Shown: piece by piece, positions 1 to 64,000 of the stretch | Numbering within the stretch: position 1 is the first letter of the stretch | Layout of the letters: each line of letters starts with the position of its first letter | The notes under the pieces: generated by a model | Database searches by the model: none | What the model was told of the DNA's origin: nothing | What the model saw: only the letters and a program-made list of their open reading frames with translations | Assembly (NCBI RefSeq): GCF_017352215.1 | Contig: NZ_CP071444.1 | Coordinates: forward strand, 1,054,001 to 1,118,000 | Direction: 5' to 3' | DNA: 64,000 bases | Source: Alkalibacter rhizosphaerae | GTDB taxonomy: Bacteria; Bacillota; Clostridia; Eubacteriales; Alkalibacteraceae | Made by a program: the position numbers and the translations under genes

Positions 1-26
1 GGTGATGAAAATTTACATATGTAGTG

Positions 27-1400
27 TTAAACAAGCAAGTTCAAATAAAAACGAAGACTGGCCATGTCATAATTGTTCAGGTGTTCTTTCATGCTGTCCG
101 GTGTCATGGGGTATTTTGCCTTATAGGCATCCCAATCGGTCAAATACTTGGATTCAAACTTGCCGAAATCGGGATCGATCTCATAATTCTCGCTGTTGAG
201 CTTTCTACCATAGCTTTCACCTGCGTTGTCATAAACAGCATAATCCCGAAGGAACTCCGTCAATGCTCGATAATTTTCCAGGTTGATGTCGCTTAACATC
301 AATGGTCCCTTATCAAAACTGAAGATATAGCCTCCTCCTGGCAGCATGATGTCGCAGATCTCTTTCGCCTTGTCGATGACCTGTTGTTTGGTGCCTCTTT
401 TCAACAGATCCAACGGATACAATCCCTTGATGATGAATTTGTCTCCCAATTTTTCTTTGACCAGCTTGGGATCTCCGTATTCAAACATCATGACGGTCCC
501 TGCTGGAAGTTCCTGCAAGATATCCACATATCTCATCCAGTTGTCTTCCAGGAATGGCGAGGTTCGGATCCCTCGTGCGGCATATTGCTGTACGATCTTC
601 AAATAGCTTGGCAACCACACTTCCACAAAATCCTTCTCTCTCATGAAAGTAGGCATGTGCAACGGCATTCCCACGGCACCCTCCGGAGATGGATTGGAAG
701 GTAATCCCAACTGGAACATCAATGGCATCAATGCCTCGCATGCTTCCATGATCTGGGTCCTGTTTCTTCGAATATCCTTGCTGATCCCGGAAAAGCTTCG
801 AAGTTGATCGGACAGGAAGTCGTATGGCGCCGCAGTAAATCCTCCAGATCCTGCTGGTGCGCCCTGGTAATAGCCGTATTTGTCGATCAGTCTCTTCATA
901 ATGGGAATGGTGTTTCCCAATTGTCGATTGTTTTCAGCCTGCACTGCGCTGATACTCAAGGACCTTCTGACTGGATCATCCAAACCAAGAGCCTTGTGCT
1001 GTCTCGGCAAAACTTTTTCTAAAATGCAGGCATAGGGGTCTGCGATCAAGTCTGGATATTCGCTTTCTTCCATTCCAACAACTTCCGGATGTTGCATGAA
1101 ACCGTTGCTTCCCATTTGAAAGGACTGGGAATCGATGGCCTGATATCCTCCTGGAATCCTTGAAGCCAGACTTGCAGGCATCATGGGACAGGTGTCGGAA
1201 TAAATCAGTTGTGCCGCTTCATCTGCTACGGAATCCAGCAAGCTATAGTCGAATTGAACTTCCAACAAGTCCAAGTTTGCATATTCCGCAATGATCCGTG
1301 GATTCAGGGCAAAGGAAACGGGCATCCGCTTGGGTATGATGTTGTTGAAAAGATCCGAGAAGAGCTGGTTTCTTTCCTGCTGCAGTTCTTTTACTGACAT
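27..1400 (-). CDS. Uroporphyrinogen decarboxylase (UroD)-family protein, probably corrinoid-linked methyltransferase
   Basis: 457-residue cytoplasmic protein with the sequence character of the UroD/MtaA/CmuA-like superfamily, whose members in anaerobes often move methyl groups between substrates, corrinoid proteins and tetrahydrofolate or CoM rather than decarboxylating uroporphyrinogen. The barrel-like C-terminal half holds segments such as GTVMMFEYGDPKLV and MLPGGGYIFSFDKGP, the latter like the conserved GGGyif strand of this family. The ATG at 1400 follows a good GGAGG site. It is divergent from a TetR gene with paired palindromes between, so it is probably TetR-controlled. No heme biosynthesis gene is nearby, which favours a methyltransferase role. 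The substrate is unknown; a corrinoid protein lies at 53.9 kb, too far to assume a partnership. Confidence 0.75.
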   Translation of the reverse strand: MSVKELQQERNQLFSDLFNNIIPKRMPVSFALNPRIIAEYANLDLLEVQFDYSLLDSVADEAAQLIYSDTCPMMPASLASRIPGGYQAIDSQSFQMGSNGFMQHPEVVGMEESEYPDLIADPYACILEKVLPRQHKALGLDDPVRRSLSISAVQAENNRQLGNTIPIMKRLIDKYGYYQGAPAGSGGFTAAPYDFLSDQLRSFSGISKDIRRNRTQIMEACEALMPLMFQLGLPSNPSPEGAVGMPLHMPTFMREKDFVEVWLPSYLKIVQQYAARGIRTSPFLEDNWMRYVDILQELPAGTVMMFEYGDPKLVKEKLGDKFIIKGLYPLDLLKRGTKQQVIDKAKEICDIMLPGGGYIFSFDKGPLMLSDINLENYRALTEFLRDYAVYDNAGESYGRKLNSENYEIDPDFGKFESKYLTDWDAYKAKYPMTPDSMKEHLNNYDMASLRFYLNLLV

Positions 1401-1482
1401 AGTAACCTCCTTTGATCGAATGATTTTGATAATGACAGATGTCGATTTCGATAAATTTGTAACCTGTAGTTGTTTTGTAATT

Positions 1483-1558
1483 TTAACCGGTTAAGTACAT
1501 TGTAAAACTCGCCCTCTCAATTGTCAATAAAAAATTGTAAAATATTTTAACCGGTTCA
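1483..1558. promoter_or_regulatory. Paired TTAACCGGTTAA palindromes, putative TetR operators
   Basis: A perfect 12-bp palindrome TTAACCGGTTAA lies at 1483-1494 and a one-mismatch copy TTAACCGGTTCA at 1547-1558, centres 64 bp apart. Both are preceded by TTGTAA-type sequence. They occupy the divergent intergenic region between the UroD-like gene and the TetR gene, the usual place for a TetR operator. Binding is inferred from symmetry and position only. Confidence 0.6.
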
Positions 1559-1605
1559 TTTTATACAAAAACTTGCTTCAAAATTTACAGAGTGTACTAG
1601 ATTAA

Positions 1606-2319
1606 TTGAAAAAAAAACAGTATAATAAAAAAATGACAACTCCAAACGAAAAAAAACAAACCCCAAAATCAAAAATACTGGAAGTCGCAACCAAGTTGTT
1701 TTACGACCACGGTTATAATGATACTTATCTGGAACACGTGGCGGAACTATGCGGGATCACCAAACCGCTGATTTCCTACCATTACGGTTCCAAGGTCGAC
1801 CTGGCACGCGTGGTGGCGGAAACCTACGCAAAGGAAAACAAAAACGTCATAGCGTTCAAGCTGTACAAATACTATCACGACCAAAAAAAGTATGACCTTC
1901 AAGTTTCCACTGCCGTCGAGATCCGGTTGACTCAGATGCTGAATCTTGTGGACAAAAACGTGAATCGGTTCTACGTGGAGAGGATCAACGCCAATTATGA
2001 CTGTTCCGTTCCCGCAAAGGAAGTATCCGTCCCTTTTTACAAGATACACGATAGGCAATACAAGCTGGACATCGACCACGACAGGGATGAACTTACCATG
2101 TTGGCAAGGGCATCTGCAGGCGCAGCCTTGTCCCTTACTTTTTCGTACCTACGAGGCGATTTTGACTGCACCATGGAGGAATTTTTAGACTATGCCGGAG
2201 AGGTCCCTTTCAAAATGATGAACATCCATCCGGAAAGGATCCAAGAGATCATTAAGGAGAGCAAAAAAGTGATTGAAGAGATCGGCTTCTCCTTTGAACC
2301 ATATTTCAAGATTATTTAA
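1606..2319 (+). CDS. TetR/AcrR family transcriptional regulator
   Basis: DNA-binding regulator with an N-terminal TetR helix-turn-helix (ILEVATKLFYDHGYNDTYLE then AELCGITKPLISYHYGSK, about residues 24-65) and a long ligand-binding C-terminal domain. The first in-frame start is TTG at 1606; an ATG at 1633 also fits, and neither has a clear Shine-Dalgarno site, so the start is uncertain. It is divergent from the UroD-like gene and probably represses it, and itself, through the palindromes between them. The ligand is unknown. A strong hairpin terminator follows. Confidence 0.85.
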   Translation: MKKKQYNKKMTTPNEKKQTPKSKILEVATKLFYDHGYNDTYLEHVAELCGITKPLISYHYGSKVDLARVVAETYAKENKNVIAFKLYKYYHDQKKYDLQVSTAVEIRLTQMLNLVDKNVNRFYVERINANYDCSVPAKEVSVPFYKIHDRQYKLDIDHDRDELTMLARASAGAALSLTFSYLRGDFDCTMEEFLDYAGEVPFKMMNIHPERIQEIIKESKKVIEEIGFSFEPYFKII

Positions 2320-2345
2320 AGACAAAAAATTAAACTTTTCCATAA

Positions 2346-2378
2346 AAACGCACCCCCCGCATTGCAGGGGGTGCGTTT
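2346..2378. terminator. Hairpin terminator between convergent genes
   Basis: A 12-bp perfect stem, AAACGCACCCCC pairing with GGGGGTGCGTTT, flanked by A-rich and T-rich sequence. It lies between the stop of the TetR gene and the stop of the convergent cupin gene, so it may act in both directions. Confidence 0.8.
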
Positions 2379-2390
2379 GGTATTGCTGTC

Positions 2391-2840
2391 TTACTTGTAG
2401 GCCCCTCCTATATACTCCGGACCTATTAGAATGGAAAAATGGAAGATGGGTTTATCCACATTTTTTATGGACATAGGCATGTGTTTCATGTCTGCAGGTA
2501 TGTAGAGCATACTGGTTCGGTCCAACCTGTGCCATTCCCCGTCGATGGCCAGCTCAATGACTCCATTGAGATTGTAGGGATCTTCCGGATCGCTTCCAAA
2601 AAAACCGATCAACTCATCATATCCATGGGCGTGTTCGTCAAAGACAGGATCTTTTTCCGGCACAGCATAGTACCAAGCCGTATTCATCTGGAAAGCTCCT
2701 TCCACAACGTTGTTGTCCATCCACAGGATCCTATTGGAGAATTTTTTATACATCTCCCGAAACTCTTTCGTCCCCGCATTCGGATCCTGCAGATCCTGAA
2801 TGATAAACCTGCCGTACTCGCCTTCATTGTTGTTAAACAT
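2391..2840 (-). CDS. Cupin-fold protein
   Basis: About 149-residue protein of the small single-domain cupin type. The segment PVFDEHAHGYDELIGFFGSD resembles cupin motif 1 (HxH...E) and LYIPADMKHMPMSI resembles motif 2 (G/P...H), so a metal-binding beta barrel is likely. The ATG at 2840 is chosen because AAGGGG lies about nine bases upstream; an in-frame start at 2876 has no such support. The substrate cannot be read from the sequence. It is convergent with the TetR gene. Confidence 0.65.
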   Translation of the reverse strand: MFNNNEGEYGRFIIQDLQDPNAGTKEFREMYKKFSNRILWMDNNVVEGAFQMNTAWYYAVPEKDPVFDEHAHGYDELIGFFGSDPEDPYNLNGVIELAIDGEWHRLDRTSMLYIPADMKHMPMSIKNVDKPIFHFSILIGPEYIGGAYK

Positions 2841-2924
2841 GTGCCAACACCCCTTTTGTTTTGTTATAGAAATCACAATTTTTTTAATTATAACCCAAAT
2901 ACTACGTCTACTTCAAGAAATGAC

Positions 2925-3590
2925 TCAAAACCCCCGGGTCTGACCTTTCCACGGTTTTGGCACATTCTGCCGGTATTCATCGATCCCAGGACCACCCAGT
3001 TTTTTTAACCGCCATACTCCGTAAACATAGCTGATCAGCACGACCACGCCCGTAACGGGAAACCCGAGCAAGGTGTTGACTAGGAAGAGAAGAGCGATGT
3101 TTGCTTCGATCAGTACCAAAAACTGTAAAACCGCACGGATGCAAAAGAAACTGAGCCAAAAGATGGTCACCTCCGTATAGGCGGGACGGATGTCCGGTCT
3201 CCAAAACCACGCCAATTCCCATCCTCTGGAAATATGACTGACCCAGGCTGCCAGAGGTTTTCTGATGACCAGGCTGAACGTGGTAATGACGACCAGTCCC
3301 AGATTAGTCAACAGATTCGGCAAAAAATAGTTCACCGCATTATCCGACAGAATGGCAAAAGCCGCTGCAATAAGAACACCCAACAATCCAAAAAAGGCAT
3401 ATTTCAACGTTTTTTTCGATTTCCATCGTATGATCATCAGTGCAAGCGCACTCCCTATAGCCAAAGCTGCGGCGATTTTCAAATCAAAGAAACCATTGGC
3501 TACCACATAGACAAATGGCGGTATGAGGGCATCCAGAGTTTTCCCTTTGAGCAACAACTGCAGTTCTTCTTTTATTTCCTTTGTGTTCAT
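2925..3590 (-). CDS. Polytopic membrane protein, DUF3159-like
   Basis: 221-residue integral membrane protein with about five or six hydrophobic helices (roughly residues 22-55, 64-85, 92-108, 140-165, 168-192) and a basic, Pro-rich cytoplasmic tail (KPWKGQ). It resembles the DUF3159/VC0807-like group of uncharacterised membrane proteins. The FRxxxxLAWxF-like pattern is not obvious, so assignment to the domain is from general resemblance. It is on the same strand as the cupin gene. Function unknown. Confidence 0.55.
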   Translation of the reverse strand: MNTKEIKEELQLLLKGKTLDALIPPFVYVVANGFFDLKIAAALAIGSALALMIIRWKSKKTLKYAFFGLLGVLIAAAFAILSDNAVNYFLPNLLTNLGLVVITTFSLVIRKPLAAWVSHISRGWELAWFWRPDIRPAYTEVTIFWLSFFCIRAVLQFLVLIEANIALLFLVNTLLGFPVTGVVVLISYVYGVWRLKKLGGPGIDEYRQNVPKPWKGQTRGF

Positions 3591-3715
3591 GCCATCACCT
3601 TCAATAAATTGATAATCTCATTCTATCATGGAAAGACTCCATTCTCTAGATAGACCCACTTCAAAAGAATGAAAACCAGGTGTATAATCGAACCAAAGAG
3701 AGGATGATGAGTGAC

Positions 3716-4654
3716 ATGAACGAGATTTCTGCAACCATACAATCTACCGGCGGATTTGAAAATGCTTGTGAATCGAAGCATCACATGTTGGAGGTCCAGG
3801 GAGGACCCATCTCTGTTTACGAAGCAGGGGACCCTCAAAAACCGAAGATCATCATGCTCCACGGGGCCATGTATGACGAGGCCCGATTCAGCTGGGATCA
3901 GATGTTTCCATATTTGAGCAACCACTACCATGTTTTTGCGATAGATACACCCCGACACGGCAAATCCAGACCTTGGGACGGAAATTTGACCCATACCCGT
4001 CTGGTAGACATCCTCCATGACGGAATCACTCAATTGGGGTTGGACCGCTTTCACTTGATCGGACTTTCCATGGGTGGTGCGCTCAGCATCGAATATGCAT
4101 CCCGCTATCCAAATTCTGTACGATCCATGGCTCTGTTTGAGCCTGGCGGTTTGGGAGACAAGGTGGATTGGCAGTTCATCACCTGGCTCTACATCAAAAC
4201 ACCTGGCATGTTGAGAATGTTAAGCAAGCGATATGTGAAAATGGATGATGCCTCCATCAACAAACTTCTTCATTCTATTTTTGTCAAAGGAACTTCCCCG
4301 ACGGACCCGGACCGGTTGGCATCCATTTTGAAGGATGAGATCCGAGGTAAATTCCAGTACGGCGAAAAGGACATGGACGACTGGCAGCTGAACGCCATCG
4401 GACCGTTTCGTTTGACATGGAACCTGTTGGACAAGATCCCTATGATCCAATGTCCCACCCTTTGGCTTCGAGGTGCAGACAGCGTTTTGGTCAAGCAACA
4501 AGAAATGGAAAGAGCCGTCCATCTGGCAAAAGAAGGCGGCTCTGAAGCTACTTTGAAAATCATTGAAAAGGCAGGTCACTTGCTTCCCCTGGAACAGCCG
4601 GAATTGGCAAATCAAGCAGTGAAACGTTTTTTGGACGATCAAGGCTTGATGTAG
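3716..4654 (+). CDS. Alpha/beta-fold hydrolase
   Basis: About 312-residue alpha/beta hydrolase. Visible elements in order: oxyanion-region strand IIMLHGAMYDEARFSW, AIDTPRHGKSRPW, nucleophile elbow GLSMGG with the catalytic Ser, a lid region with several Met, LWLRGADSVLVK supplying an acidic residue, and AGHLLPLEQPE with the catalytic His. Starts at 3704, 3707 and 3716 are all close to an AAAGAGAGG site, and 3716 gives the usual domain start. A TATAAT at 3683-3688 could be its -10 box. The last codons overlap an antisense vestige of a dsrE 3' end, and a decayed second copy of its 3' half lies at 6999-7143. Substrate unknown. Confidence 0.8.
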   Translation: MNEISATIQSTGGFENACESKHHMLEVQGGPISVYEAGDPQKPKIIMLHGAMYDEARFSWDQMFPYLSNHYHVFAIDTPRHGKSRPWDGNLTHTRLVDILHDGITQLGLDRFHLIGLSMGGALSIEYASRYPNSVRSMALFEPGGLGDKVDWQFITWLYIKTPGMLRMLSKRYVKMDDASINKLLHSIFVKGTSPTDPDRLASILKDEIRGKFQYGEKDMDDWQLNAIGPFRLTWNLLDKIPMIQCPTLWLRGADSVLVKQQEMERAVHLAKEGGSEATLKIIEKAGHLLPLEQPELANQAVKRFLDDQGLM

Positions 4655-4672
4655 GCATATCCTTCCAAAGCC
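4655..4672 (-). pseudogene. Vestige of a dsrE-like 3' end
   Basis: Read on the minus strand, the bases just after the hydrolase stop encode EGYAYIKP and a stop, identical to the C-terminus of the DsrE-like protein at 7144-7494. Upstream of this the match to dsrE ends. The segment therefore appears copied from, or left over from, an arrangement in which hydrolase and dsrE were convergent neighbours. Confidence 0.6.
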
Positions 4673-4710
4673 TAGATCAGATTTACTGCTCTTTTTGTTT
4701 CTATTAGTTG

Positions 4711-4735
4711 TGATCAAAAGAACCGTCCCTTATCA
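4711..4735. repeat. GAACCGTCCC dispersed repeat, copy 1
   Basis: TGATCAAAAGAACCGTCCCT followed by TATCA. It spans the stop codon of the BlaR1-like gene. Near-identical copies lie at 7528-7554 and 8540-8564, each also at the 3' end of a minus-strand gene. Confidence 0.7.
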
Positions 4736-6541
4736 TTCGAGCGGTATAAGAGTAACGACCCTCCAAATACTTCCTCGATACAGTGTAGCCATCCAGTATT
4801 GATCGTCCAGTACATATAGACGGTATCCCGGGGTTTCTTTTGTGGAATCCACCAGATCATACTGCATTTTGTTGTGAAAAGATGATATGTCTGGGATCTC
4901 GTGAAACTTTTGAAACTGACTTTTGAAGCTTTCCTCCGACAACGTCGTTTCTTGAAAATCGGATACTTCATAAGTGGTCTCGCCTTTTACTTCAAGAACA
5001 CGATTGCTCAAAATGTAAGTTGGACCAATGGGTCCGAGGGAATGGGATGTGCCTCCGTCATTTTGATAGATCAATTCAGAAGACTGGAACGTGATCTTTT
5101 CCCCTTCATTTGGTGGTAAAGAAAAGCCGGGCGCTTTGTTGTTGGTATCGTTCCATAACAACAACTTTGACAAGTCTTCATTATTGGGATGATAGCCATC
5201 TACTTTCCAGCCATCACCCATCTCAACCAATTCTATTTCCCCAGAAACGGTGACTTCTTCTCTTTTTTCATTGGCAAAAGTTACTTGGATTCCCATCTCA
5301 TAGTCATATTCGGCCATGCTATGTTCCAACGATTCCCTTTTGTTCCAATCGATGAAAACAACTTCCAAGGTGTAGTCGGCATCTTTTATCACATCTATCC
5401 AAGGTATGAACCGATTATTGATCGCTCTTTCCATTGCTTCTTTTGTCATCAGATTTTCGTATTCTTTTCTCACCAAATCAAAAAAAACATTTACTTCCGA
5501 TAGACTGTACGATTTCAAATTCATGTTGTCCAGATAAAAGGTTGTAAATTCCGCATTCTCCGGAGTCGTATGTACCTCGAGAAATCGTTCTGCCGTTTTT
5601 TTTGCATCTTCTTTAGAATCCGTCATTAGTCCAACAAACGCAACGATCAAAACGAGGATGGCTATCACAACGATCCACCATTTGGGTCGCTGGAAATTTA
5701 TAATGTTTTTGATTCGTCCTCTTGTATCACCTTCTCCAAAAGCGAGAGGTGTCATTCCAATATTCGATTTTCCGATCGTGAGATTCAACAGAGATTGGGA
5801 GTAATTCTTTTTCACGCCTTGTCCCAGTCGACGGATCACCGATTCGTCACATGACATTTCCATATCTTTTCCGCTTAACCAAAAGGCAATCCATACCAAA
5901 GGATTGAACCAATGAATACACACGATCAGATAGCTGAAAAATCGAATGACGTGGTCAAATCTTTTGAGGTGTGTTTGTTCATGAAGCAGGATATAATCTT
6001 TTTCCGATTCTGACAGAGTCACAGGCAGGTAGATCTTCGGTCGAAATAGTCCCATCACAAATGGGGTATCCACAAGCCGGGATCGGTAGATGTTTTTTTC
6101 TTCAAAATTTGCTTCATTCAATTTACTTTTTAATCGTACCACCGACCATATTCCGTAAATCAAAAATGCAAGGATCCCTATAGTCCAGACGATCGATCCC
6201 AGCTTGATCCAAGCCTGCAACGGCTCTGCAGCCAACATCGGCTCCTTCATGGAAATGGAATCGTTGACAATGGGATCAACATTGAACATTTCATTACCGA
6301 TGCCAGATGATGTTTTTGTAATGACACTTGCGGGAATCCGTGATGATTCTGCCGGGATCAGACTCCAGATGCTCTTGAATGAAACAGGAAAAAGTAGCCG
6401 GAAGAAAGGGATCGCCCATAGCATGTAGGAAAATATTTTAGGTGCTCTTTTTAAAAGCAACCGTACCGCTATAATGAAAATTATGATGATGCTGCCCGTG
6501 TAACTCATGCTCATTATAGAAAGAAAAATCTTCTCCAACAC
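4733..6541 (-). CDS. BlaR1/MecR1-type M56 membrane metallopeptidase
   Basis: 602-residue sensor protease. The N-terminal part (about 1-310) has four to five membrane helices and the zinc-protease motif HEQTH (near residue 187) of family M56; a further helix (IVVIAILVLIVAFVGLM) leads to an extracytoplasmic domain of about 280 residues. That domain is not a penicillin-binding fold: the SxxK motif of BlaR1 sensors is not seen. It therefore probably senses another signal. It lies two bases after the BlaI-type gene and is surely co-transcribed with it. In the family, protease activation leads to cleavage of the BlaI repressor. Confidence 0.8.
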   Translation of the reverse strand: MLEKIFLSIMSMSYTGSIIIIFIIAVRLLLKRAPKIFSYMLWAIPFFRLLFPVSFKSIWSLIPAESSRIPASVITKTSSGIGNEMFNVDPIVNDSISMKEPMLAAEPLQAWIKLGSIVWTIGILAFLIYGIWSVVRLKSKLNEANFEEKNIYRSRLVDTPFVMGLFRPKIYLPVTLSESEKDYILLHEQTHLKRFDHVIRFFSYLIVCIHWFNPLVWIAFWLSGKDMEMSCDESVIRRLGQGVKKNYSQSLLNLTIGKSNIGMTPLAFGEGDTRGRIKNIINFQRPKWWIVVIAILVLIVAFVGLMTDSKEDAKKTAERFLEVHTTPENAEFTTFYLDNMNLKSYSLSEVNVFFDLVRKEYENLMTKEAMERAINNRFIPWIDVIKDADYTLEVVFIDWNKRESLEHSMAEYDYEMGIQVTFANEKREEVTVSGEIELVEMGDGWKVDGYHPNNEDLSKLLLWNDTNNKAPGFSLPPNEGEKITFQSSELIYQNDGGTSHSLGPIGPTYILSNRVLEVKGETTYEVSDFQETTLSEESFKSQFQKFHEIPDISSFHNKMQYDLVDSTKETPGYRLYVLDDQYWMATLYRGSIWRVVTLIPLE

Positions 6542-6543
6542 GT

Positions 6544-6906
6544 CTACACCTCCTTGTACTTGTCGATGAGCTGTTGGATCTCATTGATTTCTTTATCACT
6601 TAACTTTTTTTGACGCCCAAATGCCGCCAAAAAGCGCGGCAGGGATCCTTCAAATGTTTTCTCTATGAATTCCTCTCCCTTTCGTGCCAGAAAATCGTCT
6701 TTTTCCATAACGACTACCACTATGCCATTCTCATTCTTAAACAACTCTCTATTAGACAATCGCTTCAACATGGTATACGTCGTTGTTCGTTTCCAGTTGA
6801 ATTCTTTTGCACAGATAGCAATCAGTTCTTGTGTTTTAATAGGTGCGCTTTTCCAAATGATGTCTGCAAATTTTTGTTCCATTTCTCCAAGCTTGAATTT
6901 TTCCAC
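6544..6906 (-). CDS. BlaI/MecI/CopY-family repressor
   Basis: 120-residue winged-helix repressor with the typical start LGEMEQKFADIIWK, a recognition region KRTTTYTMLKRLSNRELF, and a C-terminal dimer helix (ELSDKEINEI-like segment KKLSDKEINEIQQLIDKY). It starts with GTG at 6906, five bases after GGAGGGG. It precedes the BlaR1-like protease gene in an operon. Symmetric TGTCTA/TAGACA elements overlap the putative promoter upstream, which suggests autoregulation. The target genes apart from its own operon are unknown; no beta-lactamase gene is adjacent. Confidence 0.88.
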   Translation of the reverse strand: MEKFKLGEMEQKFADIIWKSAPIKTQELIAICAKEFNWKRTTTYTMLKRLSNRELFKNENGIVVVVMEKDDFLARKGEEFIEKTFEGSLPRFLAAFGRQKKLSDKEINEIQQLIDKYKEV

Positions 6907-6919
6907 GATGCCCCTCCTA

Positions 6920-6972
6920 TGTCTATCTTCATTAGACAGTTATAGTCTAGCACCTTTAGATGCATGCGTCAA
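6920..6972 (-). promoter_or_regulatory. Promoter with overlapping BlaI-type operator
   Basis: On the minus strand TTGACG (6967-6972), 17 bases, then TAGACT (6944-6949) form a plausible sigma-A promoter. Inverted half-sites TGTCTA (6920-6925) and TAGACA (6933-6938), plus a third half-site TAGAC/GTCTA pairing at 6933-6949, cover the -10 box and start region. This matches how BlaI-like repressors act, though the half-site differs from the classical TACA/TGTA core. Confidence 0.55.
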
Positions 6973-6973
6973 G

Positions 6974-6994
6974 GATCAAAAGAACAATTCCTTC
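6974..6994. repeat. Degenerate copy of the GAACCGTCCC repeat
   Basis: GATCAAAAGAACAATTCCTT matches the dispersed repeat except that CCGTCC is altered. It lies between the BlaI promoter and the decayed hydrolase copy. Confidence 0.45.
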
Positions 6995-6998
6995 CTTC

Positions 6999-7143
6999 AT
7001 GGGATTTGTCGGACAGGATCCCCATTATCCAATGCCCACCCTTTGGCTTCGAGGTACCGTCAGCGTTTTGTTCAAGCAACACGAAATGGAAAGAGCCGTC
7101 CTTCTGGCAAAAGAAGGCGGCTCTAAAACGATTTTTTAAACGA
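6999..7143 (+). pseudogene. Decayed partial copy of the alpha/beta hydrolase gene
   Basis: The bases align with the last part of the hydrolase gene at 3716-4654 (from about 4418 to the stop) with many substitutions and an internal deletion of roughly 100 bases between the GGCGGCTCT segment and the final AAACG...CGATCAAGGC segment. The match continues into the dsrE 3' end to about 7171. No start or full catalytic set is present, so it cannot be functional. Confidence 0.75.
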
Positions 7144-7494
7144 TCAAGGCTTGATGTAGGCATATCCTTCCCGGTGTTTTTTTGCTAGCTCCATGACTCC
7201 TGCCGGAACGATCTCCACCAACGGGATCAAATCGAATTTTTCCATATGATTCGCTGCCAGGGCGTTTTTGCAGGCTGTGAATCTCGTTCCCTGTGCGGAC
7301 AGCTTTTCCAAAGCGGCTGGACCTGCACCCAGATCCTGGGTGGTATCATAATACTTCACCGCTTCCCCATTTGCCACTACCACGATCCGATAGGGGTTTC
7401 CCTCTAGAGCATTGATCAGATTTGTCACATTGGCAAGCAACAGCTTCCACTTGTTCATTTCATCAATGTGAAAGACCACTTTGTATTCGTACAT
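7144..7494 (-). CDS. DsrE/DsrF-like family protein
   Basis: 116-residue protein of the DsrE-like fold: an initial strand KVVFHIDEMNKWKLLLANV, a middle RIVVVANGEAVKYY, and the family-typical end EGYAYIKP. A Cys in RFTACKNAL sits where sulfur-relay members carry their active Cys, but this subgroup is not known to be a sulfur carrier. Good GGAAGG site before the ATG. The gene's 3' end overlaps the decayed hydrolase copy on the other strand. Precise role unknown. Confidence 0.7.
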   Translation of the reverse strand: MYEYKVVFHIDEMNKWKLLLANVTNLINALEGNPYRIVVVANGEAVKYYDTTQDLGAGPAALEKLSAQGTRFTACKNALAANHMEKFDLIPLVEIVPAGVMELAKKHREGYAYIKP

Positions 7495-7527
7495 TTTGCA
7501 CCCTTCCTTCTTGGTTCCTATTTTTTG

Positions 7528-7554
7528 TGATCAAAAGAACCGTCCCTTTCATTA
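7528..7554. repeat. GAACCGTCCC dispersed repeat, copy 2
   Basis: TGATCAAAAGAACCGTCCCT followed by TTCATTA. It spans the stop codon of the antiporter gene that ends at 7552. Confidence 0.7.
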
Positions 7555-8508
7555 ATTTCTATAAATAATAAAGGCAGTATAGACAATGTAGATAATGACT
7601 AGGACTACTCCCTCCATTCTAGTTACCTTGTAGCTGGTTCGGGACAAGACCAGGATCAACAGTGTCAAAGCGATCAACAGAATTACGTCAAAAATAATTC
7701 TTGGGTCCACAGCTAAAGGATGTATGACTGCCGATGCTCCTAAAATGAAAAATATGTTGAATATATTGCTTCCAATAATGTTTCCCAAAGCGATGTCATT
7801 CTGTTTTTTCAGCGCTGCTGTTACCGATGTGACCAACTCCGGCAGGGAAGTGCCTACAGCAACGATAGTCAATCCTACCAGGGTTTCACTCATTCCAAAG
7901 GACAGGGCGATCTCAATGCTGTTGTCCACGATAAGACTGCCTCCAAAAATAATGCCAGCCAGACCAGCTGCAGTAAGGGACATGTTTTTGATCCATGAAA
8001 TCTCTTTCGGTTTGGAATCATCAAGATCAACTTGATTTCGGGTACTTCTTGCAACCTCAAAGAGATAATACAGAAAAACTACGAAAAACAGCAGCAGGAT
8101 GATCCCTTCCGTTCTTGATATCAGATTGGTGTCCCCGGCTTGTAGACGGATATCACTAGTCAATACCAACAGGACAACGCTCCCCAATAGAGCGAACGGG
8201 ATCTCTTTCCTTATTGTTTCACTTTGGACCGTGATGGGGAACAGGATGGCTGCGATCCCCAAAATGAGGGTCGTATTGAAAACATTGCTTCCAATGACAT
8301 TTCCAATCGCCACATTGCTGACTCCTTCCAACGCCGCGATAAAACTGACGGAAGCTTCCGGTGCACTAGTGCCAAATGCTACAATGGTCAACCCGATCAG
8401 CATGGGCGAAACCTTTAAAGCTCTCGCGATTTTTGATGCCCCGTCCACAAAGAAATCCGCTCCTTTGACCAATAGGGCAAACCCCAGCAACAATAAAAAA
8501 TATGTCAT
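7552..8508 (-). CDS. Calcium/sodium antiporter (CaCA family, YrbG-like)
   Basis: 318-residue membrane exchanger with two homologous halves of about five helices each. The alpha-repeat signatures are GNVIGSNVFNTTLILG (about residues 69-84) and GNIIGSNIFNIFFILG (about 243-258), each preceded by GTSAPE or GTSLPE, which carry the ion-coordinating acidic residues. A long hydrophilic loop (about 140-170) separates the halves. It exchanges Ca2+ or a similar cation for Na+ or H+ across the membrane. Flanked on both sides by copies of the GAACCGTCCC repeat, so it may be transcribed alone. Confidence 0.9.
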   Translation of the reverse strand: MTYFLLLLGFALLVKGADFFVDGASKIARALKVSPMLIGLTIVAFGTSAPEASVSFIAALEGVSNVAIGNVIGSNVFNTTLILGIAAILFPITVQSETIRKEIPFALLGSVVLLVLTSDIRLQAGDTNLISRTEGIILLLFFVVFLYYLFEVARSTRNQVDLDDSKPKEISWIKNMSLTAAGLAGIIFGGSLIVDNSIEIALSFGMSETLVGLTIVAVGTSLPELVTSVTAALKKQNDIALGNIIGSNIFNIFFILGASAVIHPLAVDPRIIFDVILLIALTLLILVLSRTSYKVTRMEGVVLVIIYIVYTAFIIYRN

Positions 8509-8539
8509 ATGTTCACCTGCTTCTTTGAATTTTCATTTT

Positions 8540-8564
8540 GAATCAAAAGAACCGTCCCTTATTT
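8540..8564. repeat. GAACCGTCCC dispersed repeat, copy 3
   Basis: GAATCAAAAGAACCGTCCCT followed by TATTT. It lies just after, and touches, the stop codon of the interrupted AEC permease. Confidence 0.7.
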
Positions 8565-8959
8565 TACAGAAGAGCCATGACCACTGGGAAGGCGATCATG
8601 GAAACAAACAAATGCAAGGAAACAAAATTCAGCACATAATTTTTATGCTCGCACTCCCCAATGATGGAAAGAGGGATCACAAATGGAGGCGGAAGAATAA
8701 ACATGGTATATAGCGCAGCTGTATACAACTCATCCAATTGAAGCCACTGTTGGATGACGAACTTATTGATCAGATATGCCAATGCCAGCATCATGACCAT
8801 TCTAAGCACAACGGCCAGCAGGATGCTTTTCATGTTGTGAAATTCAAAAGGCAACTCAAATCCCACAACGATCAGCATCATGGGCACCGTCACATTTCCA
8901 ACCATCTCAACGGCATCCAATACAGCCAGTCCCACAGGGTTGCTATCCATTCCTGTCCC
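8564..8959 (-). pseudogene. AEC permease, C-terminal part (interrupted by IS)
   Basis: Encodes about 130 residues with four or so membrane helices (VTVPMMLIVVGFELPF, LLAVVLRMVMMLALAYLI and so on) that complete the auxin-efflux-carrier-type transporter begun at 11178. The reading frame continues across the IS3-family insertion at the duplicated target GTCCC. Before insertion the gene would have coded for about 318 residues, normal for AEC transporters of small organic anions. Confidence 0.8.
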
Positions 8960-8997
8960 GGTAATTGTCAACATAGTTGTCGCTTTTCTCAAATATG

Positions 8998-10077
8998 CTA
9001 GCATGCTTTTTCACTGTTTTTTTCTTTTGATGGATTCAGCCAAACGGCTTGTTCCATGGTGCAGTTTTGAACCGGTCCGGTCCATCGTTCAGGGTTCTTT
9101 GCCTTTGCAGTTTCCAGTATTTCTTTTCTTCTTTGAAGGATCTCATCGGACGATCCATTGTGTCTTTGGTTGGGAGTCAAAAATTTCAAGCTGCTGTGGT
9201 GGTGGTCATTATTATAATAATCAACGAAGGCATCGACCCATCTGCGGGCAGTTTCAATATCTGAAAATCCATTATGGGGAAAAGATGGCATGTATTTGAC
9301 CGTTCGGAACATTGACTCAATATAAGCATTGTCATTGCTCACTCTTGGCCTGCTGTTGGATCGCACGATCCCTAGATTATACAGCGTTGTCAACAAGGAA
9401 GCACCTTTCATCGGACTTCCGTTATCAGAATGTAACACCAAAGGCTCGTTCTTCATCAATACATTTTCAGAGTACGCAGCCTTCTTCACAAGAACACTGG
9501 CGTTTTCAGAACTCTCGTGATCCCAGATCTCCCAGCCAACCACTTTGCGGCTGAATAAATCAATGATCATGTACAGGTAATAGTATATTCCTTTCACGGG
9601 ACCGGGAAGCCAGGTGATATCCCACATCCAGACCTGATTGGGGCCTGTTGCACAATGTGTTGTAATATTCTTGCTTATGGGTGCTTTTGCATAGCCCCGA
9701 TGATTGACTTGACCAAAATATCTCAAGACCCGATAAAAACTTGAAACCGAAGCGATATATATTCCTTCTTTATCAATGAGCTTATGAAAGACTTGATTTG
9801 GTGAAAGGCTTCGATGTTCCTTTTGGTTCATCACCTCCAGGATCCTCTTCTCCTCCTCCAAATGCAGCTTGTTTGCAGGTATGGGTCTTAGCGCATCCGG
9901 ACGACCGTCTTTTGTATCGTTACCTTGAACTTTCCAGCGCTGGTAGGTCCTCTCGCTGATACCGACGACTTCGCAAGCCTTGAACTGTCTGGCTCCAGAA
10001 AGGACTGCTTCGTCGATGGCCACAACCACTTTGATGCGATTTGATTGGCTGGTCAATCTTCCTCGTCCGAACTCCAA
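8998..10077 (-). CDS. IS3-family transposase OrfB (DDE integrase core)
   Basis: 359 residues. An HTH-like N-terminus (ACEVVGISERTYQRWK) precedes an rve-type core with the catalytic acids in MWDITWLPG, LHSDNGSPM and NAYIESMF. It overlaps orfA by 25 bases in the -1 frame. The only initiator in its own frame is TTG, so it is probably made as an OrfAB fusion through -1 slippage on the A AAA AAG motif in the nine-A run at 10090-10098. Confidence 0.92.
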   Translation of the reverse strand: MEFGRGRLTSQSNRIKVVVAIDEAVLSGARQFKACEVVGISERTYQRWKVQGNDTKDGRPDALRPIPANKLHLEEEKRILEVMNQKEHRSLSPNQVFHKLIDKEGIYIASVSSFYRVLRYFGQVNHRGYAKAPISKNITTHCATGPNQVWMWDITWLPGPVKGIYYYLYMIIDLFSRKVVGWEIWDHESSENASVLVKKAAYSENVLMKNEPLVLHSDNGSPMKGASLLTTLYNLGIVRSNSRPRVSNDNAYIESMFRTVKYMPSFPHNGFSDIETARRWVDAFVDYYNNDHHHSSLKFLTPNQRHNGSSDEILQRRKEILETAKAKNPERWTGPVQNCTMEQAVWLNPSKEKNSEKAC

Positions 10078-10541
10078 ATCGCTTGCATCTTTTTTTTTAA
10101 TACCAAGAGTGCGGCAGCTTCGGCAAGAGCTTTCTCCTTGCGCTCCAGTTCCTTTTTTGTAAGTTTAAGCTCTGCTTGACTGTCCTTGAGTTCTTTTTTG
10201 ACCTTGGATTCTTCAGCTGTTTCACCGGTGATGAATGCTTGCTTCCAGACTTCGATTTCCTCCGCATATATGCCTTTGCGTCGGCAATATTCTGAGAGCT
10301 CATGGTTGTTGAGTGGACTGGTCTCAATAATGATTTGCAACTGCATTTCTTTAGAATATTTTTGTTTGGAGCCTGCATGATCCTGATAGACCGTCCCTTT
10401 GGATTTTGCCTTTTTACGCCATTTATACAGGGTTTGTTCATGAACATGATACTCATCAACCAGTTCCTTAATGGACCTGTTTTCGGGTGGTAACATCAAC
10501 TTGATTAATTTGTCTTTAAATTCTTTACTGTAGGTAGCCAT
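10053..10541 (-). CDS. IS3-family OrfA (transposase HTH subunit)
   Basis: 162 residues with an N-terminal helix-turn-helix (SIKELVDEYHVHEQTLYKWR) and a C-terminal coiled coil rich in Lys and Glu, as in IS3-family OrfA proteins. The ribosomal slippage site lies near its 3' end. The protein would bind the element ends and, fused to OrfB, form the transposase. Confidence 0.9.
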   Translation of the reverse strand: MATYSKEFKDKLIKLMLPPENRSIKELVDEYHVHEQTLYKWRKKAKSKGTVYQDHAGSKQKYSKEMQLQIIIETSPLNNHELSEYCRRKGIYAEEIEVWKQAFITGETAEESKVKKELKDSQAELKLTKKELERKEKALAEAAALLVLKKKMQAIWSSDEED

Positions 10542-10615
10542 ATTGATCCTCTCTCTCTCTTGGCTACTAGCATATAATATTTTTGATCACCCGACAACTA
10601 TCCTAACACAGGGGG

Positions 10616-11178
10616 GTCCCAAAACCCAATATTGAGAATAGGATCCCCAAAAACGTGCTCACCGCAAGAGGTGCTTTGGTGATGTTCTTTAGATGGGTTG
10701 AAATGCTTTGTTTTTGGACGGATCTCATATCGCAACTCACCGTACTTAGAAACACGGTCATAACAGTGAACAAAAACAGGGAATTGCCCACATCCAGTAT
10801 GGCCAGCCGGTAAAAATTTTCAGAACCGAAATACGCAATAAAGAGAGGAAATCCAAAGGGACCTGTCAAAAACGTGGCAAACAGGGAAGGATAAAATGGA
10901 TTGGCCGTCTTTTGTACCCTGCGAAACACAAAACCCACCCCAAAAGCGATGGATGATGCGACAAATATCACGATGGACAGCAAAAATACCTCCGACTTCA
11001 GTTCCGTTTGCAAAAAAGTAACAAAGAGCAACGCCGGCAGTGCAATGTCCATGACGATTTTTTTGATACCTTGGATCGCTTCCAGTTTGACAAAGCTGTG
11101 TTTCCTCAACCAGATTCCAAGTCCGATGAGCAGAAGAACCGGCAAGATCTTCAAAACCACCAATATGATTTCTGACAT
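10616..11178 (-). pseudogene. AEC permease, N-terminal part (interrupted by IS)
   Basis: About 187 residues of an auxin-efflux-carrier family transporter: five to six helices beginning IILVVLKILPVLLLIGLGIW, with the typical ALPALLFVTF segment of the first repeat. The open frame runs a few codons into the IS3 element and stops. Joined to the fragment ending at 8564 it gives a full transporter, so inactivation is probably recent. Confidence 0.82.
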
Positions 11179-11205
11179 TCTGCATCCGCTCCTTTCCTAC
11201 GTCCA

Positions 11206-12753
11206 TCAAGAGCAAAATTCTTCCAGGTTCCAGATTTCCGTGGCGACGTCCTGGTAGAATTCCGGCTCATGTGAGATCAGCAGGATGCCACCCTTGTATG
11301 CTTTCAGTGCTCTTTTCAATTCTTCTTTGGCATCCACGTCCAAATGGTTGGTGGGCTCATCCATAAACAGGATGTTGGTCTCAACATTCAGTACCTTGCA
11401 AAGCCGGACCTTTGCCTGCTCTCCGCCACTCAACACCATCATCTTGGATTCGATGTGGTTTGTTGTCAACCCGCATTTCGCTAAAGCCGCCCTTGCTTCA
11501 AACTGGGTCCATCCGGGGAATTCCTCCCAGATCTCTTCGATGCACGTTCGGCTGTTTTTTTCCTTGACCTCCTGTTCGAAATATCCGATCTGCAAGGTGT
11601 GTCCCAATTCTATGTCACCATCGTATGAAGGGATCTGTCCCAATATGGATCGGATAAGGGTAGTCTTTCCGATTCCGTTTGCCCCGGTAATGGCTACTCG
11701 TTGACCCCTTTCCATTCGAAGATTCAGTGGTTTCGACAAGGGAGCATCATAGCCGATGACCAAATCCCTTGTTTCAAATAAAAGCTTCCCTGCCGTTCTC
11801 CCTTCCTTGAATTGGAATTCCGGCTTGGGCTTCTCCCTGGCCAGTTCGATGATCTCCATCTTGTCCAGCTTTTTCTGCCGGGACATGGCCATATTCCTGG
11901 TGGCGACCCTGGCCTTATTCCTGGCCACAAAATCCTCCAGCTGTGCGATCTCCTGCTGCTGGCGTTTGTATGCTGCTTCCAGCTGCATTTTCTTTGCTTC
12001 ATAGATCCGCTCAAAGTCGCTGTAGTTCCCAACATAACGGGACAATTCCTTGTCTTCCACATGATATATGAGGTTTATGACACTATCCAAAAAAGGAATA
12101 TCATGAGATATGAGCAAAAATGCATTTTCATATTCCTGAAGGTATCGCTTCAGCCACACGATGTGCTGTTCGTCCAAATAGTTGGTAGGCTCATCCAGCA
12201 TCAGGATATCCGGTTTTTCCAAAAGCAGCTTTGCCAAAAGAACCTTGGTCCGTTGGCCGCCGCTCAAGTCGTCTACGTCCCGGTCCAACCCCAATTCGTC
12301 CAAACCAAGTCCCCTTGCGGTTTCCAACACCTTGGAATCCACGATGTAAAAATCGTTATGGTCCAGAATATCCTGAATGGTTCCCACTTCTTCCAAAATG
12401 ACATCCAGCTCATCCTCCGACACTTCACCCATCTTCACATACAGATCCTGCATTTCCTGTTCCATGTCAAACAGATATTGAAAGGCACCCCGCAAAGTGT
12501 CCCGGATGCTCGTCCCTTTTTCAAGTACAGCATGCTGGTCCAGATAACCGACCCGGACCCTCTTTGACCATTCGATCTGGCCTTCGTCCGGCTCCAACTT
12601 TCCTGTTATGATGTTCATAAAGGAAGATTTCCCTTCCCCGTTTGCACCGATCAAACCTACGTGTTCTCCTTTCAAAAGTCGAAAGGATACGTTTTTTAAA
12701 ATCTCTCTGCCACCAAAACCGTGGTTCAGATTGCTCACTGTTAAAATACTCAT
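11206..12753 (-). CDS. ABC-F family ATPase
   Basis: 515 residues with two ABC domains and no membrane segment. Walker A motifs GANGEGKSS (about 36-44) and GANGIGKTT (about 355-363); signatures LSGGQRTK and LSGGEQAK; Walker B LMLDEPTNYLD and LFMDEPTNHLD. The linker is basic and helical (about 240-310). ABC-F proteins act at the ribosome, as translation factors or antibiotic protection proteins; which of these applies cannot be told. An AGAGGTG site precedes the ATG. A divergent promoter region separates it from the ABC exporter. Confidence 0.9.
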   Translation of the reverse strand: MSILTVSNLNHGFGGREILKNVSFRLLKGEHVGLIGANGEGKSSFMNIITGKLEPDEGQIEWSKRVRVGYLDQHAVLEKGTSIRDTLRGAFQYLFDMEQEMQDLYVKMGEVSEDELDVILEEVGTIQDILDHNDFYIVDSKVLETARGLGLDELGLDRDVDDLSGGQRTKVLLAKLLLEKPDILMLDEPTNYLDEQHIVWLKRYLQEYENAFLLISHDIPFLDSVINLIYHVEDKELSRYVGNYSDFERIYEAKKMQLEAAYKRQQQEIAQLEDFVARNKARVATRNMAMSRQKKLDKMEIIELAREKPKPEFQFKEGRTAGKLLFETRDLVIGYDAPLSKPLNLRMERGQRVAITGANGIGKTTLIRSILGQIPSYDGDIELGHTLQIGYFEQEVKEKNSRTCIEEIWEEFPGWTQFEARAALAKCGLTTNHIESKMMVLSGGEQAKVRLCKVLNVETNILFMDEPTNHLDVDAKEELKRALKAYKGGILLISHEPEFYQDVATEIWNLEEFCS

Positions 12754-12950
12754 CGTTCACCTCTACTATTTTAAAGTCCAAATGTCTACCACTCTATTTT
12801 GCTTATATATCTTACCCATTCTTGGATCAATAATCAATGGCTAAGCCTGAAAATATCAAAACTCCTTGTCAACGTGATTGTGCTTGCCTTCATGGTTTTT
12901 TTGCAATAAGATGATTAAAACACGTACTACAGTTGTTTAAGGTGGTGTAC

Positions 12951-13892
12951 ATGGTGAAATATGCCGTTGAAGCAAAAAATCTGTATAAAGCGTATAGTGA
13001 TCTTACTGCCGTAGATCATATCGACTTTGCTATTTCTAATGGGGAATATTTTGGCATTCTTGGTCCAAATGGTGCCGGCAAAACGACTACCGTAGCGATG
13101 GTCTATTGCTTCATGCCAGTGGATAGCGGTATTTTACGGGTGCTGAACTATGATGCAACAACACAACCTCGTGATATCAAGGCTCGTCTTGGTGTGGTGC
13201 CCCAGGAGAACAATTTGGATCTGGAGCTTACCGTGCTTGAAAATCTTATTGTATATGCATCGTACTTTGGGATCCATAAAGCGGTTGCCACAGGACGGGC
13301 AATGGAACAATTGGAGTTTTTTGGACTGAGCGCCAAGAAGGATACGGAAGTGGAAAAACTCTCCGGCGGGATGAAAAGACGGTTGACCATCGCCAGAGCA
13401 TTGATGAACAAACCGGATGTTTTGATACTTGACGAGCCTACCACAGGCCTGGATCCGGAAGCACGTCATCATATTTGGCAACATTTGCGTCATCTTAAAA
13501 AAACAGGATTGACCTTGATCCTGACAACCCATTACCTGGAAGAAGCAAGTCAGCTGTGTGACCGGATCATCATCATGGATGAAGGTAAAATTCTGGATGA
13601 AGGTCGACCAGGCGATCTGGTGTCCCGCCATGTTGGTGTGCTGGTTTATGAAGCAGGCATTTCAAAAGAAAATCAGCCAGCCCTCTTGGCTTTGCTGTCG
13701 AAGCAGATCCAAGGCCATCTGAGCATCGGCGATACCCTTTATCTTCATCCGGGCGATAATGCTTCGGAGGTTCTACGATCCCTTCAAAAACATCAGCAAG
13801 TGGAGACTTTGCTGCAAAGACCCGCAAACCTGGAAGACGTCTTTTTAAAGCTCACCGGCAGGAGGTTCGGAAATGAAAATGCTTCTTCATGA
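12951..13892 (+). CDS. ABC transporter ATP-binding protein, NodI-like
   Basis: About 313 residues. Walker A GPNGAGKTTT, Q-loop VVPQENN, signature KLSGGMKRRL, Walker B VLILDEPTTGLDPEA, H-loop TTHYLEEA, plus a C-terminal DrrA/NodI-like extension ending in PANLEDVFLKLTGRR. The ATG at 12951 is preferred over 12933 because AAGGTGG lies just upstream. It overlaps the permease gene by 20 bases, so the two form an ABC-2 exporter of a lipid, polyketide, drug or oligosaccharide. The NodI likeness does not imply nodulation. Confidence 0.9.
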   Translation: MVKYAVEAKNLYKAYSDLTAVDHIDFAISNGEYFGILGPNGAGKTTTVAMVYCFMPVDSGILRVLNYDATTQPRDIKARLGVVPQENNLDLELTVLENLIVYASYFGIHKAVATGRAMEQLEFFGLSAKKDTEVEKLSGGMKRRLTIARALMNKPDVLILDEPTTGLDPEARHHIWQHLRHLKKTGLTLILTTHYLEEASQLCDRIIIMDEGKILDEGRPGDLVSRHVGVLVYEAGISKENQPALLALLSKQIQGHLSIGDTLYLHPGDNASEVLRSLQKHQQVETLLQRPANLEDVFLKLTGRRFGNENASS

Positions 13893-14658
13893 TTATGGTG
13901 CACTAAACGCATATGCCTTAAGGGTTTTTCGCCGCAATCTGGCCGTTTTTCGAAAGACATGGAAAACGAATATAGCTTTTAATTTCATTGAACCACTCTT
14001 GTATCTTGCTGCCATGGGTTGGGGTCTGGGTGCCTTTATCGGCGACATCGATGGTATATCCTACATGCAATTTATTGCTCCAGGCATGATCGCCACTTCT
14101 GCAATGTGGGCTTCCGCTTCCGAATGCACCTACGATTCCTATGTTCGCATGCATCACGAAAAGATCTTTCACGCCATCGTGGCCACACCCATCCACTTGA
14201 AAGAAGTGGTGGCAGGAGAGATCCTGTCCGGCGTCTTTAAAAGCGTCCTGTACGGCACGGTCATCCTAGTTGTCATATCTGCCTTGGGCTTGGTGGCATC
14301 GTTGTATTCCTTGTTCATACCGCTGGTTCTTGTGTTGTGCGGCTTTACCTTTTCGTCCCTAGGCATGATTTGGACTGGTATCGTCCCCAAGATGGATTCC
14401 TTTTCTTACTTTTTTACGCTGGTCGTCACTCCGATGTTTCTCTTCTCCGGGGTATTCTTTCCCATTTCCGCCCTGCCAGAAGCAGTACAGGGCATAGCCT
14501 GGTTTCTGCCCCTCTACCATATCGTTGTGCTTTTGCGCAGCCTGTCCACAGGTGCAGTCTCTTCTGCACTTTTCATTCATGGGCTCTGGTTGATTGTCTT
14601 CAACCTGGTGATCTTTCCGATCCCCATACGTTTGATACAAAAACGTATACTTGACTGA
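13873..14658 (+). CDS. ABC-2 type permease, NodJ-like
   Basis: 261 residues with six membrane helices and the NodJ/DrrB-type segments FNFIEPLLYLAAMGWGLG and FIAPGMIATSAMWAS near the N-terminus, and FLFSGVFFPISALPEAVQ in the C-terminal half. Overlaps the end of the ATP-binding protein gene, which shows translational coupling. Together they should form a homodimeric ABC-2 exporter. Confidence 0.88.
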   Translation: MKMLLHDYGALNAYALRVFRRNLAVFRKTWKTNIAFNFIEPLLYLAAMGWGLGAFIGDIDGISYMQFIAPGMIATSAMWASASECTYDSYVRMHHEKIFHAIVATPIHLKEVVAGEILSGVFKSVLYGTVILVVISALGLVASLYSLFIPLVLVLCGFTFSSLGMIWTGIVPKMDSFSYFFTLVVTPMFLFSGVFFPISALPEAVQGIAWFLPLYHIVVLLRSLSTGAVSSALFIHGLWLIVFNLVIFPIPIRLIQKRILD

Positions 14659-14738
14659 CCTGACTTTCCGCTTTGTCTGTGGTTTGAAAAAGCTGCTCCC
14701 CATCGTGGAAATCGAGAGAGCAATGCTGCAAAAACATG

Positions 14739-15275
14739 CTAAATCCTCCAATCCTCCCTCGTAAGGCAGGTAACGTGCTCTGTTCGTATGTCATCGGTCA
14801 ACTCCCAATAGATGTCTTTGTTGGTGTGATGGTAGGTGAAACCGCATTTTTCCTGCACTCGTTTGGATTGGATGTTTCCGTCAAAATAACCACACCAAAT
14901 CTTTGTAAGCTTAAGATCCTGGAATCCATATCGAATCAGTTCCTCTACGGCTTCGGGTATCAGGCCTTGCCCCCAGAAGGGAACTCCGATCCAATATCCG
15001 ATCTCTCCTTCTGTCTCGGGCAGATCCAGATTGCTGTCTTTCCCGATCATCAGCCCAATGCTTCCGATGGCCTTGTTGTCCTCTTTGAGACATACAGCAT
15101 AGGTTTCTTCTGCAGATAACACGCTACCTATGATTTCACGACTGTTCTCCACACTGGTGTGGGTGGGCCAACCAGCAATGGGGCCAACTCGGGGATCTTT
15201 TGCATATAGGTATAAGTCTGCGGCATCCGATTCCAGCCACGGGCGTAGGATCAGTCTTGCTGTGTACAATTCCAT
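14739..15275 (-). CDS. GNAT-family N-acetyltransferase (RimJ-like)
   Basis: 178 residues. Typical start [20 protein letters not shown]; acetyl-CoA loop [20 protein letters not shown] (Q/RxxGxG/A-like); and [10 protein letters not shown] at the C-terminal end, the usual GNAT motif B. Strong AAGGAG site. It is the last gene of a five-gene cluster led by an AraC regulator. The substrate, a protein N-terminus or small molecule, is not known. Confidence 0.88.
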
Positions 15276-15291
15276 TTTCTCGTTCTCCTTT

Positions 15292-15921
15292 TCATGGAAT
15301 CAACCTTCGTATCGGGTGACGAATCACAGTTTTCAACTTCTCCGGCGCCACCTTTCGAGGATCGGAGATGTAGATCTCGTGATGATGTCGTTCGTCGCCA
15401 ATGTCGATGGCGTATCCCTTGTCCATGGCAAATTTGTCAAGAGCCCCAACAGTAGCCGGCTCTTCATCATAGGAACCGATATGCATTACCTGAACACACA
15501 AACCTTCGGTCATGCTTTCAAGTTTGGCTTTTGAAATGTCGAGATTGGGCTTTTTCTTTGCAAGAGTATCTTTTGCGACTTCAAATATTTCTTCTGATAC
15601 AAAATCCGGTTGCCGGATCATCATCGTCCACACAAACTTGCTTTTATCGCTTATGGTCGCACCACCACCTCTAAAATCGTCTTCCACCCTCCACAGCCCT
15701 TCCAAAGGGGGAACAACATATTGTAGGATCGCCTTGTTTCCCATCTTGATGGAATAGGAAAGCCCGTACAACAGTTCCACAGCAGCAGCATATTCTTTAC
15801 TTGCGTTGGGATCGCCTTTTCCGTCAACGCGGACAAACATCATCTGGGGCACATCCACGATGGAAGGCGTCGTTTTAGGCAGATATAATTCTTTATCTTT
15901 TCTTTTAAAGTCCACAGACAT
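15292..15921 (-). CDS. GyrI-like small-molecule-binding domain protein
   Basis: 209 residues matching the stand-alone GyrI-like group: [20 protein letters not shown] at the start, [23 protein letters not shown], and [17 protein letters not shown] then [19 protein letters not shown] at the end. Members bind or hydrolyse small hydrophobic compounds; a conserved Glu-Trp pair (EGLW) is visible. It overlaps the 70-residue gene upstream by 17 bases and is followed 16 bases later by the GNAT gene, so it belongs to the AraC-led operon. Confidence 0.82.
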
Positions 15922-16117
15922 TTTCTGACCTCATCTCTTTCTCTATTAATGTTATTGCAATGCGCAGCGCCTTTACCCGACGGTCATTCAATGTCTTTTG
16001 CGAAGACTGCAGCTTACCGTTTACCTGCATTTTTTCACATTTTCGCAAGGTAGACACAAGGGCGGTCTTGGCCTCGGTCAATTCCTCGTTTTTAAATGAA
16101 TTCATAGATTTTTCCAT
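15905..16117 (-). CDS. Small conserved-type hypothetical protein
   Basis: 70-residue, charged, largely helical protein (LTEAKTALVSTLRKCEKMQV then SQKTLNDRRVKALRIAITLI). The ATG overlaps the stop of the SRPBCC gene in a TAATGG arrangement and its end overlaps the GyrI-like gene, so it is embedded in the operon and likely translated by coupling. I do not recognise a family. A helical hairpin is the likely fold. Confidence 0.6.
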   Translation of the reverse strand: MEKSMNSFKNEELTEAKTALVSTLRKCEKMQVNGKLQSSQKTLNDRRVKALRIAITLIEKEMRSENVCGL

Positions 16118-16551
16118 TACGGTTTTTCCGCCAGAAGCTTGATCCTAGCCAATGCTTTGGGAATCCTGACTTCAAACGTTTCCACTTGTTCCAGAGGAAC
16201 ATCCATATTTATATCCAGTATAGTGATCCCATTTTTTTCGGACAGCGCATAACTCTCCGTCCCGCCAGACCATTCTTTTTCCCGTTCCTGTTCTCCACTT
16301 TCTTTGGTGTCTGCACGATGCCTGAATCGCATGAAGGCATTGGGATCCAATTTCTCCACCAGGCTTCTTACTCCATAGCCGTTGACGGAAGAAATGAACT
16401 GGATCTCATTACCTTCTTCCAATGCTCCGTCCATGTACGTGCCTTCATCAATAATACTTGACCAGTCACGGAAAGTATCGTCTTCCCAAAGGGTTGCCCA
16501 AACTTTTTCTCTGGGTGCACTTATTTCGACCAAAAATTGAATTCTTTTCAT
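16117..16551 (-). CDS. SRPBCC-family (START/AHSA1-like) protein
   Basis: 144 residues with the classical SRPBCC pattern: IQFLVEISAPREKVWATLWE at the start, WSSIIDEG, then a C-terminal helix VRIPKALARIKLLAEKP. These helix-grip proteins bind hydrophobic ligands or act as lyases/cyclases. It starts immediately after the AraC gene stop (AGGGGAG in between), so it is the second gene of the operon and may bind the same ligand class as the regulator. Confidence 0.82.
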   Translation of the reverse strand: MKRIQFLVEISAPREKVWATLWEDDTFRDWSSIIDEGTYMDGALEEGNEIQFISSVNGYGVRSLVEKLDPNAFMRFRHRADTKESGEQEREKEWSGGTESYALSEKNGITILDINMDVPLEQVETFEVRIPKALARIKLLAEKP

Positions 16552-16552
16552 G

Positions 16553-17443
16553 CTACTCCCCTATTCCAACTTCTTTCTTCTTCACAGGGATCCAAATCTC
16601 GCTTCGATAATTCGGATCTGCTGTATTCGGACTCTCATTCCACAATATTTCCGGGCCGTCCACTGCTTCGTACCCTGAGGAAGGAAACCACTCCGAGTAG
16701 ATCCTGCCCCACGCGTTTTGAAGGGTTTCCGGAAAAGGTCCAACCACTTCAAATACAGCCCAGGTACCGGCATCAATATCCAATTCATCAAAATCTCCTG
16801 CATCACTACTTCTTGTAGCTACCCCGATGTAATGATCCAGTTCCCCATTTTCTTCCATTCTTCCTTCTGAAAAATTTGTGGAAGCACTGACGATCCCCAT
16901 GGGTTCCGTGTTTGACATCGATTTTAGTTGTTGAACAACCTCCAGGGTCAATTGCTCCGTCATTTTTGCGATCTCAGGATTAACCCCTTCAAAAACAACT
17001 GGAACTCTTTTTTTAAAGCCTACCAGCTTGAATGATTTTTTTTCTACGATGCGATACTTCATTTCGTTTCCTCCTCTAATGGTTAATTGAAAGGTCATTG
17101 TCGGATACGCCTTTAGTTGTGCATCCTCATTTCTCGCTTGAGATGGGAGTATGCCGTGCATGGAATGAAAAGCACGGGAAAATGAATCTGCTGAATGATA
17201 GCCGTATTTGAAGGCAACATCAATGATTCTCAGATCCATGTTTTTCAAATCAAGAGCAGCCAGGGTGAGTTTTCTTCTCCGAATATACTCGGACAAGCTT
17301 ACCCCCGCCAAAAAGGAAAACATCCGCTTGAAGTGATACTCGGAACAGTACGCGATTTGAGAAATTCTGCCATAGTCCATATCCTCCATCAAGTGCTCTT
17401 CAATGTATGCCATTGCCTTGTTCATTTTGCTTAAGGAATCCAT
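16553..17443 (-). CDS. AraC-family regulator with GyrI-like effector domain
   Basis: About 296 residues. Two AraC helix-turn-helix motifs at the N-terminus ([20 protein letters not shown] and [20 protein letters not shown], about residues 20-100) followed by a GyrI/Rob-like effector-binding domain (about 125-296: [20 protein letters not shown] to [13 protein letters not shown]). The ATG at 17443 follows GAAGGAGG. In this family the effector domain binds hydrophobic drugs and turns on nearby genes, here probably the operon it heads. Confidence 0.88.
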
Positions 17444-17656
17444 CCAACAACCTCCTTCCTTCACTCATAGTATCAAAGAATCTCTTGATTCATCCGACAA
17501 TCGGTGCACAATAATGTCGGGTCAACATACATCTCAAGAATTTTGAACGATTGGTACTGTTGGTTTTCTAAGTATATTATAATACAATTTGCCATTGTTA
17601 TCAGATGCTATGACATATTTCCATATCGCCTCCAGAAATTTTCCGACAATAGAAAA

Positions 17657-17695
17657 ACCGTTATCGGATTCATGTGGCATTGTTCCGATAACGGT
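17657..17695 (-). terminator. Rho-independent terminator of the DEAD-box gene
   Basis: A 12-bp perfect stem ACCGTTATCGGA/TCCGATAACGGT with a 15-base loop. On the minus strand it is followed by TTTTTC, 28 bases after the helicase stop codon. Confidence 0.8.
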
Positions 17696-17723
17696 GTTCT
17701 CATAACTTGTTTTCGCGATACTG

Positions 17724-19034
17724 TTATTCTTCGCTTCTCGATTTGTATCCTTTAGAACTGGAACGACTTTTTTCCGTCCTACCAGCTTTCTTCTTCATTT
17801 CGTTGTTTCTTCTCCTGTTTCTGGTTTGATCCTGAGTCCCGGGTTTTGTCGAAGTATTCCGTCGAATCGGTTTAGCAACAGGTTCAACATTTGTGTCTAC
17901 CAATGGATATGGATGGTCACTTACTTCTTCGATGGATTTGGAGATCAAACGCTGAATGCCTTTTAACATCGATTTCTCATCATGGCTGCAAAAGGAAATG
18001 GCGATGCCCCCGTGACTGGCCCTGCCAGTACGACCGATACGATGTACATAGGTTTCCGGAACCTCCGGCAGATCAAAATTGATGACATGAGACAGCTCTT
18101 CGATATCGATGCCTCTGGCTGCAATATCTGTAGCCACAAGTATTCTGGTCTTTCTTTCCTTAAAATTCTTCAAGGCCAGCTGCCTTGCCGTTTGGGACTT
18201 GTTCCCGTGGATCGCTTCCGCATTGAACCCGGCTTTTTCCAAATACTTGACGATCTTATTGGCTCCATGTTTCGTTCTTGAAAACACCAGGGCCGATATG
18301 ATGGCTTTGTTTTTCAATAAATGAGTAAGCAGTTTTGCTTTATTACCACGATCCACATAGTATAATTCCTGATTTATAATCTCCACCGTTGAGGATACCG
18401 GTGTGACCACTACCTTGGCGGGATCCTTCAATATGGAATTTGCCAGCTTCTCGATCTCAGCAGGCATGGTGGCGGAAAAAAACATGGTCTGTTTTTCCTG
18501 AGGCAGGTGTGTGATGATTTTTCGCACATCCAACAGCATACCCATATCCAGCATCATGTCCGCCTCGTCGAGCACGAAATATTTTACACTCTTTAAACTA
18601 ACATATCTTTGGGTGATCAAATCCAGCAGTCTTCCAGGTGTGGCCACCAGTATGTCGATTCCCTTAGTCAGGTCTTTTGTTTGAGGGTGTTGCGATACAC
18701 CACCATAGATCACCAGCGTCTTCAGATTCAAGTACTTGCCGTACTCTTTAAAACTATCGGATATCTGTATGGCCAATTCTCTGGTTGGTGCTACGACCAA
18801 GGCCTGGATCTGCCTGCGGCCCGGGGATGCTTTTTGCTGCAATGCAATGCCTTGCAAGATGGGGATAGCAAAAGCCGCCGTTTTCCCTGTGCCTGTTTGG
18901 GCACACCCTAATAGATCCTTGCCCATTAGAAGGGGCGGTATGGCTTTCGATTGGATCGCTGTCGGCTTTGTATACCCTTTCGTTTTTATGGCTTTCTTTA
19001 TCGGTTCCATTAACTTTAAATCTTCAAATAACAA
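17724..19034 (-). CDS. DEAD-box RNA helicase (RhlE-like)
   Basis: 436 residues. All core motifs are present: Q motif with KGYTKPTAIQSKAIP, motif I AQTGTGKTAAF, Ia PTRELA, Ib TPGRLLD, II DEAD (VLDEADMML), III SAT, IV region LVFSRTKHGANK, V ATDIAARGID, VI HRIGRTGRA. The C-terminal tail (about 370-436) is basic and disordered, rich in Arg, Lys, Ser and Gly-poor, as in many RhlE proteins that contact RNA. TTG start with AAGGAG eight bases upstream. It probably remodels rRNA or mRNA, often in the cold. Confidence 0.93.
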   Translation of the reverse strand: MLFEDLKLMEPIKKAIKTKGYTKPTAIQSKAIPPLLMGKDLLGCAQTGTGKTAAFAIPILQGIALQQKASPGRRQIQALVVAPTRELAIQISDSFKEYGKYLNLKTLVIYGGVSQHPQTKDLTKGIDILVATPGRLLDLITQRYVSLKSVKYFVLDEADMMLDMGMLLDVRKIITHLPQEKQTMFFSATMPAEIEKLANSILKDPAKVVVTPVSSTVEIINQELYYVDRGNKAKLLTHLLKNKAIISALVFSRTKHGANKIVKYLEKAGFNAEAIHGNKSQTARQLALKNFKERKTRILVATDIAARGIDIEELSHVINFDLPEVPETYVHRIGRTGRASHGGIAISFCSHDEKSMLKGIQRLISKSIEEVSDHPYPLVDTNVEPVAKPIRRNTSTKPGTQDQTRNRRRNNEMKKKAGRTEKSRSSSKGYKSRSEE

Positions 19035-19185
19035 TATATTTCTCCTTTTGATATTACATGAATGTATATCTTTTTCTATAGTATGCTTAGTATATCACTG
19101 TTAACAAAAGGAAATCCTTAAGTTATGCCAATATTCCCTTTTATTTCTACATAATACGGCTCTGGTCATAAAATCATTCGATATT

Positions 19186-21429
19186 TTACATCGATTTTCT
19201 GAGATATTTGGCAGTGATTGTTGAACTTTTTTCCACCATCTCTCTCACGGTTCCCTCAAATACGATCTCGCCACCGCCGCTGCCTCCATCCGGCCCAATA
19301 TCAATGATGTGATCCGCATTTTTAATGACATCTTGATTGTGTTCGATGATGATCACCGTATTTCCCCTGTCAACAAATCTCTCAAACAGCTTCATGATCC
19401 CCTTGATATCAGAGGCGTGGAGCCCCGTGGTTGGTTCGTCCAGAATGAAAATGCTTCCCTGATCATCCAGATGTTTCGCAAGCTTCAAACGCTGCCGTTC
19501 TCCTCCCGATAAGGTGGACGTCGGTTGTCCCAGGGAAAGATATCCCAAGCCCACTTCCACCATCCGCCTAATTTGTTTTGCGATTCTATTCTGGCCTTTA
19601 AAGAAAACGAAAGCTTCTTCTGCCGACATGGCCAATATTTCCATGATGTTTTTTCCGTGATATTGAAAAGAAAGGGATTCTTTGTTAAAGCGATTTCCTT
19701 CACATTCTTCACAAACCGTAGTAACAGGGTCCATGAATACGAGCTCCGTAACAATGACGCCTCTTCCTTTGCATGCAGGACATGCGCCCTTGCTGTTAAA
19801 GGAAAATATCGATGCGCTCTGACCCGTTTCCTTTGAAATCACTTTTCTTATGGCATCGAAAAACCCCAGGAAGGTGGCTGGCGTTGAACGGCCTGTAGCT
19901 GTTATGGGAGACTGATCCACCAGCACCACATCGTCAACATGCTCTTTTGCAAATACATCCCGGATCAACGTGCTTTTTCCGGAACCGGCCACGCCGGTCA
20001 CTACGGTCAGGACGTGGAGTGGAATATCCACCGATACATCTTTCAGGTTGTGACAAGTTGCATTGCGAACCGGCAGATACTTGTCGGGCACTCTTGGTTG
20101 CTCCTTGATCGGAAGGATCTCTTTCATCGCATTGCCGGTCCTGGTCCCGGATAAAAGAAGATCTTCGTAACTTCCTTCAAACAAAATTTCACCACCATGT
20201 TTCCCTGCAAGGGGCCCGACATCGATGATATGATCTGCAATACTTATGATATCTTTATCGTGTTCGACGACAAGGACGCTGTTTCCCTTGTCTCTAAGTT
20301 TTTGAAGCAAGTTGCACATGCGGTAAACGTCCCTTGGATGCATGCCCGTACTGGGTTCATCAAAAATGTATGTCATCCCAGTCAATGCACTTCCCATGTA
20401 TCGCACCAGTTTCAGACGTTGGGCTTCTCCACCAGACAGGGTGGACGATTCCCGGTTCATGCTTAGATAAGGAAGGCCAATTTCGATCATTCTGCCTAAA
20501 GACGCCACCAAATCTTCGACAATGGTCGTCGCTCTTTTATCTTCGATTTTTGACAATGCTTCTCTTAAACTTGTAAACTCCATTTCACTCATTTCATGGA
20601 TGTTTTTCTCGTTGATCCGACAGGAAAGGGTGTGATCGTTCAGTCTCTTGCCATGGCAGCTGGGGCATTTTTTTTGTATGATCAGGCTCAACAGCCTTTT
20701 TGCAGATGCTTCCCTGATCGCGGACGTATCCCGCATCAACACGGTTCTTCTGAGTTGTTGAACGATTCCCTCCACTTTTTTGTGGACCTGGTCTCCATTG
20801 GGCACTTTTGCCCCATAATATAGAATGTTCTTTTCTTCTTCCGAGTAATCCTTGAATTTCTTGTCAAGATCAAATACCTTCGATTCGGTGTATATCTTCC
20901 AATACCAGTTTCCCACACCGTAGGCTGGGAGCTTTACCATTCCCTCGTTCCAGGATTTTTCCGGATCCACCAACCCCTCCGTATCGATGTCTGTTATATT
21001 CCCCAAACCCGAACACTCGGGACACATCCCGTTGGGATCATTGAAGGAAAAGTAGGATGCAGTCCCAACGTAGGGCGCCCCGATCCGGGAGTACAACACT
21101 CGAAGCGCAGAATACAAATCGCTGATCGTACCAACCGTTGAACGGGCGTTGCCCCCTAGTCTGGACTGGTCCACGATGACCGATGCGGAAAGATTGTCGA
21201 TATAATCCACTTTTGGTTTTTCATATTTTGGCATTCGTCCCCGGACCCATGCCGTATAAGTTTCATTCATCTGCCTCTGGCTTTCTGTTGCAATGGTATC
21301 AAATACGATACTTGATTTGCCGGACCCGGATACACCCGTGAAAACAACGATTTTGTTTTTGGGTATGGACAGAGAAATGTTCTTCAAATTGTTTTGGTGC
21401 AAACCCCTAATTTCGATTCGATCGTTCAT
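19186..21429 (-). CDS. UvrA-like ABC ATPase (short paralogue)
   Basis: About 747 residues with two UvrA-type ABC modules: Walker A GVSGSGKSS and GVAGSGKST, signatures TLSGGEAQRLKL and TLSGGERQRLKL, Walker B IFDEPSTGMHP and ILDEPTTGLH. Zinc-binding Cys clusters are CPECSGLG, CPSCHGKR, CPACKGRG and CEECEGNRF. It is about 190 residues shorter than housekeeping UvrA; the gap falls after RLGGNARSTVGTISDLYSALRVLYSRIGAP, where UvrA carries the UvrB-binding domain. It therefore resembles UvrA paralogues linked to DNA-targeting antibiotic resistance (DrrC-like). ATG at 21429 has GGTGGAG upstream. Confidence 0.88.
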   Translation of the reverse strand: MNDRIEIRGLHQNNLKNISLSIPKNKIVVFTGVSGSGKSSIVFDTIATESQRQMNETYTAWVRGRMPKYEKPKVDYIDNLSASVIVDQSRLGGNARSTVGTISDLYSALRVLYSRIGAPYVGTASYFSFNDPNGMCPECSGLGNITDIDTEGLVDPEKSWNEGMVKLPAYGVGNWYWKIYTESKVFDLDKKFKDYSEEEKNILYYGAKVPNGDQVHKKVEGIVQQLRRTVLMRDTSAIREASAKRLLSLIIQKKCPSCHGKRLNDHTLSCRINEKNIHEMSEMEFTSLREALSKIEDKRATTIVEDLVASLGRMIEIGLPYLSMNRESSTLSGGEAQRLKLVRYMGSALTGMTYIFDEPSTGMHPRDVYRMCNLLQKLRDKGNSVLVVEHDKDIISIADHIIDVGPLAGKHGGEILFEGSYEDLLLSGTRTGNAMKEILPIKEQPRVPDKYLPVRNATCHNLKDVSVDIPLHVLTVVTGVAGSGKSTLIRDVFAKEHVDDVVLVDQSPITATGRSTPATFLGFFDAIRKVISKETGQSASIFSFNSKGACPACKGRGVIVTELVFMDPVTTVCEECEGNRFNKESLSFQYHGKNIMEILAMSAEEAFVFFKGQNRIAKQIRRMVEVGLGYLSLGQPTSTLSGGERQRLKLAKHLDDQGSIFILDEPTTGLHASDIKGIMKLFERFVDRGNTVIIIEHNQDVIKNADHIIDIGPDGGSGGGEIVFEGTVREMVEKSSTITAKYLRKSM

Positions 21430-21664
21430 GATCTCCACCGCCTATTTCCAATTTATCTTAAAATCAACAAGCAAAAATACCATTTCAATCCACACTTCGT
21501 TTCAATTATACTACTGCGTTTGTCTTTTTCAAAACTTAACTTATTTTGAAAAATAGTCAGTCATTTAATTTTATGATATGATGTTCTTGAAATCTTGCTT
21601 TCGCCAAATCTACGCGTAAAAACAGGAACGGACCAATCCAATTCAATAACAACGGAGGAATATT

Positions 21665-22453
21665 ATGAAGAATGTTGTGATAACCGGCAGCACCAGAGGT
21701 ATTGGTTTTTCCATGGCAATCGAGTTTTTGCAGGCCGGATGTAACGTGACCTTGTCTGGCAGAGGAGAATCCCTGCCTGAAGCAACAAAAGCAAAACTCT
21801 CTGATTTTGAGGAAAAATATATATATGTTCAATGCAATGTACAGGAAAAAGCCAAGGTACAAAATCTTTGGGATGTTTCCGTAGAAAAATGGCACAAGAT
21901 AGATATCTGGATCAACAATGCGGGGCAAAATACTCCATATGTATATTCGTGGAAAACAGGAGAAAATTACACCGAAAGCATTATCAAAACCAATATTATC
22001 GGAATGATATTTGGCACACAAGTTGCCGCAGAGGGTATGCTGAATCAAGGTTATGGCGAAATATACAGCATGGAAGGCCTTGGCTCAAACAATATGATTC
22101 AGAAAAAGACAATATTGTACGGTACCACCAAACATGCTTTGAGCTATTTTATGAAGGGAGTTGCCAAAGAATTGGAGGGGACCGGTGTTATGGCAGGGCG
22201 TTTGTCCCCTGGTATGATGCTAACGGATTTTATCACGAAAACGCCAGACGGCGAGCAATCGGAGGTTATAACCGAAAAGCGGTTTAAAAAAGTGTTCAAC
22301 ACTTTGGCAGACAAACCAGATACAGTAGCAAAGTTTTTTATACCTAAAATATTGAGCAATAGGAAAAACAACGCTCAGATCATTTGGCTGACAAATAGAA
22401 AGGCAGCATGGCGGTTCATGACTTCAGCTTTTCGCAAAGACAGACTGATTTAA
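21665..22453 (+). CDS. Short-chain dehydrogenase/reductase (SDR)
   Basis: 262 residues. NAD(P)-binding GSTRGIGFSMA at residue 8, NNAGQ at about 98, and catalytic YGTTKHALSY (YxxxK). An Asn/Ser pair upstream (SMEGLGS) supplies part of the tetrad. Strong CGGAGG site. It precedes the LysR gene on the same strand by about 70 bases, so it may belong to the aromatic locus that follows. The substrate is unknown. Confidence 0.88.
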   Translation: MKNVVITGSTRGIGFSMAIEFLQAGCNVTLSGRGESLPEATKAKLSDFEEKYIYVQCNVQEKAKVQNLWDVSVEKWHKIDIWINNAGQNTPYVYSWKTGENYTESIIKTNIIGMIFGTQVAAEGMLNQGYGEIYSMEGLGSNNMIQKKTILYGTTKHALSYFMKGVAKELEGTGVMAGRLSPGMMLTDFITKTPDGEQSEVITEKRFKKVFNTLADKPDTVAKFFIPKILSNRKNNAQIIWLTNRKAAWRFMTSAFRKDRLI

Positions 22454-22522
22454 GTTTAGTAGAGAAATGTAAAACGTATAGTTGTGATTATAACTACATG
22501 CAAAAGTACAAGGAGTGTATTT

Positions 22523-23428
22523 ATGAATACGATGCAGGTTCGCTGTTTTCTGACAGCAGCGCGATATCTTAATTTCACGGATAGCGCTGCCGAGCTGTTC
22601 ATATCGCAACCGGCTTTAAGTCACAATATTTCGTCTTTGGAAGATGAGTTGGGAATAAAACTTTTTATCCGAGATAAAAAAAATAAAAATACCCGTCTTA
22701 CGGCTGCGGGACAAATCATGTATGAAGGCTTGAAGGATATCCAGGGTCAGCTGGATTTGTTGGTAAAATACGCCAAGCAGACCCAGGAAGGCAAATCCGG
22801 ATTTCTTCGGATCGGGCTTATCAGCAGCAACAGCATTGACGAACGTACCTTGTCCATTCTCGACAACTTTCAAGAGAAATATCCGGATGTGGATTTGACG
22901 CTGCGCAGGGGAAGCAACAGCGAACTGGTCCAATGGTTGCATAATCAGACACTGGATATTGCTTTCGCCTTGAAAATCGATGTGGAAAACAAGAATTGGT
23001 TGATGTTGAAGAGACTCTACAGCGTAGAATCGGTACTCATCCTTTCTGCAAAACATCCCCTGGCAAAGAAAAAAGATTTGTCGTTGATCGATTTTAAAGA
23101 GGAAACCTTTGTGACCCTTTCACCAAATGAATCCTACGCCATACATTCATTGTTGAAGCAGGAATGTGAAAAGGCCGGATTCACACCGAAAGTTATTGAA
23201 GCTCCCGATTTGAGTTCCCAAGCACTTTACCTGGAATCGGGCAAAGGGATCGCCATCAGCGGTATCAACAATACGGCAGTCCTCAACAATCTTACCACGA
23301 CCTTACGACTGCGGGAACTAAAACCAATGGAACTGGTCATTGCTTCAAATCGATCCAATAACAATCCTTGCATCGAGTTGTTTCATTCTTATTATGAAAA
23401 CAGGGAACAAACGGATGAATCTTTGTGA
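22523..23428 (+). CDS. LysR-family transcriptional regulator
   Basis: About 301 residues. N-terminal winged helix-turn-helix (MQVRCFLTAARYLNFTDSAA then QPALSHNISSLEDELGIKLF) followed by a periplasmic-binding-protein-like ligand domain from about residue 90. ATG at 22523 follows AAGGAG; the upstream in-frame start at 22484 has no site. It lies directly upstream of the PhlG-like hydrolase and probably controls that cluster in response to an aromatic substrate. Confidence 0.9.
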   Translation: MNTMQVRCFLTAARYLNFTDSAAELFISQPALSHNISSLEDELGIKLFIRDKKNKNTRLTAAGQIMYEGLKDIQGQLDLLVKYAKQTQEGKSGFLRIGLISSNSIDERTLSILDNFQEKYPDVDLTLRRGSNSELVQWLHNQTLDIAFALKIDVENKNWLMLKRLYSVESVLILSAKHPLAKKKDLSLIDFKEETFVTLSPNESYAIHSLLKQECEKAGFTPKVIEAPDLSSQALYLESGKGIAISGINNTAVLNNLTTTLRLRELKPMELVIASNRSNNNPCIELFHSYYENREQTDESL

Positions 23429-23575
23429 TCCGCCCGTAATCTCGTTGCTTATGAGCACATAGAAAACATTGATTTCACGGACGGACAAAAACAAGTTAAT
23501 ATGTTTATAAATAGTCTCTTTCATGTTAGCCAACAAGTAAGAGACTACATTTTTATAAAGAAGGAGGCAAATCTG

Positions 23576-24358
23576 GTGAACTCTCAAGAAAAAGTGAAGG
23601 TGACGGAACAGGACAAACAGAAGTCTTATTACAAATACTACCTGGAATCGGTAGTAGAACCTCCATCGGAGAATATTCAGAAAGTATTGGCGGGCCCAAT
23701 GGACCCAGCGAAAGCGCTGCCGATCCAGGAAAGAAATCGTCTTTTTGATGAAGGCTATTTCGAAGAAGAGGTCGGTTATTGCGTTATGCCTGATGGAACC
23801 GGTTACATCTCCAACCTGGTCAAAATGCCGGGAGTGACCGGAGAAATGTTTGACTGGTGGTTTGCCTGGCATGGCCAGGACAATTTGCGCTACACGATCT
23901 GGGACAATGAGGATCATTACCGGGCAGAATCCATGCAAAAAGCAAAAGGCCGGGATCCCATGCTTTCCTACAAGGAGCGATACTGGGATACGACCCACCT
24001 TGTTTACGAGGATGTGGGCATGGGACCTCAGAATATCGTGATCAACTTTAAAAACCCGGGAGACATGGGTTTTGATACCTCAAAAATCGGAACCAGCGCC
24101 TGCTCCACCATTGTCTGTGCCAATGGCAAAGCCATCATGTGTCATTTTGTCCGGGACATTGAAGGTGGCATAGAGCTGCGTACTCGATTCTGGATGGGAT
24201 ATACCTGCAAGAACAAAAAAATGTACAAAGTACTACCTGACGGAGTGCGAATGCCGGAAGAACCACTAAGAGCCCTTAATTTGCACAACATCAAAGAATT
24301 CAACAACCTGGCAGTTCTTTTGCCAAAGATCTTCCCCGAAGAACGGGATAATTTCTAG
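23576..24358 (+). CDS. PhlG/phloretin-hydrolase-like C-C bond hydrolase
   Basis: 260 residues, GTG start after GAAGGAGG. It resembles the DAPG-hydrolase (PhlG) domain family, zinc enzymes that split the C-C bond between an acyl group and a phloroglucinol ring; the same family includes phloretin hydrolase of flavonoid-degrading gut anaerobes. Candidate metal ligands visible are the His in WWFAWHGQ, acidic residues in HLVYEDVGMG, and the C-terminal HNIKE (HxxxE). The following ferredoxin and flavoprotein genes start 15 bases and then 16 bases after the preceding stops, so the three form an operon. It is upstream of a questin-oxidase-like gene. I infer action on an acylphloroglucinol-type or related polyketide substrate. 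Confidence 0.72.
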   Translation: MNSQEKVKVTEQDKQKSYYKYYLESVVEPPSENIQKVLAGPMDPAKALPIQERNRLFDEGYFEEEVGYCVMPDGTGYISNLVKMPGVTGEMFDWWFAWHGQDNLRYTIWDNEDHYRAESMQKAKGRDPMLSYKERYWDTTHLVYEDVGMGPQNIVINFKNPGDMGFDTSKIGTSACSTIVCANGKAIMCHFVRDIEGGIELRTRFWMGYTCKNKKMYKVLPDGVRMPEEPLRALNLHNIKEFNNLAVLLPKIFPEERDNF

Positions 24359-24372
24359 AAAGAGGTGTGGTC

Positions 24373-24618
24373 ATGATTGATACGAAACATCGCATCATTT
24401 TTGATGCCGAAAAATGTGTCGGCTGCAAGCTTTGCTATAAAGCATGCTTTGTGGATGTAATACGCTGGGATGAAGAAAAAAAACAGCCTGTTTTCAAATA
24501 TGTGGAAGACTGCGAACACTGCTTCTGGTGCGAAGCCATTTGCAATAAAGGATGCATCCAAGTTCTACCGGATTACGAAAGCGAAAAATTGTTGCAGACA
24601 TTTGATCGATATCTTTAG
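24373..24618 (+). CDS. 2x[4Fe-4S] ferredoxin-type protein
   Basis: About 81 residues with two cysteine clusters, CVGCKLCYKAC and CEHCFWCEAICNKGC. The arrangement is that of the AprB-like or fumarate-reductase-associated ferredoxins, with a long spacer between clusters. ATG at 24373 has AGAGGTG upstream. It sits between the hydrolase and a flavoprotein and is likely the electron donor or acceptor for the latter. Confidence 0.88.
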   Translation: MIDTKHRIIFDAEKCVGCKLCYKACFVDVIRWDEEKKQPVFKYVEDCEHCFWCEAICNKGCIQVLPDYESEKLLQTFDRYL

Positions 24619-24633
24619 AAAGGGGGGTTGAAA

Positions 24634-26310
24634 ATGGATATAAAGATTGAACGAAAGAATATAAATACGGACATTTTGATCATAGGCGGTGGAATCGCCG
24701 GTCTAACGGCAGCTATCGCACTGAAGGAAACAAGCCCGGAAATGGATGTTCAAATTGTTGAAAAGCAGACGTCCGGCTATTCGGGAAAAGCCAATAAAGG
24801 TGGTGGTGTTCTCCAGTATTTTGACTTGGAAAAGATCAAGCCGGAAGATTTCACCGCATATCATGTCCAGGCTATCGGCTGCTACTTGGGCGATCAGGAT
24901 CTCATGAAAAAATACGTCTCCATGAACAATGAAATGCTGGATAAACTGGTTGAGTGGGGTGCCGTATTGCCGAAACGTGAAGATGGCAGTTATGCCGTGA
25001 TCCCAACCGGTCCGATGACGGCCATGATCGGCGTCGACTTGAATATCACGGTGAGACTCAGGAGAACAGCGGAGAAAATGGGTGTCCAGTTTTTGGACAA
25101 AGTGACCGTCTCCGATTTATTGACCAGTGAAAACAGAATCGCAGGAGCTTTAGGCTACAGCATCTTGGACGGAACAGTGTATGCCTTCCATGCAAAATCT
25201 GTCGTTCTGGCAACCGGAAGTCAAAACTACAGGATCGGACCTATGTGGAGCAGCGGCAGAGGAGACGGCATTGCTGCCGCATATCGTGCCGGTGCAGAAA
25301 TGCGAAATCCTGAGTTTGGAAACTTTGCCCAATTGGTCAAGGTCCGCAGCCATAATGAAGTAGTGTTCGGTGAAAATCACATGTACAATCAACTGGGCGA
25401 ACATGTGACAAAAAATTTCCGATCCGGCCCGGAACCGGATATCAGCAGTTCTGCAATTGCTGAGTGGTTTCAACAAATGTCGGAAGCAAATGGACCCATT
25501 GTCTTGAAACTCGACAATGACGGGGGCGGTTTGCATAAGGTTTGGGATCGTCCATACGGGCAGGATTTTTGGTCATTGAATAGAAAATCGGCAGAAAACG
25601 TGGATGTGGATAATGAAGTTTGCCCGATGTTGATTGGAGAACAGTCTCCCGTGAAAGTCGGTCATGACATGCAAACTACCATACCTGGACTGTACGCCAT
25701 TGGAGACGTCAGCTACTGTGGTTCCGCAGCTCCCGGTGCGGTTCCTGCACCTCCAGGACGAAACCGGGGATCCGGTATTTTAAATGCTGTATTTGCCGGT
25801 ATCCTTTGTGCGGAAGGCGCTTCTGAAAATGCAATGAACATAACGGTTCCCGCCCTTGATGAAGAACAGGTGGATAACTGCATAGCCAAGACCTTCGCAC
25901 CTTTGGCACGGGAATCGGGTTCGGATCCAAAAGAGATCATTCGTTTGATCCAACAGGCTGTTGGTCCCATGGAACGCTCCGTTTACATGAGTGATCATCG
26001 CATCGAAACCGCTTTGAAATATGTGATGAAAGCAAAAGAACTGTGCGAAACGTTGAAAGCCAATGACTTCCACGAGCTTCTTTCCTGTCATGAAGCAGCC
26101 GCCATGGTACTCTCGGCAGAGATGCAGTTCCGGGCAGCGGATATGCGGAAAGAATCAAGAGGTTGGTTCATGCGTGAAGATTACCCGGATATGGATAATG
26201 AAAACTGGTTAAAATGGATCATCGTAAAGAAACAGGGTGATTCCATGGAATTCAGTACGGAAGACGTTCCATACGAGAAATGGTCCGTACAACCCAGCAA
26301 GGTGCAATAA
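24634..26310 (+). CDS. FAD-dependent fumarate-reductase/AprA-like flavoprotein
   Basis: About 558 residues. FAD-binding DILIIGGGIAGLTAAIALKE at the N-terminus, then KANKGGGVLQYF, and the second FAD element LYAIGDVSYCGSAAPGAVPA with GSGILNAVFAG; the C-terminal helical domain is of the succinate dehydrogenase/AprA type. Paired with the adjoining ferredoxin it resembles AprBA-like two-subunit oxidoreductases. ATG at 24634 after GGGGGG; the TTG at 24628 is less likely. Probable role: reduction or oxidation of an aromatic or enoate intermediate released by the hydrolase. Confidence 0.82.
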   Translation: MDIKIERKNINTDILIIGGGIAGLTAAIALKETSPEMDVQIVEKQTSGYSGKANKGGGVLQYFDLEKIKPEDFTAYHVQAIGCYLGDQDLMKKYVSMNNEMLDKLVEWGAVLPKREDGSYAVIPTGPMTAMIGVDLNITVRLRRTAEKMGVQFLDKVTVSDLLTSENRIAGALGYSILDGTVYAFHAKSVVLATGSQNYRIGPMWSSGRGDGIAAAYRAGAEMRNPEFGNFAQLVKVRSHNEVVFGENHMYNQLGEHVTKNFRSGPEPDISSSAIAEWFQQMSEANGPIVLKLDNDGGGLHKVWDRPYGQDFWSLNRKSAENVDVDNEVCPMLIGEQSPVKVGHDMQTTIPGLYAIGDVSYCGSAAPGAVPAPPGRNRGSGILNAVFAGILCAEGASENAMNITVPALDEEQVDNCIAKTFAPLARESGSDPKEIIRLIQQAVGPMERSVYMSDHRIETALKYVMKAKELCETLKANDFHELLSCHEAAAMVLSAEMQFRAADMRKESRGWFMREDYPDMDNENWLKWIIVKKQGDSMEFSTEDVPYEKWSVQPSKVQ

Positions 26311-26347
26311 CAGCTTCCAGACATGACGAAAAAATTGCCGCATTAAC

Positions 26348-26420
26348 AGGGCTTCCTGATTTGCATACCTCCAGCAACATGCCTGGTGGAAATGCAATGG
26401 CTGGAAGCCCTTTGTTTTGG
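26348..26420 (+). terminator. Structured terminator after the flavoprotein gene
   Basis: AGGGCTTCC (26348-26356) pairs with GGAAGCCCT (26403-26411), with further pairing inside (TTGCAT with ATGCAA, CCTCCAG with CTGGTGG), followed by TTTGTTTT. The branched stem and T-rich tail fit a rho-independent terminator. Confidence 0.65.
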
Positions 26421-26529
26421 TTAGTCAGGATGGCATTACGCGTACTTCTTACAAGTAGAAAATTTTTTCAACATTAGAAATATGGGTACAAATCCTATTG
26501 AGAAAAAATATGATGTGGAGGAAATTTTT

Positions 26530-27531
26530 ATGCAGATCCATGAATTAGTAAATGAATATGCAAGGCCTTACTCACCCTATATGGGAAACTTCGTCAACCA
26601 TTTGCCGATGGGACAGCTGGCACTATATCAAATGAATAGGAAGTTAGAGGACATTAAATCGTATTCTGATTATTATGTAAACCATTTTAATATTGATTTG
26701 GCAAAAACGAACTATCCTAAAGTACATTCCATTGAAGAGTGCCTTGGAAAAAGAGATTTATATGAGTCTTGCCTGGATGCAGTGAGGGAATCTATTGAAG
26801 CAGAAGGGATGGACAAGGTGATCAGAAGGATCTTGAATCATTATTCCTACGGACTGTCTTCCGGTCTTTTTCATACATCTATTCGACTGTTTTATGCTGT
26901 AGAAGGTTTTAAAGTTGACCATGGTCTTAAAGAAGAGGTTGCCAGAGCGCTGGCATATTATGTGACAGGATATAAGGAAGCAAAGAAATTCAGAAATAAA
27001 ATCGAAGGTCCTGAATTCAAGGACCAGATAAAGAACTTGATCCAGGATCTCTATATCAATAACTTGACGGAATCCAAATCATCCATGGGGCAAAAGATGA
27101 ATGCCTTGTACCATGACTCGAAATATTTGGACAAGGGTTTTGTCATCGCAGGAGATGAGGAAGAAAAGATCCGAACATTGTTAGGACTTACATTACCCAT
27201 GCATGATCATTATCAAAATATCATTATCCTTCATTGTACAACAGGACTTCACGCACTTATTGGACTTAAGGATTATTTTGATGATTTCTCTGAGATCCTT
27301 GACATCATGTCAACTTGTATCATCACCCACTTGTTGACAATAGATGGGCTGGAGGTCCAAGATATTAGCCCTGAATCACCAGAGAAAAAATGGGAAGACG
27401 TTATAGCACTCGGGTGTAATTCAAAAAACGTCCACACAATAAAATACACATATACCTGCAGCAAGCTGGACAAGCTGTATGCCTTGCCCACCTTAAAAAA
27501 ATCCGCTATACGAAAAATAACTAGTGAATAA
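26530..27531 (+). CDS. Questin-oxidase-like (DUF4243) protein
   Basis: About 333 residues. The pattern NHLPMGQLALYQMNRKLEDI near the start, YGLSSGLFHTSIRLFYAVEG in the middle and NIIILHCTTGLHALIGL near the end match the His-rich helical repeats of the questin oxidase family. In fungi members perform Baeyer-Villiger-type ring opening of anthraquinones and bacterial homologues are uncharacterised. ATG at 26530 follows GTGGAGG. It comes after a terminator, so it may have its own promoter. The oxygen-dependent role known in fungi is hard to reconcile with an anaerobe, so a different reaction is likely. Confidence 0.65.
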   Translation: MQIHELVNEYARPYSPYMGNFVNHLPMGQLALYQMNRKLEDIKSYSDYYVNHFNIDLAKTNYPKVHSIEECLGKRDLYESCLDAVRESIEAEGMDKVIRRILNHYSYGLSSGLFHTSIRLFYAVEGFKVDHGLKEEVARALAYYVTGYKEAKKFRNKIEGPEFKDQIKNLIQDLYINNLTESKSSMGQKMNALYHDSKYLDKGFVIAGDEEEKIRTLLGLTLPMHDHYQNIIILHCTTGLHALIGLKDYFDDFSEILDIMSTCIITHLLTIDGLEVQDISPESPEKKWEDVIALGCNSKNVHTIKYTYTCSKLDKLYALPTLKKSAIRKITSE

Positions 27532-27556
27532 AATGGAATCAAAACAACAGAATGCT

Positions 27557-28765
27557 TTAGTTGAAACTGCCATCCCAAACCGGCATGTTTTCGATGTATT
27601 GCTCCTCTACTGCCGGAACATAATAGGCACCATAGCTGTTGAGCCCGTTTTCACGCTTCATATCCGGAAGTTCTACGTAGAATTTGTAATAAGGCATGAA
27701 CAGTTTATCGGTCCTGCTCAACCGATAAACCAACTCCATCTTTTTCACATGTTCTTTGCCGGCAAACTCCTGGGGCACCGATGTGACGTAGTTTCCAGCC
27801 TCAAGCAGGGCAAGTGCCTCTTCCCCGTCAACGATTGGGTAATCGCCTACAACTTCACTCAAGTCTGTTTCATACTTCCTTGCAAGAAACAATGCCCCAT
27901 CGTCGTTGCAGTAAAACTCCAACGTATTGAAATGATAATTTAAAATGGCCTGCACCCCATCGCTGCTTTTTTCATAAAAAGCGATCCTGTATGATTGCTC
28001 CCCATAGATGTTGAAGTCTCCCCCGGAAACATTGATCATGGGATCTTTCATCCCGATGAACGCTGCAAATTCGTCTTTTAAATACTCTGCCACCTTGTAG
28101 GTTTCGTCATATGTTGCGTAGTAGGTAAAATTGTACTCCTCCGGCAGCTCCACAGGGACCTTGAAATCCACTCTTGCCGTATTGCTTGTATCCACTTCCA
28201 CTATATATTTTTCATCTTCCATGAAAAACCTTGTGGCATCAAAGTATCCATCTGGCACCGTGCCACCCAGTTTATCCGTGATATCCTTTTGGGTTTCCTT
28301 GTCAGGGACATCATTTGTGATCGGTATGTTTTTCGCATCCATGCCAAGATCTTCCGCTGTTTCCACTAAGAGCTTTTCCATCCGTTTATAGTCTGGATCT
28401 TCCACATGCTGCATTTCATCATATGCAAATTTGTTTTTTATGACAGGCAAATGGGTGATGCTCATGTCTTCATTCCAAGGATTGGCATTTGTCAGATCTG
28501 AAATATCATAGGCCATATATCCCTCGAAGCCCATCCCGCCAGCAAATTCCGTATCTATGGTGAGCATGGGCAGGTTTGGATTTGGATCCGTTGTCGTGTC
28601 GTCTCTGTTCAAAAGAGAAAGGACCGATATTACAAGGACAAAACAAGCTGCAACAGCGAGCCCTTTCCTATACAACGGTTTTCTTGATTTCGCCATATTC
28701 CCAACATCTGAAATGATATCATCATCTATATTTGTGATCTTTTCGTATAGATCTTTCCCTCTCAT
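27557..28765 (-). CDS. Membrane-anchored anti-sigma-like protein
   Basis: 402 residues: a short cytoplasmic N-terminus (about 1-32), one transmembrane helix (GLAVAACFVLVISVLSLL) and a large extracellular domain of about 350 residues that I do not recognise. Its ATG overlaps the stop of the ECF sigma gene by four bases (ATGA), so the pair is translationally coupled. By family custom it would hold the sigma factor inactive until a surface signal appears. No zinc-binding HxxxCxxC is visible in the short N-terminus. Confidence 0.65.
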   Translation of the reverse strand: MRGKDLYEKITNIDDDIISDVGNMAKSRKPLYRKGLAVAACFVLVISVLSLLNRDDTTTDPNPNLPMLTIDTEFAGGMGFEGYMAYDISDLTNANPWNEDMSITHLPVIKNKFAYDEMQHVEDPDYKRMEKLLVETAEDLGMDAKNIPITNDVPDKETQKDITDKLGGTVPDGYFDATRFFMEDEKYIVEVDTSNTARVDFKVPVELPEEYNFTYYATYDETYKVAEYLKDEFAAFIGMKDPMINVSGGDFNIYGEQSYRIAFYEKSSDGVQAILNYHFNTLEFYCNDDGALFLARKYETDLSEVVGDYPIVDGEEALALLEAGNYVTSVPQEFAGKEHVKKMELVYRLSRTDKLFMPYYKFYVELPDMKRENGLNSYGAYYVPAVEEQYIENMPVWDGSFN

Positions 28766-29322
28766 AGTTCCAAACCCTCACTTTGAAAATGTTTTTTCAA
28801 TTTGTTTCGTGTCCTCATGAGCATGGACTTGGTTTTGCTTTCGCTTATGCCGAATTGGTTGGCCACTGCCTTGATCGGTTCAGAATACCAATACCTTGTC
28901 ACAAACACGTCTCTTTCTTCTTTTCCCAAGGCTTTTAGAAACCTGCTGATACTTTCCGCAAGCTTCGTCTCTTTTATTCTGCATTCCTCATCCCTTGGCG
29001 AGGGTATGCACTCTTCGATTTCTTTTGTCAGCTCCACTACATTTGCATAGCGCTTTTTTGCATGGTTTTTATTGTAAAGATTTATGGACAAATTCCGTGT
29101 GATTTTTGCCAAATAGGAGAACAGGTATTTCTTAGGAGACCTGGGCGGTATGCTGTTCCATGCGGACATATATGTATCGTTCTCGCATTCTTCCGCATCC
29201 GAAATGTTTCGAACTATGTTGAATGATATTCGTTGAAGCCGACCTCCATACTTGACGGACGACTCTGCAATTGCTTTTTCGTCTCTTTGCAGATACAAAT
29301 CCACGATCATTTCATCCTCCAT
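28762..29322 (-). CDS. ECF-type RNA polymerase sigma factor
   Basis: 186 residues with region 2 (YGGRLQRISFNIVRNISDAE, then ECENDTYMSAWNSIPP) and region 4 (LGKEERDVFVTRYWYSEPIK, AVANQFGISESKTKSMLMRT). A strong GGAGG site precedes the ATG. Coupled with the membrane protein downstream, the likely anti-sigma. The regulon is unknown; nfnAB, divergent to it, has a sigma-A-like promoter instead. Confidence 0.9.
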   Translation of the reverse strand: MEDEMIVDLYLQRDEKAIAESSVKYGGRLQRISFNIVRNISDAEECENDTYMSAWNSIPPRSPKKYLFSYLAKITRNLSINLYNKNHAKKRYANVVELTKEIEECIPSPRDEECRIKETKLAESISRFLKALGKEERDVFVTRYWYSEPIKAVANQFGISESKTKSMLMRTRNKLKKHFQSEGLEL

Positions 29323-29399
29323 GGAAAAACCTCCTTCACCCTATATAACAAAATCTCTTCCTATTTGGTTGCATCTGAATATTTTTACATCATCTAAAG

Positions 29400-29417
29400 A
29401 CTATCCTAACATAGGGG
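29400..29417. repeat. Solo IS3-end-like sequence
   Basis: ACTATCCTAACATAGGGG matches the right terminus of the two IS3-family copies (ACTATCCTAACACAGGGG) with one difference. No transposase or second end lies nearby. It is probably the scar of a lost element. Confidence 0.5.
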
Positions 29418-29444
29418 CCTTGAAAATTAAACCACGGTAAACAA

Positions 29445-29473
29445 TTGATTGTTTGTATGTTTCATTATATAAT
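29445..29473 (+). promoter_or_regulatory. Sigma-A promoter of nfnAB
   Basis: TTGATT (29445-29450), a 17-base spacer, then a perfect TATAAT (29468-29473), 67 bases upstream of the nfnA start. Confidence 0.75.
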
Positions 29474-29539
29474 TTACCCTATAAGTTACAATGTTTTGGT
29501 GCATGAATTCTGTCAAACTAATTAAGCAAGGAGAAAGCC

Positions 29540-30370
29540 ATGTATAAAATTTTACGAAAGCAAACATTAAATGAACAAGTGAAGCTTATGGAGATTGAGG
29601 CTCCCCTAATTGCCAAGAAGGCAAAAGCAGGACAGTTCATCATACTGCGCGTCCATGAAAATGGAGAACGTATACCACTGACGATCTCCGACTATGATGC
29701 GGCCAAAGGCACCATCACCATCATCTTCCAGGAAGTCGGCAAGACGACGATGCTCCTTGGCACCCTTGAAGAAGGAGACTCCCTCCAGGATTTTGTCGGT
29801 CCACTTGGCAAAGCCTCCCATTTCCCTGAAGATATTAAGAAAGCGGCAATTATTGGAGGCGGTCTCGGTACGGCAATTGCTTATCCCCAAGCGAAAGAAC
29901 TTCACCGGTTAGGCGTTGAAGTGACAAGCATCGCAGGGTTTCGAAATAAAGATTTGGTCTTACTTGAAAAAGAGCTCCATGAAGTCTCCGACAAAGTCAT
30001 TATCACCACGGATGATGGATCCAATGGAAACAAGGGATTCGTCACAGACGCACTTAAAAATGAAATTGAATCGGGGGAAAATTTTGATCTTGTCATTGCC
30101 ATAGGTCCCTTGATCATGATGAAGTTTGTATCACAGCTTACGAAGCAATACGGAATTAAAACCATAGTCAGCATGAATTCCATCATGATCGACGGAACAG
30201 GAATGTGTGGTGGATGCCGAGTGACCGTAGCAGGTGAGACGAAATTTGCTTGTGTGGACGGTCCTGATTTTGACGGACATGAAGTGGACTTTGACCAGGC
30301 AATGCGAAGACAGGGTATGTATAAAGAACCGGAAAGCGAAGCCTGCAATCTTTTCAAAGGAGTAGAATAA
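29540..30370 (+). CDS. nfnA: NfnA-type ferredoxin-NADP+ oxidoreductase subunit
   Basis: 276 residues with an FAD-binding barrel (RVHENGERIPLTISDYD), an NAD(P)-binding domain (AAIIGGGLGTAIAYPQA) and a C-terminal [2Fe-2S] site, MCGGCRVTV then KFACVDGPDFDGH. This is the small subunit of NADH-dependent reduced ferredoxin:NADP+ oxidoreductase, which couples NADPH, NADH and ferredoxin by flavin-based electron bifurcation. AAGGAG precedes the ATG. Its stop overlaps the next gene start by one base (TAATG). PyrK- or SudA-like identity is the alternative. Confidence 0.87.
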   Translation: MYKILRKQTLNEQVKLMEIEAPLIAKKAKAGQFIILRVHENGERIPLTISDYDAAKGTITIIFQEVGKTTMLLGTLEEGDSLQDFVGPLGKASHFPEDIKKAAIIGGGLGTAIAYPQAKELHRLGVEVTSIAGFRNKDLVLLEKELHEVSDKVIITTDDGSNGNKGFVTDALKNEIESGENFDLVIAIGPLIMMKFVSQLTKQYGIKTIVSMNSIMIDGTGMCGGCRVTVAGETKFACVDGPDFDGHEVDFDQAMRRQGMYKEPESEACNLFKGVE

Positions 30371-31761
30371 TGCCAAATATGCAAAAAGAAAAAACAAAAA
30401 TGCCTGAACAGGAACCAAAAGTCCGTGCGAGAAATTTTGAAGAAGTTGCACTTGGATACACGGAAGAGATGGCGATCAATGAGGCCAATCGCTGTCTTCA
30501 ATGCAAACACCAGCCTTGTGTAAAAGGTTGCCCGGTCATGATACAGATCCCGGATTTCATCGCTCTCATCGCACAAGGAAAACACATCGAAGCTTACGAA
30601 AAGATTCGGGAAACGAACGGTCTTCCGGCAATTTGCGGAAGAGTGTGTCCGCAAGAAGAACAATGCGAGATGCTTTGCGTTAGAGGCATCAAGGATGAAC
30701 CTGTAGCCATCGGCAGATTGGAACGTTACTGTGCAGACTATGCCATTGCAGCAGGTGTAGAGCCGCTCACATGCAAATGCACCTTGGGTAAAAAAGCAGC
30801 CATCATCGGCTCCGGCCCAGCCGGTCTCACCTGTGCAGCAGATCTTGCCAAAGAAGGCGTGGATGTGACCATATTTGAAGCATTCCACACACCTGGCGGT
30901 GTATTGAAATATGGAATTCCTGAATTCCGGCTCCCAAAATCGTTGGTTCAAAAAGAAATCGACTCTCTGGTAGATATGGGAGTAAAAATAGAAACCAACA
31001 TGGTGATGGGCAAGATCCTTGATATCGACGATTTAAAGGAGATGGGGTTTGAGACCATATTCATCGGCACCGGTGCAGGACTTCCAAGCTTCATGAACAT
31101 TCCAGGCGAAAATTACAATGGTGTCTATTCATCCAACGAGTTTTTGACGCGGATCAATCTTATGAAAGGTTACAAATATCCGGAGTACGATACACCTGTC
31201 ATCCGCCACAAAAAGGTGGCAGTAGTCGGTGGAGGAAACGTAGCCATGGATGCAGCAAGATGCGCCATGCGCTTGGGTGCAGAGCAGGTTTATATCATCT
31301 ATCGAAGAAGCGAAACGGAAATGCCTGCAAGAAATGAAGAAATCGAACATGCAAAAGAAGAAGGCATCGAATTCAATCTCTTGATGAACCCAGTGGAAAT
31401 CTTGGGTTCGGAACAAGGCGATGTGACCGGTATCCGAGTCATCCGAATGGAGCTCGGGGAACCCGACGCTTCCGGTCGACGAAGACCGGTACCAATAAAA
31501 GGTTCAGAATTCGATATCGAATTGGATGCTGTGGTGGTGGCCATCGGCCAAAGCCCGAACCCGCTAATGAGGGAAGCTACTCCGGATCTAAAGACCCACA
31601 GCTGGGGTGGCATAATCGTTGACGAAGAGACTGGGGCGACTTCCATTGAAGGGGTATACGCCGGCGGCGATTCTGTTTCAGGCGCGGCCACCGTCATACT
31701 GGCAATGGGGGCTGGAAAAGCGGCTGCGAAAGCCATGCTTGAGTATATGACCAAAGAATGA
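30370..31761 (+). CDS. nfnB: NfnB-type subunit (GltD-like NADPH oxidoreductase)
   Basis: 463 residues. N-terminal Fe-S region with CLQCKHQPCVKGCP and CGRVCPQEEQCEMLCVRG, then FAD-binding IIGSGPAGLTCAADL, NADP-binding VVGGGNVAMDAARCA, and the second FAD motif GVYAGGDSVSGAATVILAMG. The length and pairing with an NfnA partner favour NfnB over the small subunit of glutamate synthase. It provides or balances NADPH and reduced ferredoxin, possibly for the reductive steps encoded upstream. Confidence 0.87.
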   Translation: MPNMQKEKTKMPEQEPKVRARNFEEVALGYTEEMAINEANRCLQCKHQPCVKGCPVMIQIPDFIALIAQGKHIEAYEKIRETNGLPAICGRVCPQEEQCEMLCVRGIKDEPVAIGRLERYCADYAIAAGVEPLTCKCTLGKKAAIIGSGPAGLTCAADLAKEGVDVTIFEAFHTPGGVLKYGIPEFRLPKSLVQKEIDSLVDMGVKIETNMVMGKILDIDDLKEMGFETIFIGTGAGLPSFMNIPGENYNGVYSSNEFLTRINLMKGYKYPEYDTPVIRHKKVAVVGGGNVAMDAARCAMRLGAEQVYIIYRRSETEMPARNEEIEHAKEEGIEFNLLMNPVEILGSEQGDVTGIRVIRMELGEPDASGRRRPVPIKGSEFDIELDAVVVAIGQSPNPLMREATPDLKTHSWGGIIVDEETGATSIEGVYAGGDSVSGAATVILAMGAGKAAAKAMLEYMTKE

Positions 31762-31768
31762 TCCATTG

Positions 31769-31809
31769 AAAAACTCCCGCTCAACAAAAGGTTGAAGCGG
31801 GAGTTTTTA
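31769..31809 (+). terminator. Terminator of nfnAB
   Basis: AAAAACTCCCGCTCAAC pairs with GTTGAAGCGGGAGTTTTT around an AAAA loop, with one bulge; a T run ends it. The stem resembles the hairpin at the end of the TnpB elements in this window. Confidence 0.85.
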
Positions 31810-31821
31810 TTTAAATTCATC

Positions 31822-32211
31822 TCACTTGTTTTTTGATTTTTCTCCTTCCGCATTTTCCAAATTTTCCATGACACGAAACCGGACGATCTTGTCTATGAGG
31901 TCATACGGAATGGGTTTGTTTAGTGGGAAGTTGACAGAGCCTTTTGCTCGTTTGTATGGCGCCAGCTCTTCATCAAAGGAAGCAATACCGCTAGGGGTAG
32001 GGTAAAAGCCGATATGGTTTTTAAAAGCGCCAAAATGCACCAGATTCCCAAACAAATAGAATGTGGGCAACTGATAACTGATCTTCTCCGTAGCTTCAGG
32101 AGCTGCTTCCAGGACGATCTTTCTGATCTTTTTCAGCTTTTCCTGAACCTCCGTTGGAAACTGGGCGATGTATTCGTCAATATTTTGGGGGCTATCTGCT
32201 TTCTTGTCCAT
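31822..32211 (-). CDS. DUF1801/YdhG-like protein (frataxin-like fold)
   Basis: About 129 residues with the family pattern NIDEYIAQFPTEVQEKLKKI, APEATEKISYQLPTFYLFGN, and a C-terminal KGSVNFPLNKPIPYDLIDKI. Bacillus relatives are described as iron chaperones with a frataxin-like fold. ATG at 32211 after GGAGG. It shortly follows a membrane-tethered XRE protein on the same strand. Confidence 0.82.
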   Translation of the reverse strand: MDKKADSPQNIDEYIAQFPTEVQEKLKKIRKIVLEAAPEATEKISYQLPTFYLFGNLVHFGAFKNHIGFYPTPSGIASFDEELAPYKRAKGSVNFPLNKPIPYDLIDKIVRFRVMENLENAEGEKSKNK

Positions 32212-32228
32212 TTTTGTTTTCCTCCTAT

Positions 32229-32594
32229 TCAACGCTGGGTCTCTTTCAGCAAATCTTCCGGAGCGACCCCCAATAGTTTTGCCAGTGCGATAAGATTTGA
32301 AGTGCTTGGGTCAGAGACACCACTTTCCCATTTGGATACTGCTTGTCTGCTTACACCCAAAGTTTCCGCTACAAATTCCTGCGTCATTTTGCATTCCATC
32401 CGGTATTTTTTTATAATTTCACCCAATGATTTTGCTGTTTCTGCTTTTTCCTCTCTAACCGGTTTTGCGTTGGTGTACTTTTTCAATGCTTTGATCATCA
32501 GTATGAAGAAGTAGATCAAGGCTCCGCATAGCACCAGCAGCACTACAATATTAAAGACTTGATGAAAGATTTGCCAGATTATATCAAATTTCAT
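32229..32594 (-). CDS. Membrane-tethered XRE-family HTH protein
   Basis: About 121 residues: one N-terminal transmembrane helix (VFNIVVLLVLCGALIYFFIL), a linker, then an XRE helix-turn-helix (MTQEFVAETLGVSRQAVSKWESGVSDPSTSNLIALAKLLGV, in two parts, about 75-115). The ATG at 32594 is chosen because GGAGG lies just upstream. Same strand as, and 17 bases before, the YdhG-like gene. A transmembrane regulator of unknown target. Confidence 0.8.
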   Translation of the reverse strand: MKFDIIWQIFHQVFNIVVLLVLCGALIYFFILMIKALKKYTNAKPVREEKAETAKSLGEIIKKYRMECKMTQEFVAETLGVSRQAVSKWESGVSDPSTSNLIALAKLLGVAPEDLLKETQR

Positions 32595-32809
32595 ACGCCG
32601 TCCTCCTTCTCGCTGATAGTGTAGCAGAATACCTTGGTTGCTTCCATCAACTATGGCGCAACTTTGTGGTTGCATCGACTGGATGAAATAGAAAATCGAA
32701 TTCATCTACCAATAACATTGTGCCGATAACAGTTTCATTTTTCTCTAATCCACTCCGCCTTTTCTCTGGTTATCACATGGATCCATATTTGCGATTCGTG
32801 TTTTTACCC

Positions 32810-32948
32810 TTGAACTACCCCCGCTTAACCAAAGGTTTGAAGCGGGAGATTCCGATTCATGGAACCGGACATTCCTGTTCGCAAAGAGTTTGGGATTTAA
32901 GTTTCCCCCTGTCATCCAGGGTCCCCTTATCCGATGGATCTTGATCGC
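32810..32948 (-). ncRNA. Omega-RNA (reRNA)-like right end of copy A
   Basis: The 139 bases after the tnpB stop are almost the same as those of the full element at 43988-44126, including the terminal hairpin with CCCGCTTAACC/GGTTTGAAGCGGG. In IS200/IS605 elements this region makes the guide RNA of TnpB. The guide would be read from the flank beyond 32810. Expression is inferred. Confidence 0.5.
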
Positions 32949-33320
32949 TCAGGCAACCGTGATCCTTGCAGGGTGGTTCAAGCACCCATTATCCCTCCAC
33001 CCGGCAACGGGCATGGGGATTACATGTTTGTCATAGACCCTTAAGATGTTTAAGGATCCGTTGATGTCGCTGTTTACCAGTTGTTGATTCTGGGTCTGGA
33101 AGAGTCCTCTTTGGATACGCCGACTCTTGTCGTAGGAGCCTTTCTCCACCGGTTCCAGGTCGTAGGCACTGACTCCGGAGGTGTAGGCTTCTTTTACCAC
33201 TACCACGTCCATCCCCACCAGGGCTGCTTTGTACCTGATCATCTCCACCAGTCGCTGGACGGAGATCTGGACAAACCCCTTGACGGGAGAATGCTGCTTG
33301 ATTCCTTTGAGATCTCCCAG
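32949..33320 (-). pseudogene. Truncated tnpB (C-terminal part)
   Basis: About 124 codons matching the C-terminal part of the TnpB encoded at 44127-45363: KGIKQHSPVKGFVQISVQRL, YTSGVSAYDLEPVEKGSY and DINGSLNILRVYDK. The N-terminal two thirds are deleted, so the RuvC site is incomplete. Confidence 0.8.
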
Positions 33321-33427
33321 GGTGTATTCTTGCCTAAGTTGATAAAAAACCACCTCTTCAGTTTTGAGATGATTTTATCGTTCAAGAGTTGCTATGAATA
33401 TGTGTACTGGAATATGCGCTTGCATTT

Positions 33428-33823
33428 TTACTGGATGATCCTACCTTCAGAATCAAACTTTGTAACTATATCAACTTTACCATCAAAGTCTGTATCTTCC
33501 ATCTGTAAATCAGCATATTCACCATCTACCATTCGAATCCAGAAATCCTTCATACCATCATTATTCTTATCCCAACTTACAAATTGAAGTTGTTCATCTT
33601 TGTAATACATTCTTCTCTCTTTTTCGTTGTTTGCATCATCATATATCCGATTAAACGACACTGTTTCTCCATCGAAACTTACGGATCCTTCGAAGTCAAC
33701 ACCCTCAGAATTCGATTTGATTTGGGAAGCCTCATCAACAACTTCAAAGGACTGCTCTTTCCCGCATCCTACAAAGCTTATGAGTAATACAATAAAACAA
33801 ATGAATATCATTGACTTGCGCAT
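33428..33823 (-). CDS. Secreted lipoprotein with Asp-rich repeats
   Basis: 131 residues. Lipoprotein signal peptide FICFIVLLISFVGCGKEQ with lipobox Cys at about residue 20. The mature part ends in two calcium-loop-like motifs, DKNNDGMKD and DTDFDGKVD, typical of EF-hand or thrombospondin type 3 repeats. Downstream of, and close to, a secreted protein gene on the same strand (13 bases apart), so they are co-transcribed. Function unknown; Ca2+ binding at the cell surface is likely. Confidence 0.7.
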   Translation of the reverse strand: MRKSMIFICFIVLLISFVGCGKEQSFEVVDEASQIKSNSEGVDFEGSVSFDGETVSFNRIYDDANNEKERRMYYKDEQLQFVSWDKNNDGMKDFWIRMVDGEYADLQMEDTDFDGKVDIVTKFDSEGRIIQ

Positions 33824-33836
33824 TGTTACTCCTCCT

Positions 33837-35312
33837 TCACTTTATAGTGACACTCTCTTTTATGCTTTCTTTCAATGTTTCTGCATATTGTTGTAAAGCA
33901 CCTAATATCGTAGCATATTCACTTTCATAGGTCCCGCCACCAATATATATATATACAACATAGGGTTCATCCAATTCAAGATAAACACCTCTAGAATAAT
34001 CATATTCTGGTTTTTGGGGGTAAGTTTGGTATACATATTTCACATTAATCTTCTGATTTGTGTCTGAATCTTCAATTTGCGAAAATCCTTTCTCGTTATT
34101 TCCACTATAACCAGATTCTATAATATCAATTTCACTCATGGCATTTTTTAAATCATAATCAGATGAGGAATCAAAGTCATAACTTTCATGATTCGGATTT
34201 ATATAAACAAAGGCAAACCTGACGTTGCTCTTCATTTCAACAATATTCTCAGAATTAGGGTATTCCTTAATAGCACTATAATTTACCTCATAGGATGCCC
34301 TTAACGTATCATGGTTTAAAATATCGGGATCATTTTTAGTAATTTCATAACCTAAACCTTCTAATTCAGGAACATTTACTTCTGCTGGAAATATTTCTAT
34401 AGGATTTAAATTAGCCTTATCCGTATTGCCATTATTCGTGTTGGATTGATCTTTCTTAGAATTTTTAAGCATATCATATACACGATCTTTTTCAGCTTGA
34501 TTGAATTTTTCTCGTTCATCAAACAAGCTCATCATCGTTGTTTCTAATTTTTTGACTTCTTTACGCATATCACTACATACACTGTAACTTTCTGCAATGG
34601 AGATATCCAGTTGCCTGTTTTTCAAATGACCTGCGGCAAGTTTATCAATGTCCTCTTCAGATAATTTAACGTTATCAACTTCATTGGATAATTTGATATC
34701 AGGAATAATTTCATCAACCATCGCTTCAGCGGTCTCTTCAAAGTCAAGCCCACTGCTTAATAATGTTATACCACCCGTTCGTATTACTTTTTGAGATTTG
34801 GTATGGTCATTTGGGTTAAAATGATCGACTAAACCAATCATTTCGCCCAAAACTTGAATATTCGATGTAGCCTCTAAGATATTCTCAGCACCTGATTTTG
34901 CAACATCCGCGGCTGAGTTAGCCGTATCATAAGTAAAATATGCCATTCGTATAAGCGATTTAACAATATTGCCGCGATGTCTACTTACCAATGCTCGTTT
35001 ATACTCTATTTCCTCTAGTCTGGATTTTCGTTCCATCTCTAAAATTAGTTCGAGATAAAGGATCTCACTACCAATTTTCTCAATTTCATTATCCAATTTA
35101 ATTGCTTGTTGCACTTCATAGCTCCTAGATTCAAGTGGAATATTATCATCAAAATCAGAATATTTAATCCAGTCTCGTTCAAAAACCTCCATGTTTATGT
35201 CGCCTTTTTCATCAAATAGTTCATCAGCCCACACGCTGCCTAGAGACCAAAAGATTAATAGAAAAGATAGTAAAAATATGATTCCACGTTTACGTTTCAA
35301 CCGCCGATACAT
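33837..35312 (-). CDS. Large secreted protein of unknown function
   Basis: About 491 residues. Signal peptide GIIFLLSFLLIFWSLGSVWA near the N-terminus; then a helical, coiled-coil-prone half (about 60-290), an Asn/Asp-rich linker (QSNTNNGNTDKANLN) and a beta-rich C-terminal domain with YDYSRGVYLELDEPYVVYIY. No family recognised. ATG at 35312 has GGGAGAG upstream. The gene and its lipoprotein neighbour are more AT-rich than the catabolic genes, which suggests acquisition by transfer. Confidence 0.65.
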   Translation of the reverse strand: MYRRLKRKRGIIFLLSFLLIFWSLGSVWADELFDEKGDINMEVFERDWIKYSDFDDNIPLESRSYEVQQAIKLDNEIEKIGSEILYLELILEMERKSRLEEIEYKRALVSRHRGNIVKSLIRMAYFTYDTANSAADVAKSGAENILEATSNIQVLGEMIGLVDHFNPNDHTKSQKVIRTGGITLLSSGLDFEETAEAMVDEIIPDIKLSNEVDNVKLSEEDIDKLAAGHLKNRQLDISIAESYSVCSDMRKEVKKLETTMMSLFDEREKFNQAEKDRVYDMLKNSKKDQSNTNNGNTDKANLNPIEIFPAEVNVPELEGLGYEITKNDPDILNHDTLRASYEVNYSAIKEYPNSENIVEMKSNVRFAFVYINPNHESYDFDSSSDYDLKNAMSEIDIIESGYSGNNEKGFSQIEDSDTNQKINVKYVYQTYPQKPEYDYSRGVYLELDEPYVVYIYIGGGTYESEYATILGALQQYAETLKESIKESVTIK

Positions 35313-35527
35313 TGGCAACTCTCCCATATTTTTTTAAAAAATTTAATGTTTACTCTTGTTCTTATCTTTTTACTCATGTTCATTGAATGCAATTCTATTA
35401 TTTTCTTACCCTTTAACAGGTTATCAAAGCAAATAGTACTATTTTTTTGGATACAAAACCATCTATTTGATCATTTGACATCACATTGAAAATTATAAAT
35501 ATCAAAATTTCCTAGCCAGGTTCATAT

Positions 35528-35640
35528 TTATGTATAAATTCTCTCGGTTGTAGAATCAAGCAGCAAAACCATATTAAAGGCTTGGCGGCGGACTGTTTCA
35601 ACGTGCGGTATCACCTTACTCTTATACAATTTAACAGATG
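35528..35640 (-). pseudogene. rlmD-3'-end-like relic in a 440-bp gap
   Basis: The gap 35313-35767 has no intact gene. On the minus strand 35528-35640 reads KLYKSKVIPHVETV and continues to a stop; HVETV with a Leu-rich continuation is the signature of the C-terminus of 23S rRNA (uracil-5-)-methyltransferase RlmD/RumA. A second relic of the same type lies at 49513-49575 and the two align at base level. The rest of the gap shows nothing I can name. Confidence 0.5.
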
Positions 35641-35767
35641 CAATGTCTACAGGAGAAAAAAATCATTTCCTCTCCCCCCACTAAACCAAAGTATCAGTTT
35701 TTATTGATGGTCTTTACTAATCTTTGTAAAAATACAAACCCGATTATAAAGTACATCGATTCCTATT

Positions 35768-36172
35768 TCATCCAGTTGGGAATTCTTTGAACTTTGGTAC
35801 AGTCTCAAGTTCGGCATCCCAGTTCGCTTTGCTTGCATAATAAATATGTCCTTGCGGCTTAATGTTCAAATCACTGTCAATACTTCCTGCAGGCACAACC
35901 AACAATTCCCCATCCATTTGAATATTTGGCAAAGCCGATCCACAATTGGTACAAAAACTTTTTATATGCCCTTCTCCTCGAAAATTGAAGGTTTTAGATT
36001 TTTCTTGACCAGACAACCATCTTAACTTGGCTGTAGAAGAAAATAGATTAGCTGCATGAGCTGAACCTGTATCTTTGCGGCATCGTCCGCAATGGCAAAG
36101 ATAAAAATTATCAAAATTTCCTTCTATTTCGAAAGTAACTTCACCACAAAGACATGATCCTGTATATTTCAT
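35768..36172 (-). CDS. GFA/CENP-V-family zinc protein
   Basis: About 134 residues with the GFA-type cysteines GSCLCGEV, CHCGRCRKDTG and FCTNCGSALP. These small proteins bind two zincs; the name stems from glutathione-dependent formaldehyde-activating enzyme but most members have no shown activity. ATG at 36172 after GGGAGAG. The IS3-family copy 2 begins 26 bases upstream and may have taken away its promoter. Confidence 0.85.
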   Translation of the reverse strand: MKYTGSCLCGEVTFEIEGNFDNFYLCHCGRCRKDTGSAHAANLFSSTAKLRWLSGQEKSKTFNFRGEGHIKSFCTNCGSALPNIQMDGELLVVPAGSIDSDLNIKPQGHIYYASKANWDAELETVPKFKEFPTG

Positions 36173-36235
36173 AATCAACTCTCCCTTCTTAATAATCGGT
36201 AATTGTCAACATAGTTGTCGCTTTTCTCAAATATG

Positions 36236-37315
36236 CTAGCATGCTTTTTCACTGTTTTTTTCTTTTGATGGATTCAGCCAAACGGCTTGTTCCATGGTGC
36301 AGTTTTGAACCGGTCCGGTCCATCGTTCAGGGTTCTTTGCCTTTGCAGTTTCCAGTATTTCTTTTCTTCTTTGAAGGATCTCATCGGACGATCCATTGTG
36401 TCTTTGGTTGGGAGTCAAAAATTTCAAGCTGCTGTGGTGGTGGTCATTATTATAATAATCAACGAAGGCATCGACCCATCTGCGGGCAGTTTCAATATCT
36501 GAAAATCCATTATGGGGAAAAGATGGCATGTATTTGACCGTTCGGAACATTGACTCAATATAAGCATTGTCATTGCTCACTCTTGGCCTGCTGTTGGATC
36601 GCACGATCCCTAGATTATACAGCGTTGTCAACAAGGAAGCACCTTTCATCGGACTTCCGTTATCAGAATGTAACACCAAAGGCTCGTTCTTCATCAATAC
36701 ATTTTCAGAGTACGCAGCCTTCTTCACAAGAACACTGGCGTTTTCAGAACTCTCGTGATCCCAGATCTCCCAGCCAACCACTTTGCGGCTGAATAAATCA
36801 ATGATCATGTACAGGTAATAGTATATTCCTTTCACGGGACCGGGAAGCCAGGTGATATCCCACATCCAGACCTGATTGGGGCCTGTTGCACAATGTGTTG
36901 TAATATTCTTGCTTATGGGTGCTTTTGCATAGCCCCGATGATTGACTTGACCAAAATATCTCAAGACCCGATAAAAACTTGAAACCGAAGCGATATATAT
37001 TCCTTCTTTATCAATGAGCTTATGAAAGACTTGATTTGGTGAAAGGCTTCGATGTTCCTTTTGGTTCATCACCTCCAGGATCCTCTTCTCCTCCTCCAAA
37101 TGCAGCTTGTTTGCAGGTATGGGTCTTAGCGCATCCGGACGACCGTCTTTTGTATCGTTACCTTGAACTTTCCAGCGCTGGTAGGTCCTCTCGCTGATAC
37201 CGACGACTTCGCAAGCCTTGAACTGTCTGGCTCCAGAAAGGACTGCTTCGTCGATGGCCACAACCACTTTGATGCGATTTGATTGGCTGGTCAATCTTCC
37301 TCGTCCGAACTCCAA
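36236..37315 (-). CDS. IS3-family transposase OrfB, copy 2
   Basis: 359 residues, same protein as the copy at 8998-10077, with DDE residues in MWDITWLPG, LHSDNGSPM and NAYIESMF. Probably expressed as an OrfAB fusion by -1 slippage at the A run at 37328-37336. Confidence 0.92.
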   Translation of the reverse strand: MEFGRGRLTSQSNRIKVVVAIDEAVLSGARQFKACEVVGISERTYQRWKVQGNDTKDGRPDALRPIPANKLHLEEEKRILEVMNQKEHRSLSPNQVFHKLIDKEGIYIASVSSFYRVLRYFGQVNHRGYAKAPISKNITTHCATGPNQVWMWDITWLPGPVKGIYYYLYMIIDLFSRKVVGWEIWDHESSENASVLVKKAAYSENVLMKNEPLVLHSDNGSPMKGASLLTTLYNLGIVRSNSRPRVSNDNAYIESMFRTVKYMPSFPHNGFSDIETARRWVDAFVDYYNNDHHHSSLKFLTPNQRHNGSSDEILQRRKEILETAKAKNPERWTGPVQNCTMEQAVWLNPSKEKNSEKAC

Positions 37316-37779
37316 ATCGCTTGCATCTTTTTTTTTAATACCAAGAGTGCGGCAGCTTCGGCAAGAGCTTTCTCCTTGCGCTCCAGTTCCTTTTTTGTAA
37401 GTTTAAGCTCTGCTTGACTGTCCTTGAGTTCTTTTTTGACCTTGGATTCTTCAGCTGTTTCACCGGTGATGAATGCTTGCTTCCAGACTTCGATTTCCTC
37501 CGCATATATGCCTTTGCGTCGGCAATATTCTGAGAGCTCATGGTTGTTGAGTGGACTGGTCTCAATAATGATTTGCAACTGCATTTCTTTAGAATATTTT
37601 TGTTTGGAGCCTGCATGATCCTGATAGACCGTCCCTTTGGATTTTGCCTTTTTACGCCATTTATACAGGGTTTGTTCATGAACATGATACTCATCAACCA
37701 GTTCCTTAATGGACCTGTTTTCGGGTGGTAACATCAACTTGATTAATTTGTCTTTAAATTCTTTACTGTAGGTAGCCAT
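37291..37779 (-). CDS. IS3-family OrfA, copy 2
   Basis: 162 residues, same protein as the copy at 10053-10541: HTH region SIKELVDEYHVHEQTLYKWR and a charged coiled coil. Confidence 0.9.
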   Translation of the reverse strand: MATYSKEFKDKLIKLMLPPENRSIKELVDEYHVHEQTLYKWRKKAKSKGTVYQDHAGSKQKYSKEMQLQIIIETSPLNNHELSEYCRRKGIYAEEIEVWKQAFITGETAEESKVKKELKDSQAELKLTKKELERKEKALAEAAALLVLKKKMQAIWSSDEED

Positions 37780-38022
37780 ATTGATCCTCTCTCTCTCTTG
37801 GCTACTAGCATATAATATTTTTGATCACCCGACAACTATCCTAACACAGGGGGTAATCCATTGATTCATTCCAAGTTATTGATATTTTAGGGGTTTATTA
37901 ATTTTTCTTATGCTCAATTGCGTTATAAAACTGCATTTTTAAGCGCATTTTTCATGCAAATTTAGACCTCCCTTGACAATACCATCTTACGGAACAAAGT
38001 ATCTGTCCCCTTGTCTTTGTCC

Positions 38023-39105
38023 TTACTCATTAAGATTAATTTCCTTACGAAGTATTCGGACAATACGATCGTAAACAACTTCCGATACCATCACCTTTGT
38101 TCCGCCCTGTGTATCAAAAAACGGTAAAATCGGGGTTCCCCCGGTTGTATTCACAAACTGAACCACGACCGTATCAATGTCCTTGTGGTAACGAGCAAAA
38201 CTTTGGTATCCTAGTACCCAGCCGGTATGTCCATAAACATAAATAGAAGAGTAAACAGCCTGTTCATTATCGTTCAGTAATGATCCATCGTTTAATGCTC
38301 TCAAGAATATACCCACATCCTCAGCTGTAGCTACCATTCCAGCATCAATTTGCTTAAAATCTGACTCAACTCCTACGTAGTAGCCGCTCATAACATCATC
38401 TAAATTCACATTACGAATCGAACCGAAGGTATTCTCTAATCCTAACGGAGATAAAATCTCCTCCTTGATGTATTGGAAATTGCTGTAACCCAACACCTTC
38501 TCAATGATTTCAGATATCAGTAAATAGTTTGTATTTGAATAGCTATATTTTTCATCTGGTTTAAAGTCTGCAGGCATATCCAATACCAAGGCAAGTGCTT
38601 CAATATTTGTTTCTGGTGGGCTATCCCAACGGTAACCAGGCTGGTCGGTTATATTGGGAATGCCACTTCGATGCTGGACCATCATTCTGAGGGTTATCTG
38701 ATCTGCATATTCAATTCTTTCCGCTAGCTCTGGCAAGTAGTCTGCAAGGGTTTTGTCCAAATATAAACGTTCGTCATTGACCAGTTTGGTAACAGCAACA
38801 GCATCGTATAACTTGCCGATACTGCCAATCTTGAAGAATGATTGAGGATCGGCCGGTATTTGATTGTCTCGATCTTTCCAGCCTGCAGTATAAAACGCTG
38901 GTGGCTGGCCTGCTTCATCAACATACACAATTATTCCATCTAATCCACTACTTATTGCGTCATCGACCTGTTCTTGGACAGTGTCAGGTAATGGTGTTAT
39001 CCAAGCACATATTCCGTCCCACGGTGGGAAAACAACAAGACAGATTATCCCTATCATAGGCATAATTATTCTAAATATTTGAACGATTCGATTCTTTTTT
39101 TTCAT
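38023..39105 (-). CDS. Serine beta-lactamase-fold hydrolase, membrane-anchored
   Basis: 360 residues. N-terminal signal-anchor (IFRIIMPMIGIICLVVFPPW), then a class C/penicillin-binding-like domain: SxxK in FFKIGSIGKLYD (Ser near 95), YxN in KYSYSNTNYLL, and HTG in YGHTGWVLGY. Members include D-Ala-D-Ala peptidases, esterases and beta-lactamases; the short length and lack of class C features elsewhere favour a peptidase or esterase. GAAAGGA site upstream. Located just outside IS3 copy 2. Confidence 0.8.
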   Translation of the reverse strand: MKKKNRIVQIFRIIMPMIGIICLVVFPPWDGICAWITPLPDTVQEQVDDAISSGLDGIIVYVDEAGQPPAFYTAGWKDRDNQIPADPQSFFKIGSIGKLYDAVAVTKLVNDERLYLDKTLADYLPELAERIEYADQITLRMMVQHRSGIPNITDQPGYRWDSPPETNIEALALVLDMPADFKPDEKYSYSNTNYLLISEIIEKVLGYSNFQYIKEEILSPLGLENTFGSIRNVNLDDVMSGYYVGVESDFKQIDAGMVATAEDVGIFLRALNDGSLLNDNEQAVYSSIYVYGHTGWVLGYQSFARYHKDIDTVVVQFVNTTGGTPILPFFDTQGGTKVMVSEVVYDRIVRILRKEINLNE

Positions 39106-39311
39106 AACCTATTCCTTTCTAAACAGACCCTAGGCTAAACAATTCCTTAAAAATCCTGCATTGAAGCAATCACTCGCATCATAGTATCAGATATTTCCAG
39201 CCTCAAACCGTGATACCTTCGTCAGAATTCTAAAAAATAGTTGCTTTCTTCCATATTTTTCCTAACCTCTTTCATAATCAAGGGCGATATAAACATTGCT
39301 TTGCTAATGAA

Positions 39312-39926
39312 TTATATGACTTTGCGAAATAAATAGTTTTCAGCTGTTAGCTTATACTTAGGTCCTTTCATCTTCTCTTTAACTTTTACTAAATCAACAT
39401 TTTTACTTCTTGGTAATACAAAATAATCATCCAGATTGGTATCGATGACTCTATTATTCTTACCGATGACTCCAATGAATTCAAAATCATCGTCAAATCT
39501 AGATAAAGTGGCATCTCCATGACTATCATTGCACAACAGAATGCCACTCGCTTTCAAATATTTTTTCGTTGCTTGTCCAACAAAACCTGCATATTGAGAA
39601 ATGATCAAATCAACAGATTCAATATCCAATTCTCCTGTATAGTCTTGACCCATGAAAACTATGTCACAAGGTTCCTCATACTCTTTTTTATCAGCAATAT
39701 ATTTTTTTATCATTTCCATGTTCTTAAAGAAACTAATCGCTCCTTTGAAGTTATCAATATAAATTACCTTAGGTATAACCAAAGATGGTGCAATATCAAT
39801 GTGGCTTCCTGGATACAGAGCACTTGCTACACCATACCTCTTAGCAACTACTCTGTAGAGTTCTGTTCTATTACCTATCTTGTCTCGATATTCATAATAT
39901 TCCTCGATGGTATTTCTACTTTTCAA
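39312..39926 (-). CDS. Hypothetical protein, possibly class I methyltransferase-like
   Basis: 204 residues, TTG start after GAGGTGTTG. I do not recognise a family with certainty. The order of YPGSHIDIAPS, VIYIDNF, DIVFMGQDY, VDLIISQYAGF and GILLCNDSHGDATLS resembles the strands of a Rossmann-like SAM methyltransferase, with DF/IDNF in the adenine-binding place, but the GxGxG loop is absent. AT-rich like the neighbouring accessory genes. Confidence 0.5.
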   Translation of the reverse strand: MKSRNTIEEYYEYRDKIGNRTELYRVVAKRYGVASALYPGSHIDIAPSLVIPKVIYIDNFKGAISFFKNMEMIKKYIADKKEYEEPCDIVFMGQDYTGELDIESVDLIISQYAGFVGQATKKYLKASGILLCNDSHGDATLSRFDDDFEFIGVIGKNNRVIDTNLDDYFVLPRSKNVDLVKVKEKMKGPKYKLTAENYLFRKVI

Positions 39927-40095
39927 TACACAACACCTCTCAATACTTTGTGGCTAACAGCTATTATGAGCGTATACAGGTATTGGAATAATTCACTATT
40001 GATCTTACTAAATTTATCATTCTGATGTAAGGCAAGGAACTCAACTATAAGATTTTCTTGAATGAAAGAAAATCTTCTTTTTCATTTACGTCCAA

Positions 40096-40257
40096 TTACT
40101 TCTTCTTTTCCTTCCTTCCGTCTAGTCCAGCACCTACTGCAACTCCGATTGCTATTCCAATTGCCAGATTATCAAATGCTGCTCCAAGTGCAACTCCAAG
40201 TGCAAGTCCTATTGCTAAATATGATACACCACCGTTTTTGTTTTCTTTGGTACTCAA
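40096..40257 (-). CDS. Small glycine-zipper protein
   Basis: 53 residues from TTG at 40257, with AGGAGG eight bases upstream. The sequence alternates small and hydrophobic residues: YLAIGLALGVALGAAF then NLAIGIAIGVAVGAGLDG, two Gly/Ala zipper helices that would pack in a membrane, ending in RKEKKK. Such short proteins occur in Firmicutes as predicted membrane proteins of unknown use. The region is uniform in frame with no competing gene. Confidence 0.7.
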   Translation of the reverse strand: MSTKENKNGGVSYLAIGLALGVALGAAFDNLAIGIAIGVAVGAGLDGRKEKKK

Positions 40258-40314
40258 TACAATAACCTCCTTTTCACACTATACAATACTATTGTACAAT
40301 ATCACTCCAGAAAA

Positions 40315-40361
40315 TTGAACTACCCCCGCTTAACCAAAGGTTTGAAGCGGGAGTAGTTCAA
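40315..40361. repeat. Lone TnpB-element end hairpin (copy B)
   Basis: A 47-base palindrome, TTGAACTACCCCCGCTTAAC to GTAGTTCAA, with the same core (CCCGCTTAACCAAAGGTTTG then AAGCGGGAG) as the right ends of the TnpB elements at 32810 and 43988. Here both arms close into a full hairpin and no other part of the element is present. Confidence 0.7.
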
Positions 40362-40467
40362 ATTGCATGCATATACTCCTGTTTGCTAACGGTTGAACCC
40401 AAAAACCAAAGAAGCCCATGAAAACAAGGTAAATACGCCACTTCCAAGGGCGATTGCTTCTATTTTA

Positions 40468-40563
40468 CTTCCAGCATTCTATAACTCAAAGGATATTTCA
40501 AATACCACCTGATGCTCAAGATAATAATCTCTGATTCATAATGCTTCCATTTCAAGAAATTCT
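40468..40563 (-). pseudogene. Relic of an IS6-family transposase 5' part
   Basis: About 96 bases align with the start of the transposase genes at 48683-49384 and 61223-61924 (from CCAGCATTCTATAACTCAAA to TTCCATTTCAAGAAATTC). It is too short to code for anything. The rest of the gap 40362-40712 shows no feature I can support. Confidence 0.65.
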
Positions 40564-40712
40564 TGAAGACGAATATAAGATCAAAATCTCAAACACCCAC
40601 GCTCCTTTCTTGCCGTTAGTTTAGTAGAATCACCTTAAGTGTCTGCACCAACTATGCAAGATAACTGATCACTTAAAAGGCAAGTTGATCAACTTCGGCG
40701 CACAGTTTGTTT

Positions 40713-42323
40713 TTATTTATTTTTTCCTTGATTTCTTATGATTTCCTGGGTCGCATGCCAGCCTGTTAGCATTGCAATAGGAACCCCCGCTGGAGCATAG
40801 GCCCATTGGCCCGCTTGAAATACATTTGGGATAGGAGTTTGAGCCGATTTCGGCATATCTTTCAGTTCGTTGAAAACAGGTGATTTTGTTTCAAAGGACC
40901 AGCCTACTATAGCTCCGCCAGTGCTTCCAACCGTCTTGCGAATTGTCAAGGGCGTCGTTGAAAATTTAAATAGAATATCCTTTTCGAAATCCTGGTAGAA
41001 GGATTTCGAGAATATTTTTATGATTTGATTCTCCATTTCGTTTTTAAACTCATCTATCCAACCAGCCCCATTGATTTTATCGACAACATCATAATCAAAA
41101 AGACAACTGATCATTATTCCCGTCTTTCCATCTGGGGCAAGGGTAGAATCTCTAAGAGCCGGTATCGAAACTTCGAAAGTATTTAAATTACAAAAATCAT
41201 TTAACCAAGCAAATACTTCTTCCTTGGATTTCTTTTCAAAATCCTCTATAAGTTCTTCCTTTGTTTCTCGATTTGTCTTTCCCAAGCCTTTTCGTGATGG
41301 AGTATAGAACGCATGCTCCCCTCCTTTTTCTCTGAAGTATGAAAGAGGGCGATCTACTGCAAGATACAGGATAAAGCTGGATTCAGCAGGCTTGGAAGAA
41401 AAAATCATCTCGCTTTGAGCAGCTATCTTTTTAGTAACATTCTCGTCTAATCCTATTGTATTGAGTCCCTTATACAACGTTTTCAAGTCTGCCGCCCATA
41501 TAAGATGATCATATTCATAGATATTCCCATCTGAATCGGTAACTTTCGATTTTGATGGAATAACTTCTTTTATAGTCGTATTAAGTTTGAATTTTCCGCC
41601 GCCTTCTAAAATCTTCTCATGTAAAAGTTTTGGCAAAACACCCGTTCCGCCTTTTGGATAAAAGTAATCAAGCCAAACGTGAAAATATCCCAGTGCAAAA
41701 TAAGTGGGTGTTTTTCTAAAGAAAAACTGAGTCAGTATGTCTTTTAGGGACTCGTTGTCCGTTAGATCCCCGAGAAATTCTTCCATTGGCATATTAAACT
41801 GCTTGAATTTTCTTAAAGTATAAAGCAACTTGAATGTCCAAGGTAGTAATTTTGTAAGAACAAATTTCTTATCACTCATGTAATCCACAAAATAAGGATT
41901 ATCGAATGCATACAACGTTTTTGTATATTCCGAAAGCTTTTGAATGCTCTTACCTATCTTCTCTATATCGTCAGCATCCTCAGGATATAAATTGATTAAT
42001 GTCTGCTTGTAATCATTAAGTGAATCCATAGAATCAACTCGAAACATCTGGTCTTCTATTGCTAATGAAATTACATTTTCCATGGTTTCCCACTCAATGC
42101 CTAGATCTTTCAAAATAGGTTTCACCATTCCGGAATTCACAAAAGCTCTTGGTCCAGTATCAAAGGAAAACCCTTCCCGCGAAAATGTATGTACTAATCC
42201 TCCCGTTCTATCATTTTTTTCTAACAATAAAACATCATAATTTTCTTTACATAGATAGGCGCTAGCAGTCAAGCCTCCCATTCCAGCTCCAACGATTACA
42301 ACTTTGCCTTTTTTGTTATTCAC
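40713..42323 (-). CDS. Phytoene-desaturase-like FAD oxidoreductase
   Basis: About 536 residues. N-terminal FAD motif KVVIVGAGMGGLTASAYLCK, LLLEKNDRTGGLVHTF, and C-terminal VFQAGQWAYAPAGVPIAMLT characteristic of the CrtI/CrtISO/NAD(P)-amine oxidoreductase group. GTG at 42323 follows AGGAGG; its start overlaps the stop of the SDR gene. In the family, substrates include carotenes and other polyisoprenoids or retinoids. Without crtB/crtM nearby the substrate cannot be named. Third gene of a set with an SDR and a membrane protein. Confidence 0.8.
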   Translation of the reverse strand: MNNKKGKVVIVGAGMGGLTASAYLCKENYDVLLLEKNDRTGGLVHTFSREGFSFDTGPRAFVNSGMVKPILKDLGIEWETMENVISLAIEDQMFRVDSMDSLNDYKQTLINLYPEDADDIEKIGKSIQKLSEYTKTLYAFDNPYFVDYMSDKKFVLTKLLPWTFKLLYTLRKFKQFNMPMEEFLGDLTDNESLKDILTQFFFRKTPTYFALGYFHVWLDYFYPKGGTGVLPKLLHEKILEGGGKFKLNTTIKEVIPSKSKVTDSDGNIYEYDHLIWAADLKTLYKGLNTIGLDENVTKKIAAQSEMIFSSKPAESSFILYLAVDRPLSYFREKGGEHAFYTPSRKGLGKTNRETKEELIEDFEKKSKEEVFAWLNDFCNLNTFEVSIPALRDSTLAPDGKTGIMISCLFDYDVVDKINGAGWIDEFKNEMENQIIKIFSKSFYQDFEKDILFKFSTTPLTIRKTVGSTGGAIVGWSFETKSPVFNELKDMPKSAQTPIPNVFQAGQWAYAPAGVPIAMLTGWHATQEIIRNQGKNK

Positions 42324-43258
42324 CTTAATCCTCCTAATTCGAGACTCAATAGCCACAATTTTTCTGCTTCTGCCCGGTCCAATGCAGGCGGTGCAGGTTC
42401 TTCTTCCGTTGTAAGATTAAAAAACCTACCGCTTATATTCTCGACCTTCTTGGAAACACCCAGAAAGTACAATGATTCGGAAGAATTGTCTATGGATCTT
42501 GCATTTACATCAATAATTGCTTTTTTAAATAATTTGTAAAGCTTACCATTACTTTTACCACTATTGGTTTTCACATTCCCCGGATGCATCGCATTTATCG
42601 TTACTCCGGTCCCAGAAAAATACTCATCGAATTTTATCATTGACAGTAGTTGTGCCAATTTTGCCGCACCATAGCTTTTTAGTCCTGAGTATGAATGTTT
42701 ATCATATCCAAGGTCATCCAAGTGAAGACCCCAAACGGCAAAACGATGAGCCTCGGAATTTACGAATATGATGCGCCCCCGTTTTTGTTTGATAAATTTT
42801 TCCTTAATATAGTAATTGATGATAAATGTACTCAAATAATTCGTTTGAAAAACCTGTTCGAGATGATCTTCCGTATAAGTTTTTTTTGTAAGATGGACAC
42901 CCGCATTATGAATGAAAACATCTATGTCTCTCTCCAGTGCCGCCAGTTTTTTCCCTACTCTATGACTATCGTCTAATCTTGAAAAATCAGCGATCATATA
43001 GGAACAAATGGCACCGTAATGGCTCTTAAGCATTTCGCACAGTTTTTTTGATTTTTCCTCATTTCTGTTGATACATAAAATATCAGCGCCATGAGAAGCA
43101 TATTTTTTTGCAGCGTCATAACCTATACCGGAAGTTGCTCCAGTAATGACCACCAAACGATTCTTAAAATCATCCGTACAAATTTCAGGGTCTAATTTTT
43201 GATTATGCAGCATTTTAAAAATATTTGACCATTTATATTGTTTAAAATATTTATTCAT
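42320..43258 (-). CDS. Short-chain dehydrogenase (retinol-dehydrogenase-like)
   Basis: About 312 residues. Cofactor motif TGATSGIGYDAAKKYASHG at about residue 42, HNAGVH, catalytic YGAAKLAQ; C-terminal extension ending in PALDRAEAEKLWLLS as in RDH/WWOX-like long SDRs. ATG at 43258 after GGAGG. Translationally coupled to the desaturase-like gene downstream, so both probably act on one lipophilic substrate. Confidence 0.85.
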   Translation of the reverse strand: MNKYFKQYKWSNIFKMLHNQKLDPEICTDDFKNRLVVITGATSGIGYDAAKKYASHGADILCINRNEEKSKKLCEMLKSHYGAICSYMIADFSRLDDSHRVGKKLAALERDIDVFIHNAGVHLTKKTYTEDHLEQVFQTNYLSTFIINYYIKEKFIKQKRGRIIFVNSEAHRFAVWGLHLDDLGYDKHSYSGLKSYGAAKLAQLLSMIKFDEYFSGTGVTINAMHPGNVKTNSGKSNGKLYKLFKKAIIDVNARSIDNSSESLYFLGVSKKVENISGRFFNLTTEEEPAPPALDRAEAEKLWLLSLELGGLR

Positions 43259-43424
43259 ACAACCTCCATTAACGAAAAATGTCTTGAGCAACGAGAAGTT
43301 TCCACAGTTTTTTCAGCGGATCATCAATGACTTCACGTGGATTCCAATACAATAGAATTTTTTGTTTTAGAATATCAAAGTGAGATTAATAACGCAAGAA
43401 TCGGGGAGCGAATCACTATTTTGT

Positions 43425-43859
43425 TTATAGGAATATCGATAGTAAGAGCGCTGCAAAAAACACGGCAACAAAGAAAATAATCATAATGCACAGTGATTTT
43501 GAATAGCCTTTCGGCGTAATTTGGCTGTTTTTATCCATTTCCCTGATTATGGGAAACAATCTCCAAAAAAACGATAATATAGAGACGATCAAAGCGACCA
43601 CTGTCCACAGCTTTGTGGCTTCTCCACCCGTAAACAAAATCACTATTAAAAGCGCAAGAAAAATCAACTTGGTACCAGCCACCCAATTTACCAGATATCG
43701 AACAAATCTATGCATTTCAGGGTCCGCCTTAGATTTTTCCCATGCATTAAAGACTCCTACTCCGTTTGCTCTTTGTGAACCTGGAAAAAAATATAACGTT
43801 ATAACATTTGATACCTCAAGCACAGTGAACAGAAAAATCGCGATCATCAATATAGGCAT
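43425..43859 (-). CDS. Four-helix membrane protein
   Basis: 144 residues with four hydrophobic helices (about 1-22, 58-80, 84-102, 124-144) and a GTGAGG site upstream of the ATG. I know no family for it. It is the first gene of the strand set with the SDR and the desaturase-like gene (spacing 166 bases to the SDR), and could be an anchor or lipid-related partner. Confidence 0.6.
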   Translation of the reverse strand: MPILMIAIFLFTVLEVSNVITLYFFPGSQRANGVGVFNAWEKSKADPEMHRFVRYLVNWVAGTKLIFLALLIVILFTGGEATKLWTVVALIVSILSFFWRLFPIIREMDKNSQITPKGYSKSLCIMIIFFVAVFFAALLLSIFL

Positions 43860-43942
43860 GTTTTCAACCTCACTACAAATTTATTATTTGCTTCATCTTT
43901 GTCACTTCATCAATAGATGTTTTTTCACTTTATATTGCACCT

Positions 43943-43987
43943 ATTTGAAAACATTCTCAGGCATTCTTCGCCCTCAATTCGCTGTTG
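43943..43987. repeat. IS6-family relic, split by the TnpB element (left part)
   Basis: ATTTGAAAACATTCTC and CGCCCTCAATTCGCTGTTG match the start-codon region and leader of the IS6 copy at 61168-62021. The matching remainder continues at 45524-45597 on the other side of the TnpB element. Confidence 0.65.
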
Positions 43988-44126
43988 TTGAACTACCCCC
44001 GCTTAACCAAAGGTTTGAAGCGGGAGATTCCGATTCATGAAACCGGACATTCCTGTTCGCAAAGAGTTTGGGATTTAAGTTTCCCCCTGTCAGCCAGGGT
44101 CCCCTTATCCGATGGATCTTGATCGC
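43988..44126 (-). ncRNA. Omega-RNA (reRNA)-like right end of copy C
   Basis: 139 bases between the tnpB stop and the element end, with several inverted segments and a terminal hairpin (CCCGCTTAACCAAAGGTTTG then AAGCGGG). Near-identical in copy A. In characterised elements this region is the scaffold of the TnpB guide RNA; the guide here would begin with CAACAGCGAATTGAGGG from the flank. Confidence 0.5.
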
Positions 44127-45363
44127 TCAGGCAACCGTGATCCTTGCAGGGTGGTTCAAGCACCCATTATCCCTCCACCCGGCAACGGGCATGGGGACTA
44201 CATGTTTGTCATAGATCCTCAAGATGTTTAAGGATCCGTTGATGTCGCTGTTTACCAGTTGTTGATCCTGAGTCTGGAACAGTCCTCTTTGGATACGCCG
44301 GCTCTTGTTGTAGGAACCCTTTTCTACAGGCTCCAGGTCGTAGGCACTGACTCCGGAAGTATAGGCTTCCTTTACCAGTACCACTTCCATCCCCACCAGG
44401 GCTGCCTTGTACTTGATCATCTCCACCAGTCGCTGGACGGGGATCTGGACAAACCCCTTGATGGGAGAGTGTTGCTTGATTCCTTTGAGATCTCCCAGAA
44501 CGATGGTATGGCAACCATGACTCACAGCCAGATCCACCACCTTGCGGCTCACCTTGTGGAGGGCATCCTGGAGGTAGTTGTGCCGTTTCTGGTACAAGCG
44601 GCGGATCCTCTTGGTGGTCTGGTAATTGGCGGCACCTGTTTGCTTCATCTCCAGGCCGGTAAACCGTCGGATCTGCTGGTTGTAATAAGCGTTCTTTGCT
44701 TTCAAGGTCTTCCCGTTTATTAGGACTTGTTCCATGCTGCGCTGGAAGGTGATGGCGCACAGATTGTCCAGACCCAGGTCGATGCTCATCACATTGTTCC
44801 AGGATTCTGGCAGGACCTTTTCTTCCACCTTGTAGATGAAGCGAAGCACCCATCTTCTTTGCATCTTGTCCCAGGAAAAACATGCTTGCTGCATTTTATT
44901 GCCACCCAACTGCTGCAACACCCATGGTGGGAGTGTCACATCGAGACTTGGTAGACAGTGGGTTTTCTGCATAGCTTTGGACAGGGACAGTTTCAACACC
45001 CTTCCTTTCAGGCGGAGGGCAAAGTTGGTGAAGAGGACTTGGTTCTTGAAAGTTCCGCCCTTGTATCTTGGGGGATGGGGGGGACCCAGGTACTTGTGTG
45101 GGTTCTTGTTGTGATCCTCCCTGCTTCGAAAGCCAGTCCTGGTCTAAGAGCTTGAGGCACTGCTGGTAGGTATGGGAATGAAGATGATCCCGATGCCAGT
45201 TATCTTGCAGCTGCCTTTCCAGCTCCACGTAAGAGATCCACCCTTCCTCCCGACACTGGTAGTTGGCAATGTTGTAGAGTTTGGTGGTGTGGAAGGACAG
45301 TTCCTCCACGATTTGGAGCTGTGTGGTTGTTAATTTTGGGTAGTATTTCAAGGCAAGACGCAT
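44127..45363 (-). pseudogene. tnpB: tnpB, RNA-guided nuclease gene with a frameshift
   Basis: Two overlapping frames together give an about 412-residue TnpB: an N-terminal part from ATG at 45363 (RLALKYYPKLTTTQLQIVEE to LLDQDWLS) and a C-terminal part in another frame from about 45120 (HKYLGPPHPP, KGGTFKNQVLFTNFALRLKG onward to 44127). The shift lies near 45120-45145. RuvC motifs: VMSIDLGLDNL (first Asp) and SDINGSLNIL (last Asp); the middle motif reads IVLGDLKGIKQ with Gly where many TnpB proteins have Glu. No CxxC zinc finger pair is present. Either a pseudogene or a sequencing error. Confidence 0.75.
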
Positions 45364-45523
45364 GAGGAACCTCCTGTTCGAAAGGGAACGTATGTTCTAA
45401 TTATGCTTCTCCAATAGCAGGATGTCCACTACTTAGAATGATATTTACAGATTATTTATAGTATGCAAAAACCAGGCAATTCATCACCCGGTTATAGAAC
45501 GGGGTGTATTCTTGCCTAAGTTG

Positions 45524-45597
45524 ATAAATTAATTCTATCAAATATTTCAAGAATTGAATATGTGGATTTTCTGTTCAGATATTTTTGCAAAGGAACC
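45524..45597. repeat. IS6-family relic (right part)
   Basis: ATAAATTAATTCTATCAAAT and TATGTGGATTTTCTGTTCAG to TTTTTGCAAAGGAACC match the outer end of the IS6 copy that ends at 62021. The terminal inverted repeat is degraded (GCAAAGGAACC against GCACCAGAACC). Confidence 0.65.
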
Positions 45598-45640
45598 AAC
45601 GTATTGAGGGGGCTAAGTTTGTATGGTTTATGCCCCCTGT
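45598..45640. repeat. GTATTGAGGGGG hairpin repeat, copy 1
   Basis: AACGTATTGAGGGGGCTAAG, then TTTGTATGGTTTATGCCCCC. The same block occurs at 49582-49620. Stem GGGGGC/GCCCCC. It abuts the end of an IS6 relic here. Confidence 0.55.
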
Positions 45641-45664
45641 TATTTTCAACTTTCTTGATATGCA

Positions 45665-46579
45665 TTATCGCAACAAACTCAAATATTGTGAAAGCCTATC
45701 TTTCACGTATTCTCCAATCATATTCACCATCGGAGATGCATCGTTATCCCGATAATAGCTATCAAAACAAGAGTAATATTTTCTTCGATCAGCAAACTTC
45801 ACATCGATAGGCGGATATCCCGCCTGCATGAGCATGAGATTCAATATTAACCGGCCAGCACGCCCATTCCCGTCAACAAAAGGATGAATTCCCTCAAAAA
45901 TCAGATGGAATAAAGCTGCAGTATGTATGATATGCCGGTTTTCACTGGATAACTCCGCGATCAACCGCTCCATTTGAACTGGAACAAGATATGGTTGCGG
46001 AGGTTCATGGTGCGCACCCATAATCTTCACCGGTATTCTCCTATAGACACCCTTATCTTCTGGTCTGTCAATCAAAACAAGTGCGTGAATTTCACGTAAT
46101 ATCCGTTCCGAAATAGGAACATTTCCACTGACAAGGGTAACAACATAACGAAATGCGTCGCGATGCCCCACTGCTTCAAGATGGTCTTTAAGCGGTTTTT
46201 GATCAATTGTCACACCCTCCAAGGCTAGTGCCGTTTCCCGAAGTGTAAGGGTATTACCCTCAATGGCGTTTGAGTTGTATGTAAATTCCACTAAGAATTC
46301 GTCCTGCAAACGCTTTAATTCTCCGCTTGTCAATGGACGTCGTCGGTCTATTTCTGCCTTCATCTCATCGATAGTCTCAAAGAGTGCGGCGTATTGTTTT
46401 GGAATCTCCTTGCCGCGGAGACTGCGTCCATCGATTGGCTTTAATGAATCCTCCGGAATGAGGTAGGATCGTCCGTCTCTGATAACCCCCTTAATCCGCC
46501 CCTCCTTACAAAGTACACGAACACGGCGATCGGATAGTCCCCATCGCTCCGCAGCCTGTTTTACTGTAATATATTCCAC
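45665..46579 (-). CDS. Fic-domain protein with N-terminal DNA-binding motif
   Basis: About 304 residues. N-terminal MerR/excisionase-like helix-turn-helix (VKQAAERWGLSDRRVRVLCK), then the class II inhibitory helix YNSNAIEGNTL with (S/T)xxxE(G/N), and the Fic core HPFVDGNGRAGRLILNLMLM (HPFxxGNGRxxR) near residue 225. The complete motif predicts AMP transferase activity held back by the inhibitory Glu. GTG at 46579 has GGAGG at normal spacing; GTG at 46588 is too close to it. Target unknown; regulators and filamentation-type toxins are possible. Confidence 0.88.
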   Translation of the reverse strand: MEYITVKQAAERWGLSDRRVRVLCKEGRIKGVIRDGRSYLIPEDSLKPIDGRSLRGKEIPKQYAALFETIDEMKAEIDRRRPLTSGELKRLQDEFLVEFTYNSNAIEGNTLTLRETALALEGVTIDQKPLKDHLEAVGHRDAFRYVVTLVSGNVPISERILREIHALVLIDRPEDKGVYRRIPVKIMGAHHEPPQPYLVPVQMERLIAELSSENRHIIHTAALFHLIFEGIHPFVDGNGRAGRLILNLMLMQAGYPPIDVKFADRRKYYSCFDSYYRDNDASPMVNMIGEYVKDRLSQYLSLLR

Positions 46580-46729
46580 ATTTTTCACCTCCGTTACTCT
46601 TTCAGTATACTGCGCATTCGGAATAATATCAACTTATAATCTAACATTTACAATCGTATCATTCCTTTTAATCGAGGAGATTTTTACTAGTGAATTGAAC
46701 CGCAGAGGAAAAGCGATACTCTGTTTTGA

Positions 46730-46763
46730 GGTTCTGGTGCAAAAACTTCAAATACACAGAAGT
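46730..46763. repeat. Solo IS6-family end
   Basis: GGTTCTGGTGCAAAAACTTC followed by AAATACACAGAA matches the left ends of the IS6 copies at 48628 and 61168. No transposase remains. The rest of the 46580-46848 gap shows nothing else. Confidence 0.65.
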
Positions 46764-46848
46764 CAGTCATTATTGGATGGGACAGCAAAGATGAAATCAA
46801 ATTTTCATCCGCTTTACTGTATTGCTTAATTTCCATTCATTTCACCGT

Positions 46849-47775
46849 CTATTTTATCCTTTTCCTGAAATCAGCAAGCAAGAAAACGGCATCAAACATT
46901 TCATCCGAACACAAGTCGAAAACTATGGGAAAATATTTCAGTTTTCCCATTTGTTGCACGCCCGATATCATTCGCTTCACCTCATTGTCAAGAGGAAGAC
47001 TTAATACATCTACACGGGCTTTTTCGGGAACATAGATAGTCACCTTGAAAAAACTGTTCCAAATCGATAACCAAAAAACAGTTGTTTCATTTTGACCGCC
47101 TCGAACGCCTGTCCACTTATAAATTCCCTTTGCCAGCCACGCCTTACCGTCGATGTAGTAACGCCATTCCAACTGAATATCGTGGCATGCAAGTTCGTTG
47201 ATAAACTTTATATAGGCGTTGTTCGATTCACCAAGTGCCTTTGAAATAACGTCACTCGACGGTTGAATATCAGGGTTTCTGAGCATTTGTTCCTTAGTTG
47301 ATCTTATAACTTCAGTTTCCGATTTTTTATTATCCATTTCCCACCGATATTTTTTGTTTATAACAAGCGTATCAATATTACAATTTAGACATAGTCCGTT
47401 ATGGCAGCAAATAGTCCCTCCACACCCTGTACAACGCCATTTATCACGTTCCTTCTTCAAGAATTCTTCCATGCCAAATTCCTTGATGTCGTTGAGGTTT
47501 TCTATCATGCTCATATGGTATTTTGTACGGTAGCGCTTATCCAATGCCTTCAATCTCTTACAAGGGAATATTTCGCATTCAAAACAAAAACGAACGCTTC
47601 CTTTTGCCAACAATTCACACGCATCTCTCATATGCGTGCAGTTTTCTCCCCGCGGAATGCATCCCGGGCAATATTTTTTATGAAACCCTCGTTTGTTGAA
47701 ATCATTTTCTTTAAACTGATAAGCGATACATAAAGCGCAGTTCATCCCGCAAGGGGCGATCAATTTTTCATCCAT
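46849..47775 (-). CDS. DUF3795 + DUF3788 fusion protein
   Basis: 308 residues in two parts. N-terminal Cys-rich part (about 1-130) with APCGMNCALCIAYQ, YCPGCIPRGENCTH, CFECEIFPCKRLK and CTGCGGTICCHNGLCLNC, a DUF3795-type metal-binding region. C-terminal part (about 150-308) with WRYYIDGKAWLAKGIYKW and FKVTIYVPEKA, typical of DUF3788. Both domains are uncharacterised. GAGGTG site before the ATG. Adjacent to a helical-repeat protein on the same strand. Confidence 0.75.
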   Translation of the reverse strand: MDEKLIAPCGMNCALCIAYQFKENDFNKRGFHKKYCPGCIPRGENCTHMRDACELLAKGSVRFCFECEIFPCKRLKALDKRYRTKYHMSMIENLNDIKEFGMEEFLKKERDKWRCTGCGGTICCHNGLCLNCNIDTLVINKKYRWEMDNKKSETEVIRSTKEQMLRNPDIQPSSDVISKALGESNNAYIKFINELACHDIQLEWRYYIDGKAWLAKGIYKWTGVRGGQNETTVFWLSIWNSFFKVTIYVPEKARVDVLSLPLDNEVKRMISGVQQMGKLKYFPIVFDLCSDEMFDAVFLLADFRKRIK

Positions 47776-47845
47776 AGATACACCTCTTCATTTAACACAC
47801 ATATATCCTGTTCTTTCAATCTCAGAAACACCTGAATTCAATGGA

Positions 47846-48505
47846 TTATATTCTTTTGCCTGAATGGTTTCTCAAAAATTTCTCAGCGTTTTTTGCCACC
47901 GATTTTCGTCGACAACCTAGCTGTTCTTCTGCGAATTTAATCATCGCAGCTTGATTCCCCGAGCAATCAAAATAATGTTCAAAACATTCCAGCACCTTCC
48001 CACGCACTATGTAATTGCACTCGGGAGAAGGTTCGCCTTTATTAATATAAATAATATTTGGTACTTCTAGTAATCTCCTGGTGATATCACTTTCCAGTTC
48101 AGGCTTGGCAAGTACAATTTTCCATGCATTGCCAACAACATTAGCTGCCGTAATCATCTGTGGATCATGAATCAATGCAAAGTAGTCCTGGTAGATTGTC
48201 CTAAACTTATCTTCATAGTCTACCGCTGCGAGATTAGACAGAGTTAGGATTCCGTCCCATTTGATGAAACTGTTATTGTGATGGGTCCACTTGACAATAT
48301 CTTCAAAGTAGGGGTAGATGAGTTCCGGCCTTTGCTCACTCACCCTACGAATGATTTTTGAACACGTATATTTGATACTTGATGATTCTGTTACGACAAT
48401 CTCAAAAAAGGAAATTAAGATTGTTGTATTTTCAATTGCTTCAACGATTAACAGATTCAAGTCCGGTTTTGCTTTTAAACGATTTATTAGTATTTCTTTA
48501 TCCAA
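47846..48505 (-). CDS. HEAT/ARM-like helical-repeat protein
   Basis: About 219 residues of regular amphipathic helices: IKYTCSKIIRRVSEQRPELI, YFEDIVKWTHHNNSFIKWDG, ILTLSNLAAVDYEDKF, MITAANVVGNAWKIVLAKPE. The pattern is of HEAT-like repeats; the end (EEQLGCRRKSVAKNAEKFLR) is basic. TTG at 48505 follows GGTGGGAG. A HEAT-like adaptor of unknown partner. Confidence 0.65.
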   Translation of the reverse strand: MDKEILINRLKAKPDLNLLIVEAIENTTILISFFEIVVTESSSIKYTCSKIIRRVSEQRPELIYPYFEDIVKWTHHNNSFIKWDGILTLSNLAAVDYEDKFRTIYQDYFALIHDPQMITAANVVGNAWKIVLAKPELESDITRRLLEVPNIIYINKGEPSPECNYIVRGKVLECFEHYFDCSGNQAAMIKFAEEQLGCRRKSVAKNAEKFLRNHSGKRI

Positions 48506-48627
48506 AATACTCCCACCTTTCAAATTATTTGTTCAAGCTCATACCATCAAATTTACTGTAGAGTTTAAGTCTGGCTTGACGGTAGATGTTAGTGAATAGG
48601 CTTGAAAATGAACGAGGCGCTCTACAG

Positions 48628-49472
48628 GGTTCCGGTGCAAAAATTTCAACTGCACAGAACTCAACCCTTATTTCTTGAATCCTTATGCCCCTATCCCAAG
48701 CACTTCATTTATCACGCTCACTTCAGAGTGGACACATTGAATTCCTTCAACCTGTCCTTTTCGAATCATGTGCATTATTTCAATTCCACAAATGGTCTTC
48801 AATGCACTTTCATAACTATGAAAACCAAGCATCGGATTGATCTTCTTTTTTATGAACCGATGATCCTGCTCTATAATATTATTCAAATATTTTGTCATCC
48901 GGTATTGCGTTTTACAACTCAAACTTCCATAATAGATCTCTTCAAGAATAGCGATTTCTGTCGCTCCATATTTGTCCGTTGTAATGACTCTTCGCTGCTG
49001 ATTGTGAGGAGCTTTTACCGATTTCTTGAAGAACTTTCTTGCGGCATTCTTGTCACGATTCTCTGAAACATAGAAGTCTACCGTGTTCCCATCCGAATCC
49101 ACGGCCCGGTACAGATATGCATTCTTTCCCTTAATCTTCAAATATGTTTCGTCCATTCGCCAGGAATCTTTTGTTTTCTTGACTCTATTGCGGATTCTTT
49201 CATCAAGGATTGGGGAATATTGATGGACCCATCTCATGATTGTGGTATGAGTTACTTTCAAACCTCTTTCCGCCATCATTTCTACCAGCATCCTATAACT
49301 CAGAGGATATTCCAGATACCACCTGATACATAAGACAATAATCCCTGATTCATAATGCTTCCATTTAAAAAGATTTTCCGTCATTTTTCGCCCTCGATTC
49401 ATCCTTAATACTTGGATTTTATCAAAGATCGAGAAAGTTGGAAAAGGGATTGATGTTTTTTGCACTAGAACC
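48628..49472 (-). mobile_element. IS6-family insertion sequence, copy 1
   Basis: 845 bp bounded by inverted repeats GGTTCCGGTGCAAAAA (left) and, reverse-complemented, GGTTCTAGTGCAAAAA (right). No target duplication is seen, which is common for IS6 elements after recombination. One transposase gene inside. Confidence 0.85.
48683..49384 (-). CDS. IS6-family transposase, copy 1
   Basis: About 233 residues from ATG at 49384. HTH region YRMLVEMMAERGLKVTHTTI, then DDE residues in WRMDETYLKI, VITTDKYGAT and NIIEQDHRF. Length and motifs match IS6 (IS26/IS240-like) transposases. Closely related to, but not the same as, the copy at 61223-61924. Confidence 0.9.
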   Translation of the reverse strand: MTENLFKWKHYESGIIVLCIRWYLEYPLSYRMLVEMMAERGLKVTHTTIMRWVHQYSPILDERIRNRVKKTKDSWRMDETYLKIKGKNAYLYRAVDSDGNTVDFYVSENRDKNAARKFFKKSVKAPHNQQRRVITTDKYGATEIAILEEIYYGSLSCKTQYRMTKYLNNIIEQDHRFIKKKINPMLGFHSYESALKTICGIEIMHMIRKGQVEGIQCVHSEVSVINEVLGIGA

Positions 49473-49512
49473 GAAACACTGATACCACAACGTTTCCAAG
49501 GATTCTATACAC

Positions 49513-49575
49513 CTATTTTCTCGCCAGCAGAGCAACAGTCTCAACATGGGTCATCACATTAGTTTTATACAATAT
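49513..49575 (-). pseudogene. rlmD-3'-end-like relic
   Basis: On the minus strand this reads LYKTNVMTHVETVALLARK and a stop, the typical C-terminus of the 23S rRNA (uracil-5-)-methyltransferase RlmD/RumA. The rest of the gene is absent; the IS6 copy lies beyond its 3' side and a hairpin with an IS256 element on the other. A related relic lies at 35528-35640. Confidence 0.6.
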
Positions 49576-49581
49576 AGCAAA

Positions 49582-49626
49582 ACGTATTGAAGGGGGTAAG
49601 TTGGTTTGGTTTACCCCCCTTTTTTA
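49582..49626 (+). terminator. Terminator-like hairpin, GTATTGAAGGGGG repeat copy 2
   Basis: AGGGGGTAA pairs with TTTACCCCCCT around TTGGTTTGG and is followed by TTTTTT. The block resembles 45598-45640. It lies just upstream of the IS256 element and would stop transcription entering it. Confidence 0.65.
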
Positions 49627-49634
49627 AATTGCTT

Positions 49635-50984
49635 GGGGGAGTGTAAAATAAATTGTGCTTTTAGCTAATCCAACTATAATAACATTAAGGAGTTGTTGGA
49701 AATGGCTAAGAGCAAAAATCCAAGAATTATGTCCCAGGATCAAGTAAGGCAGTTTATCAAAGAAAACGAGATTCAATCCGTGGAGGATATCCAAAACGTC
49801 CTCAAAGACATGTTTGCAGAAACGCTGCAAGGCATGCTGGAAGGGGAAATGGATACTCATCTCGGGTACCAGAAACACGAAGATGCCAAAAAAGAAACTG
49901 CAAATCGTCGAAATGGACATAGTTCCAAATCAGTCCGCAGCGATTATGGCGAAGTGAGTCTGGACATTCCACGGGATCGAGAGAGTGAATTCGAACCTGT
50001 AATCGTCAAGAAAGGCCAAAGAAACGTGACCGGCATCGAAGATCAAGTCATAGCCTTGTACGCCAAAGGGGTCAGCACAAGAGACATTCAAGCTCATTTG
50101 GAGCAGCTCTATGGGATTGAGGTTTCCCCTACCTTGATATCCAACATTACAAACAAAATTATGCCTACCATAAAGGAATGGCAAAACCGCCCTCTTATGA
50201 GGACTTATGCCATGGTTTTCTTGGATGCCATTCATTATAAAGTCAAACAAGATGGTATGATTGTCAATAAAGCGGCCTATATGGTCATCGGCATCGACAT
50301 GGATGGACAGAAGGATGTCCTGGGCATGTGGATTGGCGAAAACGAAACCTCCAAGTTCTGGCTGGTAGTACTCAACGAACTGAAAAACCGGGGTGTGGAG
50401 GATATTCTTATTGTCAGCGTCGATAATCTAAAAGGTTTTAACGAAGCAATCGCTGCCTGCTATCCGCAAGCAGAAATCCAAAAATGCATCGTTCACCAGA
50501 TTCGCAACAGTGTTCGATACGTCAACTATAAGGATCTACGAAAAGTTACAGCTGATTTAAAACCAATCTATCAAGCACCCAGTGAGGAAGCAGGATTGGA
50601 GGCACTCAATGAATTTGAAGCCATTTGGGGGAGCAAATACCCTCTTATTGTGAGTTCCTGGCGAAATAACTGGGCGGAACTGGCAACCTTCTTTAAATAC
50701 CCGCCACAGATCAGAAAGATCATCTATACTACAAATATCATAGAAAGCTACCATCGTCAATTACGTAAAGTGACCAAAGGGAAAGCTATCTTTCCCACAG
50801 ATGATGCCTTGATGAAAATGCTGTATTTAGTAACGCAGGATGTCATGAAAAAATGGACTGGACGAGTGCACAACTGGGGGCAAATCCTCCTGCAGCTGTC
50901 CGTATTCTTTCCGGAACGGGTCAAAAGTTATCTGCCGTAAAAGGGATCACTAGCTAAAAGCACAAAATTATTGACAGACCCCCC
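49635..50984 (+). mobile_element. IS256-family insertion sequence
   Basis: About 1350 bp. The ends share an inverted repeat with GGGGG...GTG/CTGT..AATA.ATTTTGTGCTTTTAGCTA; left GTGCTTTTAGCTA at 49655 and right TAGCTAAAAGCAC at 50951. Exact ends are estimated to a few bases. One intact transposase gene. Confidence 0.82.
49702..50940 (+). CDS. IS256-family mutator-type transposase
   Basis: About 412 residues from ATG at 49702 (AAGGAG upstream). Family pattern EGEMDTHLGYQKHE, RRNGHSSKSVRSDYGEVSLD, and DDE residues in VFLDAIHYKV, IVSVDNLKGF and TTNIIESYHR. Intact, so the element may still move. Confidence 0.93.
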   Translation: MAKSKNPRIMSQDQVRQFIKENEIQSVEDIQNVLKDMFAETLQGMLEGEMDTHLGYQKHEDAKKETANRRNGHSSKSVRSDYGEVSLDIPRDRESEFEPVIVKKGQRNVTGIEDQVIALYAKGVSTRDIQAHLEQLYGIEVSPTLISNITNKIMPTIKEWQNRPLMRTYAMVFLDAIHYKVKQDGMIVNKAAYMVIGIDMDGQKDVLGMWIGENETSKFWLVVLNELKNRGVEDILIVSVDNLKGFNEAIAACYPQAEIQKCIVHQIRNSVRYVNYKDLRKVTADLKPIYQAPSEEAGLEALNEFEAIWGSKYPLIVSSWRNNWAELATFFKYPPQIRKIIYTTNIIESYHRQLRKVTKGKAIFPTDDALMKMLYLVTQDVMKKWTGRVHNWGQILLQLSVFFPERVKSYLP

Positions 50985-51145
50985 TGATGAATTTTGTTAT
51001 TACACGTTTGCGATTGTTCAACATCTCACTTATTTCTTCGAATTTTAAATAACAATTAGACTAGCGGCATGGAACATAACCATCCCCTACTCCATGTCTG
51101 TTTCTGTCCTCAAGACTTTCTGGAAAGTTAATTGTTTTTTCAGAT

Positions 51146-51892
51146 TTATTTCCTTTCTTCTTTTTCTTCCTTTGGATCGGTTACGTGCACTAAATCAAAA
51201 TGGAACAGTTGATCACTTTCAAAATGTATTTTGATTTCTTGGCTATATTTTGTTCCTATGATATCAAAGTAAATTAATCTAAAAACAAAATACTTTTCAC
51301 TTGATTTTAGACTGTTCAACAAAACAATGCACATAACTGCAGCATTTTCTCTTGAAACAACCGGAAAACTTAGCATGTTGCTTTCGAGTTGTGTCCCATT
51401 CTTATCTAGAACTATTAATTCACATGTTACATTTACTGCATTTCCAACCCCACCATTTATAAGGTGAACATACGTAGTTACTTGGCCTTGAATTCCGAGA
51501 CTCTTCCCAACTTTCACCTCTTGTCTAACAACACTTGGATATTGGTTGCTAAATTTTGTTGGATTAATTATATTGTTCACTAATAAATATGGCTTTACAC
51601 TGTTTTTGTTATTCTGCCTAACAACTAAACCGTTATGCTCTATCGTAACTCTTACACCAAACAAAGTAAGCGCACCTGCAATAACGCTTCCATAAAATCC
51701 TATCCAGGCAACCTGCGATCCTGCTAAAATACTTTGTGTCCACGGGAAATTAGTAGAAACAATAAAGCTTGTAATTAGTCCTATGGACAGTAGTCCTATA
51801 ATCACAATGAAAAGTCCTATAATAGGAATTTTTATTGCTATTTCAACAATCTTATCCATCCAGCTATCAACTTTTTTGCCTAAATTCTTCAT
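51146..51892 (-). CDS. Two-helix membrane protein of unknown function
   Basis: 248 residues. Two transmembrane helices (PIIGLFIVIIGLLSIGLITS at about 24-43, and WIGFYGSVIAGALTLFGV at about 63-80) followed by a beta-rich cytoplasmic domain of about 160 residues (VTYVHLINGGVGNAVNVTCE, an immunoglobulin-like pattern). Family not recognised. AT-rich, and in a run of hypothetical genes next to mobile elements. Confidence 0.65.
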   Translation of the reverse strand: MKNLGKKVDSWMDKIVEIAIKIPIIGLFIVIIGLLSIGLITSFIVSTNFPWTQSILAGSQVAWIGFYGSVIAGALTLFGVRVTIEHNGLVVRQNNKNSVKPYLLVNNIINPTKFSNQYPSVVRQEVKVGKSLGIQGQVTTYVHLINGGVGNAVNVTCELIVLDKNGTQLESNMLSFPVVSRENAAVMCIVLLNSLKSSEKYFVFRLIYFDIIGTKYSQEIKIHFESDQLFHFDLVHVTDPKEEKEERK

Positions 51893-52166
51893 AAGATGCG
51901 CCCCCGTCTTGCCTTTATATTGTTATTCTTCAAGTTATATAAAAGGTTATATAAAAATCAAATCATGCTCATTCAAATATTCTTCAAACTCTTTCATCAC
52001 TTCTTCAGGGCACCTTCTCTTATATGCCAATTATCAATCTACATGATGAAAAATGGACTATCCAAAAAAAATTGGTTTTAACTTCAAATAATTCGGTCCC
52101 TTCAATCATATAATCTAGCTTAAACCGTCAAAATTCTAATGTCCCCCGAGATTGCTCTAATATTTC

Positions 52167-52547
52167 TTATAAACACTCATATGCTCTACAACCCCATTTT
52201 ATTTTTTTATAATCTGAAGTATAAAACTTGCATACATGGCAAGTAGCAAAATTTCCAGCTATGTACATTCTGATCAGTTTTTTATCTTTATCCCAGCAAG
52301 TAGTGCAAAACGGACCATCTAAGATCCCATGAGACTTTTCAATATAATAGCAATGTCCTTTTAAAATCAGATTATCATTGGTTATATTTACTTCTTTAAG
52401 ATTTCTTATTTTGTCTTTTAAATTTCTATTTTCTTCTAACAAGTCCAAGGTTTCCTTTTGTATATCGAGAATCATTCTATACAATTCAATATTATCAGCC
52501 TTTTGAGCAATATTAACCGCATCCTTTATAACATCATATATTCCCAT
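52167..52547 (-). CDS. Coiled-coil protein with Cys-pair motifs
   Basis: About 126 residues. Helical start MGIYDVIKDAVNIAQKADNI, a coiled coil (LDLLEENRNLKDKIRNLKEV, about 45-65) and a C-terminal zinc-ribbon-like part with CTTCWD and ATCHVCKFY plus a last Cys pair in WGCRAYEC. The pattern is common for small accessory-region proteins of unknown role. ATG at 52547 is preferred; it starts 15 bases after the DUF2971 gene stop on the same strand. Confidence 0.6.
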   Translation of the reverse strand: MGIYDVIKDAVNIAQKADNIELYRMILDIQKETLDLLEENRNLKDKIRNLKEVNITNDNLILKGHCYYIEKSHGILDGPFCTTCWDKDKKLIRMYIAGNFATCHVCKFYTSDYKKIKWGCRAYECL

Positions 52548-52562
52548 TCGGATCACTCTTCC

Positions 52563-53393
52563 CTATCTTATTTTTTTAAATAAATCGCTCTCAACTATTT
52601 TCGCTTCAGGATTATATTCTTCAATCAACGTTTCTGTAATCAATCTATTCCCTTCACTAACTTTGGGACTTAATGTAATCTCCATATTTTTAAATTTGAG
52701 TGGATCAATTTGTAGAAAATAAAAATTGAAAGGCAAATCTTTTCCTTCTAATAATTTCATAAACAAATTAGTTGATACGGCATTCCCTTTCGCAATCATT
52801 TCGTAAAATCCAAATGGGTAAACCCAAAATATATATCTCCATTCTCTTTGGAAATTCCAATAGTGATTTTTAAATAAGCCAAGTTGACCCATCTCCACAT
52901 TAAATCGCTTCGTAACTTCATCAATATGAATTATTTTTGGACACAGTTCATCGAGGTTATCCGTGTATTGAACTTGTTTAAGTAAGTCTTTTTTCATGTA
53001 CGGAAGAATGGTGTAATCTGTTTTACACATTTCCTCAGGTAATAAAATAACCTTTCCAATATCTTCAACAGTTATATTTGTATTACTAATTTTTCTAAAT
53101 ATTTCTTGATTAAATTCATATTCTTGAAAGGGATCCTTTGGGAGTCTGATTCTAACCCCTTCACTAATATTTGTATACATATTCCACATTGGAATACTTT
53201 CTGTTGCATCATCTGTCCAAGAACTTACAAAGCAATACTTACTTAAATGCTGCTGTTCATCCTTGATCATCTGTTCTTCCGCATCATCTAGAACGGTTAA
53301 CGGATTAAATTTAATATTTCGATTTTTTAGAATCAAAGCTAATGAACTCACGTTGGTATAATGATATAGATATTCCTGCTTATCCTCACTCAA
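52563..53393 (-). CDS. DUF2971 domain protein
   Basis: 276 residues. Opening LYHYTNVSSLALILKNRNIK, then SSWTDDATESIPMWNMYTNI and EGVRIRLP, the signature of DUF2971; the C-terminal half contains the typical WRYIFWVYPF element. TTG start after GGTGG. DUF2971 proteins are frequent in defence and accessory islands; function unproven. Coupled to the Cys-pair protein gene. Confidence 0.85.
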   Translation of the reverse strand: MSEDKQEYLYHYTNVSSLALILKNRNIKFNPLTVLDDAEEQMIKDEQQHLSKYCFVSSWTDDATESIPMWNMYTNISEGVRIRLPKDPFQEYEFNQEIFRKISNTNITVEDIGKVILLPEEMCKTDYTILPYMKKDLLKQVQYTDNLDELCPKIIHIDEVTKRFNVEMGQLGLFKNHYWNFQREWRYIFWVYPFGFYEMIAKGNAVSTNLFMKLLEGKDLPFNFYFLQIDPLKFKNMEITLSPKVSEGNRLITETLIEEYNPEAKIVESDLFKKIR

Positions 53394-53638
53394 AATCTTT
53401 CCACCTTTCCCAAATCTTTATAGATAATATTTTATCACATATTTTGGAAATAAAAAAAGAACCATTTAAGATGCTTTTTAGGAATTAATCGATGTGGATG
53501 GGCTATACATCTAAATTGAGTTCGCTAATGTATTTTAATCCAAAATCAAAATACAATCTACTTTTTTTGTGGAAATATGCTCTCTTCCAATTTTGTACTT
53601 AAATGATCTTTATGATTAGATACCAAACTCGGTCTTTT

Positions 53639-53722
53639 GTTTCGCTAAATAGTTAAAATAGGGGTCCCCCCCCTAAATGCCAATAATTTTCCAATACAGC
53701 GTATATAAGTACTCATAATTAG
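53639..53722. repeat. 84-bp direct repeat, copy 1
   Basis: GTTTCGCTAAATAG through GGGGTCCCCCCCCTAAATGC to CGTATATAAGTACTCATAAT. It matches 59247-59329, which ends exactly at the border of the IS5/IS1182-type element. The 511-base gap 53394-53905 holds this repeat and a terminator but no gene. Confidence 0.75.
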
Positions 53723-53739
53723 CAAAATTACTTTTACTC

Positions 53740-53787
53740 AAAAAAGAGCAAAACCCCAGAGACACTGATATATCAACGTTTCCGGGG
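53740..53787 (-). terminator. Terminator-like hairpin after the corrinoid-protein gene
   Basis: On the minus strand CCCCGGAAAC and GTCTCTGGGG pair (one mismatch, one G-U), with a TGATATATCA palindrome in the loop and TTTTGCTCTTTTTT after it. It lies about 120 bases after the corrinoid-protein stop. The loop motif resembles one at 49474-49500. Confidence 0.65.
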
Positions 53788-53905
53788 CATTAGTCTTTCT
53801 ATTTATTTGTGAGCATGTTACTTTCTCTACGTATTCTACAATATGCATCTTTAAATTTAAAATGAACTGAGAGTTAAATAAACTGTTTAACAATCGACTT
53901 CAGTA

Positions 53906-54616
53906 TTATACAATCTTTTCACTACATTGTTGCAGGTCCGTCATCATACCATATTTCAGAACGTCTACCCTTTTTGTTGCTTTCATCCATTCCTGAACTA
54001 TCTTAACACCTTCTGCAGCATTTGAGGTGAAGGCATCCGCCCCAACCAACTCACAGACATCTTTCGTTACCTGATTGCCTCCAACAATAATTTTAACAGA
54101 ATCCCTTACACCGGCTACTCTTAAAGCATCGACAGTGTCTTTCATAGATTTCAATGAGGAAGTCAACACTCCACTCATTCCTATGATATCGGGATTTAAT
54201 TTCTTCACTATATCCACAAATGCCTGCAATGGTTGATCGATTCCCATATCATACACTTCGAATCCAGCAGCTTCTACCATACTTATAAAAATATTCTTTC
54301 CTATATCGTGAAGGTCACCATGCACTGTTCCCACTACAATGGTTCCGAATTTTAGTGACACTTTTGATTCCATTACCGACTTTAACATCTCCATAGCATC
54401 CGTTAATAGTTCTCCTGCAAAAATCAAATCACCGACAAAATACTCTCCACGTTCGAACATATCACCTATTACTTCCATACCATCTTGGCATGCAGCGACT
54501 GCTTTTTCAGCCTCCTCCTCAGATGGATTGGTTTCCGTGAAATCACGCAAAATTTTCATTACAAGATCTTCTTCTAACTTTCCTATTGCTCTTTTTAACG
54601 CGAATAAATCAATCAT
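53906..54616 (-). CDS. Corrinoid (B12-binding) methyltransferase subunit
   Basis: 236 residues. N-terminal helical cap (about 1-90, EEDLVMKILRDFTETNP and so on), then a B12-binding domain with GTVHGDLHDIGKNIF (DxHxxG, the lower-ligand His), GMSGVLTSS and IIVGGNQVTKDV. Such proteins carry the methyl group between a substrate-specific and a THF-specific methyltransferase. GGGAGG site upstream. It is the last gene of a set with an MFS transporter, SDR and PanB-like enzyme; no cognate methyltransferase gene is next to it. Confidence 0.88.
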   Translation of the reverse strand: MIDLFALKRAIGKLEEDLVMKILRDFTETNPSEEEAEKAVAACQDGMEVIGDMFERGEYFVGDLIFAGELLTDAMEMLKSVMESKVSLKFGTIVVGTVHGDLHDIGKNIFISMVEAAGFEVYDMGIDQPLQAFVDIVKKLNPDIIGMSGVLTSSLKSMKDTVDALRVAGVRDSVKIIVGGNQVTKDVCELVGADAFTSNAAEGVKIVQEWMKATKRVDVLKYGMMTDLQQCSEKIV

Positions 54617-54806
54617 TTAATGTTCCTCCCAAAATACTCCGATACTAAAATCTTACCTATGATACTGTGGAAATACAGAATAAACTCGCAAGTAAAAAAC
54701 TACTGCCATTTCCGACTGTAAAAGTATACCAATACAAGAGTGAATCCCCCTGTATTGGTATTTTAGAAATCAAACTCTGAAACTGATAGATCAAGATTAT
54801 CAACTT

Positions 54807-56048
54807 CTAAACCGCTTCTTTATTCAAACTTTCCTGCTTAGTTTTAATACTGGCTACTGCCTTATCTCCTGCCCCGATAATAACAAGTACTACTGTCAGT
54901 AATGTCAACACACCGCCTGTGATCATAAATGTATTATATGTACCTGTTGCATCAAATATAAAGCCGGCTATAGGTGCTCCAATCATAGCGCCTACACTCT
55001 GTGCTGCAGACGTAAAACCAACAAGACTGGCCGCCTCTTTCCGACCAAATAGCTTCGGTAGGGTGATAGCTCCCATCATGCTATTGAAGGTCTTAAAGGA
55101 CATAAGTGCAGCTATTATAACCCCTCCTACAAAACCATACAACATAGTCGAAGCAAAGAATATTCCGGCTACAATGAGGCCATATATCGTTGTCGCCTTG
55201 ATATATCCTATCTTGTCCATCAACACCCCGTACAAAGGTGCAACTACAAAATTCACACCACTCATTAAAGAGATCAGAAATGCTGCTTGAATCGCATCAA
55301 TTCCTTTATCTTGATAAAAAGCAGAAGCATTGTTGTTGAATCCAGTACTTGCAGTATTGATAAGCACCAAAGCAATCACAATCATCCAGAACTGTGGCAT
55401 CCCAATGATCTGTTTAACACTCAGACTCGATTTAACATTCCCATTAGTTCCGGATGCCCAACAGACTCGCGGTCTTCCTGGTAACCCACAGGATTCATTC
55501 CGTACTTTTCAGGCTGTTCAGATACTAGAAAAAGCCCTATGAATACAATCAAGCCTCCTATTACAGCCCCCTGCCCGACTGCGGCAATTTGCACCCCAAA
55601 TACTTCGATCATTTTAGCCATTAAAAGAGGGAATACCATAGCCCCTATTCCAACAGAGGTACTCAAGTAGCCTATCAGTTTGCCAGTACCTTTTGCATAC
55701 CACCAGTTGATTTCGGTCTGAGCTGTCGGGAAACCTGCTACTACTGTGGAAAAACCGAAAAGAACTGCTATAAGATAGATAAAGCAGGACAAAAAAACTA
55801 CCAATCAATGTCCCACCAATAACAACCAGCCATTTAATATTGAATTTATTAACAAGAGGTCCCATCATCAAGGACGTAATCAAACTTCCCACCGCAGCTG
55901 CAGTAAACAAGAGAGTTATTTGCCCTGCTCCAACCTGAAGTTTCTGCATAAGCGGTACAATATATATCGGTATCGATACATACGAACCAATAGAGCAAAC
56001 AGTCATAAGAATCACACCAATCAAGGTGTTTCGAGCTCGCGTTTCCAT
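54807..56048 (-). pseudogene. MFS transporter with two frameshifts
   Basis: Three frames together make one 12-helix MFS protein of about 410 residues. From ATG at 56048 the first (SYVSIPIYIVPLMQKLQVGA to GGTLIGSF) runs into a seven-A run near 55791-55797; the second continues (CFIYLIAVLFGFSTVVAGFP to KYGMNPVGYQED); the third resumes at about 55450 (NVKSSLSVKQIIGMPQFW to 54807). Each join keeps family-like sequence. The best match by feel is the oxalate/formate antiporter-like subgroup. It may be a true pseudogene, or the shifts may be sequencing errors. Confidence 0.75.
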
Positions 56049-56086
56049 TACTAAACCCCTTTCCCATTCATTAATCTATTGGGTCA

Positions 56087-56953
56087 TTATTCCTGTATCA
56101 TCAAACGAGCACCACCGTCAGCTACAATGGTGGATCCATGCATAAACGCCGAGACATCAGTACACATCATAAAAACCACTCGGGCAACTTCATCTGGATT
56201 GCGCGTCGCTGGAGTTTTTGGTGACTTTTGATGTATCTCATACATTGAGGCGTCCATACCTTCCGTATGCAATGCACCAGGCGTTACCATCCCTCCAGGC
56301 AAAACACAGTTTATCGTAATCCCAAGAGGTTTGAGCTCTCTTGCAAGAGATTGAGAAACTGACACCAAGCCACCTTTCGCAGATGAATAATGCGACAAAA
56401 ATCCGTAAGGAGACTCCATGGACAGCCCTGCCACTGATGCTACGTTGACTATTTTCCCTCGAATGTTTTGCTTTACCATTTCTTTGGCAACAGCCTGGCA
56501 GAAAAAATAATTTCCTTTAAGGTCCGTATCAATGGTAGCGTCCCAAGTTTCTTCCGTCATATCCAAAAATCTTTTCATGCTCCATACCGCGGCATTGTTC
56601 ACTAAGATATCAATTTTTCCAAACGCTTCGATGGCTGCCTCTACTGCTTCGTTTATCTGGTCGACAGATCTGATGTCCGCCTCTTTATACTGGACCTGAT
56701 AACCTTTGCCTGCAAAATACTCCAGAGCATCCTGAGCAAATTCTTTGGCGATATCGACGATCATCACTTCCGCACCGGCTTCACAAAGTCTGTTTACTAC
56801 ATGAAAACCTAATCCCCTTGAACCTCCAGTCACTATAACGCTTTTCCCTTCCAGACTCAGCATGTCTGCGAACGGCACATTGCTCTGCGCAATCTTCAAG
56901 TCCATTCCTCTTGTTTTTTCATATTTTTCATCATAAACATATAATTTTTCCAT
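56087..56953 (-). CDS. Short-chain dehydrogenase/reductase (SDR)
   Basis: About 288 residues. VIVTGGSRGLGFHVVNRLCE, LVNNAAVWSM, and catalytic YSSAKGGLVS, ending with TIVADGGARLM, all classical-SDR features. ATG at 56953 follows AAGGAGG. An N-terminal extension of about 30 residues precedes the Rossmann fold. Between the PanB-like and MFS genes in one direction, so part of one catabolic unit; probably oxidises or reduces a hydroxy/keto intermediate. Confidence 0.88.
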   Translation of the reverse strand: MEKLYVYDEKYEKTRGMDLKIAQSNVPFADMLSLEGKSVIVTGGSRGLGFHVVNRLCEAGAEVMIVDIAKEFAQDALEYFAGKGYQVQYKEADIRSVDQINEAVEAAIEAFGKIDILVNNAAVWSMKRFLDMTEETWDATIDTDLKGNYFFCQAVAKEMVKQNIRGKIVNVASVAGLSMESPYGFLSHYSSAKGGLVSVSQSLARELKPLGITINCVLPGGMVTPGALHTEGMDASMYEIHQKSPKTPATRNPDEVARVVFMMCTDVSAFMHGSTIVADGGARLMIQE

Positions 56954-57072
56954 GCTAGGTTCCTCCTTATCAAAATCACTCATCGGGCAGCATAGTAAGA
57001 GTTAAGCAATCTCTGCCTATCTTCTCAATCGACAGAGATTGCATGGGACCATCAACGATGTCGTCCTATATG

Positions 57073-57978
57073 TTAAAATGTGGTGATCGTATGCTTTTGT
57101 TCCAAAAGATCCATGAATTTGTCGAGCTCTTTTTCCTCCATATGGAAACCATGCTTATCTTCAGGATATGCACCAGTGCGGACATCGTTAGCCCATCCTG
57201 CATATGCCCCGGCAGCCCATTTGAAGAAATCGCCATAGGCCTTGGCATGGGAAACCGGTGAAGGCATCATGTTGAAAGTATCAAAGTCTACCATTTCACA
57301 GCCATCTGCAGCGCCTCCTGCAGCAATAGAGATCACCGGAACTCGCAGCTTCTTAGCAATGGCATTGGTTACTTCAATCGGCGTCAATTCGATGGTCATC
57401 CCCATCATGCCATTCTCCTGGTACTCATAAGCCATGCGGAATACATCCATTGCGTCCTCAGCAGTCTTGCCCAAACGCTTGTATCCTCCATGTCTACTGG
57501 TCTGCCAGCCCGACAATGCTCCTACATGACCGAAAACAACAAGATGGTTGTCCGCCATGTATTTCAAGGTCTCGTTATTGACCCCCATAGGCAACAAGGA
57601 ATCCGCACCCTCAGCCATGTACATTGCTCCATATTCCAGCGCTTTTTCTTTTGAGGAAAAAGTAGGTGTCTGCATGTAGAAATTGATATGAATCATCTTT
57701 GCTGCATTCCGCACCGTACGTATCCACCATGGTGCATTTGCAATGGACATAGCAGTATTTTCTGCCGGTACTGTCAATCTGCAAATGTCACAGCCTGCCA
57801 TCTCCGCAGCCATAGTAAAGTATTGATCTCTGTTAGCTGGGCACATCTGAACAATCTTCTCACCCTTATCCTTTTTCTCCTGAAGATATGCGATGGTCTT
57901 CCTTCCTTTTTTCATCTTGGATGCTTGCACTTTTTTGTCTTCTTTGTTGATATCCACTTGATTCTTTTCCTCTGACAT
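57073..57978 (-). CDS. PanB-like (ketopantoate hydroxymethyltransferase-fold) protein
   Basis: 301 residues. The second half matches the PanB barrel: FGHVGALSGWQTSRHGGYKR, GKTAEDAMDVFRMAYEYQE, GMTIELTPIEVTNAIAKKLR and VPVISIAAGGAADGCEMVDF, which has the Glu (IELTP) that acts as base in PanB and the GAG-like loop. The N-terminal region lacks the GDSL and ADMPF acidic ligands (VPAEN and MQTPTF stand there). So it is probably not a pantothenate enzyme; no panC or panD is nearby. GGAGGAG before the ATG. Confidence 0.7.
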   Translation of the reverse strand: MSEEKNQVDINKEDKKVQASKMKKGRKTIAYLQEKKDKGEKIVQMCPANRDQYFTMAAEMAGCDICRLTVPAENTAMSIANAPWWIRTVRNAAKMIHINFYMQTPTFSSKEKALEYGAMYMAEGADSLLPMGVNNETLKYMADNHLVVFGHVGALSGWQTSRHGGYKRLGKTAEDAMDVFRMAYEYQENGMMGMTIELTPIEVTNAIAKKLRVPVISIAAGGAADGCEMVDFDTFNMMPSPVSHAKAYGDFFKWAAGAYAGWANDVRTGAYPEDKHGFHMEEKELDKFMDLLEQKHTITTF

Positions 57979-58231
57979 TTTTACTCCTCCTTGGTTTTTG
58001 ATGGTCGCCCCACTGCTTTGTATCGCACCGGCAATACCCTGAATCTATTGAACTCTTTACAGTGCACGGGCAATAGCGACTTACTGATATTTGGTTCACC
58101 TTCACTTTATCAAAAAAGGTTGAGAGTAAAAATTCGCAGACTTAGGTATTAAATATTATCAATCTTAGCCATATCGCAATTTATTAAATGTTGGTATAAT
58201 TATAAAGTTGGCAACGTGTTAGTGTTTGCAA

Positions 58232-58259
58232 TAAAAAAGCGTGCAAATACTCTGCACGC
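58232..58259 (-). terminator. Terminator of the LuxR-type regulator
   Basis: GCGTGCA/TGCACGC stem (58239-58245, 58253-58259) followed on the minus strand by TTTTTT, 60 bases after the regulator stop. Confidence 0.75.
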
Positions 58260-58318
58260 AAATTAATACATATTTTGTTATTCAACCAGTATACTTCGCC
58301 ATTTCTTCCTTCATATAT

Positions 58319-59062
58319 TCAACCTAATAATCGAACGATCAACTCCTGCCGAGTCGACACATGCATCTTTTCATAAATATGAGCAATATGTTTATTTGTC
58401 GTTGACTGAGAAATATGCAGCGTTTCACTGATACTTGCAGGCGAAACACCTTTACACAAGAGATTGACCACCTCTATCTCTCGCGGCGTTAAGTTCGCAG
58501 TTTCCCAAGAAATATGTTCAGCTCCAGGACTAACAGTCTTTTGCGAAAAGAAGTTTTTATGCAGATTGTTCAACAAAGGAATAATCAGATTCAAAATTTC
58601 CACTTCTTTTTCAGAGAAATTTTCGTCCTTTTTTCTGTCCAAAGCAAAAATCGTTCTAGGCCTCCCATTGATATCAAATAAGACAAACCCAAGAGAATAT
58701 TGTAAGTTACGAGGACGAATATAGTTGGAAATAAAATCTGAGGAACTCTCTTCATTCCATGCCCGAATATTCATCATAGGCTTAGTAGAATTTTCTCGTA
58801 CATTTTTTATTTTGAAACTTCCCTCTACCTTTGAAAAATATTCAAGGTACATAGTGCTCCAATGCTTATCGATATTCATTAAATACTGATTGCAAATTTT
58901 TCCGTTCCCATCTAAAAAATATACCAAGGACTCATCAAAATCACATAATTTTTTTAGCTGGGATAGAACCTCTACAGAAAAAGCTTTTCTTTCATGCACA
59001 TTTCCACATGCGAGGGTAACATCATAAATTTCTTGCCAGGGTATATTCGCGCTAGGAGCCAT
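58319..59062 (-). CDS. LuxR-family transcriptional regulator
   Basis: About 247 residues. An N-terminal sensor-like region (about 20-170, GAF-like sequence character such as FDINGRPRTIFALDRKKDEN) and a C-terminal LuxR helix-turn-helix LTPREIEVVNLLCKGVSPAS with SETLHISQSTTNKHIAHIYE. ATG at 59062 has GGAGG at good spacing; the 59068 start does not. It is upstream of the PanB-like unit with its own terminator and probably activates it. Confidence 0.88.
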   Translation of the reverse strand: MAPSANIPWQEIYDVTLACGNVHERKAFSVEVLSQLKKLCDFDESLVYFLDGNGKICNQYLMNIDKHWSTMYLEYFSKVEGSFKIKNVRENSTKPMMNIRAWNEESSSDFISNYIRPRNLQYSLGFVLFDINGRPRTIFALDRKKDENFSEKEVEILNLIIPLLNNLHKNFFSQKTVSPGAEHISWETANLTPREIEVVNLLCKGVSPASISETLHISQSTTNKHIAHIYEKMHVSTRQELIVRLLG

Positions 59063-59246
59063 CTTCATTCCTCCATACTCTTTTCATTAATCGAGTCATA
59101 TACATTCGACGCAACACTGTTAAAATGAAACTTTTTATAATATTGTACCTTTTCATCATTAAGATTTCAAATTCTAATTTATAATTCAGCTACTTTTACC
59201 ACCCGGCCTAAACCCATCTGAATATCTGGACTTTTTTATGACCTGA

Positions 59247-59329
59247 GTTTCGCTAAATAGCTAAAACAGGGGTCCCCCCTAAACGCCAATAATTTTCCCC
59301 ATACAGCGTATATAAGTACTCATAATTAG
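59247..59329. repeat. 84-bp direct repeat, copy 2
   Basis: Same as 53639-53722 with a few substitutions. It ends at CATAATTAG, right where the IS5/IS1182-type element begins. Confidence 0.75.
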
Positions 59330-60942
59330 TGTCTGCTGTTTAAGTCGCAATCTGGCTCATACAGCTAAAGATTCTTCAAAATACCAGTAATTGGGCCACT
59401 AGAAAAGTAGCCGGAAAAATAGGCGCAACTGAATCCTGAATAGATTCGTCGCCAAAACAGACAGCGCTATCGTTGCCGTGGTTGTTTCTTTAAGTTTGGT
59501 TTTGATCAGACCCAAGCCATAACACCTTTTGCTTAAACTGAATGCTCTCTCGACCTCGATCCGGTCAACGTTGTCCTGATATTCTATGGCTTTGTCATGC
59601 TCATGGTTTTTTGATGGACGTCCCAGTTTTGGCCCTGACAACCGGACGCCTTTATCTTTGCAGTATTCCCGGTTGGCGCGGGTTCGATAGATTTGATCCA
59701 CAAGTACCCTTTCTGGGTAATGTCCTGTACGACTCTTATAGTTTTCGACCGCCTTCTGCAGACATGTACTTTCGTTGTACGGATCAAAGGAAAGCTTTTC
59801 AATGCGTGCATAACCCATTTCGTCAACACTCAGGTCGAATTTTGCGCCAAACTCAACAGGCGTTTTCACCTTGCCTCTGACAATGGGACGCAGGTAGGGT
59901 TGTTGAATGCTTACAATTCTATTCTCAACGGAGTGGGTATGATTCTTGAACATGTAATCCTGCTGTTCATACAGCAGCCGGATCGTTCTCAGCAGCGGTT
60001 TTTCCTTCTCTGTTAGCGCATAACCACCTTCGAGAAAATCATCGATATACCTAAGATCACGTTTCACGTATCCAAGTTGCTTGCGGATGGTTTTTCTGAT
60101 TTTTGATTTGCTTCTTTTCTTCGTTTTTGCAAGCGCGAGGTAATTCTTTCGTGCTTCTTGACGGTAAGTCCTGGGTTTGCAAATCCCATGGTCTTTGCAA
60201 ATACGGTCAATCATTGCTTCAAGCTTTTCTCTTGCCTCGTTCAGCAATGAAAAGTCTTGCGGGTAACGGATGTTTGAAGGTGCACATGTTGCATCGAGGA
60301 TCAGCGTTCCTTTGTTAACAGGTTTTTCTGCAGCTCCCTGCTTATCCAATGGCTCGTCCGATCCAGATCCAGAATCATCACTGTTATTGTCATCATTGGA
60401 CGAAGCGGCTGCTATGATATATTCATTGGCTTCCATCAACATTTCTGCACTGATGCGCTTTCGGAACGATACCAACAGACTGGCATCAAAGGGTGCGGTT
60501 TCCCGATAGCCCGATAGACCAATGAAGTACTGATAATACGGATTCTCTGTCAGCTGCTCCACAAGTTCACGGTCTGAAAATCCATACTTTATTTGGATGA
60601 TCAAAGAGCCTAAAGCCATTCGCAAAGGTTTCGCCACATTTCCGGTATCGCTTGGAAACAAGCCGGCATATTTTTCTTCGAACTTTTCCCAAGGTATTTG
60701 GTTTGCCATGGTTACCCATCGGTTATTGGGGTTCATTTTGAGACCGAGGGGTTGATTGAAATCGAGAAAGCCAGGTTGTGATCTATCGGATGATCTGTAC
60801 ATGTTTTAAGCTCCTAAACAAGTATTTGGGGCGTGAAGTGCAAGGATAATCGCATATTCGTGAAATTCCCCTTGCATCAAGTATACCAAAGATTCGCTTT
60901 AAATCCAGTGCTATCAGTAGTTTAAGAGTTATTCAGCAGACA
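59330..60942 (-). mobile_element. IS5/IS1182-type insertion sequence
   Basis: 1613 bp; ends TGTCTGCTG (left) and, reverse-complemented, TGTCTGCTG (right). One transposase gene. No target duplication seen. The right end lies inside the end of a small membrane-protein gene. Confidence 0.75.
59399..60802 (-). CDS. IS5/IS1182-type transposase
   Basis: 467 residues. N-terminal DUF772-like part (LRMALGSLIIQIKYGFSDRE, NPYYQYFIGLSGY), DDE residues in LDATCAPSN, VLVDQIYRT and DRIEVERAFS, and C-terminal ATNLFRIQLRLFF. A Ser/Asp/Asn-rich linker lies around residue 135. The family is IS5 or IS1182-like; I cannot settle the subgroup without comparison. Confidence 0.85.
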   Translation of the reverse strand: MYRSSDRSQPGFLDFNQPLGLKMNPNNRWVTMANQIPWEKFEEKYAGLFPSDTGNVAKPLRMALGSLIIQIKYGFSDRELVEQLTENPYYQYFIGLSGYRETAPFDASLLVSFRKRISAEMLMEANEYIIAAASSNDDNNSDDSGSGSDEPLDKQGAAEKPVNKGTLILDATCAPSNIRYPQDFSLLNEAREKLEAMIDRICKDHGICKPRTYRQEARKNYLALAKTKKRSKSKIRKTIRKQLGYVKRDLRYIDDFLEGGYALTEKEKPLLRTIRLLYEQQDYMFKNHTHSVENRIVSIQQPYLRPIVRGKVKTPVEFGAKFDLSVDEMGYARIEKLSFDPYNESTCLQKAVENYKSRTGHYPERVLVDQIYRTRANREYCKDKGVRLSGPKLGRPSKNHEHDKAIEYQDNVDRIEVERAFSLSKRCYGLGLIKTKLKETTTATIALSVLATNLFRIQLRLFFRLLF

Positions 60943-61122
60943 TGAAATAAATTCATCCCAAAAGGCAAACCTTAAGATAATTCCGGCGACGACTGCAATT
61001 ATAACTCCAGTAATTATAAGATGTCTTTGAAAGAAATTTTTCTTACTACCGCCATAATTAACATCACCTTTTGAAATTATAACCTTCTTTAGTCTATTTC
61101 CATCTCCAATTTTTATCCCCAT
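60922..61122 (-). CDS. Small single-helix membrane protein, end altered by IS
   Basis: 66 residues. Basic N-terminus (MGIKIGDGNRLKKVIISKGD) and one membrane helix (LIITGVIIAVVAGIILRFAF). GAAGGGAG site upstream. The last seven residues or so and the stop codon are inside the right end of the IS5/IS1182-type element (to 60942), so its original C-terminus has been replaced. Function unknown. Confidence 0.65.
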   Translation of the reverse strand: MGIKIGDGNRLKKVIISKGDVNYGGSKKNFFQRHLIITGVIIAVVAGIILRFAFWDEFISCLLNNS

Positions 61123-61167
61123 GTTGAACTTCTCCCTTCACGAGTTTCAATCTATATTACTTTTTTT

Positions 61168-62021
61168 GGTTCCGGTGCAAAAACTTCAACTGCACAGAAC
61201 TCCGCCATAGTTTCTCTAATCCTTATGCAGCTACCCCTAATAATTCATTAATCATACCAACTTCGGAATGGACACATTGAATTCCTTCAACCTGCCCTTT
61301 TCGAATCATATGCATGATTTCAATTCCACAAATGGTCTTCACTGTGTTTTCATAACTATAAAAACCAAGCATCGGATTGATCTTCTTCTTTATGAACCGA
61401 TAATCCTGCTCTATAATGTTATTCATATATTTTGTCATTCGGTGTTGTGTCTTACAGCTCAAACTCCCATAATAGATCTCTTCAAGAATAGCGATTTCAG
61501 TTGCTCCATATTTATCCGTAGTAATGACTTTTGGCTGCTGATTGTGAGGAGCTTCTACCGATTTCTTGAAGAACTTCCTAGCAGCGTGCTTGTCACGGAA
61601 TTCTGAAACAAAGAAGTCTACTTTATTTCCATCTGAATCCACTGCTCGATACAGATATGCATTTTTCCCCTTGATTTTCAGATATGTCTCATCCATTCTC
61701 CAGGAATCGTTCGTTTTCTTGAGACGTTTTCGCAATCTTTCATTGATTATCGGAGAATATTGATGCACCCATCTCATAATGGTAGTATGGGTTACATTCA
61801 CACCTCTCTCGGCCATCATTTCCACCAACATTCGGTAGCTTAACGGATATTTCAAATACCATCTCACACATAAAATGATAATCTCTGATTCAAAGTGCTT
61901 CCATTTGAAAAGATTCTCCGCCATTTTTCGCCCTCAATTCGCTGTTGATGGATTAATTCTATCAAATATTTCCAGAATTAAATATGTGGATTTTCTGCTC
62001 AGAGATTTTTGCACCAGAACC
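61168..62021 (-). mobile_element. IS6-family insertion sequence, copy 2
   Basis: 854 bp with inverted repeats GGTTCCGGTGCAAAAA and, at 62021, GGTTCTGGTGCAAAAA (reverse-complemented). Intact transposase. Source of the match for the relics at 40468, 43943, 45524 and 46730. Confidence 0.85.
61223..61924 (-). CDS. IS6-family transposase, copy 2
   Basis: 233 residues, HTH YRMLVEMMAERGVNVTHTTI and DDE residues in WRMDETYLKI, VITTDKYGAT and NIIEQDYRF. About 90 percent like the copy at 48683-49384 by eye, so the two are related subfamily members, not a single recent burst. Confidence 0.9.
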   Translation of the reverse strand: MAENLFKWKHFESEIIILCVRWYLKYPLSYRMLVEMMAERGVNVTHTTIMRWVHQYSPIINERLRKRLKKTNDSWRMDETYLKIKGKNAYLYRAVDSDGNKVDFFVSEFRDKHAARKFFKKSVEAPHNQQPKVITTDKYGATEIAILEEIYYGSLSCKTQHRMTKYMNNIIEQDYRFIKKKINPMLGFYSYENTVKTICGIEIMHMIRKGQVEGIQCVHSEVGMINELLGVAA

Positions 62022-62154
62022 TCAAACGCTATTTTCATACACATTCTCCCCGGCGCTAACAATAGTATCTTGTCATCCCAATATACTAATCCCCGTTCAT
62101 AATAACACTCTGATCCTAATAATTCTTAGAAAATTAGAAGTTTTATTATACCTC

Positions 62155-63405
62155 TTAATCATCTTCACTAAAGGTATATTTATCAATGATGTCCTTCATT
62201 TCTTCTAAATCAAGTATATCATTCTTCCTCCGGTGTATCATTCTATGGCAATTAGCACATACAGGAATTAGATCTGTAATCGGATTTATTTTTACTTCTT
62301 CTCCAATAAAACTCAACGGTTTTATATGATGGATTTCAATATATCCTTTACCTCTTTGCCCATATACTTCCTCAAAGTCAAATCCACATATTTTGCATAT
62401 TGTTCCGTGATACTTAATAGCGTTTGCTCTATTTACAGGATCACGCTCATATTTCTTCCCATAGATGTATTTAACATTGCCTTCTGGCCGAATTTCACTG
62501 TACTCTAAATTATTCTCTGCTTCCTCAGAATCGAAATCTTCCTCGATCTCATTCGGAACAATTAACTCAATACTGAAATTATATTGATCAATCTTTTCAA
62601 GCCTAATCTTGGGTAGCTCAGCATCACCAAAATCCAAATCATTGACTAATACATCATAATATTCCTTGAATTCCCTTGCTAGAACGTCTTTAAAATCCGA
62701 CTTCCAAAACAATCTAGTTCTAGCAGTCTCCTTGCTATCAAATTCAAAATGAGCGTCATAATCTGCATCTTTGTATTTAAGCTTGATGTCTTTACGCTCA
62801 TTAAAATTCATATCACTTAATTCAAAGAATGACCTAGTTCCTATTGGTATTCCTGTACCATGATGCTTTAAAACAGACTTATCAATTGTTTTGAGAGCCA
62901 CTTTGTCATTTAGAATTTCCCAAGAACTAAATTTTTGTGGTTCAAATATAGCATCACCTAGATAAGATAACCCAGTACGTTCCAACATAATTTGACCAAC
63001 TTTATTGGGCAATTCAAACAAATAACCCTGAGTCCCCGTACCATATTTTGTGAAAGGCGAGTATTTATCAGGTAGCAAATCCGCTATTTCATCCCATATT
63101 TCAGTAAGAAAAACTTCATAGTTTGGTTCGATGTATTCGACATCTATCTTCCAACCTTTTTGTTCCCAATCTTGATTATTGAGTTCCTGGGGTTTAATGA
63201 AATCATAGCTAATGCTTTTTGCAATAGCCACTTTCTTAATTTGCTTATTAACATAACTGATTATAATATCCCCTATTGAAACCTTGACCATATTAGACCA
63301 ATGATATACCGTTTGACCCGTTTTATTTTTTTGAGGTGCCCATAAATATTTTCTTTCATATTCATCTTTGTAAGTTTTATTCTGAGAAACCAAAAAATAC
63401 TTCAT
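62155..63405 (-). CDS. EVE/PUA-like + HNH endonuclease
   Basis: About 416 residues. The N-terminus (KYFLVSQNKTYKDEYERKYL then VKVSIGDIIISYVNKQIKKV) has the pattern of EVE/PUA-type modified-base readers; the middle (about 170-330) is unassigned; the C-terminus is an HNH nuclease with CKICGFDFEEVYG, IEIHHIKPLS and LIPVCANCHRMIHRR, two zinc Cys pairs and the HNH residues. This plan fits modification-dependent (type IV-like) restriction enzymes. ATG at 63405 after AGGAGG. Directly downstream of a UvrD-type helicase gene. Confidence 0.75.
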   Translation of the reverse strand: MKYFLVSQNKTYKDEYERKYLWAPQKNKTGQTVYHWSNMVKVSIGDIIISYVNKQIKKVAIAKSISYDFIKPQELNNQDWEQKGWKIDVEYIEPNYEVFLTEIWDEIADLLPDKYSPFTKYGTGTQGYLFELPNKVGQIMLERTGLSYLGDAIFEPQKFSSWEILNDKVALKTIDKSVLKHHGTGIPIGTRSFFELSDMNFNERKDIKLKYKDADYDAHFEFDSKETARTRLFWKSDFKDVLAREFKEYYDVLVNDLDFGDAELPKIRLEKIDQYNFSIELIVPNEIEEDFDSEEAENNLEYSEIRPEGNVKYIYGKKYERDPVNRANAIKYHGTICKICGFDFEEVYGQRGKGYIEIHHIKPLSFIGEEVKINPITDLIPVCANCHRMIHRRKNDILDLEEMKDIIDKYTFSEDD

Positions 63406-63451
63406 CGTGTGCACCTCCTAAATTAGATATTATTTTTATTTAACACTAATC

Positions 63452-64000
63452 TTATCTTTGATTGTGGGTAACAAAAATTTGCCGCATATTCCTACAACCA
63501 CTTTTGGTCTTGCTGTCATAACCTGTACATCCATAAAAAGCATCATTGCCTTTAGCTTTTACGATCATAAAACCATCCTTACACTGATCGCATTTATATA
63601 TATCGTGAAGATGCACCTTGTTATTTGTCATGAAGTCACAGACTTCCGGCTCGTTTGTACACAAATATAAACCCATTCCATAATTCTTATTGTACTCATA
63701 TTTCAATGGGTATCCACATACAGGGCATCTCAACCTGAACAAATCAACTGTTTCCATGTTAAGATTATTTGAGTGCACAATCTCATAATCATTAATCAGT
63801 TCAATTAGGAAACGAGATGGTTTATGTTGAGGGGTAAGAATATATACACGGTTTTTTGTACGAGTCAACGCTACATAGAATAGCCGCCGTTCTTCTGCAA
63901 ATGGGATGGATGTATCTTCAAACCGTACCAATTTCAAGATAGGATCATCTTCAAGTTGGCAAGGAAAGCCGAATTTCCCTTCAAACATATTTAATAGAAT
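63452..64000 (-). CDS. UvrD-type helicase C-terminus with zinc ribbons (partial)
   Basis: The frame is open to the window edge, so this is the last 180 or so residues of a longer protein. EERRLFYVALTRTKNRVYIL is the UvrD/Rep motif VI region. It is followed by topoisomerase-type zinc ribbons: CPVCGYPLKYEYNKNYGMGL then CTNEPEVC, and CDQCKDGFMIVKAKG with YGCTGYD. This tail is known from NERD- or other domain-fused superfamily I helicases in accessory regions. The HNH gene starts 47 bases later, so they are likely one operon. Confidence 0.75.
   Translation of the reverse strand: MLLNMFEGKFGFPCQLEDDPILKLVRFEDTSIPFAEERRLFYVALTRTKNRVYILTPQHKPSRFLIELINDYEIVHSNNLNMETVDLFRLRCPVCGYPLKYEYNKNYGMGLYLCTNEPEVCDFMTNNKVHLHDIYKCDQCKDGFMIVKAKGNDAFYGCTGYDSKTKSGCRNMRQIFVTHNQR

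Follow-up and report, generated by a model that had tools for sequence, protein, structure and literature searches.

What might a hydrolase of the PhlG/phloretin hydrolase type be doing in the company of a ferredoxin and a flavoprotein? The question is raised by a locus of Alkalibacter rhizosphaerae (genome of 2.45 Mb, a single contig) lying within the stretch of 64,000 nucleotides analysed here, which is referred to below as the window. An earlier note on this stretch had described an operon of such a hydrolase, a two-cluster ferredoxin and an AprA-type flavoprotein behind a LysR gene and an SDR, and the genes are indeed as it described them (Table 1). The trio occupies a tight operon (23576-26310) with intergenic gaps of 14 and 15 bp, and the GTG codon of the hydrolase at 23576 is preceded by the ribosome binding site AAGGAGG. 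Elsewhere in the window, a gene that precedes the SDR on the minus strand (19186-21438) appears to encode a 750 aa UvrA-like ABC protein, shorter than classical UvrA, and two overlapping ORFs at 36236-37779 resemble an IS3-type transposase pair.

Table 1. Features of the locus, in window coordinates
Feature	Position	Strand	Remarks
SDR	21665-22453		PF00106
LysR-type regulator, putatively of the module	22523..23428	+	ATG start; PF00126/PF03466
Predicted LysR operator TTATGAGCACATAG	23449..23462	+	2 mismatches to palindrome TTATGAGCTCATAA
PhlG/phloretin-hydrolase-type C-C hydrolase	23576..24358	+	260 aa; GTG start; PF18089
Small ferredoxin	24373..24618	+	81 aa; Fer4 families
AprA/FrdA-type FAD flavoprotein	24634..26310	+	558 aa; FAD_binding_2 + Succ_DH_flav_C
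Questin-oxidase (QO)-like protein	26482-27531		Weak PF14027 match
ECF sigma gene and partner gene	27557-29322	opposite	
nfnAB	29540-31761		

The family of the hydrolase is clear. The protein matches the PF18089 (DAPG_hydrolase) profile with 259.7 bits (cut-off 22.7), and it is 35% identical to the Mycobacterium abscessus phloretin hydrolase 5xe5 and 32% to PhlG 3hwp. Its predicted structure (pLDDT 96.9) is best matched by phloretin hydrolase 5xey (TM 0.83) and then by PhlG 3hwp (TM 0.80), so the overlay on PhlG that had been proposed as a check gives a fold match. Across 86 family rows from bacteria and archaea, residues H99, H114, E145, H190, H237 and E241 do not vary, with the exception of one degenerate copy, and they are also kept in both solved structures (phloretin hydrolase and PhlG); the loss of zinc ligands, which the earlier note had named as refuting its proposal, is thus not the case. 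The published zinc ligands of PhlG are His129, Glu160, His270 and Glu274, which probably correspond to H114 (in WDNEDH), E145, H237 and E241 of the window protein. By the same numbering, H99 of WWFAWH, the histidine named in the earlier note, is probably not a zinc ligand; both histidines are conserved. An identity as the DAPG hydrolase PhlG proper (NF047887) was rejected, the score of 106.7 bits being below the equivalog cut-off of 600. The degenerate copy is a trio hydrolase (L090:2118-2828) that has lost most of the metal-site residues (by alignment, H99R, E145T, H237K and H114Y); it adjoins a ferredoxin-flavoprotein pair, and a second hydrolase, this one intact, follows 2.2 kb further downstream.

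The two partners of the hydrolase are less easily named. The eight cysteines of the ferredoxin (C15, C18, C21, C25, C47, C50, C53 and C57) are invariant in the 13 trio ferredoxins aligned and would be expected to bind two [4Fe-4S] clusters. The flavoprotein has as its closest solved structure the PAPS reductase alpha subunit 8a8o and carries an invariant GAVPAPPGRNRGSGILNAVF motif. It shares the fold of AprA and FrdA, and AprAB also has a ferredoxin-type partner, yet it is neither enzyme by the curated cut-offs, both of which are far from being reached. With the AprA model (TIGR02061) it scores 87.3 bits against an equivalog cut-off of 641.75, and the invariant motif differs. With the FrdA/SDH flavoprotein model (TIGR01812) it scores 136 bits against 567, and the covalent-FAD histidine is missing, the SHT of FrdA being aligned with SGK; nor are all of the known catalytic residues of fumarate reductase recognisable. 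An identity with Fcr, the OYE-type reductase of flavonoid degraders, was also rejected, as the window protein is of the FAD_binding_2 type and has no Oxidored_FMN domain (PF00724). A ferredoxin-flavoprotein pair of a distant subfamily (L132:4691-7999) has no hydrolase and adjoins genes that look phosphate acyltransferase-like and indolepyruvate:ferredoxin oxidoreductase-like. Since this pair lacks a hydrolase, and the hydrolase of L090 has lost most of its metal ligands, the ferredoxin-flavoprotein pair may also function independently.

The association of the three genes is by no means peculiar to Alkalibacter. When GTDB genomes were scanned with the hydrolase, 80 loci were obtained and the trio was present in 40 of them (39 with the flavoprotein, plus L018, whose contig ends after the ferredoxin). 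The order is hydrolase-ferredoxin-flavoprotein in most loci and ferredoxin-flavoprotein-hydrolase in five, with gaps of at most 40 bp or small overlaps. At 12 loci (13 ORFs) a single protein of 812-826 aa combines flavoprotein and hydrolase, and in trees these fusions group with the ferredoxin-flavoprotein-hydrolase order, as would be expected if adjacent genes had merged. Flavoprotein and hydrolase distances are correlated (r=0.75 for 39 pairs, uncorrected for kinship). As a reciprocal check on the choice of loci by their hydrolase, a flavoprotein profile was searched in 399 genomes of the phylum: all four of the close matches, of which the window genome is one, have a hydrolase adjacent or fused, although this survey is not fully independent because the profile was built from trio flavoproteins. 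Of two distant matches, that in G131 has a ferredoxin and a flavoprotein together with a protein that matches PF18089 only weakly (19.6 bits, short of the cut-off), and that in G451 is without a hydrolase; wider surveys of flavoproteins in the classes of these two genomes gave no additional trio. The trio is a real conserved module, and the finding which the earlier note had named as refuting, namely that it never co-occurs elsewhere, did not materialise. Two further arrangements were seen. One Oscillospiraceae MAG has two tandem units of ferredoxin plus fused flavoprotein-hydrolase (L044:2074-7780). In another locus the trio is directly followed by an Fcr-type protein reduced to its C-terminal (NAD(P)H/FAD) half (L024:9992-10855), 43-48% identical to Fcr-type OYEs, which may supply electrons to the ferredoxin.

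A metabolic setting for the module is suggested by its neighbours in other genomes. The anaerobic phloroglucinol pathway of C. scatologenes consists of PGR, DPGC, TfD and TAL (PMC10470551). Near trios we find a PGR-like SDR, a 3-hydroxyacyl-CoA dehydrogenase family protein (TfD/HOHDH), a Cyclase-family DPGC, a BKACE-family TAL, CtfAB and a cupin, a set that constitutes the C. scatologenes phloroglucinol cluster. Such genes flank 16 of 39 trio loci versus 3 of 41 solo loci (Fisher p=5e-4, an optimistic value because the loci are related and the flanks vary in length). The window genome has the C. scatologenes-type genes as well (PGR, DPGC, TfD/HOHDH and TAL), in a cluster with a sigma54-type activator (G000:C1, about 1916.5-1923 kb) that is about 840 kb away from the trio. 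Its DPGC and TAL are 79% and 74% identical to their Fusibacter homologs; for the SDR in the place of PGR, identity to the Fusibacter SDR is only 39%. Among the six genomes of the family, the hydrolase and DPGC/TAL are both present in G000 (the window genome), G001 (a genome of the same genus) and G004 and both absent from G002 and G003, with G005 being ambiguous. In a Freyarchaeota archaeon MAG, a PF18089-type hydrolase (L086:6938-7834) adjoins phloroglucinol-pathway genes, and archaeal polyphenol catabolism is thus possible there.

The trio also has a probable regulator in common. LysR orthologs (about 330-425 bits) adjoin many trio loci, in divergent or co-directional orientation, and in 13 loci of the window clade, that of the window included, the first gene of the trio is preceded, at 87-140 bp, by the palindrome TTATGAGCTCATAA; near forms occur in the LysR-linked loci of ferredoxin-flavoprotein-hydrolase order. 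Shuffled upstream regions come within two mismatches in 0.18% of draws. We infer that the LysR protein acts on the trio through TTATGAGCTCATAA as its predicted operator. The operator 13-mer has only two matches in the 2.45 Mb genome, too few for statistics, and the other one (TTATGAGCNNATA, window 39964-39976) has no obvious link. On one contig, represented by the neighbouring pieces L020 and L056, the element also precedes an operon of an ABC transporter (of the sugar type, its families assigned from L019 homologs), an Fcr-type OYE and a second hydrolase.

The last case illustrates a broader pattern. In flavonoid degraders the known order of events is that Fcr reduces the C-ring of a flavanone or flavanonol and Phy, the phloretin hydrolase, then frees phloroglucinol (PMC8398226, PMC11170127). 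Fcr-type OYEs adjoin hydrolases of the family in L039, L049, L050 and L056, joined in Flavonifractor by an FMN_red protein. In the family relative G004, the hydrolase is followed by FMN_red, a VprA-like FAD flavoprotein (333 bits to vinyl phenol reductase, cut-off 600) and NuoG/NuoF-like genes (L118:7474-14250); L051 has genes similar to this set. A reductase adjoining a PF18089 hydrolase is therefore a recurring pattern, and it is this pattern, together with the Fcr-then-Phy order, that puts the ferredoxin and flavoprotein of the trio in the position of the reductase. The window genome has no close Fcr, its best OYE match being 36% identical to the Fcr-type protein of L056. The trio and the Fcr-hydrolase pair are not simple replacements of each other: both occur on the L020/L056 contig, which argues for different substrates.

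Taken together, we favour, at a probability of roughly 0.55, the reading that the trio serves at the periphery of anaerobic polyphenol degradation, as a module of two steps in which reduction is followed by hydrolytic cleavage. The small ferredoxin would relay low-potential electrons to the FAD flavoprotein, which would use them for the two-electron reduction of a substrate of the acylphloroglucinol type, most probably a chalcone- or flavanone-level flavonoid. It would thereby take the part played by Fcr, the OYE-type reductase, next to other phloretin hydrolases. The product would be a dihydrochalcone-like C-acyl phloroglucinol, whose ring-acyl C-C bond the adjacent or fused zinc hydrolase would cut in a retro-Claisen-type reaction to give phloroglucinol and an arylpropionate-type acid. 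Fermentation of the phloroglucinol would then fall to the cluster found elsewhere in the genome, with its SDR/PGR-like reductase, cyclase-family cyclohydrolase, 3-hydroxyacid dehydrogenase, triacetate lyase, CoA transferase and thiolase, and the LysR protein would turn the trio on through the TTATGAGCTCATAA operator. The general idea of the earlier note, a PhlG-type hydrolase working with a ferredoxin and flavoprotein in the catabolism of phloroglucinol-type polyphenols, is supported by the kept metal site and by a trio that is widespread and even fused. Its more specific suggestion, that the system splits and then reduces the ring, does not fare as well, the later ring reduction being a task for the phloroglucinol cluster and not visibly one for the flavoprotein.

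The two steps could also run in reverse, with the hydrolase cutting an unsaturated substrate (e.g. a chalcone) first to release phloroglucinol and a hydroxycinnamate, the side chain of which the flavoprotein would then reduce as an electron sink. The net reaction is the same, flavoproteins of the FAD_binding_2 superfamily are known to reduce acrylate-type acids, and the flavoprotein beside the L118 hydrolase resembles vinyl phenol reductase at the sub-threshold score given above; we nonetheless consider this order unlikely, in view of the Fcr-then-Phy sequence of flavonoid degraders (PMC8398226) and because the closest solved relatives of the flavoprotein are APS/PAPS reductases and not hydroxycinnamate reductases. 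Slightly less likely still, in our opinion, is that the flavoprotein has a different bond or ring as its target, for example by reductively opening the C-ring of a flavan-3-ol or auronol or by partially reducing the phloroglucinol ring, with the hydrolase cleaving the resulting beta-diketone. In favour of this, alphitonin cleavage is so far a hypothesis (PMC11170127), the initial step in catechin degradation lacks an assigned enzyme (PMC12203004), and one trio-bearing MAG (L027, CTSoil_080) comes from a soil fed with condensed tannin (PMC8084988), but the pathway cluster already provides an SDR-type reductase for the phloroglucinol ring.

The least probable reading, to which we give very little credence, is that the whole 10 kb makes up a single aromatic or anthraquinone locus including the questin oxidase and NfnAB. 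Adjacency in the window speaks for it. Against this, a phmmer search of the other trio loci gave neither QO nor an orthologous nfnAB next to the trio; a QO homolog is present in the sister genome G002, which has neither the hydrolase nor the pathway, and is missing in G001 and G004, where hydrolase and pathway are both found; and two opposite-strand genes (an ECF sigma gene and its partner) part the QO-like gene from nfnAB. The QO-like protein itself scores 34 bits with PF14027 (cut-off 27), covering only positions 1-149 of the 340 in the profile. As for the SDR, near other trios it has only weak general-family matches (28-38 bits), and at just 22-24% identity to the pathway SDRs it was rejected as a phloroglucinol reductase. 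On these neighbourhood and phyletic data we reject the SDR, QO and nfnAB as parts of the module, contrary to what had been proposed, and there is no support for anthraquinones as substrates.

In returning to the preferred reading of reduction followed by cleavage, it should be stressed that the central pathway and the classes of enzyme were known before; what is new is the pairing and the fusion. The Phy enzymes (of Eubacterium ramulus, and 5xe5/5xey of M. abscessus) have PF18089, the fold and the metal-site residues in common with the window hydrolase; at 35% identity to 5xe5 the latter differs also in its ferredoxin/flavoprotein partner, which is unreported for Phy in the papers searched. 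PhlG, the 2,4-diacetylphloroglucinol hydrolase, is of the same family and fold, but the window locus has no context of DAPG biosynthesis. Fcr with Phy likewise couples a reductase gene to a hydrolase of PF18089, but Fcr is an NADH-dependent OYE-type enzyme whereas the trio has a ferredoxin and an AprA/FrdA-type flavoprotein, of another domain make-up. The C. scatologenes pathway, whose cluster is in the window genome and whose genes flank the trio in relatives, was published without any description of the trio as a part of it (PMC10470551). Among the open-licence papers searched, we found no description of the trio or of the fusion and none combining phloretin hydrolase, fumarate reductase and ferredoxin. 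It is possible, though we would put this somewhat short of an even chance, that the ferredoxin-driven AprAB-like flavoprotein performs a novel reductive step on polyphenols (C-ring opening or acylphloroglucinol reduction) and passes its product straight on to a retro-Claisen hydrolase domain within one polypeptide or complex, which would amount to a second, non-OYE route to anaerobic flavonoid cleavage.

Several steps in the anaerobic degradation of flavonoids and tannins, as it takes place in guts, digesters and wet soils, are still without an enzyme. A recurring trio that occurs as a fusion in bacteria of the rumen and gut and is linked to the phloroglucinol pathway provides enzymes that can be tested, together with a regulator and a candidate operator, and would improve the annotation of those polyphenol degraders that have no recognisable Fcr.

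What the first reader, a model, noticed from the sequence alone, without database searches (positions are those of the whole stretch)
43988..45523. TnpB element with a clear RNA-guide architecture and a deduced target-adjacent motif
Both ends can be placed because copies A and C share them and because C sits inside an IS6 relic. On the element strand TTTAT precedes the left end and TTCAA closes the right end. The 139 bases after tnpB are near-identical in copies A and C, as expected of a guide-RNA scaffold. This gives a testable motif and guide for each copy.
Basis: partly seen in the sequence, partly recalled or inferred. Interest (0 to 1): 0.6.

Follow-up and report, generated by a model that had tools for sequence, protein, structure and literature searches.

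The report
Broken TnpB transposon with guide-RNA ends
This is a worn-out copy of a common bacterial jumping gene of the kind that carries an RNA-guided DNA cutter; its ends, its target motif (TTTAT) and the guide-RNA scaffold can all be read and are confirmed by relatives, but the cutter gene itself is broken here, so it is an ordinary relic with a well-defined family behind it.

Summary
Window 43988-45523 (minus strand) is a 1,536-bp IS200/IS605-type element that lacks tnpA. It has a left-end hairpin, tnpB, a right-end hairpin ending TTCAA, and sits in an IS6 relic directly after TTTAT.

Relatives confirm TTTAT: it stands before nearly every left end that could be placed, including sets of copies whose flanks otherwise differ. 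The right end is TTCAA or TTCAC.

Compensatory changes across 23 sequences support one hairpin inside the tnpB 3' end, and a stem pairing tnpB coding sequence with the region after the stop.

(1) tnpB of this copy lacks 8 nt and is frameshifted; copy A is a deletion remnant; no other TnpB and no IS200-type TnpA was found in this genome, so nothing native should cut or move it. (2) The whole subfamily lacks the canonical RuvC-II glutamate; an invariant glutamate lies at the 'alternative' position known from Fanzors and rearranged TnpBs, and the zinc ribbon is lost.

Verdict: a dead member of a known kind. Motif and guides are good predictions, testable only with an intact relative's protein.

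The parts
45524..45528 (-). TTTAT, target-adjacent motif (TAM) in the flank before the left end
   Evidence: Sequence; same motif before the left end of relatives, found by hairpin without requiring TTTAT
45474..45523 (-). Left end with imperfect hairpin (AGGCAA...CACCC...GGGTG...TTGCCT)
   Evidence: DNA fold z = -3.4; same layout in relatives
45133..45363 (-). tnpB, N-terminal part (about 77 codons homologous), frame 1
   Evidence: Profile A3 matches model positions 1 onward here; ORF 44896-45363 runs on out of frame
44127..45131 (-). tnpB, C-terminal part in another frame; net loss of 8 nt against aligned relatives just upstream; RuvC residues present
   Evidence: translation; alignment A3; PF01385, PF07282; NF040570; profile positions 79-415
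43988..44176 (-). Inferred guide-RNA (omega/reRNA) scaffold, overlapping the last about 50 nt of tnpB
   Evidence: Covariation; sub-threshold full-length match to RF02656 sot0042 at 44027-44203, bits 16.8 vs gathering 88, E 0.16
44149..44165 (-). Scaffold hairpin 1, entirely within tnpB coding sequence
   Evidence: Pairs with changes on both sides at 3 of 5 positions, other 2 invariant
44141..44147 (-). Scaffold helix 2, 5' strand (in tnpB)
   Evidence: 7 of 7 pairs show compensatory changes across relatives
44059..44065 (-). Scaffold helix 2, 3' strand (after tnpB stop)
   Evidence: As above
43988..44024 (-). Right-end hairpin and terminal TTCAA
   Evidence: DNA fold z = -3.9 for 43988-44034; TTCAA/TTCAC in relatives
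43968..43987 (-). Predicted guide of copy C (CAACAGCGAATTGAGGGCGA)
   Evidence: Flank immediately after TTCAA; the only other match of its core in the genome (18 bases, up to 2 mismatches) is the IS6 copy at 61928-61947, which has TCCAT not TTTAT
45524..45597 (-). IS6 relic, part left of the element
   Evidence: 88% to 61944-62021
43929..43987 (-). IS6 relic, part right of the element
   Evidence: 81% to 61889-61955
32810..33341 (-). Copy A: internal-deletion derivative, first 21-22 nt of the left end joined to the last 372 nt of tnpB and the right end; TTTAT at 33342-33346, guide 32790-32809
40315..40361 (-). Solo right-end hairpin extended to a 47-nt near-perfect palindrome (TTGAACTAC...GTAGTTCAA)
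   Evidence: DNA fold z = -8.9

Best explanation
A degenerate, non-autonomous IS200/IS605-type element. In intact relatives a Y1 TnpA moves the element as a single strand, joining it 3' of TTTAT; the tnpB transcript supplies a guide RNA whose scaffold starts inside the tnpB 3' end and finishes at TTCAA, with the guide read from flanking DNA; TnpB plus that RNA cuts the emptied site (TTTAT + guide), favouring return or retention of the element. In this genome tnpB is broken and TnpA is absent, so the loci are relics that at most make an orphan RNA. Shown here: ends, TTTAT, RNA covariation, broken tnpB, no other TnpB or IS200-type TnpA found, relocated glutamate. Inferred from work on other elements: single-strand transposition, RNA processing, cutting, retention.
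For: Pfam/NCBIfam hits; ends and comparison with the uninterrupted IS6 copy; TTTAT before the left end in relatives, including L013/L030/L038 of one genome, L054/L056 of another, and L069/L070/L072, plus L043, L044, L058-L060, L062, L064-L068, L071 and L046; helices with 55 double-changed cells against 20 +/- 4 in shuffles and covariation 0.41 against 0.19; A/C contrast; divergent Y1 tnpA plus ribbon-helix-helix gene in relatives; only two tnpB remnants in the whole genome; the three Y1_Tnp hits lie in 254-278 aa frames, RAYT-like and not beside these ends; fold closest to Cas12f and TnpB. Literature: reRNA overlaps the tnpB 3' end and TAM = insertion motif (PMC8612924), TnpB processes its own mRNA (PMC10278001).
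Against: No RNA data. No true empty site carrying TTTAT was found for A, or for four relatives searched in viral contigs; the IS6 comparison copy for C reads TCCAT. Copies within one genome may not be fully independent insertions, although their outer flanks differ. The left end of L051 could not be placed with TTTAT, and a left-end fragment elsewhere in this genome is preceded by ATTAT.
Confidence: 0.9

Rival explanations
1. The element is still functional: tnpB is read as one protein despite the frame change (programmed frameshift, or the C-terminal frame works alone), so the locus makes an active RNA-guided nuclease.
For: RuvC residues, scaffold and ends are all kept; the C-terminal frame is open for 338 codons.
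Against: Most relatives have one continuous frame of about 400-437 codons; C lacks 8 nt at a conserved stretch, which is not a one-base slip; the C-terminal frame lacks the N-terminal domain.
Confidence: 0.04
2. The subfamily is nuclease-dead and acts as an RNA-guided DNA binder (like TldR), since the canonical RuvC-II glutamate is missing in every member.
For: The canonical position is G in the members that cover it (IVIGDI/IVIGKL).
Against: RuvC-I D198, E335 at the alternative position and RuvC-III D376 are invariant in all 15 aligned proteins; an ortholog of the rearranged RII-r5 clade is an active nuclease (PMC10278001) and Fanzors carry the alternative glutamate (PMC10711439); the elements keep transposon ends, and some keep tnpA.
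Confidence: 0.1
3. The conserved right end is only the DNA hairpin that TnpA needs, not a guide-RNA scaffold.
For: A right-end hairpin is required for IS605 transposition (established knowledge) and is present.
Against: Helix 2 pairs tnpB coding sequence with the region after the stop, and hairpin 1 lies inside tnpB, both with compensatory changes; a DNA end hairpin would not need these.
Confidence: 0.04

Closest known systems
IS200/IS605 elements with tnpB (e.g. ISDra2)
   Same: Left and right hairpins, insertion 3' of an AT-rich pentamer, guide RNA from tnpB 3' end and right end, guide taken from the flank
   Different: TTTAT instead of TTGAT; tnpA absent here; tnpB broken; ribbon-helix-helix gene in some relatives
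TnpBs with rearranged RuvC-II glutamate (RII-r clades of Nety et al. 2023, PMC10278001; E-alt TnpBs/Fanzors of PMC10711439)
   Same: Glutamate absent from the canonical position and invariant seven positions before the place of the first zinc-ribbon cysteine
   Different: RuvC-I is DLG not DPG, and the zinc ribbon is lost (S..D.E in place of CxxC); which RII-r subclade it belongs to was not determined
Haloarchaeal sotRNAs (RF02656), now regarded as omega RNAs (PMC12558985)
   Same: Position over the tnpB 3' end; weak full-length covariance match
   Different: Score far below the family's gathering threshold (16.8 vs 88 bits)
TldR (nuclease-dead TnpB regulators)
   Same: Canonical RuvC-II residue missing
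   Different: Complete alternative D-E-D set kept; transposon context kept

Membership tests
IS200/IS605 insertion sequences | Subterminal hairpins at left and right ends, no target duplication | tested here: met
   DNA folds z = -3.4 and -3.9; flanks join without duplication against the IS6 copy
IS200/IS605 insertion sequences | Insertion 3' of a fixed short motif | tested here: met
   TTTAT before the left end in relatives
IS200/IS605 insertion sequences | Y1 (HUH) TnpA in autonomous members | tested here: met
   Divergent Y1_Tnp-like gene in relatives L045-L047, L054, L063 (Pfam on L054's); absent from the window element, and no IS200-type gene seen in its genome
TnpB RNA-guided nucleases | TnpB sequence family and fold | tested here: met
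   NF040570 121.9 bits over cut-off 100; Foldseek of intact relative L043 to Cas12f and TnpB structures
TnpB RNA-guided nucleases | Complete open reading frame in this copy | tested here: not met
   Frameshift, 8 nt lost
TnpB RNA-guided nucleases | Canonical D-E-D RuvC triad | tested here: not met
   Canonical E is G; alternative E335 invariant
TnpB RNA-guided nucleases | Right-end guide RNA overlapping tnpB 3' end | tested here: inconclusive
   Strong covariation; no expression data
RuvC-II-rearranged (E-alt) TnpBs | Glutamate six residues upstream of the first zinc-ribbon position | tested here: met
   E-A-Y-T-S-G-V-S in the window (E, six residues, then the ribbon position), E invariant in A3; definition from PMC10711439
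RuvC-II-rearranged (E-alt) TnpBs | RNA-guided DNA cleavage | not testable with these tools
   Needs biochemistry with an intact relative
Cas12f CRISPR effectors | Adjacent CRISPR array | tested here: not met
   No short direct repeats at 41500-48000; NF049972 54 bits against cut-off 450
TldR | Loss of RuvC catalytic residues | tested here: not met
   D198, E335, D376 invariant, with the glutamate at the alternative place

The most novel reading that the evidence does not exclude
The intact relatives form a TTTAT-specific RNA-guided nuclease group whose RuvC site uses the relocated glutamate and has replaced the zinc ribbon by an invariant S-x-x-D-x-E patch, a catalytic and structural variant not yet characterised biochemically, with a ribbon-helix-helix gene controlling tnpA/tnpB in part of the group.
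Probability: 0.2. Interest if true: 0.45.

Novelty: new member of a known kind. Interest (0 to 1): 0.22.

Why it matters
It gives a clean, comparison-backed motif (TTTAT), element boundaries and guide-RNA structure for a TnpB branch with a relocated active-site glutamate and no zinc ribbon. The window copies show a plausible end stage of such elements: nuclease and transposase lost, ends and RNA scaffold left behind. For the biology of this genome it is minor.

Tried and rejected
Empty site for copy A in 12 related genomes: none hold the locus. Empty sites for three copies in G146's genus: no other genome held. Empty sites for L068 in phages and for L068, L069, L070, L072 in viral contigs: none. 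IS6 segment in plasmids: no match. Rfam: nothing above threshold; the snoU82P match is taken as chance, sot0042 is weak but correctly placed. A single-sequence RNA fold of the right end is not exceptional (z = -1.8), so the structure rests on covariation. Considered and dropped: the idea that the intact IS6 copy lost its motif (TCCAT) to escape cutting by C's guide; two changes in five bases at roughly 10% divergence is not telling, and TnpB here is dead.

Full report
What is there. On the minus strand, 45523-43988 is a 1,536-bp element: left-end hairpin, tnpB, right end finishing GTTCAA. TTTAT (45528-45524) stands directly before it. The whole-genome search finds this copy, copy A (32810-33341), and short end fragments: 40315-40361 in the window, 31766-31806 in the window (probably only a similar terminator), a left end at genome position 2361960 (preceded by ATTAT) and a right end at 1531541. 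Copy A keeps TTTAT, 21-22 nt of the left end, the last 372 nt of tnpB and the right end; about 1 kb is deleted.

Boundaries. Copy C splits an IS6 relic. Joining its flanks reproduces the uninterrupted IS6 copy at 61889-62021 with no duplication or loss. The C boundary alone is ambiguous by CAAC, which begins both element and target. Relatives settle it: in G146 three copies share TTTAT|AATATTGGCACAAG with different outer flanks and continue differently right after TTCAC; L069, L070 and L072 share TTTAT|CAGAAAACAAGC and differ after TTCAA; L054 and L056, from one genome, share TTTAT|AA. Further left ends with TTTAT: L043, L044, L058, L059, L060, L062, L063, L064, L065, L066, L067, L068, L071 and L046. 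In one search left ends were located by their hairpin motif without asking for TTTAT. TTTAT occurs at 0.2% of positions in the window. One possible exception is L051, whose left end could not be placed cleanly.

tnpB is broken. The frame from the start codon at 45363 and the RuvC frame are different. Against the alignment of relatives the window lacks 8 nt between a conserved Trp and a conserved Phe (window 45133/45131; NWKSYF in relatives). The profile of the family matches the two frames as two pieces, 1-104 and 79-415, that overlap in the region of the frame change. No other TnpB is found in the genome by protein, by NCBIfam profile or by the family's own profile. Three Y1 transposase hits are in 254-278 aa frames resembling REP-associated transposases and do not border these ends. 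So the copies should neither cut nor move with genes of this genome; movement by an imported TnpA is not excluded.

Guide RNA. A/C identity is highest from inside tnpB onward: with the family-defined start at 44176, 2 differences in 189 nt against 25 in 322 nt upstream (p = 0.0007). Across 23 sequences, hairpin 1 (44149-44165, all within tnpB), helix 2 (44141-44147 with 44059-44065, tnpB with post-stop region) and a short helix 3 give 81.5% paired cells (shuffles 66.5), 55 cells with changes on both sides (shuffles 20.1, sd 3.8), and all slid versions score far lower. I named these helices after looking at the alignment, so the cells-paired figure is favoured; but RNAalifold on its own recovers helices 1 and 2 and a variant of helix 3. 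The Rfam match to sot0042, a haloarchaeal RNA now regarded as an omega RNA (PMC12558985), spans 44027-44203 but is weak. An RNA overlapping the tnpB 3' end with a guide of about 16 nt from the flank is what was found for ISDra2 (PMC8612924), and TnpB can cut it out of its own mRNA (PMC10278001). Predicted guides: C, CAACAGCGAATTGAGGGCGA; A, GGGTAAAAACACGAATCGCA. C's guide matches the intact IS6 copy perfectly, but that site has TCCAT.

The active site. In 15 aligned proteins D198, E335 and D376 (L043 numbering) are invariant; the canonical RuvC-II position reads G. Six residues separate E335 from the first zinc-ribbon position, which is the 'E-alt' place described for Fanzors and some TnpBs (PMC10711439). 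The ribbon itself is lost. One ortholog of a RuvC-II-rearranged clade (RII-r5) cuts DNA (PMC10278001), so the missing canonical residue is not evidence of a dead enzyme. The model of the intact relative L043 (pLDDT 80, pTM 0.58) matches AsCas12f, OsCas12f, ISDra2 TnpB and a viral Fanzor2.

Family context. The closest intact relative is 63% identical, in a Clostridiales MAG (L043); others at 43-52% are in Clostridium, Tepidibacter, Hathewaya, Brevibacillus, virus-like contigs and a record in the plasmid collection. Several relatives carry a divergent Y1 tnpA and/or a small ribbon-helix-helix gene upstream of tnpB, which places the group within IS200/IS605 by test, not by resemblance alone.

Judgement. 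The implied function is not: this is a relic. Known kind, low interest, with a useful side line in the intact relatives.

Noticed in passing
window 40315-40361: Solo right-end hairpin whose outer bases are mirrored into a 47-nt near-perfect palindrome (DNA fold z = -8.9), next to an IS6 fragment; could act as a two-way terminator or be a minimal mobile palindrome.
   Followed up: partly
L046 2488-2661, also L045, L047, L054, L013, L069, L071: A small ribbon-helix-helix gene lies antisense just upstream of tnpB in many relatives, in some together with tnpA; a likely regulator of tnpA/tnpB.
   Followed up: partly
window 61928-61952: The uninterrupted IS6 copy matches copy C's guide for 20 of 20 bases but has TCCAT in place of the TTTAT motif.
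   Followed up: yes
window 45665-46588: Fic-domain protein with an N-terminal HTH_17 domain immediately beside the IS6 relic.
   Followed up: partly
window 48683-49465, 49693-50940, 61200-62030: Dense insertion-sequence neighbourhood: IS6-type (DDE_Tnp_IS240) transposase genes and a Mutator/IS256-type transposase.
   Followed up: partly
window 8959-9258 and 36197-36496: Identical direct repeats of 300 nt, 27 kb apart, not identified.
   Followed up: no
window 53662-53722 and 59269-59329: Two related 61-nt repeats starting GGGTCCCCCCC, 79% alike, not identified.
   Followed up: no
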